This document shows, piece by piece, positions 1 to 64,000 of a stretch of 64,000 nucleotides of DNA. Position 1 is the stretch's first letter. Each line of letters starts with the position of its first letter. The stretch lies in the NCBI RefSeq assembly GCF_003384725.1, contig NZ_QNVV01000001.1, positions 1-64,000 on the forward strand. Reading direction: 5' to 3'. The DNA comes from Chryseobacterium pennipullorum. Its GTDB lineage: Bacteria > Bacteroidota > Bacteroidia > Flavobacteriales > Weeksellaceae. The translations under genes were made by a program, and so were the position numbers. The notes under the pieces were generated by a model, which was not told the origin of the DNA, did not search any database, and saw only the letters and a list, made by a program, of their open reading frames with translations.

Positions 1-125
1 GATTGATAAGCATATTTTTCAGAAAGTGGATCTATATTAAAGAACCTTCCCACATCCGGCATGTAATTTCTCCATTTAAAACTGTAAAAACCTGTTTCTT
101 GAAGTTCTTGTCCTTGATACTTATA
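1..125 (-). repeat. Exact 125-bp direct repeat, copy A (RHS core end)
   Basis: Positions 1-125 are identical to 1870-1994, with an offset of 1869 bp (a multiple of three, same reading frame). The block encodes the last part of the RHS core, through GRFFNIDPLSEKYAYQS. Identity stops abruptly at 126, while the left limit is cut by the window edge, so the true repeat may be longer. Confidence 0.95.
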
Positions 126-892
126 CTGATAAGCATTTTGAGTTGTTGCTGTATAGTTATGCATTAATCCAAATGGATAATAGTTATTGACTTCTACAAT
201 TTCCCCAGGTCGCCAATCTTTAATACATATTTTACCAAAACAGGTTGAAGCATCATATATTCTTGGCTGAATAATGCCATCTTTATTTAGATCCGTATAA
301 CTTAACCGTAGATTTCCTAAATGATCTGTGAAGTTATATACATACCGGTTCAGTAATACATCATAATACCCTTCAGAGGTAGGAATAATCCTCAATTGTA
401 ATACCGGAACTTCATTGGGATCAGAAATGAAGGTTCCTTTACCATTCCATGATTCTCTTAAAAATGTAGATTTATACTGAAATCCGTCCAGATAATGAGT
501 TTCAAGATTGTCAAACAGCTTCTTTACTTTTACTCCATCTGCTCTGTACAAGTAGCTTGTCACTTGTGAGTTTTGTGTAATCTGCTTTGGTAAATTTAAA
601 TAATTATATTCAATGGAAGCAATACCTTTATCTAAATGTTTAGTCATGTTTGCGTTTTCCATTGGTACTTCCATTATCATATTCAATAGTGTTGGGAACA
701 GCGGTGTAAGGGTAGCCTGAAGGATTCTGCTGTTCATCGGTCACTTTAGCCAATCTGTTCCCTGAATAGTCATACTTAAGATTATCTATTTTCATGGCGA
801 CAGTGCTTCCCGGAAGAAGCCCTTCTGATCTTTGCAGTCTTGTAATATTACCGTTAAGGTCATATTACATCTTTTCAAGATAATGTAAGCTG
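1..892 (-). pseudogene. Decayed RHS core fragment (displaced copy, continues past left edge)
   Basis: Reading the minus strand by hand gives RHS/YD-repeat core protein. The hallmark DHLGN motif lies at about 315-330, and a YPFG motif and the RHS-associated core (YQGQELQETGFYSFKWRNY) run towards position 1. The frame is open from about 660 down to position 1. Around 656-660 an extra A in a short run shifts the frame: above it the homologous reading (YPYTAVPNTIEYDN) lies in another frame. Near 867-871 that upstream frame meets a TAA where the intact neighbour has Asp (FEKMDYDLNGN). There is no start or signal peptide; homology begins abruptly near 890, next to a terminator. It looks like a leftover, displaced RHS core. 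What follows the core lies outside the window and could be an alternative toxin tip. Confidence 0.8.
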
Positions 893-894
893 CA

Positions 895-953
895 AAGCTT
901 TTTATAAAATAACAAAGCCACCTGATCGGTGGCTTTGTTATTTTATAAAGCTT
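895..953 (-). terminator. Long hairpin terminator after the RHS operon
   Basis: A perfect 19-bp inverted repeat (904-922 and 928-946) has a 5-nt loop. Flanking aagctt and ttt/aaa sequences extend it with a small bulge. It begins 4 bp beyond the stop of the 79-residue membrane protein, so it closes the minus-strand RHS operon and separates it from the decayed copy. Confidence 0.85.
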
Positions 954-957
954 ATGT

Positions 958-1197
958 CTACCAATCTTGCCGTAGTGCTACCCCAAAGGAGAAGCAAAAT
1001 AATAGAAAGACAAACAATAAACCATTTAAAATAAAGTTTAGCAACTTATTATTGTATTTATAAATCATGTAAAAGTTAATTGCCAGTAGAACTATCACCA
1101 AAGGGGTAAATTCTAAAAAATAATCATATTGAAAATATAATAAAAGTACGGTATAAATTACTGAAATAATTAAAATTATTTTTGTGACTGTTTTCAT
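958..1197 (-). CDS. Small three-helix membrane protein, candidate immunity protein
   Basis: A 79-residue, very hydrophobic protein with three likely membrane helices (about residues 5-22, 30-47 and 54-75) and few charged residues; I recognise no family. Its ATG overlaps the stop of the upstream RHS gene by one base (TAATG), which implies translational coupling, and a strong terminator follows. Polymorphic toxins usually carry their immunity gene directly after the toxin tip, so position, size and coupling suggest it protects against the lipase-like tip of the RHS protein. That role is inferred from context only. Confidence 0.75.
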   Translation of the reverse strand: MKTVTKIILIISVIYTVLLLYFQYDYFLEFTPLVIVLLAINFYMIYKYNNKLLNFILNGLLFVFLLFCFSFGVALRQDW

Positions 1198-4100
1198 TAT
1201 TGATTAGGTATTAATTCTCTTTTTACAACATCTCTAACTTTTGTGCTTAAATCATTATCTATGCTTTTATGATCTGATGTAGGGGCTAGGACATTTACTA
1301 TTTTAGTAGTCTTATTATCGCTTGTAGGTTCTATCTTCTCTCCTCCGTATATATTTTTTGTCTGATAGTAATTAACTGCTTTCGATACGTTAGACGGTAT
1401 CTTTGTATCAGCATAGCCATCCATTATATCTAAAGTCACCATTAAATCTACTTTTAATTTTTTATTTTCATTTAATGATTCTACCAGATTATCACCTCCT
1501 AAACTATGTCCAACAGCAGCAACCACACCATCTGAATGCACATTATTAAAATTTGAGATAGTTGATTTGAGATCATTTTTTGTATTTTCATTCTGTGATG
1601 AATCAAAAACAACAACTCGAGTATTAGAATTAGCTAAACCAACTAACCCTCCAATACCAGTAAGATCAAGGTTTCCTTTTCCTTTAAAATCAGGATTATT
1701 GCTACCTCCTACATTCTGAGCTTGGGTATATCCTTTCTTAGTATCTCCCGACCATCCCTGGACAACAACAACTAAATTTTTATATCCGTCATCCTTTCTA
1801 AAATCTACAGCTTCTAATCCCTCCAGCTCTCTTGCATCGACAACACGATTTTCCGAAAAATTGTAATGGGATTGATAAGCATATTTTTCAGAAAGTGGAT
1901 CTATATTAAAGAACCTTCCCACATCCGGCATGTAATTTCTCCATTTAAAACTGTAAAAACCTGTTTCTTGAAGTTCTTGTCCTTGATACTTATAGCTATA
2001 ATACGAACCTATAAGACTTTTTCCATTGCCAATATGATTAAGTCCAAACGGATAGTAGTCATTGCTGTCTGTAATTTCCAGAGCGCCTGCGCTATTTTTA
2101 CCAAAACTGATCCTTGCATTTCCAAGGTGGTCTTTGTATTGATAAATATAGCGGTTTTCTATGAAACTGTAAAAACCCTCAGAGGTGGGTACAAAATCCA
2201 GTTTCCATTCGGGGGTTAAATTAATTTCATTAAGCTGGCTGTCTGCTTTTTTATATGCCTGCTCTTCATACGCAAATTCAGTCCGGCAGGTTAAACATAC
2301 TTCCCCGTCTCCAAAATAATTGTAATGAAAACCGTCCAGATAATCTGTTGTACGGACAGTACCGGTTGGCCCTCTCCTTGCTTGTCTGAAGTAGCTTTTA
2401 CGAAGCTTTACCCCGTCTGCACGGTATAAATAGCTAAGACTGGATTCCAGATTCGGTCCCAAAAAAGGATCCCGTTGACTGATTAATAGAACTTCAGGCA
2501 GATTCAGATAATTGTAGGTAATGCTCTGAATTCCTTTATCCTTCATATTGGTCATATTTCCATTCAGGTCATAGTCAATAAAGTTGTTTCCGCCTTCGTA
2601 TCCTATATCATTCTGAGCGGCTTCTTTAACCTGTGTCAGCTTATTTCCGATGTAGATGTAGGTCAGGTCATCAATTAATGATGCTGTAGTGCCTGAAGAG
2701 AAACCAGACCTTTTGAGGGCTGCAATATTCCCATTCAGGTCATAGTCCATTTTTTCAAAATATTCTTTTGCAGAGGGGTTGGTATCTTTTTGATAAAAAC
2801 CGGCTAATAATCTGTTTAATCCATCATAAACATACCCATACCTTTTCAGGTTATCATTAGGAACTGTAGCGGTTTTCCAGTCTATTTCTGCAATGTTCCC
2901 ATTAAACCTAGGCTTCACAGTAAGGCTGGAATAATCCATATTGGGGGTTACCAAGCCTTCTATGGTATTGTATTTAATTTCGTATCCAAACAATTTCCCG
3001 TTTAAGTTCTTCGGGTCATTGATCTTAGTCATCCAGCCACGAATATTGTATTTATAATCAATCTGCTGTAACGGTGAAGCAGCACTGATCCCTCCTACTT
3101 TCTTGGATTCAAGCTGTGAAAGCTCGTTGTACTTATTCTGAGCCAGAATTTCAACAGGATTACTTCCTACCTTATGTTTGTGAACCAATAGCCTGTTTTG
3201 GTGATCATACTCAAATGTTTCAGTAATGATCCTCTCGGTATCCGTAGTAAGTCTTTTGTGTTTGGTCACAGAGGTTTTAACAGCTCCTGCAAAATCAAGT
3301 TTTGATTCTGTTCTGGTATACCCTCCCAGATGATTAATGGAATGGGTTCCTATGACTCTTCCTCTGGTATCGTAATAAGAATAGGTTTTGGTCCAGTTAT
3401 CGTCTTCAATATTTTTAATGAGACTCATCACAGGAAGTCCTTTGGTGCTTTTTCCATCAGCCATCGTTGATGGCTGTAAAGTAGTCTGTCCCTGAATGCT
3501 TGATGGAAAACTAGGATTAAAGCCATACGCCTGATAAGTGTCATAATAAGTAACACTTAATAGTTTAAAATTTGTAGTGGGGTAAGCCGTACTGTTGGTA
3601 TGGTAAACCTCAATACCACTATTGCTCCAGCTTAAAGAAGTCTTGATTTCGATATTAGAGGAAAAGCCATTTATTGTATTGACCTGTGCAGGCCGTCCGG
3701 CAGTACTTTCAAAGATCCCGGTATAAATAGGCCGTGAAAGCTGATCATATTTGGTGAACAGCCATTGTCCTTTTCCCCTGAGGTTGGCATCCTGGGTTAA
3801 AACCAGCCTATCCTGTTTGTCATACACCCTGTATTCCCAGTCTTTTCCAGGGAGCTTCTTTTCTACCAACCTACCTTTCCCATCATAACGGTATTGATAA
3901 TAAAGGTTTTCTACGGTAACAGGGTCCACTATTTGAGCAGGTGCTGAAGGAGGAATAACAAATGCCAGCTGGTCATATTCATTGTATACATAATAGGTAT
4001 CTGCATTTGTTGTCGCATTCAATGCTTTTCTTGATAAGATCAGCTGCCCTTTACCGTTTTTAAATTCAATGGTTGGGTTACCATCCTCATCGGTGATGGT

Positions 4101-4679
4101 ATTTTTATAGAGGCTGTTGGGAAGAAAATACTGAAGAAGCTTAACAAAGGTTTGGGTTCTGTTCTCTACCCAGGTGGTTGTGGTTTCGTATTTCCTTACG
4201 TAGTCTACATGCACATTGACGTCATACTGAAACTTCACCGGTTTGGTATCCCAGGCTGTTCCCACCTGTTTTTGTTCCAGGATCCGGTCAAGGGGAGAGT
4301 TTTCCAGAGCTTTTTCAGCAAAGATCTTTTCCTGTCCGTAAATACTAGGCTGAGTAGCATTGGCTAAAGGATTGGGAACGATGGCTCCGTTCAGGGTATT
4401 AGATTGGGGAACCGGTAGATAATCTTTGACCTGTCTTCCAAAAGCATCATAAACAATGGGAGTGACCACATCACGTCCAAGAGGGGATGCTTTGACATTA
4501 ACGATCTGCTTTGGTCTTCCCAATCCGTCAAAATACTGAACAGTTTCGGCAGATTTGGTAGGGGAAGTTACATTGTAATCAAGATAGGTCTTGGTCTGAA
4601 TATAGTTTTCAGTAGGGGTAAGCTGGGCTTTGACACTGCCTAGCAGCAGGAGTCCTACGGGAATTATTATTTTTTTCAT
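1197..4679 (-). CDS. RHS repeat protein with DUF6443-type N-terminus and lipase-like C-terminal tip
   Basis: 1160 residues. An N-terminal signal peptide (MKKIIIPVGLLLLGSVKAQ) is followed by a DUF6443-like region, many YD repeats (YDGLGR, YDKQDR, YDLNGN) and an RHS-associated core (DHLGNARISF, YPFGL, GRFFNIDPLSE) ending near residue 945. The tip (about 958-1160) is unlike the core and carries a GHSLGG nucleophile elbow (Ser about 1059), a following Asp (LDIMD, about 1084) and a late His (SDHK, about 1137). This is the order expected of an alpha/beta-hydrolase triad, so the tip is probably a lipase or esterase toxin. RHS shells are known to encapsulate such tips. The gene lies 5 bp after a second RHS gene and overlaps the candidate immunity gene. 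The export route is not shown; there is no T9SS sorting domain. Confidence 0.88.
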   Translation of the reverse strand: MKKIIIPVGLLLLGSVKAQLTPTENYIQTKTYLDYNVTSPTKSAETVQYFDGLGRPKQIVNVKASPLGRDVVTPIVYDAFGRQVKDYLPVPQSNTLNGAIVPNPLANATQPSIYGQEKIFAEKALENSPLDRILEQKQVGTAWDTKPVKFQYDVNVHVDYVRKYETTTTWVENRTQTFVKLLQYFLPNSLYKNTITDEDGNPTIEFKNGKGQLILSRKALNATTNADTYYVYNEYDQLAFVIPPSAPAQIVDPVTVENLYYQYRYDGKGRLVEKKLPGKDWEYRVYDKQDRLVLTQDANLRGKGQWLFTKYDQLSRPIYTGIFESTAGRPAQVNTINGFSSNIEIKTSLSWSNSGIEVYHTNSTAYPTTNFKLLSVTYYDTYQAYGFNPSFPSSIQGQTTLQPSTMADGKSTKGLPVMSLIKNIEDDNWTKTYSYYDTRGRVIGTHSINHLGGYTRTESKLDFAGAVKTSVTKHKRLTTDTERIITETFEYDHQNRLLVHKHKVGSNPVEILAQNKYNELSQLESKKVGGISAASPLQQIDYKYNIRGWMTKINDPKNLNGKLFGYEIKYNTIEGLVTPNMDYSSLTVKPRFNGNIAEIDWKTATVPNDNLKRYGYVYDGLNRLLAGFYQKDTNPSAKEYFEKMDYDLNGNIAALKRSGFSSGTTASLIDDLTYIYIGNKLTQVKEAAQNDIGYEGGNNFIDYDLNGNMTNMKDKGIQSITYNYLNLPEVLLISQRDPFLGPNLESSLSYLYRADGVKLRKSYFRQARRGPTGTVRTTDYLDGFHYNYFGDGEVCLTCRTEFAYEEQAYKKADSQLNEINLTPEWKLDFVPTSEGFYSFIENRYIYQYKDHLGNARISFGKNSAGALEITDSNDYYPFGLNHIGNGKSLIGSYYSYKYQGQELQETGFYSFKWRNYMPDVGRFFNIDPLSEKYAYQSHYNFSENRVVDARELEGLEAVDFRKDDGYKNLVVVVQGWSGDTKKGYTQAQNVGGSNNPDFKGKGNLDLTGIGGLVGLANSNTRVVVFDSSQNENTKNDLKSTISNFNNVHSDGVVAAVGHSLGGDNLVESLNENKKLKVDLMVTLDIMDGYADTKIPSNVSKAVNYYQTKNIYGGEKIEPTSDNKTTKIVNVLAPTSDHKSIDNDLSTKVRDVVKRELIPNQ
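1870..1994 (-). repeat. Exact 125-bp direct repeat, copy B (inside the intact RHS gene)
   Basis: This is the partner of positions 1-125, located just upstream (in coding direction) of the variable C-terminal tip. Identical core blocks of this kind permit recombination that swaps tips. Confidence 0.95.
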
Positions 4680-4684
4680 TCGTG

Positions 4685-7600
4685 TTAGTTTTTATAGTTG
4701 TATTTGAATTCTTTCACCAGACGCCCCGTCTGATTATTCTCACGAATTTCCTTAAGCCTGCCGGCAGAGTCATAAAGATAGACCTCTCTGATACCGGATG
4801 GCGGGGTAATACTTCTCACTCCAATTAATGGATCATAAGAATAAGTAGTAATCTGATGATTCGGAAGCTGACCTCTGAACGTGGTAAAAGCAGATAGTAA
4901 GGAAGATTCATCATTGTTTGTGCCGGCAGCAGCATCCGTATTGGAAGCGTTGACAATAGTGGTAATATAAGATTGCTGGATCGCGGTCAGCTTTATATCT
5001 TCAATTTTTGCAATAGGCTTCGTATTGTTGTAGCCCCAGATAATCACTGTAGAAATCTTGTCCTTACTGGTATACTGCTGAAGATTACCATTAGAATCAT
5101 ACTGGTCATAGGTAACTTCAGTGATAGGATTACTATTCTGAAGATCATAGGATAAGGTAGAAGTAGGAAATAAGGTTGCAGGATCATCGTATTTGGTTTC
5201 TGTTTTTAGAATAATCTTCCCATTACTATCACTTACATTTTGTTTTTGTACAACTGTTGTTTCTAAAGGAATACCTATCATATTGGCGTTGATAAGCTTT
5301 TGGTTGCCTTTTTCGTGGGCATAACCAGTATTTGTTTCAACTATTTTTTTATCAGGATAAGTTTTTATTTCTTTTGTCAATTGATAATGCAAGTTACTAT
5401 CATATGAATTTTCAGTCACCGTAGACTTCATGGGCTGGTTATTCATATAATCTGTTGAAGTAACAGTTTTAAGATATTTTTGATAGGAAATATTATCATA
5501 TTCCACTATATCGAGGTTTTCAATAGCATATTGATGTACCAGTTGATACCCAAGAGGCTTTTGATAACAAGGGTTGGAATATTTTTTTTCAATATTATTT
5601 GAGTTGGGTAATGTACACTTTCCACTACCAACTAATATAAAATGAGTATGATTCGTTGTACACACCCAGTAAGTTCCATTGTTATCTCTATTAACATCTT
5701 CATTACTACAAGTATAAACAGGGTTTCTAGGTGCTTTTTGATTATAATTTTTACGGATATAATAGGATTTATTGTTTGTTATATTCTTTTTTTCCCAGAG
5801 GTAATCATTTGCTTTGAGAGTTTTACCGGTATTGTCGAAAAATTTTTCCGTTTTTAAGTAGCCATTATTCCAGCCAAAATTTGTCCAAGGAGCAGACCCT
5901 ACATTTTCAGAACCAAAAAGCTGATTTCCAGAATAATCTTTATTAACAATATATTCTTTTTCCACTCCTCCTTTTTCAAAGTTATCACCCCCTAGGCTTA
6001 CCGTTACATATTTATAGTAAACATTACTCTTACCACTGTCAAACAATGGAATAATACTGGAGGAACTAATAATTGCATCTTTTAAAACCGTTAAATCTAT
6101 ACACCCAGTTTCCCATTTTCTGAAATCAAAATAATTAGGATCAGCACCCTTTTCTCCAGATGATTGATTTAAATTATTTTTTGGAGCATAATAATACCTT
6201 TTGATAAATTGCCCATTTTCTTCAAAGTCAATCATTTTAACCACACGATTTCCACCTGTTAAGATATTTTTCGTGACCTCTGTGGGTGGTTGATCATAAT
6301 AGCTTAGTCCTACACTTCCATTGGTACAGTTCCAGTTTGCAAAAAGTTTAAATTCATATGATTTTCCTGGTTCCGTCTTCAAATAGTAATAACTGGTATT
6401 TCCATCTGAAAAACTCACATCAGAATATGATCCCATTGGATTTCCTTGTGAATCTTTTCCATTTAAATTAACAATTTGATTGGTCTGAAGGTCCATAACA
6501 CTAAAATCGATTCTGTGTCGACTCCCCAAATTCAATGAATTTTCACAATCTATTGAATTAAAATTACCATATCCTTGTATTTTAATTTCCTGACTAATTG
6601 GTGCTTGAATTGTAAATGTCTTGGTAATCTGTCTTTGATTCTTTGCCACTACTAACCCTTCATGAATATTTTTAGGATTAGGATAGACTATTTCAGTACC
6701 ATAATAAGAATTAGGTTCATATTCTATAGTAGTAAAACCTTTGGTTGGATATATAACTTTATTTAAAGCACCATATACCGACTTGGTATGGTCAGGTTGC
6801 TTATCTGCTCCATTATAGTTGATAGTATTTAGGTTTAATAAATACTTTAGATTCTTCGGAACAATATTCGTATTAAATTTTCCATTAAAGTAGCCCCAAT
6901 GATCTTGTGAAAATGATAATCTTGGAGGAAATGCAGCCGGCTGTATATATTCAAACTTATAATCTTTTGCTTTAGTAAGGGAAATTATTGAATTAAGGAA
7001 CAACCTTTCATTAAGAGTTTTATCAATCTGAAAATTAAGTTTTTCAATAATGTTGGAGTTATTATAGTGAGTCATAATTACTCCATTATTGTAATCAAGT
7101 TCTATTTTTGCTGTATTCCGGTTACTCAATATTCTTTTGAGTCTTTTTCCAAAATTATTAGTTTCGTTTGATAATATTGATCCAAGAGTTGGAGCTTTAG
7201 AATAATTTTTAGTTATAGCTAATCCTTGATCATCATATTCGCAGTCTAATTGTATAAAAGGAGATGAATAGGATAATGTTTGTGAGTGAGATAATATATA
7301 TCGCTGTATATCTTCTTCATATTCAAATATTATCTGTTCTCCATCAACATTTTCTTTTTTTGTAAGAAACCATGCTGTTATTGATGTTGGGGATGGGGGT
7401 ACATGGCTTGATCCTCCAGAAACTCTGGTAAATATTTCCTCTATGGCTGTAAAATAATAAGTTACGCCCTTAGAGTCTTTCATTACAAAATAAGGCTTGT
7501 GTTCCATATCATATAGAATCTGGAACTTTATATTATCCTTACTTAAAAGCGTAATCTGTCCTTGGTTATTGATAACAAATTGACCGTTGATATCTCCAGT

Positions 7601-8065
7601 ATTAAAAGAAAACAAATCCGCTTCAGTATCATTGTTACCATTCGCTGCATCATAAAAGAATTGAGCTACTTTAGGATCATATACGCCATTATCAAAATTG
7701 TCAGGTGGTGCTAATTTTTTATTTACAAAATCATTTTTTCCCCTTACTATCCTATTGATAACTCCCCCAGCAATAAGTGTCCATCCTAGTCCAAAATATC
7801 CATCTTTTTCATCAACTTTGATTCCGGGTGATGTATAAGATAATAAGAGGTCCATCTCCAAGCTATTTCCCTTAAATTTTAATAATGGGATATTGATATT
7901 AGGAGATCCAGTAAATTCTCCTATTTCAAGATTTCCGAACTTCCCTAAAGAATAAGCCGCAAGTGATGGGGGGGTAATGTTAGGTAGAAATTTTTCATCA
8001 CTTAATTGAGCCAAATAGGTATGATTAACTATTAATGTAGCTATTAAAATTATTTTCTTCTTCAT
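4685..8065 (-). CDS. RHS/YD-repeat secreted protein, partner of the downstream RHS gene
   Basis: 1126 residues. The N-terminus is a signal peptide (cleavage near TYLAQ). The first about 120 residues (LPNITPPSLAAYSLGKFG, then GYFGLGWTLIAGGVINR) resemble the start of SpvB/TcaC-like and RHS proteins from Bacteroidota. Degenerate YD repeats follow, with YDPLIGVRSITPP and YDSAGRLKEIRENN near the C-terminus, and it ends without any toxin tip or full RHS core. It is probably the shell or scaffold partner of the tip-bearing RHS protein, whose start codon lies 5 bp downstream. The middle is visibly more AT-rich than the downstream gene. The partner role is inferred from gene order. Confidence 0.82.
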   Translation of the reverse strand: MKKKIILIATLIVNHTYLAQLSDEKFLPNITPPSLAAYSLGKFGNLEIGEFTGSPNINIPLLKFKGNSLEMDLLLSYTSPGIKVDEKDGYFGLGWTLIAGGVINRIVRGKNDFVNKKLAPPDNFDNGVYDPKVAQFFYDAANGNNDTEADLFSFNTGDINGQFVINNQGQITLLSKDNIKFQILYDMEHKPYFVMKDSKGVTYYFTAIEEIFTRVSGGSSHVPPSPTSITAWFLTKKENVDGEQIIFEYEEDIQRYILSHSQTLSYSSPFIQLDCEYDDQGLAITKNYSKAPTLGSILSNETNNFGKRLKRILSNRNTAKIELDYNNGVIMTHYNNSNIIEKLNFQIDKTLNERLFLNSIISLTKAKDYKFEYIQPAAFPPRLSFSQDHWGYFNGKFNTNIVPKNLKYLLNLNTINYNGADKQPDHTKSVYGALNKVIYPTKGFTTIEYEPNSYYGTEIVYPNPKNIHEGLVVAKNQRQITKTFTIQAPISQEIKIQGYGNFNSIDCENSLNLGSRHRIDFSVMDLQTNQIVNLNGKDSQGNPMGSYSDVSFSDGNTSYYYLKTEPGKSYEFKLFANWNCTNGSVGLSYYDQPPTEVTKNILTGGNRVVKMIDFEENGQFIKRYYYAPKNNLNQSSGEKGADPNYFDFRKWETGCIDLTVLKDAIISSSSIIPLFDSGKSNVYYKYVTVSLGGDNFEKGGVEKEYIVNKDYSGNQLFGSENVGSAPWTNFGWNNGYLKTEKFFDNTGKTLKANDYLWEKKNITNNKSYYIRKNYNQKAPRNPVYTCSNEDVNRDNNGTYWVCTTNHTHFILVGSGKCTLPNSNNIEKKYSNPCYQKPLGYQLVHQYAIENLDIVEYDNISYQKYLKTVTSTDYMNNQPMKSTVTENSYDSNLHYQLTKEIKTYPDKKIVETNTGYAHEKGNQKLINANMIGIPLETTVVQKQNVSDSNGKIILKTETKYDDPATLFPTSTLSYDLQNSNPITEVTYDQYDSNGNLQQYTSKDKISTVIIWGYNNTKPIAKIEDIKLTAIQQSYITTIVNASNTDAAAGTNNDESSLLSAFTTFRGQLPNHQITTYSYDPLIGVRSITPPSGIREVYLYDSAGRLKEIRENNQTGRLVKEFKYNYKN

Positions 8066-8074
8066 GGTTATTTT

Positions 8075-8440
8075 TTAAATCAGTTTAGCATTCGCCGTTT
8101 TATTAGTATCTGTTTTTATGGTTACCACATAAGCTCCCTGTCCCAAAGCCTGGGTGTTTATTTTAGTGACTTTATTCTTGGTCTTCGGGTTTTTCAGCTG
8201 TCTTCCGCTCATGTCATACACCAGGATTTCTGCTTCCTTACAATCATATCCGTTGTGTCGTTTGCTTCCGGATTGAATAGAATTTCCTGTGATTAAATAT
8301 TGCCGGTCTCTGGTGGTAATCACCTCGATTAGAAAATCCAGAGTAGAGGATTTGATATTTTTCTGCCATACCACTTCCTGGACAGAGAGGCCCAAAATAG
8401 CACATAATAATATAGAGTGATTCATGTAGAGTTTTTTCAT
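8075..8440 (-). CDS. Short protein with T9SS type A C-terminal sorting domain
   Basis: 121 residues: an N-terminal hydrophobic signal-like segment, a short linker, then a type A T9SS C-terminal domain (EILVYDMSGRQL, then INTQALGQGAYVVTIK, ending TANAKLI). The family normally places this domain behind a large cargo; here almost no cargo remains. It opens the RHS operon, 9 bp before the first RHS gene. Either it is a genuine small surface protein linked to RHS secretion or the remnant of a longer protein after a deletion. The start at 8440 gives the best signal peptide; a second Met six codons in is possible. Confidence 0.7.
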   Translation of the reverse strand: MKKLYMNHSILLCAILGLSVQEVVWQKNIKSSTLDFLIEVITTRDRQYLITGNSIQSGSKRHNGYDCKEAEILVYDMSGRQLKNPKTKNKVTKINTQALGQGAYVVTIKTDTNKTANAKLI

Positions 8441-8782
8441 AATTTGTGTTTATAAAATGCTGGAAATTAATACTTTCTAAAACACAAGACAATATCACAC
8501 CCTTATTAAATAAAGAATAAACAATAAAAACTTGTTTATATAGTAAATTTTAAAACAAATTACTCTATTTAATGATTACAATCCCAAAGATATCCCAGAT
8601 TTTGTATGAATGATTATAATATTCGCTACGATAGCCAAGCCATTTTTCACTGAGACCATAGACAGACGAAAAACTGAGTAAATTCCAAACCGGAAATACC
8701 TTCGGATAGCTATTGTTTTTACCAATAGTAACTATTACCTAAAAAAGTTTCAGATTTTAGAAATATTAAGGAAATTTGCAGC
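8441..8782. other. Divergent intergenic region, no gene seen
   Basis: This 342-bp AT-rich gap separates the minus-strand RHS operon from the plus-strand MBL gene and must hold both promoters. I found no exact TAnnTTTG element, RNA gene or convincing ORF. Confidence 0.5.
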
Positions 8783-9526
8783 ATGAAAATTATTCCACTT
8801 AAAGAAGGTAATTTCTCAGCAAGTAAAACCAAGGACTTTACCCTTCTGACAGAAGAAAACTTTAATACGGTGCCCGGCATTAAAATGCCTTTTCTTATCA
8901 TTACAGAAAATGATTATATTCTTTTGGATGCTGGTATTGGATGGGAAAATGAAGATGGAAATCCGGTTATTGAGGGAATTCTGGCGAAAGAAAATATCCG
9001 TCCGGAACAGATTACAAAATTACTTCTTTCACATCTTCATAAAGATCATATTGAAGGCGCTATACGTTCTACTGAAGATGGTTTTGAAGCAGCATTTCCC
9101 AATGCAGAAATTTATATTCAAAAACGGGAACTGGATTTTGCCCTTGAAAATATGGGGAACCCCTCTTTTGACTTCAATATATTGGAGCAACTTATTCAGC
9201 TTCCTCATATCGTCTGGATGAATGGGGATAAGGGCAAGATTACGGATGAAATATCTTACGAGGTTGTAGGTGGCCACACTCCCTTTATGCAGGTTTTCTG
9301 GATCCGTGAAAACGAAGAAACGGTTTTCTATGGTGCGGACGATCTCCCCCAGGCTTCTTATCTGAAGTACCATCTTGCCTATAAAAGTGACTTCGATGGG
9401 AAAAAAGCTATGAAGCTAAGGATTGAATGGGAGAAGGAGGCAATAGAAAACCGTTGGAAAATACTACTCTATCATGACCTTACTAAAGCTGTTATTGAGC
9501 CCTGCAAGGAAAAAAAAATGGTTTAA
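8783..9526 (+). CDS. MBL-fold metallo-hydrolase
   Basis: 247 residues. The metal-binding motif SHLHKDHIEG (HxHxDH) lies near residue 90. A later GGHTPF histidine and a GADD aspartate complete the usual di-zinc site of the metallo-beta-lactamase fold. Layout and length resemble the lactonase-like branch (HTPG-like loop, short C-terminus), but the substrate cannot be told from sequence. No signal peptide, so cytoplasmic. Its stop overlaps the stop of the convergent HTH gene by 4 bp. Confidence 0.85.
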   Translation: MKIIPLKEGNFSASKTKDFTLLTEENFNTVPGIKMPFLIITENDYILLDAGIGWENEDGNPVIEGILAKENIRPEQITKLLLSHLHKDHIEGAIRSTEDGFEAAFPNAEIYIQKRELDFALENMGNPSFDFNILEQLIQLPHIVWMNGDKGKITDEISYEVVGGHTPFMQVFWIRENEETVFYGADDLPQASYLKYHLAYKSDFDGKKAMKLRIEWEKEAIENRWKILLYHDLTKAVIEPCKEKKMV

Positions 9527-9864
9527 ATTTCATTAAACCACTTATAAATATCAAATTCAGAAGGAATATTGAGTTTCTTCCTGAGCCGGTTTTTCCGGTT
9601 TTGAATAGCTTTGGGGGTTACAAAGATGCATGTCGCTACTTCTTTGGTGGTCATATTGAGCTTAAGATAAATACAAAAGATCAGTTCAGAGTTTTTAAGG
9701 TTAGGCTGTATAGCAGATAACTTTTCGAAAAAATCCGGATAGACCAATCTGAATTTATTAAGCAGACGGGGCGAATTGGCCTTCGCCAGTGCCATAATTT
9801 CGTCTTGTACCAGACTTTTTTGATTCAAATCCTCTAGGTTGGATTCAGGTTTTTTGTTTTTCAT
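9523..9864 (-). CDS. Short LuxR-type helix-turn-helix protein
   Basis: 113 residues. The C-terminal half (MTTKEVATCIFVTPKAIQNR, then KNRLRKKLNI) is the GerE/LuxR-like HTH typical of Bacteroidota regulators that normally carry a TPR and membrane sensor region in front. Here the DNA-binding part stands almost alone, with about 45 residues before it. The frame starts cleanly at an ATG, so it may be a natural stand-alone regulator or the surviving end of a longer gene; about 800 bp of non-coding sequence upstream would fit decay. The target is unknown. A 7-bp palindrome lies just upstream. Confidence 0.7.
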   Translation of the reverse strand: MKNKKPESNLEDLNQKSLVQDEIMALAKANSPRLLNKFRLVYPDFFEKLSAIQPNLKNSELIFCIYLKLNMTTKEVATCIFVTPKAIQNRKNRLRKKLNIPSEFDIYKWFNEI

Positions 9865-9890
9865 AATACGTTCTCATCTCTACTAATTTT

Positions 9891-9916
9891 CTGATGCTTC
9901 ATTTTTTATGCATCAG
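9891..9916. promoter_or_regulatory. Inverted repeat upstream of the HTH gene
   Basis: Perfect 7-bp arms ctgatgc (9891-9897) and gcatcag (9910-9916) are separated by 12 bp and lie 27 bp upstream of the HTH start codon. It could be an operator, perhaps autoregulatory; there is no independent support. Confidence 0.35.
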
Positions 9917-10692
9917 TACAAATCTTTTTTTCTTATCAATAGGGCTGATAATCCAAAATGGGCCATGACAATAATTTTTAGGTATTCAAAAATTCATTGG
10001 CTTTACTTAAAATAATTTAATATCACTTATTGCTGAACTTTCATCTCATACTTCAATTGCAAAAGATGTTAACATGAGTGACTATGTTATTTTTTTGTAT
10101 AAGGCAAAGAAAGAAAAAATGATTAAAATTTTCCTATAATAGCGTACCACATACATACCACGTTACATTTTTAATCAAAATATCCTAACTACTACTATCA
10201 AGCAGTTTTTGGAATGATCGGCTTTTCTTTTTGATGGGATAAAAGTAGCAGTTCTGGCATCCGATTTTTATGATCTCAATCAATACCCTTATTTTTTTTG
10301 ACATTAAAAAATAAAGATTTATTATGCTCAGATGGTATCCTATTTCGTCAATATTTGTGAAAAAAAGACGTTTCTTTATTCTCTAAAAAGTGTAAAGCTT
10401 ATTTATAATTCCTGAATGATGATGGAAGGTGTATTGATTTCATTAAGGCTGAGATCATATATAGCTGTATGACCTACCGGAAAGACGAGTTCCTATTCAC
10501 CGGATAAACTCCAACCATGAATATCATACTTGTACGGAAGACAGGAAAAAGTTTTATTCGAACTATATTTTGAGCGTCAATATATTGATCAATTGCTACT
10601 TTTACAGGATCTGACACTGTACAAACAGTCAAACAATACGAAAAAAGTATGGTAAATATGATAAAAATATGGTCTATTCGTTTCCTGGATCA
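9917..10692. other. About 780 bp without an intact gene
   Basis: AT-rich sequence with frequent stops in all frames between the HTH gene and the CAT-family gene. Only one stretch (10403-10560, listed separately) reads like former coding sequence. I see no RNA gene or mobile element. The region probably represents gene decay. Confidence 0.45.
10403..10560 (-). pseudogene. Possible remnant of a degraded coding sequence
   Basis: One minus-strand frame reads YKYDIHGWSLSGE, then a TAG, then ELVFPVGHTAIYDLSLNEI and a proper stop at 10403-10405. The composition resembles protein-coding sequence with a single internal stop. No family recognised and the 5' end is not visible. It could be chance. Confidence 0.25.
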
Positions 10693-11319
10693 TTACTTAT
10701 TGAGCTCTTTCTGAAATTCTTCCAGATAACGGGCGATATGAATTCCATCGGCCAGTCCGTGATGTGCTTCAATAGAAACAGGAAGGTATTTTCTACCCTC
10801 ACGGACGCAGAATTTTCCGAAAGAGATTTTGGGGACAGATTCGGAGGTATTAAAATCTGTTGGGTGAAGGATTGCAGTGAAGCTGCTCCAGGGAATCGTA
10901 GTATGCCGTACATGATCTTTTCCCAGCCTTTCATTGCTTAAGCGAAGTCCTGAAGATTGATGAACACCTCTTATTTCCTCCTGCAGGGCAGCATTGAATA
11001 TTTGAAAGTCTTCTGAAAAATGGGTAAATGAAAAGCCAAAAGTCCCATCCGGTCTTCCAATAGTGCTTCCTGCGTGAACGGTATCAAACTGAACCACCTG
11101 ACCATCAACAATCCTGAGCTTAAGCTCATCTACCATGTTTACCGCTACCATAGATTTATGAAAATAATACGCAAAAAAAGAATATCCATTTTCTTTCGCT
11201 GTTTCGTAAGCCTTCGTACAGTCTACTTCTGTGGTAAAACCAAAGTACGGACTAGCCATATTGGCAAAAAATTCAAAATGCTCCTTTCTGTTCCAGTTTT
11301 CAATATCTACAATCTTCAT
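10693..11319 (-). CDS. Chloramphenicol acetyltransferase-family (CatA-like) protein
   Basis: 208 residues, close to the length of type A CATs. The C-terminal catalytic motif is present (IEAHHGLADGIH, HHxxxDG, His near residue 189), as are the conserved N-terminal region (W-R-EHFEFF) and FTAILHPT-like block. CATs transfer acetyl from acetyl-CoA to chloramphenicol as trimers. Chromosomal Bacteroidota homologues of this family often have no proven resistance role, so activity on chloramphenicol is possible but not shown. Single gene, cytoplasmic, no mobile element next to it. Confidence 0.82.
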   Translation of the reverse strand: MKIVDIENWNRKEHFEFFANMASPYFGFTTEVDCTKAYETAKENGYSFFAYYFHKSMVAVNMVDELKLRIVDGQVVQFDTVHAGSTIGRPDGTFGFSFTHFSEDFQIFNAALQEEIRGVHQSSGLRLSNERLGKDHVRHTTIPWSSFTAILHPTDFNTSESVPKISFGKFCVREGRKYLPVSIEAHHGLADGIHIARYLEEFQKELNK

Positions 11320-11538
11320 CGATTTCTTATTTGTTACAAATTTCCGGAATTTTTACCATTTTTCAAATATGGAAAAAAAATAACAGCACTTTATTTTCAG
11401 GTCGTATTAGTAATGCATAATTCTTGCACTGGTAAGAAAACGCAATGTTTTGAAGACAGACAGGAGCCGTATATTTTACCTGCCCTCTTTGAGGCCGGAC
11501 TTTATTAAAAACAGATGTAAACAGATTCCATACCTATT

Positions 11539-11997
11539 ATGACAGAAATACAAAATTTTAAGGGAGACCGTTGGTCGGCGAGAAAGATTGATCATACCTA
11601 CCTGGTAAGCATTAAAAACCATTCAGGCATCATTGAAGCACTGACAGACTTTGTAAAGCATCACAATATCCGGGCGGGTGAAGTGACCGGAATTGGCGCG
11701 GTAAGTGAAGCCACACTTCGTTTTTTCAGTCCTGCAACGAAAAATTATGTTGATAAAACGTTTAAAGAGCAGATGGAAGTCACCAATATTTCGGGAAATA
11801 TTTCTGAGGTAGAAGGAAAACCCATGCTACATCTTCATATCACATTGGGAAGAGAGGACTATACAGCTTTGGCCGGCCATCTGCTGGATGCAACAATAAA
11901 TGGTGCGGGTGAATTTATTTTTTATACTCTTAACACGAAAGTACACAAGATAAAGGATGAGGCTACCGGAATCAACCTTTATGATTTTGAAAAATAG
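11539..11997 (+). CDS. PPC/DUF296-domain protein
   Basis: 152 residues covering one PPC (plants and prokaryotes conserved, DUF296) domain: GEVTGIGAVSEATLRFFS near the middle and the HLHITLGREDYTALAGHLL block with the conserved His residues. In plants the domain accompanies AT-hooks; bacterial stand-alone members form trimers and their role is unclear. No AT-hook is visible. It lies 45 bp before a Crp/Fnr gene on the same strand. Confidence 0.8.
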   Translation: MTEIQNFKGDRWSARKIDHTYLVSIKNHSGIIEALTDFVKHHNIRAGEVTGIGAVSEATLRFFSPATKNYVDKTFKEQMEVTNISGNISEVEGKPMLHLHITLGREDYTALAGHLLDATINGAGEFIFYTLNTKVHKIKDEATGINLYDFEK

Positions 11998-12042
11998 AAC
12001 GTCTTTGAACGGAAAACCTTATTTTTGATAAAATATTTTCCG

Positions 12043-12627
12043 ATGTTTGATGTCCTACTTTCCCATATTCAAAATAAAGTTGATATTTCCGACGCGCAAA
12101 TAAGCCGGGTACAGAGCTTTTTTACTTCAAAAAAACTTCGTAAGAAACAGTATCTCCTACAGGAAGGAGAAATCTGTAAAAATCTCTCTTTTGTAAGTAA
12201 AGGATTGCTGAAATCTTATTTTCTGGATGAAAGGGGAAATGAACACATCAATATGTTTGCTTTTGAGGGCTGGTGGATCTCAGATTTCAACAGCTTTATA
12301 CACCAGCAGAACTCCGTATTGAATATTGATGCTGTCGAAGAGACCGAAGTCCTGATGATTACGTTAGAAAATTACGAAAAGATGATGATTGAAATCCCGG
12401 TGATGGACCGTTATTTCAGGATTCTTTATCAAAATAGCCTGGTGACTAAAGATTACCGGCTTATCGTCTCCAACAGCTATACGGCTGAAGAAAAATATCT
12501 CCAGTTTGCAGAGAAAAATCCCGAAATGATCAAAAGGGTTCCTCACAATCTTATTGCTTCCTACCTTGGGCTGGCACCGGAAACAGTGAGCAGGATCCGT
12601 AAAAAAAATTCCGTTTCGGGCACTTGA
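12043..12627 (+). CDS. Crp/Fnr-family transcription regulator
   Basis: 194 residues from the ATG at 12043; an upstream TTG at 12025 would add six residues but is a weaker choice. The N-terminal half is a cyclic-nucleotide-type beta-roll (LLQEGEICKNLSFVSKGLLK). The C-terminal HTH (LIASYLGLAPETVSRIRKK) carries the E-x-x-S-R recognition pattern which in E. coli FNR reads the TTGAT half-site. It lacks the N-terminal cysteine cluster of FNR, so an Fe-S oxygen sensor is unlikely, and the cAMP-binding signature is poor. Two TTGAT-N4-ATCAA-type sites begin at its own stop codon, in front of the reductase gene, which suggests that it controls that gene. Confidence 0.85.
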   Translation: MFDVLLSHIQNKVDISDAQISRVQSFFTSKKLRKKQYLLQEGEICKNLSFVSKGLLKSYFLDERGNEHINMFAFEGWWISDFNSFIHQQNSVLNIDAVEETEVLMITLENYEKMMIEIPVMDRYFRILYQNSLVTKDYRLIVSNSYTAEEKYLQFAEKNPEMIKRVPHNLIASYLGLAPETVSRIRKKNSVSGT

Positions 12628-12690
12628 TCCAGATCAATTCATATGCATGATCCACATCAAGGATCTTCAGAAACTCCATCCATAATTTTG
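12624..12690 (+). promoter_or_regulatory. Two FNR-type boxes and -7 element before the PRISE reductase gene
   Basis: Box 1, TTGATCCAGATCAA (12624-12637), is an exact TTGAT-N4-ATCAA palindrome and overlaps the Crp/Fnr stop codon. Box 2, ATGATCCACATCAA (12647-12660), differs at one base; the centres are 23 bp apart. A -7 element TAATTTTG (TAnnTTTG) lies at 12683-12690. With a start about 5-7 bp further on, box 2 is centred near -42, a typical class II activator position. No good -33 element is visible, which fits an activator-dependent promoter. Confidence 0.6.
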
Positions 12691-12709
12691 TGAAAGAATT
12701 TTACAACTT

Positions 12710-13786
12710 ATGGAAAATAAAGAAAACATTGCATTGGTAGTAGGTGTTACAGGTATTACTGGAAGCAATCTTGCAGAAGAACTGATCTCTCAGGGTTGGA
12801 CAACCTGTGGACTGTCCAGAAATAAACACAGCAACATTCCGGGACTGCACTCCATAAAGGCAGATTTGATGGATCCAAAAACCCTTGTAGATGCTTTAGA
12901 AGGAATTTCACCTACTCATGTATATTTTACCACATGGATGAAAAATGACAGCGAAGAAGAAAACATCCGTGTCAACAGTGCGCTTGTGAGAAATATGCTT
13001 AATATCCTTGCCCCTAAAAAAACAGTACAGCATGTAGCGTTAGTTACCGGTCTGAAACATTATTTAGGGCCGTTCGAAGCGTACGCTAAAGCAGGAGTCT
13101 TGCCGGAAACGCCTGTCCGGGAAGAACATCCAAGACTCTCATTACCCAATTTCTACTATGCACAGGAAGATGAAGTCTATAAAGCTTCTGAAAGGGATGG
13201 ATTTACATGGAGTATTCACAGACCCCACACCGTGGTAGGACATGCTGTAGGAAATCTGATGAATATTGCTACAACTCTGGCTGTCTACGCTACCATATGC
13301 AAAGAAGCAGGGAGGAAATTTACCTGGCCGGGATCTGAAGCGCAATGGAATGGGATTTCGGATGTTACAGATGCAGGGATACTGGCTCAGCAATTGATCT
13401 GGGCTTCTACGACTCCATCCGCAAAAAATCAGGCATATAACATTACCAATGGTGACGTATTCCGATGGAAATGGCTCTGGAAAAGGCTTGCAGACTGGTT
13501 CGGGATAGAGGCAGATGGTTTTAACGGTGAGGTAAGACCACTGGAGAAACAAATGCAATATGACCAGCAAATCTGGAGTGAAATAGCCGATACCTATGAT
13601 CTTAAAGAAAAAAAGCTTGAGCATCTCGCATCAGCCTGGCACACCGATCTGGATCTTGGAAGACCGTTGGAAGTCATGTGTGATATGTCTAAAAGCAGGG
13701 CTTTGGGATTTTCCGCATTCAAAAGCACCGAGAATTCATTTAAAGAAGTTTTTGAAAGACTGAGAGCTGAAAGAATGATCCCTTAA
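12710..13786 (+). CDS. PRISE-type SDR reductase (progesterone 5-beta-reductase/iridoid synthase-like)
   Basis: 358 residues. The N-terminal Rossmann motif is GVTGITGSNLAEEL. The catalytic region NFYYAQEDEVYKA carries the Tyr of the PRISE family, followed by WSIHRPHTVVGHAVGN and the NGDVFRWKWLW block typical of these extended SDRs. Characterised members reduce activated C=C bonds of enones with NADPH; the native bacterial substrate is unknown. The gene lies 82 bp after a Crp/Fnr gene and behind two FNR-type boxes, and is followed by a terminator. Confidence 0.82.
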   Translation: MENKENIALVVGVTGITGSNLAEELISQGWTTCGLSRNKHSNIPGLHSIKADLMDPKTLVDALEGISPTHVYFTTWMKNDSEEENIRVNSALVRNMLNILAPKKTVQHVALVTGLKHYLGPFEAYAKAGVLPETPVREEHPRLSLPNFYYAQEDEVYKASERDGFTWSIHRPHTVVGHAVGNLMNIATTLAVYATICKEAGRKFTWPGSEAQWNGISDVTDAGILAQQLIWASTTPSAKNQAYNITNGDVFRWKWLWKRLADWFGIEADGFNGEVRPLEKQMQYDQQIWSEIADTYDLKEKKLEHLASAWHTDLDLGRPLEVMCDMSKSRALGFSAFKSTENSFKEVFERLRAERMIP

Positions 13787-13791
13787 TTATT

Positions 13792-13863
13792 AAAGGCCGG
13801 AAATGCAAAGCTGGAGAAAATAGTATTCCTTCTCAGCACTTTCCGGCTTTATAATTTTTTTTT
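13792..13863 (+). terminator. Hairpin terminator after the PRISE reductase gene
   Basis: The arms aaggccggaaatgc and gcactttccggctt pair with minor mismatches around a long loop and are followed by ataattttttttt. It lies 6 bp beyond the stop codon. Confidence 0.7.
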
Positions 13864-13891
13864 GGTTCCTCTATTTTGTACGAACACCTTG

Positions 13892-14695
13892 CTATATTTC
13901 GCCAGTCGTCCGCCCAAATTTCTGTTTGAATGACGAGTAAAAATGAGAAAGATTTTCAAATCCCAGATCAAGGTAGATTTCCGAAGGTTTTTTATTTTTG
14001 TTTTTAATTAAATGATACGCTTCTTTCAATCTCCTATCCTTCAGCCATTGTTGGGGTGAAGTGCCAAATACTTTCTTAAAATCTCTTTTAAACCCTGAAA
14101 GGCTGCATCCTGTGAGCTGGGCAAATACCTCCACCGGTACATTGAACATAAAGTTCTTATTCATAAATTCTTTCAGATTAATTTTATGAAGCCCGGAAAA
14201 GTCAAAAAGCAGATTTTTAAAATCCGGATCGCACTGCAGAAGAAGCTCTATTGCTTCCCGGACCTTTAAAGCAGCAAGTCGAGGCAGTATCTCTTTACTT
14301 TTGTTGATGTAAGGTATCAATGAAGCAAAATACCCGGAAAAGAAATCATCCGGCTCAAAAAACAAAGGCTGATGATCTGAAAACGGCTTTTCCCTGATCA
14401 GATTATTCTCAGCGGCATATTGTCTGAGTATTTCCTGATCCAACGTAATAGAGATAAATTGGTAACGGTCATTTTTTGAAGGATATTTGATGGTCCTGAT
14501 CAGTTGATTTTTCCTGACCAGTACCACCGTATTCTCCTTAATCACTGTTTTACCCTGTTCATGGAAAGCATGGGTTTCTCCGGACAGTTGAAATCCCAGA
14601 AAATGATCAGGAATAAACTCCTCATGGCCTCTGTAAATTTCAAAAGCACACGAATACACCAGTTTGTCAAAAATGATCTCAGAAGTTCTATCCAT
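13892..14695 (-). CDS. AraC-family transcription regulator
   Basis: 267 residues. The C-terminal about 95 residues contain two HTH motifs (VFAQLTGCSLSGFKRDFKKV and PSEIYLDLGFENLSHFYSSF) with the family's F-G-SPQQW linker. The N-terminal region is probably a cupin-like effector domain (GFQLSGETHAFHEQGKTVIKE). It is the last gene of a minus-strand unit SDR - HbpS-like - AraC, 18 bp after the HbpS-like stop, so it may respond to the substrate of those proteins. The effector is unknown. Confidence 0.87.
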   Translation of the reverse strand: MDRTSEIIFDKLVYSCAFEIYRGHEEFIPDHFLGFQLSGETHAFHEQGKTVIKENTVVLVRKNQLIRTIKYPSKNDRYQFISITLDQEILRQYAAENNLIREKPFSDHQPLFFEPDDFFSGYFASLIPYINKSKEILPRLAALKVREAIELLLQCDPDFKNLLFDFSGLHKINLKEFMNKNFMFNVPVEVFAQLTGCSLSGFKRDFKKVFGTSPQQWLKDRRLKEAYHLIKNKNKKPSEIYLDLGFENLSHFYSSFKQKFGRTTGEI

Positions 14696-14713
14696 CCTGC
14701 AAATATCTGAAAT

Positions 14714-15118
14714 TTAAGCTATAGCAGCAGCGCCTGCAGCGGCAATATCTTTATCCTGCTCCGGACTGCCACCAGAAGAACCGATAGCCCCTATGATTGT
14801 ACCCTCATGGTCTTTGATGATAACCCCGCCTGCAATGGTTAAAAGTCCCCCGTTAGAGTTTAACATTCCATAGGCATGAAGGTCAGCCCCTGAAATAATA
14901 GTTCCCATCACATCACTGTCTACCCCAAACATTACTGCAGTTTTTGCTTTTTTAACCGCAAAATCAATAACTCCATACCCACTGTCCAGCCTGGCAAAAG
15001 AAACCAGATGCCCTCCGTTATCCACAACAGCAATGCTTACCAGAATATTCAGGGATTTCGCTTTTTCTACTGCAGCATTTAATGCTTTTGCTGCTAAATT
15101 ATAAGTAATTCCCATCAT
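14714..15118 (-). CDS. GlcG/HbpS-family protein
   Basis: 134 residues from the ATG at 15118, just after the upstream SDR stop (TAG-C-ATG). A longer upstream frame is only the shadow of the SDR gene. It shows the whole HbpS/GlcG fold signature: LNAAVEKAKSLNILVSIAVV at the start, DNGGHLVSFARLD, AKKAKTA and GGVIIKDHEGTIIGAIGSSGG at the C-terminus. Family members bind haem or small molecules, or sit in glycolate and other catabolic operons. The role here is unknown; operon membership with SDR and AraC suggests a shared pathway. Confidence 0.82.
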   Translation of the reverse strand: MMGITYNLAAKALNAAVEKAKSLNILVSIAVVDNGGHLVSFARLDSGYGVIDFAVKKAKTAVMFGVDSDVMGTIISGADLHAYGMLNSNGGLLTIAGGVIIKDHEGTIIGAIGSSGGSPEQDKDIAAAGAAAIA

Positions 15119-15119
15119 G

Positions 15120-15908
15120 CTAGCTTTTTGCTGTCCAGGCATCGGCCTGAAGCTGTTTAACGAAATCTTCTGTTTCTTTGGGATGTACATTCCTGAAATT
15201 GCTGTGGTCATCCAAAGCGACATCAACAATAACATCTGCCATAGATTTCGGGTCGAGCTGATGGGCAAGAGATTCAGCAGCACCGTCAAAAGACGATTCA
15301 GGAGTAAAGTTGACGTTCGGATCATACCAGCGGAATATAGAATCTACTCCCCTGTCATTGAATCCTGTTCCAAATACTCCTGGATTGCACGTCGCAATTT
15401 TGATATTAAAAGGAGCCAGCTCAGTTTTCAGTCCTTCCGCAATAGATTCCAAAGCATGTTTGGATGCACAGTACGCGGCAACATACGGCACCGTCCACAA
15501 TCCGCCCATTGAAGAGGTGAAGACAATTTTTCCGGCCTTCTTTCCAACAATTTTTTTAATAAATCCCTGAGCAAGTTCCAGCGCTCCAAAAACATTGACA
15601 TCAAACATCGAGCGGATCAAATCTACTGGTTGTTCTGCAATGGGTCCGCCTTCCATAATCCCGGCATTGCTGATGAGAATATCAATATCATATTTTTTCA
15701 GAATATAAGCAATATCCCTGGAGTTTGTCACATCCAGTTTATCTGCTGTCAGTTCAATATTCTGTTCTTTCGCTTCACGGATTAAGTCACTTACCTGAGG
15801 ATAAACCTGAGCTGTTGCAATCACTTTATGTCCTTTTTTAGCGAGATCAAAAGCAGCAATTTTCCCGAATCCGCTTGCTGCACCTGTAATTAGAATTGTT
15901 TTACTCAT
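15120..15908 (-). CDS. Classical short-chain dehydrogenase/reductase
   Basis: 262 residues. The cofactor motif TGAASGFG lies at residues 8-15, the structural NAG motif in ISNAGIMEGG, catalytic Ser in FTSSMGG and the YxxxK motif in YCASK. A classical SDR oxidoreductase; the substrate cannot be given. First gene of the SDR - HbpS-like - AraC unit, whose next ATG starts one base after this stop. Confidence 0.87.
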   Translation of the reverse strand: MSKTILITGAASGFGKIAAFDLAKKGHKVIATAQVYPQVSDLIREAKEQNIELTADKLDVTNSRDIAYILKKYDIDILISNAGIMEGGPIAEQPVDLIRSMFDVNVFGALELAQGFIKKIVGKKAGKIVFTSSMGGLWTVPYVAAYCASKHALESIAEGLKTELAPFNIKIATCNPGVFGTGFNDRGVDSIFRWYDPNVNFTPESSFDGAAESLAHQLDPKSMADVIVDVALDDHSNFRNVHPKETEDFVKQLQADAWTAKS

Positions 15909-16094
15909 TGTATCTTTTTTTTATGTTTATACAAATTTCAAAGAATTAAGGGTACAAGTTATTGGTCCAAGGTCCAAATTTTTATTGCTGAAAAGCTCAA
16001 ATTACCAGGTGCTTCTACTGTAAGAAAAAAATATGAAAAAGCCGCAGGAAAAAGTTTTTCGGAAACTGAAAATTGCTAGGTACGGGATGGTTTA

Positions 16095-16622
16095 TCAGTT
16101 CATTTTTTTCAGAACCTTTTCAAAGGTATTGACATTCCTGCTAGTGAATTGATCTTTGAGGCTTTTCTTTCCCAATACTTTTCCAAAGGAAGATTCTAAC
16201 GTATTTCCTTTTGGTACCTGCCAATAAAAGATCGTATCGACGATTGCTGCTTTTTCGTTTTCAGTTTGAGAGGCTTTCTGAAATTCCTCCATTAAGGTAT
16301 TTTGAATTCCCGGAACTCCTACAAAAGCATAGATATGAGCGTCCTCCCTCTTTTCAAAAGGAATGCTACTCCAAAACCTGACTGTCTCTTCCTGAGATTT
16401 CACAAATAAGAAGGCCTCATAGGCAAATTGCTCAGACATTGCTTTTTCCAGAATAGTTTTTAATTTCTCAGCATTTTCATCTGAAGAGAATACAATATTT
16501 CCCGAAGCCAGCACTGAGCTTACCTCTTTCATTCCGGCATCTTTAAAAACCTGGCAGACATCTGCCATTTTCATATTGGTTCCTTTTACGTTTACGCCAC
16601 GGAGAAAAGCACAGTATTTCAT
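16095..16622 (-). CDS. DUF1697 protein
   Basis: 175 residues, the full family length. Begins with the DUF1697 signature YCAFLRGVNVKG, then MADVCQVFKDAG and VLASGNIVFSS, and ends FTSRNVNTFEKV. Function unknown in the family. Cytoplasmic single gene; 46 bp separate it from the membrane glycosyltransferase upstream. Confidence 0.85.
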   Translation of the reverse strand: MKYCAFLRGVNVKGTNMKMADVCQVFKDAGMKEVSSVLASGNIVFSSDENAEKLKTILEKAMSEQFAYEAFLFVKSQEETVRFWSSIPFEKREDAHIYAFVGVPGIQNTLMEEFQKASQTENEKAAIVDTIFYWQVPKGNTLESSFGKVLGKKSLKDQFTSRNVNTFEKVLKKMN

Positions 16623-16668
16623 AGGTTAGTTTTTAGGTTGCAGAGATTCGAATGTTTAGTCTTTCTTA

Positions 16669-18162
16669 TTAATCTACTCTAATATACAGATTATAGTCTG
16701 TTCCGGAAGGTTTCAAATGGTAGATTTTTTCCAGTATCTTATAATCACTTTGCAGGTGGTCTTTCACCCTGAATTCCTTTAAAAGTTTATAATGAGTCTG
16801 ATAATACAGTGAGTCGGCATGGTCGCCTTCATACAGATTTTTATAAGACAAAAGATACTTCGGTTTTCTCGTTTTAACGGTATTGATCCAATAATGGGTT
16901 TTATCCTTCACGATCTCTTCCTGAATCTTCTTGTCTACCAGTCCTACTTCATCAATTGTTTTTAAACCTGAAAAATACGGTACATACCCTGCCGGTTCCA
17001 GCAAAATCCATTGATTTTTATCTTTTTCATAAGTATTTAAAAACAATCCTATTGTTCTGCGGTAGTTCCATTCCCCATTTCCTGTGGCAATAGAATGAAC
17101 AGCCTGAAAAGCCAGCATCGGAAGAATATAAAATACAATAAGCAGAGAAAGCCATAGGTTTCTTTTCTGTTTCTGCTCCAGAACAAATATGAGAACAGGA
17201 ACGAACAGGAGAAGCTGAGGAACCCAGTAATACCAGTCAAAAAGACTTTTCTGCGAGATAAAAATGATCTGCTTGGTCCATCCGAATATAAAAATCATCC
17301 AAAGAAAATAGTTTCTCTTTTCCCTTTTTCTGATCAGGTAAATAAAACAGAGCAATTCAAAAATAAGGACGATTATCGTTACCGGATTAAAATTCCCTGG
17401 CAGTTTCATCATTCCCCAGAAATTCCCGAAACTTACCAAAAAGTAGCTGATGTGCTGCTCAAAAGTAAAGGTCTGTTCGTACAGCAGTTTTTTAGCGGTA
17501 ATGGTATTATTAACAAGTTCTCCAAAATAGAACCAGTTGAAAGCCACTGTTGACAGAACCCCAAGAATCCCACCGAAAACATAGTTCCATCTGATTTTCC
17601 GGTTCCACAATACATCCACTACAAATACAATTCCTAAAAAGATGACTGTATCTATCCTTGTAAACATGATGAGTACCGGCAGAAGTGTGAGCACCCACCT
17701 TTTCCCTTTATGGAAGCCATAATATAATAACACCATTTCCAGAAAAAACAGAATGCCATACTCCATTCCTAGAATTGAAATTTTAACAGCCGGTGGCAAA
17801 ATACCCATCAGAAATATAAAGACTGCTTTATGCCATGGGTTTCTAAGAACAAGATGTGAGAGAAACAAGGTTCCAACGGTAAACAGTATAGAATTGAAGA
17901 TTAAAAGAGGTTCAATAAAGTTTTCTTTACCAAAAATCAGGTTGAAGATATATGACACAAAAACATATAAATGAGTGGTGGAAGCAGAAATTTTAGTATC
18001 CCCGTTAAAGCCGATCACTCCATAGTCCAGTAGATTCTGGGCTACCCTCCAGGTAATAAAAGCATCCTCCTGAATGTAATGCGTTAATAAAAAAAGAAGT
18101 TTAAAGATAACCGTTATGATTACGGCGTAGATAGGGAACCTGCTATTCTTTGTTTCAGCCAT
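16669..18162 (-). CDS. Polytopic membrane protein, probable GT-C glycosyltransferase
   Basis: 497 residues with about ten predicted membrane helices in the first about 370, followed by a soluble tail. Near residue 30 a QEDAFITWR segment in the first external loop gives an acidic pair in the place where GT-C fold enzymes keep their catalytic acidic residues. This suggests a polyprenyl-phosphate-sugar-dependent transferase in the inner membrane. Acceptor and sugar are unknown. It lies next to a DUF2723 protein, another GT-C-like family, separated by a terminator. Confidence 0.65.
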   Translation of the reverse strand: MAETKNSRFPIYAVIITVIFKLLFLLTHYIQEDAFITWRVAQNLLDYGVIGFNGDTKISASTTHLYVFVSYIFNLIFGKENFIEPLLIFNSILFTVGTLFLSHLVLRNPWHKAVFIFLMGILPPAVKISILGMEYGILFFLEMVLLYYGFHKGKRWVLTLLPVLIMFTRIDTVIFLGIVFVVDVLWNRKIRWNYVFGGILGVLSTVAFNWFYFGELVNNTITAKKLLYEQTFTFEQHISYFLVSFGNFWGMMKLPGNFNPVTIIVLIFELLCFIYLIRKREKRNYFLWMIFIFGWTKQIIFISQKSLFDWYYWVPQLLLFVPVLIFVLEQKQKRNLWLSLLIVFYILPMLAFQAVHSIATGNGEWNYRRTIGLFLNTYEKDKNQWILLEPAGYVPYFSGLKTIDEVGLVDKKIQEEIVKDKTHYWINTVKTRKPKYLLSYKNLYEGDHADSLYYQTHYKLLKEFRVKDHLQSDYKILEKIYHLKPSGTDYNLYIRVD

Positions 18163-18214
18163 TATGTATTTTTAGTTTCACAAATATAATCTTAAAATTC
18201 AGGATTCCCAATAA

Positions 18215-18244
18215 CAAAAAAAAACGGAACCGAAGTTCCGTTTT
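18215..18244 (-). terminator. Terminator of the DUF2723 gene
   Basis: A perfect 10-bp stem (18221-18230 with 18235-18244) has loop cgaa, and a run of A on the left reads as a T run on the minus strand. It starts 8 bp after the stop codon. Confidence 0.88.
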
Positions 18245-18251
18245 AAAATAT

Positions 18252-21200
18252 TTATCGTGTCGCATTGATAATTGCTGTAGTGATCTGATTTTCTTTTTCC
18301 TTTGAATAGGTGGAATCATAAGGCTCCATTACATCAAACAGATACTGATAAAAAGGAGAGATCTTCTGTATCTCTTCAGATTCCTTCATCGCTTTTTCTT
18401 TGCCCATCTGCTGAAGATCTTTTACAAAAGCATTGAATTTCTTATCGATCGGCTCTATGGATTTTACCAGATATGCATATCCTTTTTCTTTCTGTCCGAT
18501 CTTTGTATAGGCGTCTGTTACTGCAGAAACCACAAGAGAATATTCCATAGGTTTTGTTCTCATCTGTCTTCTCAGATAGCTCTGATCTGCCTTGGAAAGG
18601 CTTAAGTAATAATCATATTCTTCAAAAATTCCTTTTTTAAGAACCTCTGCCAGCTGAAGGCCTTTCTGCTCCTGTCCAGCAATAATATAACCTGAAACAA
18701 TAGAACTCAATGAACGCGGATCGTTATATTTTTCTGCAGGAATTTCTTTAGCAGCAAGGTCAAGAATCTCCAGTGCCTTTGCCTTCTCTCCTTTCAGGGC
18801 AAGTGCTGAAGCGGCTCTGCTCGCGGACATTCTGTAACTGATAATATTGGAAGTAGCCGTCTCATCAAAATGAACATTAAGGTTTTTGAAGTTCCCCCAT
18901 CTGAAGTTTTTTACCACATTATACAGAGAATTGGCATCTACTCTTCCCATATCACCGTCTGCACTTGGCGGGGTATGAATTGGAAGTAACCGGTAGCTGA
19001 ATCCATCAAACTGAAGATATTCATTAAGGTAAAAGATATTCTCGCTGTCGTAGATTCCACCTGAAGAGAAATTGATCGGACGTTTCCAATCGAAGTTCGC
19101 CAGGAGATCCATTAAGATCAGATTATTTTTATACAGTGTATTCCCTTTGTATGTGATCATGATTTGGTTCACAACGTTCGGAAGATCAGCCTGGTTTATA
19201 ATTCCTGCTTTCAATGCATTTTCCTTATTCACAGGAAGAATGAATTTGTTAACAGGTAGGATATTGTATTTTTCATATTTTTCTTCTCCGAAGTACATTT
19301 TCAGCAATTCATCTTTTTCAGGAGATTTAAATTTGATAAAATTGATCGCTTCTTTCAGCGTAAGAGAATCTTGAGTAAGGTATTTTCTGAACGCCTGGAA
19401 TTCCGTATCAGGAACACCCTGCTCTTTCAGCATAGAGAATACGCCTTCCCAGTCTTCTTTTTTCATCATATAGATCTGGTCATTCACCCCGTCTCTGTAA
19501 TCTTCGTGAGTAAGCTGGCTAGGGATTCCCATAGCATTGTATGTTCTTCTTTTGATCTGATCCAGGTTCCATGGTGTAGACGCAAGGGTAAAATTAACCA
19601 CTTTCACATCATCTCTGAATCTTTCTGTTTCCTGAATCGCCCATACCGGATACGTATCATTATCCCCATATACAAAAAGGATATCGTTCTTTGGCAGTGA
19701 CTTTAATACAGAATAGGCATAGTCATATGCTGTATACCTCTCACTTCTGTCATGAACGTTATAATTCTGGAAGCCCATCATGAAAGGGACCCCCAATAAA
19801 ACCACCCCTAAAGCGATATTGGCTCCGTTGGACTTTACTTTAGATTGTAAGAACCAAAGAATGGCTCCTGCTCCCATACCGATCCAGATGGCAAAAGCAT
19901 AAAAAGATCCTACCATCGCATAATCTCTCTCTCTAGGCTCGAAAGGTTTTACTCCGGTATAGAAAATAATCCCAACACTGGTTAAGATAAATAATGATAA
20001 CAGTGCATAGAATCTTCCAAAATCTCTGTTCAGCTGGAAAAAGAACCCGATCAAACCTAAAATTAAGGGAAGGAAGAAGAACTTTACGGTACTTTCATTC
20101 TTAAATTTAGCAGGCATTTTATCCTGATTTCCTACCGTCACGTTATCAACAAAAGGAATTCCGGAAATCCAGTTTCCTTTTGTGCTTTCCATATTTCCTT
20201 CAAGGTCATTCTGCCTTCCTACGAAATTCCACATCAGGTATCTTACAAAGTAATATCCGTTCTGGAAGGTAATAAAGTAGTCCATATTCTGAAGGAACGA
20301 AGGCTTCTGAACATTAATCAGATTATAAGGCTTTACTTTCAGGTAATCTGCAGCAGTAATCGACTTATCTTCATATTTTGTTCTCAGCTCATCGAAAATC
20401 TGTTTCGCCTGAGGATTGTCTGCCACGTCTTCATTACCATAGTTGAATGCAAAATCAGGAGCCCCATACATTGAGATATAGTTCGCCATCACGTCCTTAT
20501 CTTCATTAAACATTCTAGGCATTAAGCTTATCTGAGACTTACTGAATACATAATTGAAACGGTCTCCGGTTTTTCTGTATGTTCCGGTTTTCTCATCTTT
20601 TTCAAAGATTTCACCCGTCTTTTTTGTTTTAAAGCTTCCGTCCTCATTTTTTTCAATTCCGTTCGCATCAAGGAAAGCAGTATAGTTTTGTCCATATATT
20701 GTTGGCCAGTCACCATATTGTTCCCTGTTATAATAATCCAGCATTCCAATTGCGGTATCCGGATCGTTAAGGTTCATTGGTGGGTTCGCGTTTGCTCTAA
20801 TGGGAATAACCATCCAACAAGAGAATCCAATCATCATAAAAACAACTGATAAAGCAATAGTCTGATAGACATTTCTTTTTGCCTTTCTTGCATATTTGAT
20901 AAGAAAGTAGCAGATCGCAACCATTAAGATAAATGCTGCAATTGTTCCTGAGTGGAAAGGAAGTCCGAGGCCATTGACAAAGAAGATTTCTAATCTTCCA
21001 AACATGGTCATGATCAGAGGGAAAATAATTTTGAAAACAATAATCAAAATTCCCAGTGTAATCAGATTAGCCCAGATAAAATTTTTCCAGGTAAACTTGT
21101 AATTTCTTGCATAATATACCAGACATACTGCAGGAATAGCCAGCATCCCCATCATATGTACCCCTACGGAAAGTCCCAAAACAAAGAAAATCAGAATGAT

Positions 21201-21737
21201 CCATCTTTCACTGTCTTTTGCCTGGTACTCATTTTCCCATTTTGTAATCAACCAGACCAAAAGTGCAATAAACATTGACGCCATTGAGTACACCTCTCCT
21301 TCTACCGCAGAGAACCAGAAGGTATCCGAGAAGGTGAAGCAAAGCGCTCCAACCGCTCCTGCAAATAGAATGGAAATTTCCTGGTGTTTGGTGATCTCTT
21401 CAAAGTCTTTGTTGAGCAGTCTTCTCACAAAATGAGTGATGGTCCAAAATAAAAATAAAATAGTCAGTGCACTGAACAATGCAGACATCGCGTTGATAAC
21501 GATGGAATAATTCTCGCCTTTTCCTAATGCAAAAATGGCTGCCACGGCACCCACTATCTGGAATAAAGCCGCTCCGGGAGCGTGCGTTACTTCAAGTTTT
21601 ACTGCAGAAGAAATGTACTCGCCGCAATCCCAGAAACTGAAATTGGGTTCTATTGTGGACAAGTACGTGAAAAACGCAATGACGAAAATCACCCATCCCA
21701 AAACGGTGTTCCATTGCCTAAAAGTCCAATTTTTCAT
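18252..21737 (-). CDS. DUF2723 membrane protein with C-terminal helical region
   Basis: 1161 residues. The N-terminus carries the DUF2723 core (EPNFSFWDCGEYISSAVKLE, then THAPGAALFQ) and about a dozen membrane helices to residue about 680. A large soluble region follows (YGDNDTYPVWAIQE) and the last about 250 residues look TPR-like (ALALKGEKAKALEILDLAAK). The family is related to TMEM260, a eukaryotic protein O-mannosyltransferase; bacterial members are widespread in Bacteroidota and may act in envelope or protein glycosylation. The region between helices is exported by topology prediction. Transcribed divergently from the cysteate synthase-like gene. Confidence 0.85.
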   Translation of the reverse strand: MKNWTFRQWNTVLGWVIFVIAFFTYLSTIEPNFSFWDCGEYISSAVKLEVTHAPGAALFQIVGAVAAIFALGKGENYSIVINAMSALFSALTILFLFWTITHFVRRLLNKDFEEITKHQEISILFAGAVGALCFTFSDTFWFSAVEGEVYSMASMFIALLVWLITKWENEYQAKDSERWIILIFFVLGLSVGVHMMGMLAIPAVCLVYYARNYKFTWKNFIWANLITLGILIIVFKIIFPLIMTMFGRLEIFFVNGLGLPFHSGTIAAFILMVAICYFLIKYARKAKRNVYQTIALSVVFMMIGFSCWMVIPIRANANPPMNLNDPDTAIGMLDYYNREQYGDWPTIYGQNYTAFLDANGIEKNEDGSFKTKKTGEIFEKDEKTGTYRKTGDRFNYVFSKSQISLMPRMFNEDKDVMANYISMYGAPDFAFNYGNEDVADNPQAKQIFDELRTKYEDKSITAADYLKVKPYNLINVQKPSFLQNMDYFITFQNGYYFVRYLMWNFVGRQNDLEGNMESTKGNWISGIPFVDNVTVGNQDKMPAKFKNESTVKFFFLPLILGLIGFFFQLNRDFGRFYALLSLFILTSVGIIFYTGVKPFEPRERDYAMVGSFYAFAIWIGMGAGAILWFLQSKVKSNGANIALGVVLLGVPFMMGFQNYNVHDRSERYTAYDYAYSVLKSLPKNDILFVYGDNDTYPVWAIQETERFRDDVKVVNFTLASTPWNLDQIKRRTYNAMGIPSQLTHEDYRDGVNDQIYMMKKEDWEGVFSMLKEQGVPDTEFQAFRKYLTQDSLTLKEAINFIKFKSPEKDELLKMYFGEEKYEKYNILPVNKFILPVNKENALKAGIINQADLPNVVNQIMITYKGNTLYKNNLILMDLLANFDWKRPINFSSGGIYDSENIFYLNEYLQFDGFSYRLLPIHTPPSADGDMGRVDANSLYNVVKNFRWGNFKNLNVHFDETATSNIISYRMSASRAASALALKGEKAKALEILDLAAKEIPAEKYNDPRSLSSIVSGYIIAGQEQKGLQLAEVLKKGIFEEYDYYLSLSKADQSYLRRQMRTKPMEYSLVVSAVTDAYTKIGQKEKGYAYLVKSIEPIDKKFNAFVKDLQQMGKEKAMKESEEIQKISPFYQYLFDVMEPYDSTYSKEKENQITTAIINATR

Positions 21738-21897
21738 AGTATTAAATCAATTATGCGAAAATAGGGCTTTTATATTATTTTATGCGGGTTTTAACAAATT
21801 TTAAAAATTTTGGAATGGTATTTGAGACAATAGACGTGTTAAAACTGAAAATACGAAATAGATTTTTATCAAAACACGCCCTAGAAATCAAACAAAA

Positions 21898-21929
21898 GTT
21901 TAGTAATTATTTATTTTTTTGTATTTTTG
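21898..21929 (+). promoter_or_regulatory. Promoter of the cysteate synthase-like gene
   Basis: A -7 element TATTTTTG (21922-21929) matches TAnnTTTG, with a weak GTTTAG -33 region near 21898 at about 19-bp spacing. The expected start is about 25 bp before the ATG at 21960. Confidence 0.6.
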
Positions 21930-21959
21930 CAGTCAGATTTTTATTGAAAATAACAAATA

Positions 21960-22997
21960 ATGAGTAATGTTTACGATAATATCCTTGGCCTAATAGGAAA
22001 CACTCCTATGGTGAAGCTAAATACTGTCACAAAAGATATTCCAGCAACCGTTTATGCCAAGTTAGAATCATATAATCCTGGACATTCCACCAAAGATAGA
22101 ATCGCACTTCATATTATAGATAATGCAGAAAAAAAAGGCTTATTAAAAGAAGATTCCGTCGTTGTAGAAACTACTTCCGGAAATACTGGGTTTTCTATTG
22201 CAATGGTATGTATCATAAAGGGATATAAATGTATTCTCGCAGTAAGCGACAAAACGAAGCCTGAAAAGATTGCTTATCTGAAAGCATTGGGAGCAACCGT
22301 GTACATATGCCCGGCAAATGTACCTGCAAACGACCCAAGGTCTTACTATGAAGTTGCCAAAAGAATCGCTGCGGAAACTCCAAATTCCATTTATATCAAT
22401 CAGTACTTTAATGAGCTTAATATTGATGCCCATTATCAGACTACCGGTCCTGAGATCTGGGAACAGACAGAAGGGAAAATCACTCACCTTTTTGCCTGCA
22501 CAGGAACAGGGGGTACATTATCCGGTTCAGCGAAATTTTTGAAGGAAAAAAATCCGGATATCAAGATTATCGGGGTCGATGCAGATGGATCCATACTAAA
22601 AAGCTATCACGAAACAGGGGAAATCCACAAGGAAGATGTACATCCGTACCAGATTGAGGGAATGGGAAAAAATCTTATCCCTTCTGCCCTTCTTTTTGAT
22701 AAGGTAGATGAATTTGTAAGGGTAAATGATGAGATGGCTGCCTACAGAACCCGTGAGATTGCTTTGAAGGAAGCCATCATGGGCGGTTATACCACAGGAG
22801 CAGTAACACAGGGTCTTATACAGTATGCACAGTCACATGAAATTACTGAGAATGACGTCATTGTTTTGATATACCCGGATCATGGTTCGAGATATATCAC
22901 AAAAGTATACAGTGATCAATGGATGGCTGAACAGGGATTTGTGAACAACTGCGTTCACAACTATGACGAAGTTTTCAAAACTGAGTTTATCAAATAA
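21960..22997 (+). CDS. PLP-dependent cysteine synthase-family enzyme, probable cysteate synthase
   Basis: 345 residues. Fold-type II PLP enzyme of the cysteine synthase/CBS group: IGNTPMVKL at the N-terminus, PLP lysine in STKDR (about residue 42), TSGNTG substrate loop, and the GTGGTLSG phosphate-binding loop. The usual NPGGSVKDR around the lysine is changed to NPGHSTKDR. The next gene encodes an alpha-oxoamine synthase. In Flavobacteriia a cysteate synthase and a cysteate fatty acyltransferase make capnine, the precursor of sulfonolipids, so this is most likely the cysteate synthase (CapA type). An ordinary cysteine or cystathionine synthase is the alternative. Confidence 0.75.
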   Translation: MSNVYDNILGLIGNTPMVKLNTVTKDIPATVYAKLESYNPGHSTKDRIALHIIDNAEKKGLLKEDSVVVETTSGNTGFSIAMVCIIKGYKCILAVSDKTKPEKIAYLKALGATVYICPANVPANDPRSYYEVAKRIAAETPNSIYINQYFNELNIDAHYQTTGPEIWEQTEGKITHLFACTGTGGTLSGSAKFLKEKNPDIKIIGVDADGSILKSYHETGEIHKEDVHPYQIEGMGKNLIPSALLFDKVDEFVRVNDEMAAYRTREIALKEAIMGGYTTGAVTQGLIQYAQSHEITENDVIVLIYPDHGSRYITKVYSDQWMAEQGFVNNCVHNYDEVFKTEFIK

Positions 22998-23023
22998 TAG
23001 AAAAATAAATCACAATACAAATC

Positions 23024-23058
23024 AAGCCTTTTGCGTGTTCTACAAAAAAGGCTTTTTT
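23024..23058 (+). terminator. Hairpin with T run between the two PLP enzyme genes
   Basis: Stem aagcctttt (23024-23032) pairs with aaaaggctt (23046-23054) and runs into six T. It lies 26 bp after the first gene and only 20 bp before the ATG of the second, so it looks like a partial terminator or attenuator rather than a full operon end. Confidence 0.7.
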
Positions 23059-23078
23059 ACTTAAAATTACGATATAAA

Positions 23079-24353
23079 ATGTTGGATATTTTTGAAAGAA
23101 TAAAAGAAAATCCAGGACCTCTTGGACAATTTGCAGATTACGGTGAAGGTTATTTTATTTTCCCGAGATTAGAGGGACCTATCGGCCCAAGGATGCAGTT
23201 TCAGGGGAGAGAAGTGATTTTCTGGAGTGCCAATGATTATTTGGGATTGTGTAATCATCCTGAAGTCATAGAAGCAGATGCCAAAGCAGCTGCAGAATAT
23301 GGAATGTTCTACCCGATGGGAGCAAGAGCGATGTCTGGAGAAACAGATCAGCACCTTCAGTTGGAGAGAGAATTGGCAGACTTTGTACAAAAAGAATCCG
23401 CATATTTACTGAATTTCGGTTATCAGGGCATGGTTTCCACCATTGATGCTTTGGTAAGCAGAAACGACGTAATTGTTTATGATGTAGACTCTCATGCATG
23501 TATCGTTGACGGGGTAAGACTTCATTCCGGTAAGAGATTTACCTACAGACATAATGATATGGAAAGCCTTGAAAAAAACCTTCAGCGAGCGACAAAAGTA
23601 GCTGAAGAAACAGGTGGAGGTATCCTTGTGATCACTGAGGGGGTTTTCGGAATGAGAGGCCAGCAGGGAAAAATAAAAGAGATCTGTGACCTGAAATCAA
23701 AATACCAGTTTAGACTTTTGGTGGATGATGCACACGGATTCGGAACCCTGGGTAAAACAGGTGCAGGTGTTGGTGAAGAACAGGACTGTACAGATCAGAT
23801 CGATGTTTATTTCTCCACTTTTGCTAAATCTATGGCAGGTTTTGGAGCCTTCCTTGCAGGAAATAAAGACATTATCAGATATCTGAAATTCAACCTTAGA
23901 TCACAGATTTTTGCAAAATCACTGACGATGCCGATGGTAATCGGAGGGTTGAAAAGACTGGAACTTTTAAGATCCAGACCTGAGATTAAAGCCAAGCTTT
24001 GGGAAAATGTTGAAAAATTACAGAGTGGCCTTATAAAGAGAGGATTCAATATTGGCGATACCAATACTTGTGTGACTCCGGTAATGATGCAGGGAACACC
24101 GGTAGAAGCCACCCTGTTGGTAAAAGACTTAAGAGAAATTTACGGAATCTTCACTTCAGTCGTTGTATACCCTGTTATACCAAAAGGAATGATCCTGTTA
24201 AGACTGATTCCTACAGCATCTCACACAGATGCAGAGATCAATGAAACTCTTGCCGCATTTGAGGCCATTCATGATAAATTAGTAAGTGGTTACTATAAAG
24301 AGCAGGAGCAAAAACTACTGCAGGAACAAGGATTAAGTTTTAAACCGATTTAA
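23079..24353 (+). CDS. Alpha-oxoamine synthase, probable cysteate-C-fatty acyltransferase
   Basis: 424 residues from the ATG at 23079; the upstream in-frame extension to 23031 runs through the hairpin and is not convincing. It is a fold-type I PLP enzyme of the AOS group (KBL, SPT, BioF): ANDYLGL, GARAMSGETDQHLQLE, DDAHGFGTLG, and the PLP lysine in FSTFAKSMAGFG. Such enzymes condense an acyl thioester with an amino acid and release CO2. Paired with a cysteate synthase-like gene it is best read as the cysteate acyltransferase making 3-ketocapnine for sulfonolipids. Serine palmitoyltransferase or KBL is the alternative. Confidence 0.75.
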   Translation: MLDIFERIKENPGPLGQFADYGEGYFIFPRLEGPIGPRMQFQGREVIFWSANDYLGLCNHPEVIEADAKAAAEYGMFYPMGARAMSGETDQHLQLERELADFVQKESAYLLNFGYQGMVSTIDALVSRNDVIVYDVDSHACIVDGVRLHSGKRFTYRHNDMESLEKNLQRATKVAEETGGGILVITEGVFGMRGQQGKIKEICDLKSKYQFRLLVDDAHGFGTLGKTGAGVGEEQDCTDQIDVYFSTFAKSMAGFGAFLAGNKDIIRYLKFNLRSQIFAKSLTMPMVIGGLKRLELLRSRPEIKAKLWENVEKLQSGLIKRGFNIGDTNTCVTPVMMQGTPVEATLLVKDLREIYGIFTSVVVYPVIPKGMILLRLIPTASHTDAEINETLAAFEAIHDKLVSGYYKEQEQKLLQEQGLSFKPI

Positions 24354-24365
24354 TCTTAATAATAT

Positions 24366-24396
24366 AAAAACCACTGATTGATTCAGTGGTTTTTTA
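24366..24396 (+). terminator. Terminator after the acyltransferase gene
   Basis: Stem aaaaaccactga with tcagtggttttt, five-base loop, T-rich tail; 12 bp beyond the stop codon. Confidence 0.88.
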
Positions 24397-24423
24397 TTTT
24401 AAAAAAAACGATAAGCAAACAAA

Positions 24424-25302
24424 ATGAAACTCAGAGGTTATGCACTCGGAATCGTGTCGGCTGTTTCATATGGCCTGATCCCAATTTTTATTCTGCCGAT
24501 TAAAAAGGCACATTTTTCATTGGATATTACACTATTTTACAGGTTCTTCTTTTCTGCATTGATGGTAGGTGGATATCTGCTGTATTCTAAGGAAAGCTTC
24601 AGGATCAGCAAAAAGGAAACTTTAATATTAGCTGTTCTGGGGATCTGCTACGCGCTGTCTTCAGAATTTTTATTTATAGGATATGATTTTCTTACACCTG
24701 GAATTGCCTCTACGGTCTTATTCATTTATCCGGTTATTGTAGCATTGATTATGTTTTTCTTTTATAAAGAGAAACTTACCCTATTTTCCGTAGGGTCATT
24801 GCTTCTCGCATTTGCAGGGGTCATTGTTTTATGCTTAAAAGGAAATGGACTCGAAATAAATTTTGCAGGACTCGGAATTGTGATGCTCAGCTCACTCTTT
24901 TATGCTCTATATATGGTAATTGTCAACAAGTCGAATATTAAAGTTTCCGGATTCAAACTCTCTTTTTATTCTATGATTTTTACTTCGTTGTTTTTTATGA
25001 TTAAAGCAGCTATAGCTAATGAATCCTTTGCTATTCCTTCCGCAGGAATTTTCTTTAATTTTGTTATTTTTGCTTTCCTCACCACGGTCATTTCCAGTTT
25101 GTGTCTGGTATTTGCCATTAAGTATATCGGGTCTACCCCTGTAGCTATTTTAGGAGCTTTGGAACCTGTAGTTGCTGTATTGATCAGTGTCCTGATATTC
25201 CATGAGAAATTTACAGCCAACTTATCGATCGGTATTACGCTGATTCTGCTGGGAGTCACTCTTAATGTGATTACAGATCGTAAGAAACTGAATCATGCAT
25301 GA
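24424..25302 (+). CDS. EamA/DMT-family transporter
   Basis: 292 residues with ten predicted membrane helices in two repeated EamA units (about 1-140 and 145-285). The second unit has the typical AILGALEPVVAVLISVLIFHE segment near the end. Inner-membrane drug/metabolite exporter superfamily; substrate unknown. Starts 70 bp after the preceding stop, behind a terminator, so it likely has its own promoter. Confidence 0.85.
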   Translation: MKLRGYALGIVSAVSYGLIPIFILPIKKAHFSLDITLFYRFFFSALMVGGYLLYSKESFRISKKETLILAVLGICYALSSEFLFIGYDFLTPGIASTVLFIYPVIVALIMFFFYKEKLTLFSVGSLLLAFAGVIVLCLKGNGLEINFAGLGIVMLSSLFYALYMVIVNKSNIKVSGFKLSFYSMIFTSLFFMIKAAIANESFAIPSAGIFFNFVIFAFLTTVISSLCLVFAIKYIGSTPVAILGALEPVVAVLISVLIFHEKFTANLSIGITLILLGVTLNVITDRKKLNHA

Positions 25303-25519
25303 ATTTTTAACACCATAAAACCCGAAAGCTAATTTCTTTGGATTTATATTTGTTACTCTATTTTCATGCTTTAAGGATCATTAATGGGATGAAAAATATT
25401 TTTTTAAGAAAAGGTGTCCGCTACAATTGAGCTTTTTAGCTTTAATACAAATTATCTTCTTATATTGCGTCTCCCTATTAATCGATGTTTACTTACAGCC
25501 AACGGTTACCTCATACTCC

Positions 25520-26263
25520 ATGAAAGAATTACAAAAACTTACAAAAGATCAATTGTACAGCAAGCTTAAAGAAGGATCTGAGTCCTTCTATTCTGCTGTT
25601 TTTCCCGCCCTGGAAAACAATTTTTTTACAGAAAATTCTTTAGACGAGGACAGCTTTGCTGAATTCCTTGAAATGCTGGATGAAGAAACGGCAGAAAAGA
25701 TCAGAGAATCTTCCCTGAACATCAATCATGACGAGGATATACCCGATATTCTGCTTATGGAAAACGAAACCGGCACCTCCCTGAATCTTGTTACTGACGA
25801 AGGTGAGGGCTATAAGATTATTCTCGTTGAAGATGACATTCAGTTATCTGGCAATCTCTTTATCGAAGATTATGTGGTGCTCATTATATCAGGTTCTTTA
25901 AAAGCTGAAAATATTATTGTTAACGGCTCTTTATACTGTTCAGGCAATATTTCGTGCAGTACATTATTCGGAGCCTCTGGAAATGATAATGAAACATGGA
26001 TCGGAGGAAGTATTATGGCTGCTCTTGTTGCAGAAAACGGGCATTATACTGTTGTCGAAGGAAATATATATTCCAGATATTCGATTAGTTTTCATAATGA
26101 GATTACCGGAAAAAGAGGAAAGTTTATCGAAAATATAAGTATGGAACGAGCCAGTGATACCGCTTTGTTAAACCCTGAAATCCTAGATGACGACGGCTAT
26201 TTTGATGAAGAATTCTTCTTGAATTTCATCAACAGCAATTCCCCACAGGCACTTTTTAGATAG
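25520..26263 (+). CDS. Unknown acidic protein with repeat-rich (beta-helix-like) middle
   Basis: 247 residues from MKELQKL at 25520; the longer in-frame extension to 25427 is hydrophobic and not convincing. The N-terminal about 85 residues are acidic and helical (DEDSFAEFLEMLDEE). The middle has short turns such as LSGNLFIEDYV, ISGSLKAENIIVNGSLYCSG and WIGGSI that resemble bactofilin-like or right-handed beta-helix rungs. The C-terminus is again acidic (DDDGYFDEEFF). No signal peptide and no family recognised. It precedes the radical SAM gene by 117 bp on the same strand. Confidence 0.65.
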   Translation: MKELQKLTKDQLYSKLKEGSESFYSAVFPALENNFFTENSLDEDSFAEFLEMLDEETAEKIRESSLNINHDEDIPDILLMENETGTSLNLVTDEGEGYKIILVEDDIQLSGNLFIEDYVVLIISGSLKAENIIVNGSLYCSGNISCSTLFGASGNDNETWIGGSIMAALVAENGHYTVVEGNIYSRYSISFHNEITGKRGKFIENISMERASDTALLNPEILDDDGYFDEEFFLNFINSNSPQALFR

Positions 26264-26359
26264 TACATCAATTGACAAATAAAAAACATCTTCATGTGGC
26301 AAATTATTTTCTGTGTTTATAATCAGGGTAAAAAATTTTTTTCTCAAAAAACTTTGGAA

Positions 26360-26367
26360 TAACTTTG
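26360..26367 (+). promoter_or_regulatory. -7 element before the radical SAM gene
   Basis: TAACTTTG matches TAnnTTTG. It lies 13 bp before the TTG start at 26381, so the transcript would have a very short leader. The -33 region is only T-rich. Confidence 0.5.
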
Positions 26368-26380
26368 CAAAAAATTTCTG

Positions 26381-28570
26381 TTGAAAGACCTGCTTCTTAT
26401 TACTCCGCCTTTTACCCAGCTCAATACTCCTTATCCGGCAACCGCATATATCAAAGGTTTTCTAAAAACTAAGAATATTTCAAGCTATCAACTGGATTTG
26501 GGGATTGATGTTATTCTGGATTTATTTTCGAAGGAGGGCTTAATAAAGGTATTCAGCAAAACGATTGACCTTCAGAACACCTCTGAAAATTCACAGAGAA
26601 TCTTTGCGCTGAGAGAAGAATATTTAAAAACCATAGATCAGGTTATCCCTTTTTTACAGGGAAAAATACCTACTCTTGCCAGACAGATCTGCAGCATGAA
26701 CTTTCTTCCTGAAGCATCGCGTTTCAACCAGTTGGATGATATGGAATTTGCCTTCGGAAACATGGGCTTGCAGGATAAGGCCAAACATTTGGCCACCTTA
26801 TATTTAGAAGATCTTTCAGATTATATTGTTGAGAGCATAGATTCTGACTTTGGATTCAGCAGATATGCTGAACGGCTTGGAAAAAGTGCCAACTCTTTTG
26901 ATGAGCTATACACGAAACTATCCGGTGGACAAACCTTTATCGACGAATTTACTTTAGATATTCTTCGTGAAAAAATTGAAACCGTGCAGCCCAGACTGGT
27001 TTGCTTTTCAATACCTTTTCCAGGTAATTTATATTCCGGATTTAAATGCGCCCAATGGATAAAAAAGAATTATCCACAGATTAAAATCGCGATGGGCGGC
27101 GGCTTTCCAAATACGGAACTGAGAGAAATTAAAGACCAGAGAGTATTTGAATTTTTTGATTTTATTACCCTAGATGACGGTGAACTTCCGGTTGAACTTC
27201 TGTGTCAAAGTTTAGATGCTCCTGAAAAAGAAGCACTATTTAAAAGAACATTTTTGCTTGAAAACGGAGCAGTTGTTTACAAGAATAATTCAACACGACC
27301 AGACTACAAACAGGCAGAAATTGGTACTCCGGATTATACAGATTTGAAACTGGATCAGTATATTTCCGTTATTGAGATTGCCAATCCCATGCATAGCCTG
27401 TGGAGTGACGGAAGATGGAACAAGCTCACCATGGCGCATGGATGCTATTGGGGAAAATGTACTTTTTGTGACATCTCCTTAGACTATATCAAAATATATG
27501 AACCTATTTCTGCCAGAATACTGGTAGACCGTATTGAGGAGCTGATCAGAACAACCGGCGAAACAGGTTTTCATTTTGTAGATGAAGCTGCACCACCCGC
27601 TTTGATGAGAGAAGTTGCTTTGGAAATTCTCAGGAGAAATCTTGTGGTTACCTGGTGGACCAATATTCGTTTCGAAAAAAGCTTTACCAGTGATCTTTGC
27701 TATCTTCTGAAACTTTCGGGATGTGTTGCTGTTTCCGGAGGGCTTGAGGTGGCCAGTGACCGGTTGCTTCAATTAATAGAAAAAGGAGTTTCTGTAGAGC
27801 AGGTGGCAAACGTTACAAGAAATTTTACGGAGGCAGGAATTATGGTACATGCTTATCTGATGTATGGCTACCCTACCCAAACCGTTCAGGAAACTGTGGA
27901 TTCACTGGAAATGGTTCGTCAGATGTTTGAAATGGGAATTCTTCAAAGTGGATTCTGGCACCAGTTTGCAATGACCGCGCATTCTCCCGTAGGGATAAGT
28001 CCCGAAGATTTTGGAGTCATTCCGGTAAAACAGGAAATACAATTTGCCAACAACGATGTAGACTTTAAAGATAAAACCGGAATTAATCATAACAAATTCA
28101 GTTTTGGATTAAAAAAGTCACTCTTTAATTATATGCATGGAGTGAACTTCGAACTCCCGCTACAGGAATGGTTTGATTTTAAAATTCCAAGGACATCCGT
28201 TCATCCGGACTATATTCATGACTGCCTGTTGGGAGATGATCAGTTTAATCTGAAAGGAAATTCAAAAGTTGTCTTTTTAACTAATAATGTAATCGCTGAG
28301 AATCGCGTAAAAAATAAAAAATCGCATTCTGGTACGTATACGCTTCTTACGTTTCACTTAAAAACCAATATTGTAAAGGTTGAACTGGAAAAAGATAAAG
28401 CAACCTGGCTGATGGACGTACTGGAAGAAACTTCGATTCAAAATCAGAAAAAGACTACCATTCAACAACTTAAGACTAATTTTGAGCAGCATTTCGAAGA
28501 TTTTGAACTTTTCTGGTTCTCAAAACCGATGCAGCAATTGAAAGAAAATGGAGTCATTTTAAGTTTATAA
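26381..28570 (+). CDS. B12-binding-domain radical SAM protein
   Basis: 729 residues. The frame opens after a stop at 26360 and the only sensible start is a TTG at 26381 (LLLITPPFTQLNTPYPA), so this is a non-ATG start. Residues about 1-280 form a B12-binding-like region (IAMGGGFPNTEL, FDFITLDDGELP). The radical SAM motif is HGCYWGKCTFC with Cys 355, 360 and 363, a CX4CX2C spacing rather than the common CX3CX2C. Downstream are the usual TIM-barrel motifs (HFVDEAAPP, GLEVASDRLL, HAYLMYGYPTQT). Members do methylations, ring changes and other radical chemistry; the substrate is unknown. It lies after a repeat-rich unknown protein. Confidence 0.82.
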   Translation: MKDLLLITPPFTQLNTPYPATAYIKGFLKTKNISSYQLDLGIDVILDLFSKEGLIKVFSKTIDLQNTSENSQRIFALREEYLKTIDQVIPFLQGKIPTLARQICSMNFLPEASRFNQLDDMEFAFGNMGLQDKAKHLATLYLEDLSDYIVESIDSDFGFSRYAERLGKSANSFDELYTKLSGGQTFIDEFTLDILREKIETVQPRLVCFSIPFPGNLYSGFKCAQWIKKNYPQIKIAMGGGFPNTELREIKDQRVFEFFDFITLDDGELPVELLCQSLDAPEKEALFKRTFLLENGAVVYKNNSTRPDYKQAEIGTPDYTDLKLDQYISVIEIANPMHSLWSDGRWNKLTMAHGCYWGKCTFCDISLDYIKIYEPISARILVDRIEELIRTTGETGFHFVDEAAPPALMREVALEILRRNLVVTWWTNIRFEKSFTSDLCYLLKLSGCVAVSGGLEVASDRLLQLIEKGVSVEQVANVTRNFTEAGIMVHAYLMYGYPTQTVQETVDSLEMVRQMFEMGILQSGFWHQFAMTAHSPVGISPEDFGVIPVKQEIQFANNDVDFKDKTGINHNKFSFGLKKSLFNYMHGVNFELPLQEWFDFKIPRTSVHPDYIHDCLLGDDQFNLKGNSKVVFLTNNVIAENRVKNKKSHSGTYTLLTFHLKTNIVKVELEKDKATWLMDVLEETSIQNQKKTTIQQLKTNFEQHFEDFELFWFSKPMQQLKENGVILSL

Positions 28571-28700
28571 TTTTTTCCTTTTTTTCTGCGGGAATTTTTC
28601 TGCTGGTATAATTTCTCTTAAAATCAGAAAGTTTTATAGCTTATTTTAAGGCTGTGCTAAAGCCTATTTCTATCAATGCCCCTATTACAAAGGACGTTTT

Positions 28701-29519
28701 TTAATTCGAGGTCTCTTTTGAAACTGGACCTACAGATACTTTATCCTGTACTTTAATAAAGTTTGGATCCATTATGGCCATACGCTCTGCAATAGCTTTA
28801 TAGGTTGGGAATTTCAGAATAGAGGCTCTGCCAGACATTTCCCTGTAAATGGTAAAAGACTTTCCACCCGCTGTTTTTAATTGTTTCGTCGTGGTAACAT
28901 ACCTACCGATCAGTTTACTTTTGGCATCATAGATCTCAATATCTATAGGCGTTTTATCTGTAATTGTATCCTCTGACCCAAAACTTACAGGTAAATTGGT
29001 AAAATAGCCTACAGGAACACCATTGCTCAGAATTTCGCCCACTTTATTCACTTCGATATTCAGCTTATCAATCTTTTTTCTGATCGTATAAGCCTCTTTC
29101 GTTTTGCTATCGAGCTTTCTTTTGGGAGCGTTAGAGAAAAGTTCATCAAGAGTTTTCACATTGATGCCTTTATTATCAATGATCTTAAGATCTTTCACAC
29201 AGGTAAAGACGGCAGACTTTTCTTCCCCCGAAAAAGCGGATGGAGAAATATAATCCAGCTCCAGGGTCTTATCCCTGTTGTATACCCTGTTGAGTGTGAT
29301 ATAACTGTCCCGCACAGAATCAACAATACTTTTATCAATAAATTTTATGGTATAGATAGGTGTTTCCTTCAGATCCATAAAAGTATATTCACTGGATCTA
29401 TTGGACAGCTTTGCTACCGGAGTTCCGTCCAAATTGATAATTCCTCTTTTGGTTTTGATATTCTGGGCATTGAGGAAAATTCCCAGAACTGTAAAGAATA
29501 TGATTATACTTTTCTTCAT
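28701..29519 (-). CDS. Secreted protein of unknown function
   Basis: 272 residues with a clear signal peptide (MKKSIIIFFTVLGIFLNAQ). It begins with IKTKRGIINLDGTPVAKLSN and contains a charged linker (SKTKEAYTIRKKIDKLNIEV) and a later GYFTNLPVSFGSEDT segment. The internal repeat of a 'gene expression/option value' pattern suggests two related beta-rich halves. No domain recognised. Located downstream of atpC, separated by a hairpin terminator. Confidence 0.7.
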   Translation of the reverse strand: MKKSIIIFFTVLGIFLNAQNIKTKRGIINLDGTPVAKLSNRSSEYTFMDLKETPIYTIKFIDKSIVDSVRDSYITLNRVYNRDKTLELDYISPSAFSGEEKSAVFTCVKDLKIIDNKGINVKTLDELFSNAPKRKLDSKTKEAYTIRKKIDKLNIEVNKVGEILSNGVPVGYFTNLPVSFGSEDTITDKTPIDIEIYDAKSKLIGRYVTTTKQLKTAGGKSFTIYREMSGRASILKFPTYKAIAERMAIMDPNFIKVQDKVSVGPVSKETSN

Positions 29520-29546
29520 AGAATCAGACTTTTACACGAAATAAAA

Positions 29547-29571
29547 AAAGTGTAACACAAAGTTACACTTT
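29547..29571 (-). terminator. Terminator of the atpDC operon
   Basis: Perfect 10-bp stem aaagtgtaac (29547-29556) with gttacacttt (29562-29571). On the minus strand it is followed by a T run. Confidence 0.88.
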
Positions 29572-29600
29572 CTTGAAAATATATTTAGCTTTTCATTTAA

Positions 29601-29882
29601 TTATTCACAAAGGATAATTCCTTTATTATGATTAAATTCTACAACACCGCTTTTGATAGCATAAGCAAAAACGGAGTCTTTTCCAGCTTCTTTAGTGAAG
29701 TTTTTAGCAAAAGCTTCATCAATAGAATTAGCAAAAAGCTTTACCTCACCACCGATCAAAGAAGAAACAATTCCTGCGTGGTTTTTCATGATGTGGAATT
29801 CACCATTTTTTCCAGGCAATAATACTGAGTCTACTTCTCCTTCAAAAACTACGTATTCTGGTGTTAAAATTTTTATATTCAT
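29601..29882 (-). CDS. atpC: F1 ATP synthase epsilon subunit
   Basis: 93 residues: only the N-terminal beta-sandwich domain (LTPEYVVFEGEVDSVLLPG, GEFHIMKNHAGIVS) is present, and the C-terminal helical arm of the E. coli subunit is missing. This short form is usual in Bacteroidota. Epsilon belongs to the rotor stalk of the membrane ATP synthase and modulates hydrolysis. It follows atpD on the minus strand after an 81-bp gap that holds a strong inverted repeat. Confidence 0.93.
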   Translation of the reverse strand: MNIKILTPEYVVFEGEVDSVLLPGKNGEFHIMKNHAGIVSSLIGGEVKLFANSIDEAFAKNFTKEAGKDSVFAYAIKSGVVEFNHNKGIILCE

Positions 29883-29896
29883 ATAAACAAATTTGA

Positions 29897-29954
29897 AATT
29901 TGATATTTGAAATTTGAAATTACTCGTCGAACCTCAAATTTCAAATCTCAAATT
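29897..29954. repeat. 21-bp inverted repeat between atpD and atpC
   Basis: Arms 29897-29917 and 29934-29954 match at 20 of 21 positions around a 16-base loop. The sequence is built from repeated aaatttga words. In the atpD-atpC transcript it would form a long AU-rich stem-loop just ahead of atpC. Confidence 0.85.
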
Positions 29955-29963
29955 GTTAATAAT

Positions 29964-31522
<1,559 letters not shown>

Positions 31523-31575
31523 TTGGTAAAAAAAAGATTTTTATCATGCTTTTGAGATTCTGCAAATAGTCGCAA

Positions 31576-31630
31576 CAATGTATCAATACTAATGCTACCT
31601 GCATCACTACATTGTTATATTGATACATTG
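31576..31630. repeat. 13-bp inverted repeat in the atpD-ribF divergent region
   Basis: Perfect arms caatgtatcaata (31576-31588) and tattgatacattg (31618-31630) with a 29-base loop. The right arm overlaps the -33 region of the ribF promoter, so it could be an operator or a dispersed intergenic repeat. Confidence 0.75.
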
Positions 31631-31658
31631 GTACATTGCCACATTATATCTATATTTG
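31628..31658 (+). promoter_or_regulatory. Promoter of ribF
   Basis: TTG (31628-31630), 20-bp spacing, then TATATTTG (31651-31658). The gene start (TTG 31679) lies 20 bp further on. Confidence 0.7.
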
Positions 31659-31678
31659 CAATCAAAAAATTTTTCGTT

Positions 31679-32605
31679 TTGAAAGTTTTCAAAAATTTTA
31701 AAGATTACTCCTCACAAAGGCCTCTTGCATTGTCTTTAGGCATGTTTGACGGAGTACATCTGGGCCATAAAAGTATCATTGATGAACTGATTACCGTGGG
31801 TACAGAAAATAATCTGGAAACAGCCATTCTTACGTTCTGGCCTCATCCAAGGTTTGTTTTTAACCCTAATGAAGATCTAAAGCTGCTGAATACGATTGAA
31901 GAAAAAAAAGAATTGATTGATAAATATCGTATCGATCATTTGTTCCTGAAAGAATTTGATGAAGAATTCAGAAATTTAACAGGAGAAGAATTCGTACGGC
32001 AGATCCTCGTTGAAAAGCTTAATGTAAAATATCTTATTATAGGCTACGATCATTCATTTGGAAAAAATAAAAGCGGAAATTTTGAACTCCTTCAAAAGCT
32101 TTCTAAAGAGCTTGGGTTTGAAGTTGAACAGATGGAAGCCATCAATATTCATGAAAATAATATCAGCTCCACGAAAATACGTAATGCTCTTTTAACGGGA
32201 AATATTAAAGAAGCGAATGAAATGCTGGGCTATACCTATTCTGTTTCCGGAACGGTAGTTCATGGAAAAAAGATTGGAAGAACAATTGGTTATCCTACTG
32301 CGAATATCGATACAGAATCTATTAAACTTCTTCCAAAAAAGGGAGCTTATATTGTTGAAGTTGATGTAAAAGGCCGACAGTACAAAGGAATGCTGAGTAT
32401 TGGCACCAATCCCACAGTGAATGGAGAAAAACTAACGGTTGAAGTGTATATCCTGGATTTTGATGAGGATATTTACGATGAAAAAATCACAGTGAAATTC
32501 AGAGACTTCCTGCATGATGAAATTAAATTTGAAGGTCTTGAAAAACTGATTGAAAGACTTGATATAGATAAAAAAATTACAGCGGATTATGATTTCCAGA
32601 AGTAA
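31679..32605 (+). CDS. ribF: Bifunctional riboflavin kinase/FAD synthetase
   Basis: 308 residues from a TTG start at 31679, preferred because the family N-terminus (KVFKNFKDYSS) begins there and the promoter lies just upstream; the longer frame back to 31592 covers the promoter. The FAD synthetase domain has GMFDGVHLGHKSII (HxGH nucleotidyl-transferase motif) and YDHSFGKNKSGN; the kinase domain follows with GRTIGYPTANI and GMLSIGTNPTV. It converts riboflavin to FMN and FAD. Overlaps the next gene by 17 bp. Confidence 0.93.
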   Translation: MKVFKNFKDYSSQRPLALSLGMFDGVHLGHKSIIDELITVGTENNLETAILTFWPHPRFVFNPNEDLKLLNTIEEKKELIDKYRIDHLFLKEFDEEFRNLTGEEFVRQILVEKLNVKYLIIGYDHSFGKNKSGNFELLQKLSKELGFEVEQMEAINIHENNISSTKIRNALLTGNIKEANEMLGYTYSVSGTVVHGKKIGRTIGYPTANIDTESIKLLPKKGAYIVEVDVKGRQYKGMLSIGTNPTVNGEKLTVEVYILDFDEDIYDEKITVKFRDFLHDEIKFEGLEKLIERLDIDKKITADYDFQK

Positions 32606-33638
32606 TAATTTTGACTTTTTAAGGCTAATCTTTGCAAGTCTGGTGGTGATTACTCACTCCTATCCTCTATCTGGAGCTGCTGAAGCAGATTTTCTGTCTC
32701 AGCTTACGCAGGGTCAGATGATGTTTTCATCCATCGGAGTCCACGGATTTTTTATTATTTCCGGATATCTGATTTTTAAAAGTTTGCTGCGCTGTAAAGG
32801 TCTTGCTGATTTTTATTGGAAAAGAGTTTTAAGGCTTTTTCCTGCCCTGTTAATTGTACTTATTCTTACTGTTCTTTTGGCACCCTTTGTCTATGAAAGT
32901 TCTCTTCCTTATTTGAAAAACAACTCTATATATACTTATATACCAAAAAATTTAACTTTATTTTTCCGCCAAAGAGGTATTGATGGAGTTTTTGAAAACA
33001 ATCCCTATAAAAGCAGTATTAATGGAAGCTTATGGACTATATGCTACGAATTTAGTATGTATGTAATGGTTTCCCTTCTATTTTTTGTACGCACAAAACC
33101 ATTTATTAACATTATTGTTGTGCTACTATTTATCTCAAGTTATATTTTGAGTGTTTTCTATCCCGATTTCCTTTATGGAGTGTTTATTAAAATGGAATTG
33201 GTGAGTAGTAGCTTTTATAATCTGATGTGCTTTTTCACAGGAGGAATGTTATTAACTTATTGGAAAATAAAAAGCAAAAAGACAGAAAATATTATAATTA
33301 TATTTTCCCTCATAATTCTTATTGCCAGTATATATTTACAGGTATTTAAATATACATGCTATTTCACACTTCCAATATTGGTGATTCTTATTGGAAATAG
33401 ATCAACCCAGTATATCAATAAGGTGGGTACTGTTATCGGAGACACTTCATATGGAATTTATATTTATTCATTTCCAATCCAGCAGACTTTGGTCTATTTC
33501 TTCAAATTTGATACGGTCCCGCTAATGATATTTTCGTTGATATTATCTCTACTGCTAGGATATCTGTCCTGGCATCTCGTTGAGAAAAGAGCTTTAAAAT
33601 ATAAAGATTTAGTTTCAAAAAAAGCTATCCCGTTGTAG
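32589..33638 (+). CDS. Acyltransferase 3 family membrane protein
   Basis: 349 residues with about ten membrane helices. The N-terminus FDFLRLIFASLVVITHSYPL has the conserved Arg and His of the family; SIGVHGFFIISGYLIFKS and the FYWKRVLRLFPALL segment follow. These OafA/NodX-like enzymes O-acetylate sugars on surface polysaccharides. It overlaps ribF by 17 bp, so translation is probably coupled, although the two functions are unrelated. Its stop codon lies in the loop of the terminator hairpin. Confidence 0.87.
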   Translation: MISRSNNFDFLRLIFASLVVITHSYPLSGAAEADFLSQLTQGQMMFSSIGVHGFFIISGYLIFKSLLRCKGLADFYWKRVLRLFPALLIVLILTVLLAPFVYESSLPYLKNNSIYTYIPKNLTLFFRQRGIDGVFENNPYKSSINGSLWTICYEFSMYVMVSLLFFVRTKPFINIIVVLLFISSYILSVFYPDFLYGVFIKMELVSSSFYNLMCFFTGGMLLTYWKIKSKKTENIIIIFSLIILIASIYLQVFKYTCYFTLPILVILIGNRSTQYINKVGTVIGDTSYGIYIYSFPIQQTLVYFFKFDTVPLMIFSLILSLLLGYLSWHLVEKRALKYKDLVSKKAIPL

Positions 33639-33650
33639 GATAGCTTTTTT
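33618..33650. terminator. Hairpin at the end of the acyltransferase gene, probably bidirectional
   Basis: Arms 33618-33630 and 33638-33650 pair perfectly over 13 bp with loop cgttgta. The TAG stop (33636-33638) starts in the loop. It also lies 2 bp beyond the stop of the convergent lipoprotein gene. Confidence 0.88.
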
Positions 33651-33651
33651 A

Positions 33652-34128
33652 TTATTTCAATACTTTCAGATAAACTTTCTGGGTTTCACCATCCAGTTTC
33701 ACATTCGGAAATTGTTTGTCGTGATCAATGAATATATCTCCTTTTTCATTGGCTTTTCCGTTTCCATCAGAATCCCATTCTACACCAACATAGTATTTAG
33801 CAGGTCCTTTAGAACTTGGTGTGATTTTGCTAGCAGCATCATTTGGCACTGGCAGATCAATAGTAAAAGGAACTGAAGTTTGTTCAAATTCTTTTTCAGT
33901 AATTAATGTTGCAGGAACATCAGCCAAAGTAGGGTCAGATCCGTACAGGCTTACTTTTAATTTAGGGTTTTTAATCGTAAAGTTCTCCGTACCGGAAAAT
34001 TCTATTTTTACCATTTTTGAGTCTGCAGCCACAGGAGTAGTCTCAGCATTGGTCTTTTTATCAGCTGCATTACAGCTTAATAATGTTAGGGTACCAGCCA
34101 TAGCCAGTATTGCAAAGTGCTTTTTCAT
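33652..34128 (-). CDS. Small lipoprotein of unknown function
   Basis: 158 residues with a lipoprotein signal peptide, Cys at position 19 (LTLLSCN). A Thr/Ala-rich linker follows, then a beta-rich body (IEFSGTENFTIKNPKLKVSLYG, KYYVGVEWDSDGNGKANEKGD). The DSDGNG segment resembles a calcium-binding loop. It could be loosely related to YbaY-type lipoproteins, not certain. Outer-membrane or periplasmic by lipidation. Confidence 0.7.
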   Translation of the reverse strand: MKKHFAILAMAGTLTLLSCNAADKKTNAETTPVAADSKMVKIEFSGTENFTIKNPKLKVSLYGSDPTLADVPATLITEKEFEQTSVPFTIDLPVPNDAASKITPSSKGPAKYYVGVEWDSDGNGKANEKGDIFIDHDKQFPNVKLDGETQKVYLKVLK

Positions 34129-34224
34129 TTGTATCCTTTTTAGTTAATAATTGTTTTGTTCCACAGACAAAAGCAAAATTCATGCCTTATAGAATTAAAT
34201 AGGTCTTTTCTATTCTTGTAGATT

Positions 34225-34578
34225 TCATGAATTGTTGATTGATTCCTGTATTTTGCGTGTCAAAGATTTAAAAACCAGCTCATAAGACTGATCGATAAGC
34301 TTCAGGACTAAATCTTTTTTCAGGCCGTCGATCAGAACAGAATTCCAGTGGGTTTTATTCATATGATAGGCACCCGTAATCTGGGGATATTGTTCCCGTA
34401 ACTCGGCACTCCATTCCGGATCTGTTTTTACATTGATGGATAAGGGTTGTTTTTCAAGCCCCATCAGAAGAAACATTTTGGCATCTACCTTCATCACAAG
34501 TGTTTCATTGTCAAAAGGAAAGCTTTCTGTAACTGCTTTTTTGGCAAGGCAATAATCTAAAATTTCGTTGGCATCCAT
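34225..34578 (-). CDS. MmcQ/YjbR family DNA-binding protein
   Basis: 117 residues, the full family length. Conserved blocks include FPFDNETLVMKVDAKMFLLM near the start, SINVKTDPEWSAELR and AYHMNKTHWNSVLIDG in the middle. YjbR has a CyaY-like fold and was proposed to bind DNA; the physiological role is unclear. Confidence 0.88.
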   Translation of the reverse strand: MDANEILDYCLAKKAVTESFPFDNETLVMKVDAKMFLLMGLEKQPLSINVKTDPEWSAELREQYPQITGAYHMNKTHWNSVLIDGLKKDLVLKLIDQSYELVFKSLTRKIQESINNS

Positions 34579-34674
34579 GGGTTAATTTGAAAATGATGTT
34601 TAATAAATTTTTAATCTTTAATTCAAATTTAGTAAATTTAAGAAAGAAATATTCTTACGTCAAACCAAATTGTT

Positions 34675-35331
34675 ATGAAAGCTTTAGTAATCGGTGCCAC
34701 AGGCGCCACAGGAAAAGATCTCGTCAATCAATTGCTCAATGATAAGGCTTTTGAGGAAGTCGATATTTTTGTAAGAAAACCTGTTGATCTCAAAAATGAA
34801 AGGCTTAAGGTTCACGTTGTCGATTTCGAGAACCCTGAGGAATGGAAAAAAATGGTGAGAGGTGATGTCGCTTTTTCCTGTTTAGGAACCACCCTGAAGG
34901 CTGCCGGAAGTAAAGAGGCTCAGAAAAAAGTAGATTTTGATTATCAATATGAATTTGCTAAAGCTGCCAGGGAAAATAATGTGGAGGACTACATTTTGGT
35001 TTCTGCTTATGGCGCCAATCCAAAATCCCGTATTTTTTATTCTAAAATGAAAGGTGAGCTGGAAGAAGCTGTAAAGCAATTACACTTCAATAAAATCACT
35101 ATTTTTAAACCTGGAATGCTGGAGCGTAAGAACTCTGAAAGAACAGGTGAAGTGTTGGGCAGCCGGATCATAAAGTTTGCCAATAAACTTGGATTGCTGG
35201 AAAGTCAGAAGCCATTGCCTACCGATATTCTGGCAAAAGCAATGATCAATTCTTCAAAAATCAAAAGCAATGGGTATTCCAGCATCAAGCTTGGAAATAT
35301 TTTTTGTTTTGCCGAAAAGATGAACGATTAG
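34675..35331 (+). CDS. NAD(P)H-binding atypical SDR (HTATIP2/NmrA-like)
   Basis: 218 residues. The Rossmann motif GATGATGKDLV lies at residues 7-17; DVAFSCLGTT follows, then YILVSAYGANPKSRIFYSK, where a Ser-Ala-x-Gly and a YSK stretch match the atypical SDR a5 (HTATIP2-like) group. Substrate unknown. Cytoplasmic. Confidence 0.82.
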   Translation: MKALVIGATGATGKDLVNQLLNDKAFEEVDIFVRKPVDLKNERLKVHVVDFENPEEWKKMVRGDVAFSCLGTTLKAAGSKEAQKKVDFDYQYEFAKAARENNVEDYILVSAYGANPKSRIFYSKMKGELEEAVKQLHFNKITIFKPGMLERKNSERTGEVLGSRIIKFANKLGLLESQKPLPTDILAKAMINSSKIKSNGYSSIKLGNIFCFAEKMND

Positions 35332-35360
35332 ACAAGTGAATGGGAGTGTATGGTAAGAAT

Positions 35361-35876
35361 TTATTTGATGGTTTTGCTCCCCATACTTTTTCCTAATTTT
35401 TCATACTCCACATCATTAGGTTCCCACAGCTCTATTTTATTTCCTTCGATATCCATGATGTGTACAAACTTTCCATAATCGTACGCCTCAATCTTATCCA
35501 AAATAGTAACATTTTCTTTTTTCAGCTGTTCGACAAGCTTATCAAGATCCTGTACCCGATAATTAATCATAAAATCTTTCTCAGAAGGTTGGAAATATTT
35601 TGTTTTTTCGCTGAACGGACTCCATTGGCTAAAACCTTTCTTGGAATTGTCCGCCCCCTGATGCCATTCAAAAACGCTTCCATATTCATTGATTTCAAAT
35701 CCCAGATGCTCTTTGTACCATTCTCTGATTTTTTTGGGATCCTTAGATTTGAAAAAGATTCCACCGATACCTGTAACTCTTTTCAGATCATCAGACTCTT
35801 TTTCTGTAACAGCTTTAAAAGCAAATCCTGATATAAAAGAAGCCAGGATACACAGGGCAAAAAATATTTTTTTCAT
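35361..35876 (-). CDS. VOC (glyoxalase-like) domain protein with signal peptide
   Basis: 171 residues. A signal-like N-terminus (MKKIFFALCILASFISGFAFKA) is followed by one glyoxalase/bleomycin-resistance domain (IGGIFFKSKDPKKIREWYKEHLGFE; HIMDIEGNKIELWEP near the end). An exported VOC protein is unusual. Metal-binding Glu and His are present. Function unknown. Confidence 0.78.
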   Translation of the reverse strand: MKKIFFALCILASFISGFAFKAVTEKESDDLKRVTGIGGIFFKSKDPKKIREWYKEHLGFEINEYGSVFEWHQGADNSKKGFSQWSPFSEKTKYFQPSEKDFMINYRVQDLDKLVEQLKKENVTILDKIEAYDYGKFVHIMDIEGNKIELWEPNDVEYEKLGKSMGSKTIK

Positions 35877-35901
35877 GAGTTACTATTTATTTTATAACAA
35901 A

Positions 35902-35925
35902 AAAGTGGATTATAAAACCCACTTT
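35902..35925 (-). terminator. Terminator of the glutathione peroxidase gene
   Basis: Stem aaagtgg (35902-35908) with ccacttt (35919-35925). On the minus strand a T run follows. It lies 19 bp beyond the stop codon. Confidence 0.7.
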
Positions 35926-35943
35926 AAACATACATTTTTTTAT

Positions 35944-36519
35944 TTACTTTAAATGCTTCGTAATCGACTCACTTGTTGGTTTCGTAGTACTTACATACGA
36001 ATCAATAAGCTTTCCGTTTTCATCGATCAGGAATTTGGTAAAATTCCATAAGATGGTTGAGTTTTTTACGCCGTTCAACTCTTTTTCTGTTAAATATTTA
36101 AAGATTGGTGCGGTATCATCACCTTTTACCGAAACTTTGGCTGCCATTGGAAACGTCACCCCATAGTTTTTCTGGCAAAATGTTCCAATTTCAGCATTGG
36201 TTCCCGGTTCCTGTCCTCCAAAGTTGTTAGCAGGAAAACCTACGATCACCAGTTTGTCCTTATACTCTTCGTAGACTTTCTCCAGGTCTGCATACTGAGG
36301 GGTAAATCCACATTCTGAAGCGGTATTGACAATCAGAATTTTCTTTCCTTTAAAATCTGCAAAGTTGATTTCTTTGCCATCAAGGCCTTCTACTTTAAAG
36401 TCGTATATCGTTTTTCCCATAAGTTCTTTGGTTTTAGCTTTAGAAATTTCACTTTTTTGATTGGTACAGCTTTGCAGAAAAGCTATAAAAGAAAACAGCA
36501 GTACAAAAATATTTTTCAT
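35944..36519 (-). CDS. Glutathione peroxidase-family lipoprotein
   Basis: 191 residues. A lipoprotein signal peptide (LQSC) precedes a GPx domain: NTASECGFTPQY with the peroxidatic Cys, FPANNFGGQEPG with Gln, and the ILWNFTKFLID block with Trp and Asn of the active-site tetrad. It reduces peroxides, in bacteria usually with thioredoxin as donor. The lipid anchor puts it in the periplasm. Confidence 0.87.
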   Translation of the reverse strand: MKNIFVLLFSFIAFLQSCTNQKSEISKAKTKELMGKTIYDFKVEGLDGKEINFADFKGKKILIVNTASECGFTPQYADLEKVYEEYKDKLVIVGFPANNFGGQEPGTNAEIGTFCQKNYGVTFPMAAKVSVKGDDTAPIFKYLTEKELNGVKNSTILWNFTKFLIDENGKLIDSYVSTTKPTSESITKHLK

Positions 36520-36555
36520 TAGTTATAATGTTATACGGGTCAGCCCGCAGTTGAA

Positions 36556-37218
36556 TTAAAATTTAAAAATATTGGCTGGAAAAACTTTATTAACGTCAAT
36601 TCTGGTGAACAGCATTACATAATCACCGTCTTTTTTCTGGCTTGAAGATTCAATCCTGAAAGGCATCATCAGGTTTCCTACCTTTTTAAAGTCTGAATAT
36701 ACCAAGGTCTCATCTTTTTTTATTTCTTTGACAAGCATATAGGTATTGACATCAAAATAATACAGGTTCTTATTCACATTTTTGGTAAGCTGCACTTTAT
36801 GACAGTAGACCTCTCCTATTTTTTCTTTTCCAAGATATTTGGCAGCAAATCCTTTATTCTCCCAGTCAATAAAATCGTTATCAAAACTCTCGGGAATATA
36901 TTCAGGATATTCCTGAAGCTTATTTGCGGCATAATTCATTGCATATCCTTTCACCCCATCGTATCCCTCAATAGCTGTTTCTTTTCCTCCTGTCGTAATC
37001 AATGTTTTAGTAAGATTCGGGCGTTGCTGATAAATTTTTATGGGATACTCATCCTTTATTCCCAATACCACTTTTCCCTGTAGCAGTACCGAGTTCAACA
37101 GCTTCCAGTTTGTGAGTCCCCCGGAGAGTTCAATGTTTTTATCAATAATCTCCTTGGCGGTCTGTGCCCATGTCAGCTGTGAAAATATCAGTACAAATAC
37201 TAAAAGTAACTTCTTCAT
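36556..37218 (-). CDS. Periplasmic LolA-like protein of unknown function
   Basis: 220 residues with signal peptide (MKKLLLVFVLIFSQLTWAQ). The beta-rich body, with the start AKEIIDKNIELSGGLTNWKL, resembles outer-membrane lipoprotein-sorting (LolA-like) proteins that are frequent in Bacteroidota; the family features a lipid-binding fold. VKEIKKDETLVYSDFKKVGN near the C-terminus is typical of these proteins. Its ligand is unknown. Confidence 0.75.
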   Translation of the reverse strand: MKKLLLVFVLIFSQLTWAQTAKEIIDKNIELSGGLTNWKLLNSVLLQGKVVLGIKDEYPIKIYQQRPNLTKTLITTGGKETAIEGYDGVKGYAMNYAANKLQEYPEYIPESFDNDFIDWENKGFAAKYLGKEKIGEVYCHKVQLTKNVNKNLYYFDVNTYMLVKEIKKDETLVYSDFKKVGNLMMPFRIESSSQKKDGDYVMLFTRIDVNKVFPANIFKF

Positions 37219-37341
37219 TAATTTTATTTATAAATTCAAATATAGGGGGATTTGGGATAAAATGCAAAAAAGCCAGCGAAAGCTCATGACATGAAACTGC
37301 AGATTGCTGTATTCATTCACAATATCTTCTTTAGGTCTTAA

Positions 37342-38064
37342 TTAAATCAATTTTCTTGCTTTTTCAAGATCTTCAGGGGTATCAATACCCACTCCTATGA
37401 AGTTGGTTTCTATCATTTTGATTTTCATACCATATTCCAGGTAGCGGATGCATTCTATCTTTTCTGATATTTCCAAGGGTTTCATTTCCAGCTGTGAAAA
37501 CTGCAAAAGGGCCTCTTTCCTGAAGGCATAGACTCCGATATGCTTAAAATAGCTTACCTCGTAAGAAACTTCCCTGTGAAAGGGAATGACAGAGCGGCTA
37601 AAGTATAAAGCAAAACCGTTGTTATCGGTAATGACTTTGACATTATTAGGATTTTCAATTTCTTCTTTTTCAAAAAGCTGAATCTTCAAAGAAGCTAGGG
37701 AAATCTCCTGCTGCTCATCATGTTTAAAGACTTCGATCAGCTGCTGCAAAGGTTCCAGCTTAAGAAAGGGTTCATCACCCTGAACATTGATCACAATATC
37801 ACAATCTATATTTTGTACAGCTTCTGCAATACGGTCACTTCCAGTTTCATGCTGTCCTGTCATGACTGCTTTTCCACCATTTTTCACAATTTCACCGAAG
37901 ATGATTTCAGAGTCTGTGGCGACAAATACTTCATCAAACAATCCGGTATCCACCACATTCTGATAGGTAGTGGTAATAACTGTTTTTTCTCCTAAAATCT
38001 TCATTAGTTTCCCCGGAAACCGGCTTGCTTCATAGCGTGCAGGGATGACAGCAATTATTTTCAT
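37342..38064 (-). CDS. kdsB: 3-deoxy-manno-octulosonate cytidylyltransferase
   Basis: 240 residues. N-terminal [17 protein letters not shown] nucleotide-binding motif, INVQGDEPF and [13 protein letters not shown] at the C-terminus are diagnostic for KdsB. It activates Kdo to CMP-Kdo for lipopolysaccharide core synthesis in the cytoplasm. Stands alone; the upstream 228 bp (38065-38292) show no other gene. Confidence 0.95.
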
Positions 38065-38292
38065 TAAGTAAAATATTTAATATATGTATTTTAATCCATT
38101 GAGCATGGTCTTTTGTATTCACAAGGGCAGTACTCATGGCCTATCTGAAGATCAAATTTAGTAAAAAACTACTGTATTCTACCCTAATTAAAAGGGTATT
38201 CTATCAATCGTTCCTGTTTTATCTTGGTATGAAGAGGAAAATTTTGCTTCATTAATGAGGATTTAGCAGGGGCACGCGAATGTTTATCAACC

Positions 38293-39294
38293 TCAGAAAG
38301 AGATTTTTACTCCCACCATATTATACTCCCATTGACGAGAGGCAATAAGGTCCAGTTTGTATTTTTTATTTTTTCCTGCGGAATTGGAAATGGTATATCT
38401 GCTTTTTGAGATGGTTTTTCCTATAAAATACCCCATCAAAAGAGCTAGAGGGTAGTCAGAAGCCCAATGTACCTTACTCTGCATCATCTGAAAGGCCAGT
38501 GCACCTGCCAGCGTATACCCTACCGGTTTTATCCATATAGCATCCGGATAATTGTCTGCAATAACTGTTAACCCAGCCATAAATGTTGTAAGATGTCCGG
38601 AAGGCATTGCATCATAGTTCGATGTGTTTTTACCATATGCCGCGAAGCTCGGAAACGGGTTCCAGGCCCCTCCTTTATGTCCATATTCTTCAGCAATGAA
38701 AGGGCTCTCCCTTCCTGTAATTCTTTTTATGGTTTGAGTAAAAACACCGGAAAGAATCAAACTTTCCATCAGCCCGCTGGCTGTAGCCTGTGCCCTGTAA
38801 TCATTTTTCAGCAAGCCATAAGCTCCAAAACCAATCCCCAGCAATACCACAGTAGAGCCATTTCCTATGAGATACAGTGTGGAACCGATATCTTTTGGAA
38901 TCTTTACAACACCTGCAAGCTTGGTATAATTATTATCTTTATCCATTCCCCACCTTTCCCCCAATTCTCTTGAATTGTCCGTTAATTTCTGATCAAAAGG
39001 TAAAAGGATCAATGTCGCGGCAACAGCTCCACCCAAATAATAAGCATGGTCCTGGGATACAAAATTTTTGTTGGTGTCAATAAAGTTTCTGGGCAATTTG
39101 GTTACAAAATCCAGTAATTTCGGTTTGGCATATATCCGGACAGAACCGTCTTGTAAGGTATATGCCTGTACTTTTGGCAATTCAGGTTCATGTGTTAATT
39201 CTTTTAGGTTCAATGTATCAACTTCCTGTGAGGATACCCATATTGAAAACGGCAATAATAGAAATTTCAGTTTTTTCATCGTTGTAATTTTCAC
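38293..39294 (-). CDS. PAP2-family phosphatase, secreted or membrane-bound
   Basis: 333 residues; start at 39294 or at the Met five codons later, which begins a good signal peptide. PAP2 motifs are AMPSGHLTTF and KVHWASDYPLALLMGYFIG in the second half, and IKRITGRESP for the first motif. These acid phosphatases dephosphorylate lipid or prenyl phosphates. Several hydrophobic segments suggest membrane association with the active site in the periplasm. Confidence 0.83.
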   Translation of the reverse strand: MKITTMKKLKFLLLPFSIWVSSQEVDTLNLKELTHEPELPKVQAYTLQDGSVRIYAKPKLLDFVTKLPRNFIDTNKNFVSQDHAYYLGGAVAATLILLPFDQKLTDNSRELGERWGMDKDNNYTKLAGVVKIPKDIGSTLYLIGNGSTVVLLGIGFGAYGLLKNDYRAQATASGLMESLILSGVFTQTIKRITGRESPFIAEEYGHKGGAWNPFPSFAAYGKNTSNYDAMPSGHLTTFMAGLTVIADNYPDAIWIKPVGYTLAGALAFQMMQSKVHWASDYPLALLMGYFIGKTISKSRYTISNSAGKNKKYKLDLIASRQWEYNMVGVKISF

Positions 39295-39464
39295 TTTTTT
39301 TAATTCTGGCGTGTAAAAGCCGCAAAGGTAATTCCTGTTCGGGTATCGTACAAAGCAGTGGCTTACTTTTAATGTTTATTTAATTTTTTATTCGCGATAA
39401 AGAATTATCTCTTCAAAATCCAGTAAAAGTAATCTGTAGCCACCCATGGTTAGGCAATAAAAAA

Positions 39465-39520
39465 ATACCAGTGTAACGATACCAACTTATATAAAAATCG
39501 GTACACTGTTACACTGGTAT
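39465..39520. repeat. 13-bp inverted repeat after the aminotransferase gene
   Basis: Perfect arms ataccagtgtaac (39465-39477) and gttacactggtat (39508-39520) with a 30-base loop. It lies 22 bp beyond the end of the minus-strand operon and may act as a terminator or RNA stabiliser. Confidence 0.75.
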
Positions 39521-39542
39521 ATTTATCGATTAACTGCTCCTG

Positions 39543-40796
39543 CTATTTCAAGCTATTCAAAGCGTTTTCAAGTCTAGGAATCATCACTTTGATCTCATCA
39601 ACAGCTAATCCTCCAACGGAAGCACGGAACCAAGGTTCTGATTTTTCTTCTCCGAATGCTGAGAATGGTACCAGAGCTACTCCAGCTTCATTAATCAGAT
39701 AAAACACAAGGTCTGAAGAGTTCTCAATCACCGTTCCATCCGGTTTTGTTTTTCCAATGTAGTCTAATTTGATAGTAAGATAAAGGGCTCCCATGGGTTC
39801 AATACTGTCTACTGCAAGTCCTTTTCCTTTTAAATCCTGCACTCCACCGTGAAGAACCTTTAAGCTTTCCTCAAGTTTTGACTTAAAGTCTTCAACGAAA
39901 ACGTTTACGTTTTCCGGGTTTTCATAAAATTTTGCAGTTGCTTCCTGCTCTGGTTTTGGTGCCCATGCTCCAACGTGTGTAAGAAGTGCCTTCATCTTAT
40001 CAAGGATATGAGCCGGACCGAATCCCCATCCAACACGTACTCCTGTAGCTGCAAGGCATTTTGAAATCCCATCAATATAAATGGTATACTCTTTCATTTC
40101 AGGGAAAAGAGAAACCGGATCTACGTGCTCCGCCCCGAAAGTAAGATTAGAATAAATCTGATCATACATCAGGTACAGTGGCTTTTCATCCTCACCTCTT
40201 TTTTTGTTTTCAGCAATCACCAGCTCACATATTTCTGAAAGTTGTTCTCTGGTAAACATTGTTCCTGTAGGGTTCAATGGTGAACAAAGTGCCAGCAAAA
40301 CCGCTCCGTCCAGGTGAGGTCTCAAATCATCTGCAGTCGGAAGAAAGTTCGTTTCAGGCTTTGTTTTTACTTCTACGGCATTAGCAGAGGTAAGATATGC
40401 ATAGTGGTTGTTATTCCACGATGGTGTAGGGTATACGACCTTATCCCCTTCGTCTACAATTGTCTTATATACGGCATAGATCAAGGGTCTTGATCCTGCA
40501 GTAATCAATATATCGTTCGGAGAATAATCAAGATTCCATCTGTTTTTAAGGTCTTTAGAGACTTCTTTTCTTAAAGATAAAAGTCCGTTGGCAGGCGGAT
40601 AATTGGTCAGATTATTCTGATATGCTTTCTGAATTTCTTCCTTCAGCAATGCTGGAATAGGATAGATATTAGAATTCAGATCACCAATAGTAAGGTTGGC
40701 AATTTCCGCTCCTTTTGCTTTTAGATCATTTACTTCGTTACCAATTTTTACAATTTCAGAACCGATCAGGTTCGCTGCTAATTTTGAAACTTTCAC
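39543..40796 (-). CDS. Class I/II PLP-dependent aminotransferase
   Basis: 417 residues. NLTIGDLNSNIYPIP, NYPPANGLLSLR, CSPLNPTGTMF and the PLP lysine in DGISKCLAATGVRVGW mark a fold-type I aminotransferase of the AspC-like group; the conserved Arg for the carboxylate is in WFRASVGG. Amino-acid specificity (aspartate or another) cannot be decided. Third gene of a minus-strand unit with a phosphosugar mutase and a lipoprotein. Confidence 0.87.
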   Translation of the reverse strand: MKVSKLAANLIGSEIVKIGNEVNDLKAKGAEIANLTIGDLNSNIYPIPALLKEEIQKAYQNNLTNYPPANGLLSLRKEVSKDLKNRWNLDYSPNDILITAGSRPLIYAVYKTIVDEGDKVVYPTPSWNNNHYAYLTSANAVEVKTKPETNFLPTADDLRPHLDGAVLLALCSPLNPTGTMFTREQLSEICELVIAENKKRGEDEKPLYLMYDQIYSNLTFGAEHVDPVSLFPEMKEYTIYIDGISKCLAATGVRVGWGFGPAHILDKMKALLTHVGAWAPKPEQEATAKFYENPENVNVFVEDFKSKLEESLKVLHGGVQDLKGKGLAVDSIEPMGALYLTIKLDYIGKTKPDGTVIENSSDLVFYLINEAGVALVPFSAFGEEKSEPWFRASVGGLAVDEIKVMIPRLENALNSLK

Positions 40797-40823
40797 TTTA
40801 TTCTTATTTAAAATTTACTAATA

Positions 40824-41723
40824 TTATCTTCTCAGATTAATTTTATCATCTATTTGTTCCGCGGGGACGTTGGCATCATACGCGGCTATTAGTTCTTTAG
40901 TTTTTTTGGCGGTTGAGGAGTTAGGATATTTTCTGATGAGCGTATTATAGGCTTCTTTTTTATCCTCATAGATCACTCCTGCTTCACTATCATAAATCCT
41001 ATCGCTATCCATTCCCAGAAGATAATCCAGCAAATAATCATGATATTTATTTTTTGCGGCCTTTATCAATGGACTTTTAGGATATTGACTAATAAATTTT
41101 TCCCACGCAATCAGTCGTTCTCCCAGTTCCTCCCAGGTAATCAAAAGTCCACCATTTACGGCATAGTTTTCCTGATCATCTTTTGCCATCAGCGAGATGT
41201 AGGCTTGATAATCAGGAGTTACTTTATTTTTAAAAACTGACTCATAATATCCCGGCAATGAATGAATTTCTGTAAGTCCCTCTCCCATTTCACGGAATTC
41301 AAGGCCTGCTTTATTCAATTCGGCAGCCATTTTTTTTATGTTATCCGGCAAATGCCCGGTTCCCGGTTCATTCGTGTGATAATCTATATATTTATCTAAT
41401 ATCTCAGTTTGTGAAATATTTAAACAATCAGTATATTTTTCTCTGATTTTAATGTAGTCATCATACACTTTAGTGTTCTGTTCCGGACTGTTTCCAGCCA
41501 TCTCCTTGTTTATCTTATTACTATACCACTGAAGAGCCATAATATAGTCTTCCATTTTATTATTGGGAGAGCAAGCTGTATCAATCGGTTTGTACTGATT
41601 TTCTTTGGTTTCGTTTTTGGCAACCGAATTACGAATCGGTTGTTCTTCTGAAACTGCAGTTTCCTTTTTGCATGAAACTGCAATTGCAGAAAGCAGGCAA
41701 ACTGCCATTAATTGTTTTATCAT
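40824..41723 (-). CDS. Lipoprotein, helical repeat-like, unknown function
   Basis: 299 residues with a lipoprotein signal peptide (LLSAIAVSC). The rest is mostly helical and TPR-like (WEKFISQYPKSPLIKAAKNKY; YNTLIRKYPNSSTAKKTKEL). It lies 17 bp after a phosphosugar mutase and 27 bp before an aminotransferase gene, so it is in that operon. No function known. Confidence 0.7.
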   Translation of the reverse strand: MIKQLMAVCLLSAIAVSCKKETAVSEEQPIRNSVAKNETKENQYKPIDTACSPNNKMEDYIMALQWYSNKINKEMAGNSPEQNTKVYDDYIKIREKYTDCLNISQTEILDKYIDYHTNEPGTGHLPDNIKKMAAELNKAGLEFREMGEGLTEIHSLPGYYESVFKNKVTPDYQAYISLMAKDDQENYAVNGGLLITWEELGERLIAWEKFISQYPKSPLIKAAKNKYHDYLLDYLLGMDSDRIYDSEAGVIYEDKKEAYNTLIRKYPNSSTAKKTKELIAAYDANVPAEQIDDKINLRR

Positions 41724-41740
41724 CCGCTAATCTCAGAAAA

Positions 41741-43456
41741 TTAGTCCAGTTGTAAATCTGTTTTAATGGCTCCGATTTTAGCTTCCAGTGATTTTAATTT
41801 ATCTCTGAAATCCGCTTCTGAAGTGATCGAATCTTTTACAGAAACATAGAACTTTATTTTCGGTTCTGTCCCTGAAGGTCTTACACAAACCTTCGTACCA
41901 TCCTGAGTATAATAGATTAATACATTGGATTTCGGGATGTCATTCATTACTTTTTTCTCGTTGGTAGAAACGGTAAGGCTGGTCTGCTCTTTAAAGTCCT
42001 TCACTTCTTCCACTAATGAACCTGCCAATTCTTTCGGCGGGTTTTCGCGGAAGTTTCTCATCATGTTCTGAATCTCTTCGGCACCTTCTTTCCCTTTTCT
42101 CACAATATTGATCAGTCCTTCATAATACATTCCAAGATCCTGGTAGATCTCAATCATGTACTGATACATTGTTTTTCCGTTTGCTTTACACCAGGCTGCA
42201 ATTTCGCAAGCCAGGATGATACTTCCGCAAGAATCTTTATCGCGGACAAAGTCTCCAGTCATAAAGCCAAAACTTTCCTCGCCTCCACACACAAACTTCT
42301 GAGTTCCTTCCGCTTCACGGATCATTTTTCCGATCCACTTGAATCCTGTAAGCCCCACTTTACATTCAACACCAAATTTCTGGGCAATGTCAAAGAAAAT
42401 GTCGGAAGTTACGATTGTAGAACCAATGAATTCTCTGCCGGTAATTCTTTCCTGCTTTCTCCATTCGTTAAGGATATAATAGGTAAGGATTGTATTGGTT
42501 TGATTACCATTCAGCAATTGCATTTCGCCATCGAGATTTCTTACCGCAATACCCAATCTGTCCCCATCGGGATCCGTTCCGATCACGATGTCGGCATTGG
42601 TTATTTTTGCGAGATCCATCGCCATTTCCAGTGCAGCCGGCTCTTCAGGGTTCGGAGAATCTACTGTTGGGAAATTTCCACTTGGGATCATCTGTTCTCT
42701 AACAAGATCCACTTTTTTGAATCCAGCCTTTTCCAATGCTTTCGGAACAGTAGTATAGGTAGTTCCATGGATGGATGTGAAAACAATATTTAAATTTTCT
42801 TTTCCAACGTTCTGATAAGTAGAGTTTTCGATACATGCATCGATATACACATCATCCTGCTCCTCTCCGATCCATTCGATCAGATCATCATTTCCGTTGA
42901 ATTTAATTTCTTCAAATTTTACAGAATATACTTCATTGATGATGGCTTCATCGTGGGGAGGAACAATTTGAGCTCCGTCATTCCAGTATACCTTGTAGCC
43001 ATTGTATTCCGGCGGATTGTGAGAAGCTGTCAATACAATCCCTCCATTACATTTTTTATCACGAACCGTGAAAGATAGTTCCGGGGTTGGCCTATGGTCT
43101 TTGAAAAGCAATACTTTAATTCCGTTGGCTGTCAAAACGTCCGCTACCAGTTTCCCGAATTCTTTTGAGTTGTTACGAACATCATAAGCGATGGCCACCT
43201 TAATCTCTTCACCTTTGAACTGTTGCAGCATATAGTTTGCCAATCCCTGAGTAGCCTGCCCTAGTGTATATTTATTCAAGCGGTTAGTTCCTACTCCCAT
43301 GATTCCACGCATTCCACCTGTCCCGAATTCAAGTTCTCTGTAGAAAGAATCTTCCAGGTCAGGAGAATTTCCGTCGATTAATAGCTGTACCGCATCTCTC
43401 GTCTCTTTATCGAAGGTATCACCTAACCAAAGTTTCGCTTTTTCTAATGTATTCAT
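41741..43456 (-). CDS. Phosphoglucomutase/phosphomannomutase-family enzyme
   Basis: 571 residues, typical of the long phosphosugar mutases. The phosphoserine loop is TASHNPPEYNGYKVYW (about residue 140), metal loop DPDGDRLGIAV, sugar loop GGEESFGF and phosphate-binding RPSGTEPKIKFY near the C-terminus. Interconverts hexose 1- and 6-phosphates in the cytoplasm. First gene of a three-gene unit. Confidence 0.93.
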   Translation of the reverse strand: MNTLEKAKLWLGDTFDKETRDAVQLLIDGNSPDLEDSFYRELEFGTGGMRGIMGVGTNRLNKYTLGQATQGLANYMLQQFKGEEIKVAIAYDVRNNSKEFGKLVADVLTANGIKVLLFKDHRPTPELSFTVRDKKCNGGIVLTASHNPPEYNGYKVYWNDGAQIVPPHDEAIINEVYSVKFEEIKFNGNDDLIEWIGEEQDDVYIDACIENSTYQNVGKENLNIVFTSIHGTTYTTVPKALEKAGFKKVDLVREQMIPSGNFPTVDSPNPEEPAALEMAMDLAKITNADIVIGTDPDGDRLGIAVRNLDGEMQLLNGNQTNTILTYYILNEWRKQERITGREFIGSTIVTSDIFFDIAQKFGVECKVGLTGFKWIGKMIREAEGTQKFVCGGEESFGFMTGDFVRDKDSCGSIILACEIAAWCKANGKTMYQYMIEIYQDLGMYYEGLINIVRKGKEGAEEIQNMMRNFRENPPKELAGSLVEEVKDFKEQTSLTVSTNEKKVMNDIPKSNVLIYYTQDGTKVCVRPSGTEPKIKFYVSVKDSITSEADFRDKLKSLEAKIGAIKTDLQLD

Positions 43457-43513
43457 ATTTGTATTGTTGTTCTTTTATAGTTTGTTAAGTTCCTAGTTTA
43501 AATAATGCTGTTT

Positions 43514-44215
43514 TTAATCCAGCTTTTTGTTTTCGACTTTTGTCGTTTTATCAATTTTAAACGCTCTGATCGGATCGTTATAATAGACAAATTTTGCTGT
43601 GTTCTGGATATGTCCTTTTAAAGAATCTTTTACATTCACTTCCGCATAATTCCCATTTTTGGAATCGATATTCAGGTTGGTAATTTTCCAATAAGGAGCA
43701 ATTAAACTTGCTGTATCCGATATTTTGATGAGGGCATCTTTAGTGAGCCCCAAAAAGTTGGCCCTGCTTCTGTTATGCATTTCCACTTCTGCTCTTCTGG
43801 TATTTACAGACCCCATGAAACTTGCATTATTTTTCATATTAAGTCTGAAGTTGTCTGTCTTTATTTCACTTGAAATATTCACTTCCACAGAATCGGAAAC
43901 AGCTACTTTTTCCAGATTATATTTTGAATAAATCGTTATATTATAAAAATCTACTCCTTTTGTGCCTCTTTTTTCTTTGATGAAAAGTGTTTTGTCCTTC
44001 ACATCTACATCCAGATTGCTTGCCACATTCGGATAGGTCTCTATTTCTACAAAATTTTTAGGCCCTCTTGCATAAAATACACGGAACTTCCCTTCCAAAT
44101 CAAGGTTTACAAATTCCGATACATCCACATCTTTCTTTTCAATGTTCCCTTTCGGAGAAATTTTTCCACAGGAAACTACTGCAGCCAGCATTATTGTGTA
44201 CAATACTTTCTTCAT
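43514..44215 (-). CDS. DUF2807 (head GIN domain) lipoprotein
   Basis: 233 residues from MKKVLYT at 44215; the longer upstream frame (to 44299) adds an unlikely leader. A lipoprotein signal (LAAVVSC) is followed by the DUF2807/GIN beta-helix: FVNLDLEGKFRVFYARG, VEIETYPN, repeated short beta turns (NASFMGSVNT, RSRANFLGLT). The family is described as putative auto-transporter adhesin head; function in Bacteroidota unknown. Confidence 0.83.
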   Translation of the reverse strand: MKKVLYTIMLAAVVSCGKISPKGNIEKKDVDVSEFVNLDLEGKFRVFYARGPKNFVEIETYPNVASNLDVDVKDKTLFIKEKRGTKGVDFYNITIYSKYNLEKVAVSDSVEVNISSEIKTDNFRLNMKNNASFMGSVNTRRAEVEMHNRSRANFLGLTKDALIKISDTASLIAPYWKITNLNIDSKNGNYAEVNVKDSLKGHIQNTAKFVYYNDPIRAFKIDKTTKVENKKLD

Positions 44216-44674
44216 ATTATTTTTAAAATATTCTATATATGATTCGTAATAACAAGCCGATGTTATACTCCCGAAATTTCCCGGGTTATTTCTCACCATA
44301 TAAGGAAACTTTCAGTATTAAATTTAAACAAAAATAGGATTAAAATTTTTAAAAATCTTTGTCTTTTGACAATAAAATACCTGATAAGTTTCAATTTTTC
44401 AGTTTCCATATGGTGGTATTTTTTATAGACAGCAATAAAAAAACACCCAATAAATGGATGTTGTTCTTTTTATACTCTGATTCTACTTAATTTTTTTTAA
44501 GTTTTCCAAAAAATATTTTTAATATTTATATCACCTTGATGATATTTTCAATATAAATATACCTTCTAACCACTCCAAATCTTAGCTATTTTTGTTTATC
44601 CAATTTAATCTTTTTAACACTAAAAAATTGCAAAACAATCAATAACGAGAGTAATATTGGGAATAGCTTATTTA
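44216..44674. other. Intergenic region, about 460 bp
   Basis: No gene seen. It holds the terminator of the effector cassette (44437-44462) and an AT-rich promoter region for the DUF2807 gene; a minus-strand TATTTTTG element lies roughly at 44330-44337. Otherwise nothing notable. Confidence 0.5.
44437..44462 (-). terminator. Terminator of the effector/immunity cassette
   Basis: Arms 44442-44449 and 44455-44462 pair fully on the minus-strand RNA (one G-U), loop 5, followed by a run of seven T. It lies about 210 bp after the DUF2931 stop. Confidence 0.65.
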
Positions 44675-45781
44675 TCATTGATCAAATGTCATATCGAAAA
44701 TATCGACTTGTACGTTAGGAATTTCTTGTTCTATATGATTTTTCTTCAGGTATACTTTACCGGTTTTAAAGTCTGGTGATAGTTTTAAATGAATCTCAAA
44801 ATCCTTCTGCCCTATTTTTGCATAAAAATCTTTAAATAATTTTACAAGCTCCTGCTCACGACCTCTTTGCACCTCGTACGTCTGTTTTTGAGGTTCTTGT
44901 CCATTTACATTGCCTGGATAAACACGAATTGTAAATTTTCTTCCAGCCGAAGTTTCAAATTGTCCATCTATCTCTAATGGAATTGCTTTGGGAGAGGACT
45001 TGGTTAAGTAATCTATTTCAGAGATACATCGTGCATTCTCTCCATTGATATAGTTGACTATTATATCTTTTTCTTTTAAATCAAAGGAATTGTTAAAATC
45101 TGCTATTTTAAAAGTATAGCTCCATGGATAATGGAGGTTAATATCTTTCCAAATCTGGGTATTGATTCTTTTTTCTGAAATTTCCTGCTGCGTTTGAAGA
45201 GGCATTTCTTTAATTTTATCATCAACATATGTTTGACGAGTCGCTCCTTCTCTTGTTATTCTCATTTCACTTAAATAATCATCTACAAAGTATTCCTTAG
45301 CCTGATAACTTCCTACCAAAAGAGAATTCCCACCCAGTAAATAAAGAAATACCTGCCCACCGGGAGCAATGGATACTTTAAAATATTTATAATTAGAACT
45401 TTCTTTACAGTTTAGTCCTTCTTTAAAAAGTGCAGACAATTTTTCATAATCCAATTTAAAATCGCCTTCATAAAACTTATCTTCCGCATAAGAAAACCAT
45501 CTGATCTTCATCCCAAAAGGAACAGAACGATATTGTTCTCCAGCGATAACAACCCCGGAATCTCCGCTCCACCATTGAGACGACAAAGTCATATCAGCAG
45601 GAATCCCTGCAATATCTTCATGCTTTTCATTATAAAAAGTACCCCCTTTTATCTCCATTGGATACCCCATATCGGCAGTTGTCAAAATCAACCATTCGTA
45701 CTTGTTATTCATATTGTTTATTTTTTCACAACTATAAACTAGCAGTCCAATTATCAGCAATAGTCCTAATAATTTCTTCAT
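44675..45781 (-). CDS. DUF2931 lipoprotein, candidate immunity protein
   Basis: 368 residues with a lipoprotein signal peptide (LLVYSC). DUF2931 proteins have a beta-rich body (YEWLILTTADMGYPMEIKGG, WWSGDSG near the start; FPFGMKIRWFSY-like segment). They are known in Bacteroidota and Enterobacteria, often next to toxin genes. Here it follows a DUF2235 phospholipase-like gene by 10 bp at the end of the cassette. A lipid-anchored periplasmic protein would be correctly placed to block a phospholipase that enters the periplasm. The immunity role is inferred. Confidence 0.78.
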   Translation of the reverse strand: MKKLLGLLLIIGLLVYSCEKINNMNNKYEWLILTTADMGYPMEIKGGTFYNEKHEDIAGIPADMTLSSQWWSGDSGVVIAGEQYRSVPFGMKIRWFSYAEDKFYEGDFKLDYEKLSALFKEGLNCKESSNYKYFKVSIAPGGQVFLYLLGGNSLLVGSYQAKEYFVDDYLSEMRITREGATRQTYVDDKIKEMPLQTQQEISEKRINTQIWKDINLHYPWSYTFKIADFNNSFDLKEKDIIVNYINGENARCISEIDYLTKSSPKAIPLEIDGQFETSAGRKFTIRVYPGNVNGQEPQKQTYEVQRGREQELVKLFKDFYAKIGQKDFEIHLKLSPDFKTGKVYLKKNHIEQEIPNVQVDIFDMTFDQ

Positions 45782-45791
45782 AATATTTTTT

Positions 45792-47768
45792 TTAACCTTT
45801 TAAAATATCCCGTTCGGGTTTTCCGTTTATATAACGTCCATCCATGGTTAGTGTAGCATCATCCTTGTTTGAACGATGAAGGTATTTATTGCGAACCCAC
45901 ATTAACTGCACCTTTGGCAGAGTAACTGTAAGAGAATTGATACCATCATTAGTAATTGCATAATCATACAATTCATGCTTTACAGGTTGTAATTCTTTTG
46001 ATACTGTATATATGTTATCAGTTGTTTTTTTAAACACCATTTTTCCATATTTCTCACAAAAAGTTTTCATAATTGCAAAAGGAATATATTGATAGCTATT
46101 AGACAGCCCGTTTCTTACCCCATATAATGTATATAAATGACTGTAAGAAAGGGTATCCAGTTTAGAAAAATTGGTTTTAAGCTCTTTTGTAATCATAAAC
46201 TGCTCCGGCTGATACCATCCTTCTTCAATATAACGTTTTTTTATTTTTTCCAGTTCTTTTTTCGCTGCACTCTCATTATCTCCATAGAGCATGTATTCTC
46301 CTAAGTATCTTTTTTCGTCGCTTATTTCACCGTACCCACCGCCAATATCTGAATGCACTCCCGGCATCGTAAGCTGGTAACCTACTCCCGCTTTTACAGA
46401 ACTATCAATATTAGTCAATTTAAAATTATTCCTGTATTCATCAGCAGCAGTCAACTGTACGATCTTTTTTGCTCTCCCTTTTAATTTTAACTGAAGTTCA
46501 ATCACATCATTTAAATGGAGGATACCATAGGATGCAACGGTATCAAACAACCCGATAAAGTTAAAGGTAATTTCTTTAGAACTTTTTAAATTCAGATAAA
46601 TCGCAATTAACGAGTCCTGGGACAAAAAATATCTTGCCGCTGCCGCACCCCGGCTGAAACCAAATACATTGATGGTTACTTTACCAATAGATATTTTATT
46701 AGCAAAATATTTTTCATTAGCCAGATCCTTCATTTGCTGTACTCCCCGCTGCACTTTATCTTTAATACCTCTCATATAAATAGCGATACCCGTCCCCAAT
46801 GCTCCTCCGGGAAAAGTCTGATCCTTTTTTTTATCTTCAGTACCTATCCCTTCGGTATAAATTTTAATAATATCTTCATTTTTTTTAACCTCATTATTCA
46901 TATACAGTAAAGCTACATTGGAGTAGAAATTAGTATAACTATCATCCTCTTTATTACTTTTTCTGTTATAAACATCTGTTTTTCCAATCCTTTCTGTAGT
47001 ATTGGTCATATTGTTCATAGTTCCATCAAAGAACATATTGAAAACTACGTCTCTCTTAGATTTATTATCCTGTTTAGGTTTGTTGTCAGGGGCACTAACT
47101 ACAATTGGCTTATTCGTCTGCTGCGGTTTATCAACATGTTGTGCCAGCTCATTTTGTATAACAAGCTGAATTTTTTCTTCTGTACGATTGATGTAATTTT
47201 TATATTCCGCTTTAATATAATACTCGTGTTCGCTTTCATCGATCCAGTCTTTTTTGTTCAGAGCATCCTGATAGAGACTGAGTTGATTAAAATACAGATA
47301 GGCAAAACCTTTATCATCTACACCGCTGGTTGTAGAAGTACCCATCGGCCGATCTTTAGTAGTTTCCGCTTCGTAAATAGATATTTCCAGGGAATCTCCC
47401 TTTGGAATATTGATTGTTTTAATGGCTAACTGTATTTTATCCAGATAGCCTACCTTTCTTTTTCCTATCGGTTTACCTCTGAAATCCTGCCATTCTATGG
47501 ATAGGATTTTTGGATTTCCCAAAAGAATAAATAAATCAATAGAATGCTCAATATTTTTACCACTCTTAACCACTACAGCAATAAGTCTTACTTTCTTTCC
47601 TGCCAGATTAGGGTGAAATTTAAAAGTTCCCGCAGCGTTCGTCGACAGTATCTTACCATTGTATTCTATTTTCCACTCTTTTACTTTTGGATTTCCTGTG
47701 ACGGCCAGCAGGCTGTAGCTGTATGATTTATAAGTAAGAGGTCTTGTTTCTCCTATAATTTTCATCAA
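45792..47768 (-). CDS. DUF2235 alpha/beta-hydrolase (Tle-like) effector
   Basis: 658 residues. Residues about 1-205 are two beta-sandwich-like regions with no known name, then a charged linker. The DUF2235 domain starts at VVFNMFFDGTMNN (246-250 FFDGT), with GFSRGAAAARYF (nucleophile Ser 372), GLFDTVASYG (Asp 409) and PGVHSDIGGGYG (His 472), the catalytic triad of Tle1-type phospholipases of T6SS. No signal peptide, in agreement with delivery by a contractile machine. The gene is preceded by a PAAR-like DUF4280 gene and followed by a DUF2931 gene. Confidence 0.83.
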   Translation of the reverse strand: MMKIIGETRPLTYKSYSYSLLAVTGNPKVKEWKIEYNGKILSTNAAGTFKFHPNLAGKKVRLIAVVVKSGKNIEHSIDLFILLGNPKILSIEWQDFRGKPIGKRKVGYLDKIQLAIKTINIPKGDSLEISIYEAETTKDRPMGTSTTSGVDDKGFAYLYFNQLSLYQDALNKKDWIDESEHEYYIKAEYKNYINRTEEKIQLVIQNELAQHVDKPQQTNKPIVVSAPDNKPKQDNKSKRDVVFNMFFDGTMNNMTNTTERIGKTDVYNRKSNKEDDSYTNFYSNVALLYMNNEVKKNEDIIKIYTEGIGTEDKKKDQTFPGGALGTGIAIYMRGIKDKVQRGVQQMKDLANEKYFANKISIGKVTINVFGFSRGAAAARYFLSQDSLIAIYLNLKSSKEITFNFIGLFDTVASYGILHLNDVIELQLKLKGRAKKIVQLTAADEYRNNFKLTNIDSSVKAGVGYQLTMPGVHSDIGGGYGEISDEKRYLGEYMLYGDNESAAKKELEKIKKRYIEEGWYQPEQFMITKELKTNFSKLDTLSYSHLYTLYGVRNGLSNSYQYIPFAIMKTFCEKYGKMVFKKTTDNIYTVSKELQPVKHELYDYAITNDGINSLTVTLPKVQLMWVRNKYLHRSNKDDATLTMDGRYINGKPERDILKG

Positions 47769-47776
47769 TGTGTTTT

Positions 47777-48253
47777 TTAAAGTTTAACAATATCCTCTTC
47801 CTCCTCTGCAATTTCTTCTTTCCTCAAATCAATAAACGGAAATACTTCTGCAAGCACCTCAGGGCGTGCATTATCTATGTTTTGTTGAGAAATTTCCGCT
47901 GTTTGTCCGTGGTTGACAATGGTAATACAATCCGGGCTTCCTATCGGACAGGTCGCTTTACTGTCTTCCAACAGCGCTTTCCCACTATTATCTTCCAGCG
48001 TAATGTTCTTATAGTAGCTGCTCCATTGGGTGATGGTAACCTGACAAGGATTATTGTTCATTTTGGCACAACTTCCAAAGGTATTCTTCTCAAAAGTTTT
48101 ACCAATATCTGCGTGAGTAGCCATCAGCTTACTGCTGCCTTCCTTATCGTTAATGTATCGTTTGCTTTGGGTTTTCACCAGCAATTTATCCGGAGCTGTG
48201 CCGAACTGGCATATACAGACAGCTCCCTGGCATACTAAATGTTTCTCGCTCAT
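47777..48253 (-). CDS. DUF4280 PAAR-like spike protein
   Basis: 158 residues from MSEKHLVCQGA; an upstream ATG at 48298 would add 15 residues. The DUF4280 signature is visible: VCQGAVCICQFGTAPDKL at the N-terminus, DKEGSSKLMATHADIG, FGSCAKMNNNPCQV in the middle and ATCPIGSPDCITIVNHGQ. The family is PAAR-like and caps the VgrG spike in Bacteroidota T6SS and eCIS systems. It stands 8 bp before the DUF2235 gene, so it probably carries that effector. Confidence 0.85.
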   Translation of the reverse strand: MSEKHLVCQGAVCICQFGTAPDKLLVKTQSKRYINDKEGSSKLMATHADIGKTFEKNTFGSCAKMNNNPCQVTITQWSSYYKNITLEDNSGKALLEDSKATCPIGSPDCITIVNHGQTAEISQQNIDNARPEVLAEVFPFIDLRKEEIAEEEEDIVKL

Positions 48254-48432
48254 TATGTTTTGTGTTTTTACTTTTTTATTTTGTTCTGAAGCTTCCATGA
48301 AATATCTAAAAGATAGATCATTCTCTCTGGAAACTTATTATTCCGGTAACAAAATAGGTCGAAATTTAAGTATGTCCTGTTTTTTTAGGGGCACAATATA
48401 TTCCATACTATTAATTTCAATGATTGGGTATA

Positions 48433-49419
48433 TTAAATATAAGATTTCTGCTGATATACTTCAATAGCAATACCAACTTCCTTATTTTGATGAAATGCTG
48501 ATAATTTCCCTATTACTGAAGAAATAGTTTTTGTCTCCTCATTAAGCTGATAAAGAAGATCAAGAGAGCCATTTTTCAAATCTGCTGCAATGGGAGTATT
48601 TATTTGTTTCCCTTTTATATGGATAAGAATTTTATTATATTCCGTCAGTGTTTTTTGCAGCGAAAAGACGACTGTATAAGAAATAACCTCTTTCAGAGAG
48701 GGAAAATAAAAGTTAAGCATTTCTTCTTTCTGGTAATCAGGATATAAAGTGTACAGCGGCATAAAGTAAATTGCATAAAACAGATTCTGATGCAATACTT
48801 CTGTACTCCCGCTCATGTTTTCGTAAAACCGGTTTAGCTTCCCGATCGTTTCATCTGCTACCTTGCCTTCATAATATTGATGTATTCTGGGATAATATTC
48901 TTCTTTCCAGCGATTTTTGATCTCATTTACGTTGAGTATCCCCTCTGCTCGCCCATCTTTTTTTAAAGAAATTTCTAATGGATAAAGTGCCTTACTCGCA
49001 GTTTCCATAAGCTTTTCTAACATCAATTCCACTTCCTGATCATTGACGTATATTTTTTTTCTCACAATAGATAAAGCCATCCCCTGTTTTCGTTGAATAT
49101 CAACAAGGTAGTGTATTCTTGTTTCTGGTAAAGCAGTGGTCATCACTACACCATAGGTAGATTTTTCGGGGGTCCCAGGAAGTATTATTTGTGGAGTAAA
49201 GAGACTTTTCTCTTTCCGTTTACTTTTCTTGTCAGCAGGGATATAAATATATTTAAGGTATTTCGGTAGATTTCCGGGAATAATTTCGTGCAGAGCACAA
49301 TGCTGATTGTGAAAGGCAATCAGTTCTTCTTTAGAAATATCATATTCGCTGGAAAGGGAATCCAGGTCGGTAATATCTTTAATTTTAATTCTAGTATTTT
49401 CCATTTGTGTGTTTTTCAT
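48433..49419 (-). CDS. Unknown protein with LysM-like N-terminus, cassette leader
   Basis: 328 residues. The first about 70 residues (ITDLDSLSSEYDISKEELIAFH, then IIPGNLPKYLKYIYIP) resemble a LysM domain, which T6SS and eCIS proteins use as an adaptor. The rest is mostly helical (TIGKLNRFYENMSGSTEVLHQN), function unknown. No signal peptide. First gene of the minus-strand cassette before the DUF4280 gene; chaperone or adaptor is a plausible but unproven role. Confidence 0.65.
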   Translation of the reverse strand: MKNTQMENTRIKIKDITDLDSLSSEYDISKEELIAFHNQHCALHEIIPGNLPKYLKYIYIPADKKSKRKEKSLFTPQIILPGTPEKSTYGVVMTTALPETRIHYLVDIQRKQGMALSIVRKKIYVNDQEVELMLEKLMETASKALYPLEISLKKDGRAEGILNVNEIKNRWKEEYYPRIHQYYEGKVADETIGKLNRFYENMSGSTEVLHQNLFYAIYFMPLYTLYPDYQKEEMLNFYFPSLKEVISYTVVFSLQKTLTEYNKILIHIKGKQINTPIAADLKNGSLDLLYQLNEETKTISSVIGKLSAFHQNKEVGIAIEVYQQKSYI

Positions 49420-49448
49420 CTTACACTAAGATCGGGAAAATAATGTTT

Positions 49449-49484
49449 AAAAAAAATATCTCAGAAAGAAAACTTCTGAGATAT
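49449..49484 (-). terminator. Terminator of the GT2/DUF4199 operon
   Basis: Perfect 11-bp stem (49456-49466 with 49474-49484), loop agaaaac, with a T run on the minus strand. Confidence 0.85.
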
Positions 49485-49515
49485 CATATGTTTAATAAAG
49501 TATATAAATTTAAAA

Positions 49516-50466
49516 TTATATCACTTCATCAATAGTATAGTTTTTATGTTCACGGTTGGTTCTGATAATCATTTCACCCAGGAATCCTGCGATGAAAAGT
49601 AGAGTCCCCATGATCATCATCGTTAAAGCAATAAAGAACCATGGGTTGTTGGTAATCAGATGGCCATAAATTCCTCTTGCAACATCAATTAGTTTTGAAA
49701 TCCCCAGCCAAAGCGCAGAAAGAAAACCGAAAATAAACATTAAGGTTCCAACCGCTCCAAAGAAATGCATAGGCCTTCCTCCAAAACGACTTACAAACCA
49801 AAGGGTTACAAGATCCAGAAATCCCCTTATAAATCTTTCTGTTCCGAATTTTGAAGTACCGTATGGTCTTGCCTGATGCTGAACTTCTTTTTCTGTAATT
49901 CTTCTGAAACCGGCATTAGCTGCCAGTACCGGAATATAACGGTGCATATCTCCGTAGACATCTATGGATTTTACAACCTGTCTTTTATACGCTTTCAATC
50001 CACAATTAAAGTCATGAAGCTCAACTCCTGAAACTTTTCTGGCGGCTGCATTGAACAATTTCGAAGGAATATTTTTCGTCATTACGTTATCAAAACGTTT
50101 CTTCTTCCATCCGGAAACGATATCGTAATTATCAGCCATCACCATATTGTACAGTTCCGGTATTTCTTCAGGAAAATCCTGCAAATCAGCATCCATGGTA
50201 ATCACCACATCTCCGTTTGTTCTTTCAAAGGCAGCGTGAAGAGCCTGTGACTTTCCGTAATTTCTGGAAAATTTAATGGCGTGGATCTGAGGATACTGAA
50301 CTTTCATATTCTCAATAATACTCCACGACAAATCCGTACTGCCATCGTCTACAAACCAGATTTCATAAGATAAGCTGCTGTTTCTGCAGACTTTATCAAT
50401 TCTGGAAAAAAGCTCTTCCAGAGAGTCTTCTTCGTTCAGTAACGGAATTACTATAGATAAATTCAT
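49516..50466 (-). CDS. Family 2 glycosyltransferase (DPM1/ArnC-like)
   Basis: 316 residues. The GT2 domain (NLSIVIPLLNEEDSLEELF, VDDGSTD, MDADLQDFP with the DXD-like motif, RNYGKSQALHAAF) is followed by two C-terminal membrane helices. This is the layout of polyprenyl-phosphate mannose/glucose synthases (DPM1, ArnC, GtrB), which make lipid-linked sugars for envelope glycosylation. It lies 15 bp after the DUF4199 gene. Confidence 0.9.
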   Translation of the reverse strand: MNLSIVIPLLNEEDSLEELFSRIDKVCRNSSLSYEIWFVDDGSTDLSWSIIENMKVQYPQIHAIKFSRNYGKSQALHAAFERTNGDVVITMDADLQDFPEEIPELYNMVMADNYDIVSGWKKKRFDNVMTKNIPSKLFNAAARKVSGVELHDFNCGLKAYKRQVVKSIDVYGDMHRYIPVLAANAGFRRITEKEVQHQARPYGTSKFGTERFIRGFLDLVTLWFVSRFGGRPMHFFGAVGTLMFIFGFLSALWLGISKLIDVARGIYGHLITNNPWFFIALTMMIMGTLLFIAGFLGEMIIRTNREHKNYTIDEVI

Positions 50467-50481
50467 TTAATTTTAATAAAA

Positions 50482-51084
50482 TTATTCTTTAATCTCTTCT
50501 TCGGGCTGATAAATGCTTCTTGTTCTGAAAAATGCGCCGAAAAACACCGACAAAACTACGTAAAATATAAGAATTGCTGCAAAATATCCTGAAAAATGAC
50601 TTGCGGTAAGCATATCTTTTCCTTTAACAGCTTCCGGGGTGAAGCTTTGAAGTCTTTCGTTGTATTTCTGATCCAATTCATCAATGTCTTTCTGATGCTT
50701 TAGAATTTTTCTGGCCGAGGTATATTCTGTATCCAGTTCGCTCTTTTGCCTCTGTACATATTGATAGTTCAGCAGTTTCTTGGCATCAGGATCTACAAAA
50801 TTCAAGAAAGTATACATACTGAATATAGAAAGAATTCCTCCGATAAACATGGGAACGAAAGCCCTTTTGAATGCTTCTTTAAAACTAACTACTTTATGGC
50901 TGTTCCAATACAGTTTCACGGACCAGAACGCAGCACCGGCATATAGAATAGGCAACACAAAAGCATTGGCCTTCAGTGAGATATCAAAATAATTGATTCC
51001 CGATAAAAAAAAGTATACTACAAAAAAAACAATCATTGTAGCGATAAAAAGTATAATTCCTAGTGTTGATGGACTTTTCGTCAT
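50482..51084 (-). CDS. DUF4199 membrane protein
   Basis: 200 residues with four likely membrane helices (about 8-28, 40-58, 73-93, 165-185) and a coiled-coil-like segment in the middle (LDTEYTSARKILKHQKDIDEL). It matches DUF4199, a Bacteroidota family of unknown function often next to GT2 genes. It starts the two-gene unit with the glycosyltransferase. Confidence 0.82.
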   Translation of the reverse strand: MTKSPSTLGIILFIATMIVFFVVYFFLSGINYFDISLKANAFVLPILYAGAAFWSVKLYWNSHKVVSFKEAFKRAFVPMFIGGILSIFSMYTFLNFVDPDAKKLLNYQYVQRQKSELDTEYTSARKILKHQKDIDELDQKYNERLQSFTPEAVKGKDMLTASHFSGYFAAILIFYVVLSVFFGAFFRTRSIYQPEEEIKE

Positions 51085-51182
51085 ATTTAAAATTTTAGAA
51101 AAAAGTTGAAAAATTATTCCTCTAAATGTCAGCCGTTTAGCTTTACCACTGCATTTTTTCGACTAATTTTCTCTGATAAAGT

Positions 51183-51212
51183 TTTGAAGTTTATAAAATA
51201 TTCCTACCTTTG
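51183..51212 (+). promoter_or_regulatory. Promoter of the SRP RNA gene
   Basis: TTTG (51183-51186), 18-bp spacing, TACCTTTG (51205-51212), a perfect match to TTTG-N18/19-TAnnTTTG. The first paired base of the RNA lies 5 bp further on, where transcription is expected to start. Confidence 0.85.
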
Positions 51213-51216
51213 CAAC

Positions 51217-51309
51217 GGCAAGTCCTAAACAACCAGCTCCTGAGAATCCTCCAGGGTGGGAACGCAGCAAAGGTAATCGGTCGTAGCGGTGTGATTTAGG
51301 TAGCTTGCC
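51217..51309 (+). ncRNA. ffs: Signal recognition particle RNA (4.5S-type)
   Basis: The terminal stem ggcaag (51217-51222) pairs with cttgcc (51304-51309). In the middle the conserved domain IV core is seen: tcctccagggtgggaa followed by cgcagcaaagg, the Ffh-binding asymmetric loop. A run of nine T follows the closing stem at 51311-51319 as an intrinsic terminator. The RNA forms the SRP with Ffh for co-translational membrane targeting. The exact ends are inferred from the stem. Confidence 0.88.
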
Positions 51310-51428
51310 ATTTTTTTTTGGTTTAAAGTGAGAAGAGAGGTAATTGGATAATTATCTTTTTTTGTTTTTAATACCTTCAGCATTATTTTCATTTTTCCTA
51401 TTTTCAGATTACCCCTATTCATCATTAA

Positions 51429-52115
51429 TTAAAATTCGAACGTCTCCCCCAGTTTTGGTAAAACAAGCTCTATATTTCTATCTGCAAAATGCTTTAAGGC
51501 ACTTTCATGATTGATCTCAATAGCAGGAAAAGTATCGAAGTGGCATCCGATCACTTTTGGAGTTTTTAATAATTCTGCTGCTGCAAAAGATGCTTTTCTC
51601 GGACACATTGTATAGTGGCTCCCAATAGGAAGGATAGATAGATCGATATTTCCGTATAATCTTGGAAACAGCTCCATATCAGCCATTACTCCGGTATCAC
51701 CTGCCAGATAAATATTTTTTCCTTCAGGAAGTCTGAAAATATATCCTACAGGAACGCCCCCATAGCTTCCATCAGGGAATGAACTGGTGTGGTGAGCCGG
51801 AACCATGGAAATTTTAAGATCGTCGATTTTTGCCGATCCCCCTAAGTTCACATCGTCTGTGTTTTTTGCTTGTTTAAAGTATCCGCATACTTCCGGTACT
51901 CCAATTACCGTAGCGTCTGGATAATGTTGCAGTACCTCTGCCACATCCGCAATATGATCTCCATGCGCATGGGTCAGAAGAATGTAATCAATTTTTTGAG
52001 CGGTGATATCAAAGCCTGATTCCGCTTTTCTGTAGTTGTAGAAAGGATCGCATAAAATGGTTTTGTCTTTGTATGTAAACAAAAAACAGTTTTGTCCTAA
52101 GAATTGTATTTTCAT
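51429..52115 (-). CDS. MBL-fold metal-dependent hydrolase (UPF0173-like)
   Basis: 228 residues from MKIQFLGQN at 52115; an upstream in-frame extension to 52196 lies within the preceding gene and is not used. Motifs LLTHAHGDHIADV (HxHxDH), PAHHTSSFPDG, LAGDTGV and GCHFDTFP match the UPF0173 metal-dependent hydrolase group. Substrate unknown. It shares a minus-strand unit with a small membrane protein and an SRPBCC protein. Confidence 0.87.
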   Translation of the reverse strand: MKIQFLGQNCFLFTYKDKTILCDPFYNYRKAESGFDITAQKIDYILLTHAHGDHIADVAEVLQHYPDATVIGVPEVCGYFKQAKNTDDVNLGGSAKIDDLKISMVPAHHTSSFPDGSYGGVPVGYIFRLPEGKNIYLAGDTGVMADMELFPRLYGNIDLSILPIGSHYTMCPRKASFAAAELLKTPKVIGCHFDTFPAIEINHESALKHFADRNIELVLPKLGETFEF

Positions 52116-52132
52116 TTTAAATTTATTTTTAA

Positions 52133-52444
52133 TTAGTGGCTGTATACCGGACCTGTAACGACTACGGATGATACATAAATTTGATAAAGTGCCCATCCGG
52201 CATAGATGAGCAGTACGATCTGAAAAAGGAGCGACCAGATTGAAGGCTTCACTTTTCCTGTTAAAAGCAATACTGAAATCAAAACATTACCGATTATAAG
52301 AACAGTAGTAAAAGCCGCTATAGCACTGATCTCCATAAACGACAAGTCTAGACAGAATTCTTTAATAAACTCAAAGAAAAACAGACCTGCCATCAGCAAT
52401 GACAGATACGTAATAATTTTATGAGAAGGCATTGTATTTTTCAT
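52133..52444 (-). CDS. Small membrane protein, unknown
   Basis: 103 residues with three likely membrane helices (about 10-28, 38-60, 67-90). No family recognised. It lies 17 bp before the MBL gene and 22 bp after the SRPBCC gene. Confidence 0.65.
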   Translation of the reverse strand: MKNTMPSHKIITYLSLLMAGLFFFEFIKEFCLDLSFMEISAIAAFTTVLIIGNVLISVLLLTGKVKPSIWSLLFQIVLLIYAGWALYQIYVSSVVVTGPVYSH

Positions 52445-52466
52445 TCAGCAGAAATCAAAAAAAAGA

Positions 52467-52913
52467 TCATTTCTGAGGAAATTTATCTTCAATGAGGCGT
52501 AACCTGATATTATGCTCTAAAAAAGCTTTACAACCGTCTAAAACAGTCGTAAAGCCTCCTGTATTGTCGTTAACCGCTTTTAAAAGATCTTCACCTGTCT
52601 CGCTGAACCCATAGCTTTTAATGACAACCAGAGTACCATTCTCCATCGTTTTGAATTCATAATCTACCTTTACTGATGGTTCTCCCCACTCTGTTTTTAT
52701 CAGCTGGTTCGGGATCATCTGATGAACTTTTACGACGTTTTTCACACCGTACATTTCCCATTCCCAGGTCACCGTTTTTCCTTCTTCAAGTCTTCCGGTA
52801 GATTTTGTGAACCAGAAATTGGTTGTTACTTCAGGATTGATAAATGCTTCAAAGACCTCTTCAACCGGTTTTCTGATCAGCATTTGAGCTTCAACAAAGG
52901 CAGTAGAATTCAT
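52467..52913 (-). CDS. SRPBCC/AHSA1-type START-like protein
   Basis: 148 residues. The AHSA1-like pattern is seen in MLIRKPVEEVFEAFINPEVT, the W-rich TKSTGRLEEGKTVTWEWEMYG and YEFKTMENGTLVVIKSYGFS. A single-domain lipid- or ligand-binding fold; ligand unknown. It starts 17 bp after menA. Confidence 0.82.
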   Translation of the reverse strand: MNSTAFVEAQMLIRKPVEEVFEAFINPEVTTNFWFTKSTGRLEEGKTVTWEWEMYGVKNVVKVHQMIPNQLIKTEWGEPSVKVDYEFKTMENGTLVVIKSYGFSETGEDLLKAVNDNTGGFTTVLDGCKAFLEHNIRLRLIEDKFPQK

Positions 52914-52930
52914 GATATAATATTTTTAGG

Positions 52931-53860
52931 TTAGTTAAATAAATTAAGCCCGGCTGCCGTTAGGATAGCCATGACAAAAGTCATAATCCCAACCTGCTTT
53001 AAATATTGATCCAATTCTCTGGGCTCTTTTACCGACATAATATTTCTTCTCAGTTTTGCCAGCGGGAACAGCAAGATCATCACAATGAATACATAATAAT
53101 TCTGCGCCTGTATAAATCCGTTTATTCCTAAAAATATCAGGATGAGCACGAGAGGAAGCTGCAGAAGGATCATTTCATAGATCATTGCATTTTTGAAACC
53201 TATCCTCAGCGCGAAACTGTTCTTTCCAGATAACCTGTCGCTTTCGATATCGCGCATATTGTTAAGATTAAGCACGGCCATGCTCATCATCCCCACTGCC
53301 GTTCCCGGCAACAGCATATCCCAGCTGAAAGTTTTTGTAAACAAGAAGTAGCTTCCACAAACAGATACAAGTCCAAAGAAGATGAAGACAAAAATATCCC
53401 CAAGCCCCATATAACCATAAGGTTTTTTACCTACCGTATATCCTATTGCTGCCAGAATACACGCCACTCCCAGTCCTATGAAGATATAAAATTCATTCAT
53501 GTATTCAGGAATAAAGGCCACGTACAGTAAAGAAACCGTAGCAATGAAAGATAATACCGAGAAGAGAATCACCGCATTTTTCATCTGTACGGCAGTAATT
53601 TTTCCTGAGGCTACCGCTCTTGCTTCTGCTTCATTGATTCTTTTGGCATCGGTTCCTTTTACCCCGTCTCCATAATCATTGGCATAGTTTGATAAAATCT
53701 GATACAAAAGGGTTACCAAAAGTGCCAATACAAAAATTTTCCAGTCCCATATTCCACCTTCTCTGTAAAGTCTCCACTTTGCAATGAAGGCTCCCATGAT
53801 AATCCCGCTTAAGGAAAGCGGTAAAGTTCTTAGCCTTGCGGCTTTTATCCAATCAGTCAT
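52931..53860 (-). CDS. menA: 1,4-dihydroxy-2-naphthoate polyprenyltransferase
   Basis: 309 residues with about eight membrane helices. The prenyl-diphosphate motifs are NYANDYGDGVKGTDAKR (residues about 62-78) and NLNNMRDIESDRLSGKN (about 195-212). UbiA-type enzyme that attaches the prenyl chain to DHNA in menaquinone synthesis. It lies 76 bp after menB on the same strand. Confidence 0.93.
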   Translation of the reverse strand: MTDWIKAARLRTLPLSLSGIIMGAFIAKWRLYREGGIWDWKIFVLALLVTLLYQILSNYANDYGDGVKGTDAKRINEAEARAVASGKITAVQMKNAVILFSVLSFIATVSLLYVAFIPEYMNEFYIFIGLGVACILAAIGYTVGKKPYGYMGLGDIFVFIFFGLVSVCGSYFLFTKTFSWDMLLPGTAVGMMSMAVLNLNNMRDIESDRLSGKNSFALRIGFKNAMIYEMILLQLPLVLILIFLGINGFIQAQNYYVFIVMILLFPLAKLRRNIMSVKEPRELDQYLKQVGIMTFVMAILTAAGLNLFN

Positions 53861-53879
53861 AATTTGTATAATGTATGAT

Positions 53880-53926
53880 GTACAATGTAAAGAATTTTGA
53901 TTTAATCAATACTTTTTACATTGTAC
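53880..53926. repeat. 12-bp inverted repeat between menB and menA
   Basis: Perfect arms gtacaatgtaaa (53880-53891) and tttacattgtac (53915-53926), loop 23. It shares the acattg/caatgt words with the inverted repeats in the atpD-ribF and post-aminotransferase gaps. Confidence 0.75.
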
Positions 53927-53936
53927 TTTTACAATT

Positions 53937-54773
53937 TTAAGATATCCATTGATCTTCTCCGAAGTTCGGCTTTCTTTTTTCAAGGAATGCATTTCTTCCC
54001 TCTTTAGCTTCTTCGGTCATATAAGCTAAACGGGTTGCCTCTCCGGCAAACACCTGCTGTCCTACCATTCCATCATCTGTAAGGTTCATGGCAAACTTCA
54101 ACATTCGGATGGACATCGGAGATTTCCCTAAGATTTCCTGAGCCCACTCATAAGCAGTATCTTCCAATTCCGCATGAGGAACAACTTTGTTCACCATTCC
54201 CATTTCAAAAGCCTCCTGAGCTGAATAGTTTCTTCCTAAAAAGAAGATTTCACGAGCTTTCTTCTGGCCCACCATTTTCGCCAGGTAAGCAGATCCATAT
54301 CCACCGTCAAAACTTGTAACATCGGCATCGGTTTGTTTGAAAATAGCGTGTTCTTCACTTGCTAAAGTAAGGTCACAAACCACATGAAGAGAGTGTCCGC
54401 CTCCAACAGCCCATCCCGGAACTACTGCGATAACCACTTTCGGCATGAAACGGATCAAACGTTGAACTTCCAGAATATTTAAACGGTGTCTTCCATCTTC
54501 TCCAACATATCCCTGATCTCCCCTTGCTTTTTGATCTCCGCCACTGCAGAAAGCCCAGCCTCCGTCTTTAGGGCTTGGTCCTTCTCCGGAAAGCAGAACA
54601 ACGCCTATGGAAGGGTCTTCAGAAGCATCATAAAAAGCATCATATAATTCTGAAGTTGTCTTTGGTCTAAAAGCATTACGCACTTCCGGCCTGTTAAAAG
54701 CAATTCGTGCTACACCATTACATTTTTTATAAGTAATATCTTCGTATTCCTTAGCGGTTTTCCACTCGATCAT
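53937..54773 (-). CDS. menB: 1,4-dihydroxy-2-naphthoyl-CoA synthase
   Basis: 278 residues. Crotonase fold with the MenB markers WAFCSGGDQKARGDQGYVG and GWAVGGGHSLHVVCDLT; the C-terminal FLEKRKPNF is typical. Cyclises o-succinylbenzoyl-CoA in menaquinone synthesis. Starts the menB - menA unit; a -7 element lies just upstream. Confidence 0.96.
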   Translation of the reverse strand: MIEWKTAKEYEDITYKKCNGVARIAFNRPEVRNAFRPKTTSELYDAFYDASEDPSIGVVLLSGEGPSPKDGGWAFCSGGDQKARGDQGYVGEDGRHRLNILEVQRLIRFMPKVVIAVVPGWAVGGGHSLHVVCDLTLASEEHAIFKQTDADVTSFDGGYGSAYLAKMVGQKKAREIFFLGRNYSAQEAFEMGMVNKVVPHAELEDTAYEWAQEILGKSPMSIRMLKFAMNLTDDGMVGQQVFAGEATRLAYMTEEAKEGRNAFLEKRKPNFGEDQWIS

Positions 54774-54790
54774 TTTGTTAAAATTTTTCT

Positions 54791-54798
54791 CAAAGATA
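54791..54798 (-). promoter_or_regulatory. -7 element of the menB promoter
   Basis: Minus-strand TATCTTTG matches TAnnTTTG, 17 bp before the menB ATG. The -33 region is weak. Confidence 0.55.
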
Positions 54799-54937
54799 CG
54801 GAATTGCAGAGAATTTTCAGGGGTGAATTTAGACGAGTATTTGTATTTAGGAAAGGGTACTCCGGGGTTGGAAACAAAGAATTTTTTAAGCGTTGAAAAT
54901 CACTGAAAATTCAATGGATAAGTACCCCTTTTTTGCA

Positions 54938-54968
54938 TAAAAAAGCCGGAACATTTCTGCTCCGGCTT
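54938..54968 (-). terminator. Terminator of the TPR gene
   Basis: Stem aagccgga (54943-54950) with tccggctt (54961-54968) and, on the minus strand, a T run. It lies 22 bp beyond the TPR gene stop codon. Confidence 0.83.
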
Positions 54969-54990
54969 ATGATATTGAGTAATGAAATGA

Positions 54991-56016
54991 TTACTTGGCT
55001 GCTGCACCTAGCTCAATTTCTTTAGCTTTCATTTCTTTTACTTTATCGTTATTCTTAGTTACGATGTAAATTTCTTTTAATGTGGTAACCGCATCAATGC
55101 TCTTAGGAGCTACTTTATACCATCCTTCAGCGAATGGCAAAGCTTTGCTGAACCTTTCTCTTCTGGCATCAATTAATTTAGACGCTTCGTCCGGCTTTTC
55201 TTTTCTAATGGCATTGATATCTGCTACAGCTTTACCATCATCACCAATGGTAGTGTATACCAAGTTCTGATAAGCTTCAGCAAAATCCGGCTTCAACTCT
55301 ATTGCTTTTTTAAATGATTCTAAAGCATCATTAGCAGTAGCAGGAGTTTTAGACTGCATTACCCCCAGATTATACCAGTTGGTAGGATCATTAGGGTTCT
55401 TAGCCAATTGCTCTTTCAATCCGGTCACAAACTTATCTGTATTTCCTGACTGAAGGTACGCATTAGTCTGAGCTTCTTTTAATTTAGCATTGTTAGGGAA
55501 TTTTACCAATCCCTTTTCAATGATCACAAGGGCCTCATTAGACTTTTTAGCATTAAGCAGCAATGAAGTAAGTGTTTCATACAGCTCAGCCTCTATACTT
55601 TTCGTCTGTTCTGTTTTGAAATCGGAATAGTCCGGGTTCTTTTTCATAAGATCCCATGTCGCCTTATCCAGGTTAACCACCTGTCCGCTTTTCTTTTCTT
55701 TTGCGGTATATGTTGTTTCTACTCCAGTAAATCCGGAATTAACCAGGTCAGTATATATTTTGATGGATTGATCACTGTTATTGGCTAACGCGTGACTAAG
55801 CCCTGCATAATACATATAAATTTTATTATCCTGACCGTTAGCCTTCAATAAGTCGTAAACTTCTACAAACTTAGGCGCTGCTGCTGCATAATTTTTTGCA
55901 TTGTATGCATCCATAGCCGCTTTGTTGGTAGCCTGAAGCTGAGCATTAACATCACCTTTCTGTCCGAAAACAAAAGCTGATGCTACGATAGCCATTCCTA
56001 AAATTAGTTTCTTCAT
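54991..56016 (-). CDS. Periplasmic TPR-repeat protein
   Basis: 341 residues with a signal peptide (MKKLILGMAIVASAFVFGQ). Several TPR units: AMDAYNAKNYAAAAPKFVEVY near the start, NWYNLGVMQSK and ALESFKKAIELKPDFAEAYQN around 215-245. Probably a scaffold; partner unknown. It lies 29 bp downstream of gyrA on the same strand, so they may be co-transcribed. Confidence 0.83.
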   Translation of the reverse strand: MKKLILGMAIVASAFVFGQKGDVNAQLQATNKAAMDAYNAKNYAAAAPKFVEVYDLLKANGQDNKIYMYYAGLSHALANNSDQSIKIYTDLVNSGFTGVETTYTAKEKKSGQVVNLDKATWDLMKKNPDYSDFKTEQTKSIEAELYETLTSLLLNAKKSNEALVIIEKGLVKFPNNAKLKEAQTNAYLQSGNTDKFVTGLKEQLAKNPNDPTNWYNLGVMQSKTPATANDALESFKKAIELKPDFAEAYQNLVYTTIGDDGKAVADINAIRKEKPDEASKLIDARRERFSKALPFAEGWYKVAPKSIDAVTTLKEIYIVTKNNDKVKEMKAKEIELGAAAK

Positions 56017-56045
56017 AATAACTATTTTATATTTAATTGTACAAT

Positions 56046-58631
56046 TTATTCTTCAGAGTCGGAGTTTTCATTTTCCTCTGCAGAAGTTTCTTCTTCAGAC
56101 TGAGGTGCAGCATCATTATCCTGATGGTCTACCAATCTTTCTTCTCCTTCTTCAATTTCTTCAGAATCATCCTCTACATCTTTATCCATTTCTACTTTTG
56201 CAATGGCTGCAATTTCGTCATTTTTCTTCAGATTGATCAGTTTTACTCCCTGCGTATTTCTACCCATCACTCTCATTTCATCCATTCCCATTCTGATGGC
56301 AACACCGGATTTATTGATAATCATAAGACCATCCTCATCTGTTACGTTTTGGATTGCGATCAGATTTCCTGTTTTCTCGGTAATGTTCAGGGTAATAACT
56401 CCTTTTCCTCCTCTGTTTGTAATTCTATAGTCTTCTACTGCAGTTCTTTTTCCGTATCCTTTTTCAGATACCACAAGCACCGTCTCGTTCTCTACATCAT
56501 TCACAACAATCATACCAATTGCTTCATCATTATCATCCATGGCAATACCACGAACTCCGATAGATCCTCTTCCTACTTCTCTTACTTTCTCTTCAGGGAA
56601 ACGGATACATTTACCGTTTTTGGTCGCAATCATAATCTGAGAAGTCCCGTTGGTAAGGTAAGCACCTAATAACTGGTCATTATCTCTAATTTCAATAGCA
56701 TTCACCCCGTTTACTCTCGGTCTTGAATATGCTTCCAGAGATGTTTTCTTGATGGTTCCGTTCTTGGTGACCATTACAACACTCATCTGATTCACATATT
56801 CTGAATCTTTAAGGTTGTTGGTTCTGATATAGGCTTTGATCTTATCATCCGGCTCGATGTTGATAAGGTTTTGTACAGCCCTTCCTTTTGACGTTCTGGA
56901 GCCTTCCGGAATTTCAAATACTCTCAGCCAATAACATCTTCCTTTTTCTGTAAAGAACAACATGTACTGGTGATTGGTTGCAGAAACAATATATTCTAGG
57001 AAATCGGAATCTCGTGTGGTTGCGGCTTTATTTCCTACACCTCCTCTACTTTGAATTTTGTATTCTGAAAGGGAAGTCCTCTTAATATATCCTGCGTGAG
57101 AGATCGTAAGAACTACAGATTCATTCGGAATAATATCTTCAATAGACATTTCTCCTCCTGAATAATCAATTTCTGTTCTTCTTTCGTCTCCGTACTTTTC
57201 TTTGACCTCGATCAATTCGTCTTTAATGATCTGGAATCTTCTTGGCTCGCTGGCCAGGATGTCCTCAAGATTGGCAATCTCTTTCATAATTGCATCATAC
57301 TCATCACGGATCTTATCAAGCTCCATTCCGGTAAGACGTGCCAATCTGAGATCAAGAATAGCCTGAGCCTGAATTTCTGAAAGCTCAAAAGCTTCGATCA
57401 GACCTTCTTTTGCAGCCTGAGGGTTTGCACTGTGACGGATAATAGAAATAGCTCTATCTAAAGCATCCTGACTTCCGATTACTTTCATGAACCCTTCAAG
57501 AATATGCGCTCTTTCTTTTGCTTTTTTAAGCTCGTACTGCGTTCTTCTTATGATCACTTCATGTCTGTGATCTACAAAGTGATGAATGATATCTTTCAGA
57601 TTCAGCTGCTCAGGTCTTCCATTAACTAACGCAATATTATTTACGCTGAAAGAAGTCTGTAGTGCTGTATATTTATATAGCAAGTTCAGGACAACATTCG
57701 GGATCGCGTCATTTTTCAATTCATAGACAACACGAAGTCCTTTTCTGTCCGACTCATCTCTGATCTCATAGATTCCAGGAATTTTTTCGTCTTTAACGAG
57801 TTCTGCGGTTCTGGCAATCATTTCCGCTTTGTTTACCTGATAAGGAATCTCCGTAACAATAATTGCATTTCTGTTTCCGATCTCATCAAAGCTCACTTTA
57901 GCTCTAAGGACTACTCTTCCTCTACCCGTGTGGAAAGCATCTCTTACCCCGTCATATCCATAGATAATACCTCCTGTAGGAAAATCCGGAGCAATAATAT
58001 GCTGCATCAGCTCATCGATCGTAATTTCTTTATTATCAATATAAGCACAGATGGCATCTACGGATTCAGAAAGGTTGTGGGGCGCCATATTCGTAGCCAT
58101 TCCCACTGCAATCCCTGAAGTACCGTTTACCAAAAGGTTCGGTATTTTAGTAGGCATTACAGTAGGCTCCTGCAAACTGTCGTCAAAGTTATTCTGGAAA
58201 TCTACCGTTTCCTTATCCAAGTCTGAAAGTACCTCATCGGAAATCTTTTTCAGTCGGGCCTCCGTATAACGCATTGCTGCGGGTGGGTCACCATCCATAG
58301 AACCAAAGTTACCCTGCCCGTCTACCTGAGGGTAACGCAGACTCCAATCCTGGGCCATTCTTACCATCGCATCATATACTGAGGAATCTCCGTGCGGGTG
58401 ATATTTACCCAATACATCCCCAACAATTCTTGCAGATTTTAAATATTTTCTATTAGAAAAAACCCCTAATCCATACATACCGTAAAGCACTCTTCTATGA
58501 ACGGGTTTCAAGCCATCTCTTACATCCGGCAACGCTCTCGAAACGATAACGGACATCGAATAATCGATATAAGATGACTTCATTTCATCAACGATGTTGA
58601 TAGGAATCAGTCTTTCTCCTTCTTTTTGCAT
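56046..58631 (-). CDS. gyrA: DNA gyrase subunit A
   Basis: 861 residues from [12 protein letters not shown]; a TTG two codons upstream is less likely. Catalytic Tyr in [10 protein letters not shown], the quinolone-determining region [17 protein letters not shown] (Ser and Asp at the positions of E. coli S83 and D87 kept, so no resistance change is seen), six-bladed C-terminal domain, GyrA-box-like [11 protein letters not shown], and a long acidic tail ending NENSDSEE. With GyrB it introduces negative supercoils. A minus-strand TAAATTTG (58642-58635) lies only 3 bp before the ATG, so a leaderless transcript is possible. Confidence 0.97.
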
Positions 58632-58778
58632 AAACAAATTTATTATAATGATAGTCAGACCCTTAGCTGATAGTCTGAAAATTATTTATTTCCAATTTTT
58701 ATTAACGGGCTAATTTACGAAAAAAATGCCGATTTTTGTGTTAGAATTTATCCACAAAATCTTAAAAATTCTTAAAAT

Positions 58779-59096
58779 ATGAGCGTATTAAGTATAACTT
58801 TCCACTGCACAAAAAATAATCTGGAAGAATGGGAAAATTATATTGATGAAACACTGATTTTAATGACTGAAAACTTAATGGATGTCAACAAATATATCCT
58901 TTCTGAAGTCCACAGTGATTATATTGATGATGAAGGGAAAAATTACAATCTTCTGCTGATGTTCGATAACGAAACTTTGCGGACTGATTTTATTGAAAGT
59001 GAATTAAAAAATATTGCGGAACGGATTGAGAAAAAATTTGGCCACGAGGTAATGATTTTTAATACCTTCCTGAATCCTAAGAAATCCAGACTTTGA
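58779..59096 (+). CDS. DUF4286 family protein
   Basis: 105 residues. It matches the DUF4286 pattern with MSVLSITFHCTKNNLEEWENY at the start and HEVMIFNTFLNPKKSRL at the end. Ferredoxin-like fold predicted, function unknown. Divergent from gyrA. Confidence 0.8.
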   Translation: MSVLSITFHCTKNNLEEWENYIDETLILMTENLMDVNKYILSEVHSDYIDDEGKNYNLLLMFDNETLRTDFIESELKNIAERIEKKFGHEVMIFNTFLNPKKSRL

Positions 59097-59101
59097 TACA
59101 C

Positions 59102-59132
59102 AAACCCCTGAATTTTCAGGGGTTTATTTTTT
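59102..59132. terminator. Bidirectional terminator between DUF4286 and a small lipoprotein gene
   Basis: Perfect 10-bp stem aaacccctga (59102-59111) with tcaggggttt (59116-59125), followed on the plus strand by a T run. Confidence 0.85.
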
Positions 59133-59349
59133 AGTGTCTATGTCTGCCATGGTTTCTGCGGCCGTGCCCTCTGTCATCATAGATATATACTTTTTTTACA
59201 TGACCCGGAGCATAATGTCTGGCGCTTCCACCGTACACTTTTTTAGCGTGGCCCGGAGGAAGTCTTCTGCCATGAGGCTCGTGAACAATACACGAAGACA
59301 ACATGAACAATACGGTAGCTACCCCGATACCTTTAATCAAACTTTTCAT
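59131..59349 (-). CDS. Small His-rich lipoprotein
   Basis: 72 residues from MKSLIKG at 59349; the longer frame to 59400 adds an unlikely leader. Lipoprotein signal with Cys (LFMLSSCIV). The body has PPGHAKKVYGG and APGHVKKVYIYDD, a repeated PGHxKKVY motif, and ends in a His/Arg-rich tail. Related Chryseobacterium proteins are often labelled 'quinol oxidase subunit 4' without proof. Metal binding is possible. Confidence 0.72.
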   Translation of the reverse strand: MKSLIKGIGVATVLFMLSSCIVHEPHGRRLPPGHAKKVYGGSARHYAPGHVKKVYIYDDRGHGRRNHGRHRH

Positions 59350-59476
59350 TATTTTCACTTTTTCAAACTTAGTGTTGGAATATAACAATGTTAATGCCAA
59401 AAAAAGAGATTAATTTTAATCTTAAAGGTTGTCTGAAAAAAAGTATAGACGTTGATGGTTCCTGTATCCTTTCCTA

Positions 59477-59968
59477 TCAAACAAGAGCACTTCTTTTCTC
59501 CATCATAATAAGATCTTTCCATTCACCGTTGAGCTTTCCTATTTTTTTGCGGACTCCTACCATTCTGAAACCGTTTTTCTGGTGAAATTTGATTGAGATT
59601 TCATTTTCGGGAAAGATATTGGTTTGTAATGTCCAGAATCCATGATCCTCACTGTCCAGAATCAGCTTCTTTAGCAATATGGAACCCAAACCTTTACCCT
59701 GGTATTCATTATCAAAATAAATACTCACTTCTGCAACGCCTTTAAAGCATTCGCGTTTGCTTACCGGTTTTAAGGCACACCATCCTACCACTTCGTTATT
59801 TTCATTCTCCAATACCCAACGGCAGTCGTTGAAATATTCCATACTCCATGCTTCAGCAGTTGGAACCTCCGTTTCTAATGTGGCAATTCCGCCATCTACT
59901 CCCTGTCTGAAAATTTCAAGAACTCTGTTTTCATCACTGGGTATCATTTCTCTTAATTCGTAATTCAT
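59477..59968 (-). CDS. GNAT N-acetyltransferase (phosphinothricin acetyltransferase-like)
   Basis: 163 residues. The start YELREMIPSDENRVLEIFRQGV and the acetyl-CoA loop EYQGKGLGSILLKKLI are of the GNAT type, with the ending HQKNGFRMVGVRKKIGKLNG typical for PAT-like proteins. Substrate unknown. It lies 5 bp after the DUF421 gene. Confidence 0.85.
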   Translation of the reverse strand: MNYELREMIPSDENRVLEIFRQGVDGGIATLETEVPTAEAWSMEYFNDCRWVLENENNEVVGWCALKPVSKRECFKGVAEVSIYFDNEYQGKGLGSILLKKLILDSEDHGFWTLQTNIFPENEISIKFHQKNGFRMVGVRKKIGKLNGEWKDLIMMEKRSALV

Positions 59969-59973
59969 TGTGT

Positions 59974-60486
59974 TTAATGATATTTTCTTTTGTTTTTTCG
60001 TTTTATTCTCGAATAATGGGTCTGTTTGCTTTTTTCATCTTCAGAAACAACGCTGATGTTTCCATCCACTTCCAAAATCGAGAGCTTTACATTTTCTATT
60101 TTTTCTATACCATGTTCTCTTATGGCTTCCTGTAATTCGTCCCACGTAATTTTCACCCGGTTCAAAGCGGTCTGATCTGCTACTCCATCTCTGATCAGGA
60201 CTACCGGTTCATCTTCCATAAAATTTTCAAATGAACGACTGGAGAACATAATTCTTTTTAGAATAAAGTTAGCTACAAACAAAACCAGTGCCGCAATAAT
60301 GCCACCCTGAAGAGACGTATCTGGCCCCACCATAGCATTCTGAACGGCATTTGAAATCAGCAGCAATAAAACAACATCTCCCGCGTTAAGTTGGGAGAGC
60401 TGATTCTTACCAAACAAACGGATGGCTATTACCATGAAAAGGTAAACGCAAAGGGAACGGATGACGACATTCAGAATAGGATCCAC
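59974..60486 (-). CDS. DUF421 membrane protein
   Basis: 170 residues. Three membrane helices (about 5-22, 35-55, 60-80) and a C-terminal domain with FMEDEPVVLIRDGV and LREHGIEKIENVKLSILEVDG, the known DUF421 (YetF/YcaP-like) layout. Function unclear. First gene of a pair with the GNAT gene. Confidence 0.85.
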   Translation of the reverse strand: MDPILNVVIRSLCVYLFMVIAIRLFGKNQLSQLNAGDVVLLLLISNAVQNAMVGPDTSLQGGIIAALVLFVANFILKRIMFSSRSFENFMEDEPVVLIRDGVADQTALNRVKITWDELQEAIREHGIEKIENVKLSILEVDGNISVVSEDEKSKQTHYSRIKRKNKRKYH

Positions 60487-60675
60487 ACTTTTTTTATCTG
60501 TTCAAATGTATTGATTTTTTGCATTCCCCTGAAAAGTATTTACAGTTATCAGATACCATCAATATAGGTACAACAGCAGCATCGAAAGGATTGAGTATTT
60601 CTTTGTGCTATCCGTTCTAAATTCACTACTGATTGGTATAGGATTTGACGACTTTCATAAAACCTTTTTTATACA

Positions 60676-61224
60676 ATGAAAAAAAAATTATTTTTATGCT
60701 TCAGCATCCTCCTGTTCTTTGTAAGCTGTAAAGAAAAAACAACGGAATGCAGTCTATCATCCAATACAGCGATCGGTTTGAAAATTGACGAACTTTATAC
60801 CCAATATGGAAAATCAAATGATGCTGTCTATAACCAGCCTATTCCGGATAACCTATTCTCCCCGTCCCTTAAAAAGGCTGTGGAGAACGCGATTAATGCA
60901 TCAAAGGCGGATATTGAAAAAGTAAAAAAAAGCGACCATCCTGACGAGAAGCCCCTGATTTTCGAAGGAGCAATTTTTTCAAGCTTATATGAAGGCTATT
61001 CCCGTTACAATATTCAGTCAATAAAAGTGAATGGCAACACCGCAGATGCTCTTGTCCATTTCGAATATGATATGGCTACTCCAAAAGTTGTATGGACCGA
61101 CACCCTTCGTCTGATTGAAGATCATAAACAATGGAGGATTGATAATATTACTTTCGATTCTATAGGAAATTCTAAAGACCTTAAAGGAGTTCTCACTGAT
61201 TTTGCACAAGGCTCCCACCCATAA
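60676..61224 (+). CDS. DUF3828-like lipoprotein
   Basis: 182 residues with a lipoprotein signal peptide (LLFFVSC). The pattern LYTQYGKSNDAVYNQPIPDNLFS and the end DTLRLIEDHKQWRIDNITFD resemble DUF3828. Function unknown; lipid-anchored. A hairpin terminator starts 3 bp after its stop codon. Confidence 0.75.
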   Translation: MKKKLFLCFSILLFFVSCKEKTTECSLSSNTAIGLKIDELYTQYGKSNDAVYNQPIPDNLFSPSLKKAVENAINASKADIEKVKKSDHPDEKPLIFEGAIFSSLYEGYSRYNIQSIKVNGNTADALVHFEYDMATPKVVWTDTLRLIEDHKQWRIDNITFDSIGNSKDLKGVLTDFAQGSHP

Positions 61225-61226
61225 AA

Positions 61227-61250
61227 AAAACCGCTTTTTCAAGCGGTTTT
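61227..61250. terminator. Terminator shared by the DUF3828 and peptide genes
   Basis: Perfect 10-bp stem aaaaccgctt (61227-61236) with aagcggtttt (61241-61250), loop tttc. The T run is longer on the minus strand, where it lies 7 bp beyond the stop of the small peptide gene. Confidence 0.87.
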
Positions 61251-61256
61251 CTTATT

Positions 61257-61391
61257 TTATGGACATTGAACGATTGGAATTTCACTGCAAAAAATCTTAT
61301 CTGCCCATTCGCAGTAGGTACAGTATTTTTTAGGCTCTCCTCCGGACACTGACTTCAAATCTGTTTTAGTCAGTTTTTTTAAATTTTTCAT
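61257..61391 (-). CDS. Double-glycine leader 'bacteriocin-like' peptide
   Basis: 44 residues, read by hand because it is shorter than usual ORF cut-offs. The first 18 residues (MKNLKKLTKTDLKSVSGG) form a classic double-glycine leader, as used by C39-peptidase ABC exporters. The remaining 26 residues form a Cys-rich core with Cys at 24, 27, 35 and 43. Chryseobacterium genomes encode many peptides with an MKNLKKL...GG start, annotated 'bacteriocin-like'. It has its own terminator and a minus-strand TAACTTTA (61421-61414) as a weak -7 element. No peptidase, modification or immunity gene is next to it. Confidence 0.82.
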   Translation of the reverse strand: MKNLKKLTKTDLKSVSGGEPKKYCTYCEWADKIFCSEIPIVQCP

Positions 61392-61544
61392 ATCGTTTTA
61401 ATTTATGGTTTGCTAAAGTTAAAACGAATTTCATACTACCTTATTATAAATTTACCCCTAAATATTTCATTATTTTCATCTATAATCCAAAAAATATGAT
61501 CCTCCTTGCAATACTTATATCCTCTTCATTAAATTTATTTTAAG

Positions 61545-61574
61545 CAAAAAAAGAATCTGCTTTCGCAAATTCTT
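61545..61574 (-). terminator. Terminator of uvrA
   Basis: Stem 61551-61560 with 61565-61574; on the minus-strand RNA it is fully paired with one G-U and a GAAA tetraloop, followed by T6-7. Confidence 0.85.
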
Positions 61575-61601
61575 TTCTATAATTAAATTGATATTCTATT
61601 A

Positions 61602-64000
61602 TTACAGCTCTCTCTTCAAAAACTTTCCGGTTAAACTCTTCTTAGACTTCACAATCTCTTCAGGTGTGCCCTGAGCTACAATCTGTCCACCATGTTTTCC
61701 ACCTTCCGGACCTACATCAATGATGTGGTCTGCCAGTTTGATGACATCCATATTGTGTTCGATGATAATAAAAGAGTTACCTAGTTCGACCAGCTGATTG
61801 ATGGCATCCATTAGGATTTTCACATCTTCAAAATGGAGACCAGTGGTAGGCTCATCAAGGATATAGAGCGTGTTTCCTGTTTGCCTTTTAGCGAGTTCTG
61901 TTGCCAGCTTGATACGCTGTGCTTCACCCCCTGAAAGGGTTGTTGACTGCTGTCCAAGCGTAATATATCCCAGCCCTACATCCTGCAGCGTTTTCACTTT
62001 CGCGAAAATTTTAGGAATTGGCTGGAAAAATTCCACCGCTTCATCAATTGTCATATCCAATACATCAGAGATGGACTTTCCTTTGTAACGGACTTCTAAG
62101 GTTTCTCTGTTGAATCGTTTTCCATTACAGGTTTCACAGTGAACATATACATCCGGAAGGAAATTCATTTCAATCACCTTCAATCCTCCACCCTGACAGG
62201 TTTCACATCTTCCGCCTTTTACATTGAAAGAGAATCTTCCGGGCTTGTATCCACGGATTTTACTTTCCGGAAGCTCAGCAAAAAGATTTCTGATGTCTGT
62301 AAACATTCCGGTGTAGGTAGCAGGATTGGAGCGGGGTGTTCTTCCGATCGGAGTCTGGTCTACATCTACAATTTTATCAATATTCTCCAGTCCTTCAATC
62401 TTTTTATAGGGTAAAGGTTCCTGAACGGCTCTGTAAAAATGTTTGTTCAGGATCGGATACAAGGTTCCGTTGATCAGAGAGGATTTTCCACTTCCGGAAA
62501 TTCCAGTTACCACAACGAGTTTCCCAAGAGGCACATCCAGTGTTACATTTTTCAGATTGTTTCCTGTAGCACCTTTAAGAAGAATATTTTTTCCGTTTCC
62601 TGCTCTTCTTTCTGCAGGTATTTCAATTTTCCTTTTGCCGTTGATATACTGTGCCGTGATTGTATCTGCTTTCAACAGATCTTTGGGTTTCCCTTGCCAC
62701 AATATTTCTCCACCGAATTTTCCAGCTTTCGGACCAATATCCAATACTTCATCAGCTTCCAGAATCATATCTTTGTCATGTTCCACGACCAATACTGAAT
62801 TTCCGATGTCTCTTAGATTCTTCAGGGAATGGATGAGTCTTTCGTTATCTCTCTGGTGAAGTCCGATACTTGGTTCATCCAGGATATACAATACATTCAC
62901 AAGTTGGGACCCAATTTGTGTCGCCAGACGGATCCTCTGCGATTCTCCGCCCGAGAGGGTCTTAGAGCTCCTGCTCAGACTCAGATAATCCAAACCTACA
63001 TCCAGCAGGAACTGAAGCCTGGTTTCAATTTCTTTCAGAATTTCGTGAGCGATGATTTTATTTTTTTCTGAGAACTTATCTCTGACGTCTGCCAGCCAGT
63101 CTTTTAGATCTGCTAAACTCAACGCATTAACCTCAGCAATATTTTTTCCGTCTATTTTAAAGCTCAGGCTTGAAGGCTGAAGACGTGTTCCATGGCATTC
63201 CGGACAGGTTTCTTCTGTCGTGAAGTGTCTTTCCAGAAGGATGGCTTCATAGGATTCTCTTTCATCAATGATTTCTTCCATGAAAGCAATAAGACCATCA
63301 AAACCAATCTTTATTTTCTTGGTAATTCCCGCGTATTTCAAATCCTTATTGAATTCTTTATGACAGCCATTGTAGATATATTCCAATGCTTCTTCCGGAA
63401 TATCCTTCATTGGAGTGGTTAACCCCAGTCCGAAAATTTCGAGAATATTTTTAATCTGTGCAAGAATCCATTTGTTGGATTTAATGTCTTCCAAAGGCAA
63501 TAAACCTCCCTGATTGATGGATAGCTTCGGGTTGTCTATAAAATAATCCGTATTGATCTTTTTGATAGTCCCCAATCCTTTACAGTCCGGGCAGCTTCCT
63601 TTGGGTGAATTGAACGAGAATGTATTCGGTTCGGGTAACGCTAAAGAGTGTCCTGTTTCTGCATCCATAAGGTTTTTGGAGAAATATTCAATCTCCGTAC
63701 TCCCCAGTTTCTGAATTCCAATGATTCCCTCGCCCATTTCCATGGCAGTACGCAATGATTTTTCCATTCTGCCTTCTGAAGCATTTTCACCGATAATCCA
63801 ACGGTCGATGACAATATCGATATCGTGGGTTTTATAACGGTCCAGTTTCAGATCATATTCAATATCCTGCAGCTCACCATCTATTCTTGCCTGCCCATAC
63901 CCTTTTTTAGCCATCTGTACGAAAAGCTCGTGATAGTGTCCCTTTCTGGAACGTACCACAGGGGCCAGAAGCATGATTTTCTCTTTTTTATAATTTTCTT
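61602..64000 (-). CDS. uvrA: Excinuclease ABC subunit A, 5' end cut by the window
   Basis: At least 799 codons visible; the frame stays open to the right edge (ENYKKEKIMLLAPVVRSRKGHYHELF), so the first about 140 residues are missing. A zinc-finger pair CPDCKGLGTIKK and CPECHGTRLQ, then the ABC signature LSGGESQRIRLATQIGS, the second Walker A GISGSGKSSLINGTL, CETCQGGGLKVIEMNFLPDVY, CETCNGKRFN and the second LSGGEAQRIKLATEL are in canonical order. It recognises DNA damage with UvrB in nucleotide excision repair. Cytoplasmic. Confidence 0.97.
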   Translation of the reverse strand, partial: ENYKKEKIMLLAPVVRSRKGHYHELFVQMAKKGYGQARIDGELQDIEYDLKLDRYKTHDIDIVIDRWIIGENASEGRMEKSLRTAMEMGEGIIGIQKLGSTEIEYFSKNLMDAETGHSLALPEPNTFSFNSPKGSCPDCKGLGTIKKINTDYFIDNPKLSINQGGLLPLEDIKSNKWILAQIKNILEIFGLGLTTPMKDIPEEALEYIYNGCHKEFNKDLKYAGITKKIKIGFDGLIAFMEEIIDERESYEAILLERHFTTEETCPECHGTRLQPSSLSFKIDGKNIAEVNALSLADLKDWLADVRDKFSEKNKIIAHEILKEIETRLQFLLDVGLDYLSLSRSSKTLSGGESQRIRLATQIGSQLVNVLYILDEPSIGLHQRDNERLIHSLKNLRDIGNSVLVVEHDKDMILEADEVLDIGPKAGKFGGEILWQGKPKDLLKADTITAQYINGKRKIEIPAERRAGNGKNILLKGATGNNLKNVTLDVPLGKLVVVTGISGSGKSSLINGTLYPILNKHFYRAVQEPLPYKKIEGLENIDKIVDVDQTPIGRTPRSNPATYTGMFTDIRNLFAELPESKIRGYKPGRFSFNVKGGRCETCQGGGLKVIEMNFLPDVYVHCETCNGKRFNRETLEVRYKGKSISDVLDMTIDEAVEFFQPIPKIFAKVKTLQDVGLGYITLGQQSTTLSGGEAQRIKLATELAKRQTGNTLYILDEPTTGLHFEDVKILMDAINQLVELGNSFIIIEHNMDVIKLADHIIDVGPEGGKHGGQIVAQGTPEEIVKSKKSLTGKFLKREL

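Follow-up and report, generated by a model that had tools for sequence, protein, structure and literature searches.

The small gene at 61257-61391 of the window (the whole 64,000-nucleotide stretch of Chryseobacterium pennipullorum DNA analysed here) probably encodes the precursor of a secreted, disulfide-bonded double-glycine peptide, which would be exported by a C39 transporter with an HlyD adaptor, oxidised by a VKOR protein and used in a role shared within the genus rather than as a diversifying bacteriocin. The parts of this reading that come directly from sequence are the leader class, the conservation of the frame and of the cysteines, the transcription signals, the fixed chromosomal place, the inheritance with the species and the co-occurrence with VKOR; expression, cleavage, the export route and the disulfides of the window peptide are what we infer. 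The gene and its surroundings comprise the following features.

59974-60486, minus strand: DUF421 membrane protein, downstream syntenic marker (PF04239, 60.8 bits; in 111 of 139 loci)
60676-61224, plus strand: convergent ORF, lipoprotein-like by eye (in 102 of 139 loci)
61224-61253, minus strand: terminator-like hairpin with a U-run directly 3' of the stop codon; it faces the convergent neighbour as well (-15.7 kcal/mol, z -5.7)
61257-61391, minus strand: peptide precursor gene, read as an ORF (matches in 140 of 173 genomes of the genus, uninterrupted in 137)
61260-61337, minus strand: core, residues 19-44, C-x2-C-x7-C-x7-C (Cys24, Cys35 and Cys43 in 139/139 copies, Cys27 in 138/139)
61338-61391, minus strand: double-glycine leader, residues 1-18 (NF047798, 33.4 bits; TIGR01847, 16.1 bits)
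61414-61421, minus strand: promoter-like TAACTTTA, beginning 30 bases upstream of the ATG
61442-61447, minus strand: conserved upstream ATAATA box
61466-61474, minus strand: upstream AATAATGAA box
61547-61578, minus strand: terminator-like hairpin separating uvrA from the peptide gene (-15.2 kcal/mol, z -4.8)
61602-63998, minus strand: uvrA, upstream syntenic neighbour on the same strand, reaching the window edge (from the ORF list)

The gene is an ORF of 44 codons running from ATG to TAA, and its 44-residue product, MKNLKKLTKTDLKSVSGGEPKKYCTYCEWADKIFCSEIPIVQCP, has cysteines at positions 24, 27, 35 and 43. The first-pass annotation had described a small ORF with a double-glycine leader and these four cysteines beside uvrA. 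The ORF is confirmed and does adjoin uvrA, but it is encoded 3' of uvrA, on the minus strand. The assignment of the leader to a Chryseobacterium type is also borne out, with residues 1-18 above the curated cut-off of NF047798 (leader_Chryseo; 33.4 versus 23.5 bits). As the leader passes this model, the kind of peptide is known; the model comprises the 18 leader residues only and says nothing on the core. The TIGR01847 bacteriocin signal model is passed marginally (cut-off 15.7 bits). No Pfam model is passed by the peptide, the core has no model of its own above cut-off in NCBIfam, Pfam or PADLOC, the PADLOC run found nothing and a PDB search with the peptide profile gave no match. AlphaFold modelling with 27 sequences (mean pLDDT 66, pTM 0.33) gave strands at residues 23-27 and 32-36; such a hairpin would place Cys24 opposite Cys35, a model too weak to fix the disulfide pattern. 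Cleavage by a C39 peptidase is predicted after Gly18.

Within the genus, the peptide is matched in 140 of 173 genomes (E 1e-4), and the 139 uninterrupted copies, from 137 genomes, are all 44 residues long. Every genome with an uninterrupted copy has a single one, except that G072 has two in tandem and G034 an additional one. The median pairwise dN/dS over the 139 copies (five other matches were dropped) is 0.09 for the leader and 0.12 for the core, calculated from 5579 and 3303 of 9591 pairs, respectively, with pairs of zero or saturated synonymous change left out; the mean pN/pS over all pairs is 0.15 and 0.22. The uninterrupted frame in 137 genomes and this purifying selection argue that the ORF is more than chance. 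In mean amino acid distance, the core (0.28) changes about twice as fast as both the leader (0.15) and DUF421 (0.14). The first-pass annotation had expected a conserved leader with a variable core; this is contradicted by the low dN/dS of the core, its constant length and its inheritance with the species, even though changes accumulate faster in the core than in the leader. Loss of the frame or frameshifts in relatives had been named as grounds against the gene. The frame is kept, and damage is confined to a few copies: a frameshift in G164, stops in G136 (an assembly 87% complete), a copy cut short close to a contig end in G003 and, counted within the 139, an ATT start with Cys27 changed to Tyr in G152. 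The copies in G164, G136 and G152 are what would be seen in a decaying, non-functional relic of an old double-glycine peptide, a reading made very improbable by the 139 uninterrupted copies, dN/dS of about 0.1 and the conserved upstream boxes and hairpin.

A profile search across the family (320 genomes, 33 genera) matched 166 genomes at E 1e-4, 157 of the same genus and 9 from four other genera. Outside the genus, the highest score is 40 bits over positions 1-39 (G247:C55:24536-24652), compared with at least 93 bits for uninterrupted copies; this match could be distantly related to the core or reflect the leader alone. Full matches among the named records listed are all Chryseobacterium, including C. 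phosphatilyticum, C. flavum, C. jejuense and C. indologenes. Three other peptides, picked by hand, served as comparators: a leader peptide from contig C21 has matches in at least 105/173 genomes (E 1e-4), many of them weak or paralogous, one from C8 has matches in 33/173 (E 1e-4), and the CCPGW family is found in 69/173, with one match each (E 1e-8). Of the four, the window peptide reaches the most genomes, but it is not alone in having a conserved core.

The gene appears to form a separate transcription unit, as had been claimed, with terminator-like hairpins on either side. The description of both as perfect terminators holds in part. Both fold better than 200 shuffles, from which the z values were calculated; only the hairpin at 61224-61253 is a perfect inverted repeat, that at 61547-61578 contains G.U pairs, and a consensus scan listed the former and not the latter. 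A script search found a hairpin with a T-run 3' of the stop in 134/139 copies, against 0-2/139 in five mononucleotide shuffles. Four upstream boxes are likewise far above mononucleotide shuffles, with counts that are descriptive and lean upward because the motifs were picked after viewing the alignment: TAnnTTTR at -36 to -24 in 111/139 copies (3-8 in shuffles), RTAATA at -62 to -48 in 124/139 (6-11), the pattern AATaRTGAA in 90/139 (0-1) and TTARAAC at a set distance in 109/139. The Bacteroidota -7 box has the consensus TAnnTTTG, which TAACTTTA resembles. The AATAATGAA box is possibly an operator or UP-like element; its pattern is present in 1/20 other distinct leader-peptide upstream stretches of the same genome.

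The place of the gene is fixed. In the fetched flanks, one or more of the three window neighbours stands correctly placed and oriented in 137/139 copies; for uvrA, a match of at least 80% lies upstream within the fetched 1.5 kb in 94/139. The convergent ORF at 60676-61224 had been called a DUF3828 gene; it has no Pfam match above cut-off, the best being Lumazine_bd_2 (20.9 versus 22.1 bits). The window neighbours include no modification enzyme and no linked receptor or regulator, and no sensor kinase adjoins the peptide gene. The second copy in G034 (G034:C4:221440-224571, L097) has diverged to 66% identity, its fetched flanks contain no counterpart of the three neighbours, and it possibly stems from a transfer between species.

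Presence of the gene follows relatedness. On a tree of one 510-base DUF421 marker, built by a quick method from 135 rows (107 with the peptide, 28 without), presence requires 5 changes compared with 25.8 when shuffled; the starred branches by themselves force 3 changes. The peptide is absent from one clade of 20 rows and another of 5. Core distances track DUF421 DNA distances (Mantel r 0.63, 0/999 permutations, 92 rows). The peptide gene is thus inherited with the species in a fixed place. DUF421 was found in 29 of the 33 genomes that lack the peptide, and in 19 of them the fetched locus also takes in the uvrA end. No peptide remnant stood out in 30 empty loci, where four matches at E 0.044 are noise, and none lies between DUF421 and the uvrA end in the 19 sites that span both. 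The 1.5 kb upstream of DUF421 in G021 (an assembly of about 370 contigs) gave no peptide match.

The first-pass annotation had placed the exporter elsewhere in the genome, and indeed contig C1, which holds the window, has no C39 match. The search for C39 exporters that it proposed gave three strong matches in the genome (C10, C14 and C18) and a fourth, with an internal stop, at C23. At C14 (L186:7702-13331; G000:C14:23701-29330), a VKOR-thioredoxin protein, a leader_Chryseo peptide, a C39 ABC transporter and an HlyD protein are clustered. The VKOR-thioredoxin protein has 503 residues, both of its domains score above their Pfam cut-offs, and it weakly matches DsbA-like chains in the PDB (E 0.007). 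The C10 locus (L187:10285-17868) carries a radical SAM protein, a 260-residue unknown protein and a C39 transporter and, by eye, a glycosyltransferase-like and a TonB-dependent receptor-like ORF. At C18 (L188:351-8924), a protein with a thiopep_ocin domain lies near a C39 transporter; two LanC-like ORFs and a luciferase-like ORF were noted by eye.

The VKOR protein is matched (E 1e-20) in 162/173 genomes, among them all 140 peptide-positive genomes; the peptide is found in 0/11 VKOR-negative genomes. The Fisher p of 2.6e-9 for this co-occurrence ignores relatedness, and the two are not independent, as absences of both share clades. The leader_Chryseo profile (E 1e-3) matches in 1/11 VKOR-negative genomes, in 19/22 that are VKOR-positive and peptide-negative, and in 7/7 selected genomes that carry the peptide, intact or damaged. 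The exceptions are G069, with four leader matches and no VKOR match, and G030, G088 and G137, with a VKOR match and no leader match. Leader peptides are encoded no more than a few hundred bases from the VKOR gene in G133, G111, G010 and G142. This profile search is better evidence than a text-pattern search for leader ORFs around the transporter or VKOR gene, which was positive at 10/30 loci, two of them from the C. pennipullorum genome itself. The C39 transporter alone was rejected as a marker, since 169/173 genomes match at E 1e-100, paralogues included. Overall, the leader class appears tied to a VKOR-coupled exporter; the C14 VKOR protein follows the class through the genomes examined and perhaps marks an exporter used in common. 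The likely exporter of the window peptide is the C14 C39 ABC transporter with its HlyD protein, an assignment not fixed because of the other C39 transporters (C10, C18 and, with the stop, C23). The genome has 28 leader_Chryseo places, the window peptide included. Unlike the window gene, which stands alone, those in the region L185 (G000:C9:11249-12997) form a run; their cores are cysteine-rich, and several contain a CC pair.

The link between the leader class and the VKOR-coupled exporter is the basis for the mechanism we propose, in which the precursor would give a secreted, disulfide-bonded peptide of 26 residues. A C39-peptidase ABC transporter would read the leader and cut after Gly18, the core would leave through the same transporter and the HlyD adaptor, and the VKOR-thioredoxin protein of the transporter cluster would oxidise the four cysteines to two disulfides. 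The first-pass annotation had suggested a disulfide-bonded or modified, bacteriocin-like peptide; disulfides are the likelier of the two given the VKOR-thioredoxin protein, whereas no modification enzyme lies beside the gene, and the conserved core does not suit a diversifying bacteriocin. It is improbable that the gene encodes a RiPP precursor whose cysteines receive thioether or lanthionine modifications from an enzyme of another locus: the radical SAM protein at C10 and the thiopep_ocin-domain protein at C18, each near a C39 transporter, favour this, but the window neighbours include no enzyme of this kind (at the other loci the check covered the three neighbours only), peptides of this leader class go with the VKOR protein, and no TIGR04149 match is reported for the window peptide.

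The role of the peptide is the weakest step of this reading. Most likely it acts outside the cell in a function shared within the genus, as a signal or a factor directed at the envelope, and less likely as a diversifying bacteriocin; a conserved, mostly single-copy, inherited core with no always-present neighbour speaks against an arms-race bacteriocin. As a more specific form, it is possible that the peptide is a genus-wide pheromone or shared factor, a disulfide-locked 26-residue signal encoded at a fixed place and released by a VKOR-coupled exporter that serves many leader_Chryseo peptides. A less likely reading is a classical, bacteroidetocin-like bacteriocin, which would be secreted with disulfides and kill relatives through a conserved target; such a target would hold the core constant. 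NCBI names the leader family 'bacteriocin-like protein', and the parts (double-glycine leader, four cysteines, thiol oxidoreductase, C39 ABC transporter) are those given for bacteroidetocins in the available text of PMC6671954. Against this, one inherited copy in most species of the genus would make most relatives producers in need of immunity, no neighbour is constant enough to provide it (the convergent ORF is found in 102/139 loci, a diverged one possibly being missed), and the window gene lies outside the transporter cluster. 

Chryseobacterium genomes hold many cysteine-rich peptides with double-glycine leaders that are called bacteriocin-like on the leader alone. As a conserved peptide that passes down with the species, in most genomes as a single copy, the window peptide is a good first test of whether they are weapons or signals. 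It differs from the usual weapon peptides of bacteria in being kept almost without change in most of the genus, a hint of some common function, for instance as a signal. That the leader class co-occurs with the VKOR-coupled exporter points to one cluster, open to knockout, that may govern export and disulfides for all peptides of the class.

ComC-type pheromones are short double-glycine-leader peptides exported by a C39 transporter; they are Gram-positive, lack the four cysteines and are encoded beside a sensor kinase. The window peptide shares the short double-glycine-leader form with them, without an adjoining sensor kinase. Among the open-access titles listed, there is no account of the leader_Chryseo class in Chryseobacterium or of the window core, and nothing relevant on VKOR with bacteriocins, C39 or peptide export. 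The available text of PMC8939145 concerns graspetides. Bacteroidetocins, class IIf bacteriocins with cores of 42 residues, kill Bacteroidales and have a double-glycine leader and, in the two tested, four cysteines; a thiol oxidoreductase and a C39 ABC transporter are encoded in the same cluster as the peptide, and the authors propose that the oxidoreductase forms the disulfides (available text of PMC6671954). The class IIf definition given there combines a leader with a GG motif, at least two cysteines and a size of 35-50 residues. With the predicted cleavage, the window peptide has such a leader and enough cysteines; its predicted core of 26 residues is below the range, if that figure refers to the mature peptide. 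The oxidoreductase and C39 transporter at C14 lie beside another leader peptide. The two systems, likened here by that description and not by sequence, thus have the same parts, but the window gene is detached from the others. The CCPGW putative bacteriocin (NF047792) has the same leader class as the window peptide and a conserved core. The window peptide scores 16.6 bits against its cut-off of 80, through the leader only (residues 1-19), and is found in about twice as many genomes, at different E-value limits. The leader class has already been named by NCBI, with CCPGW as a second member with a conserved core; what is new is the window core and its unusual pattern of conservation.
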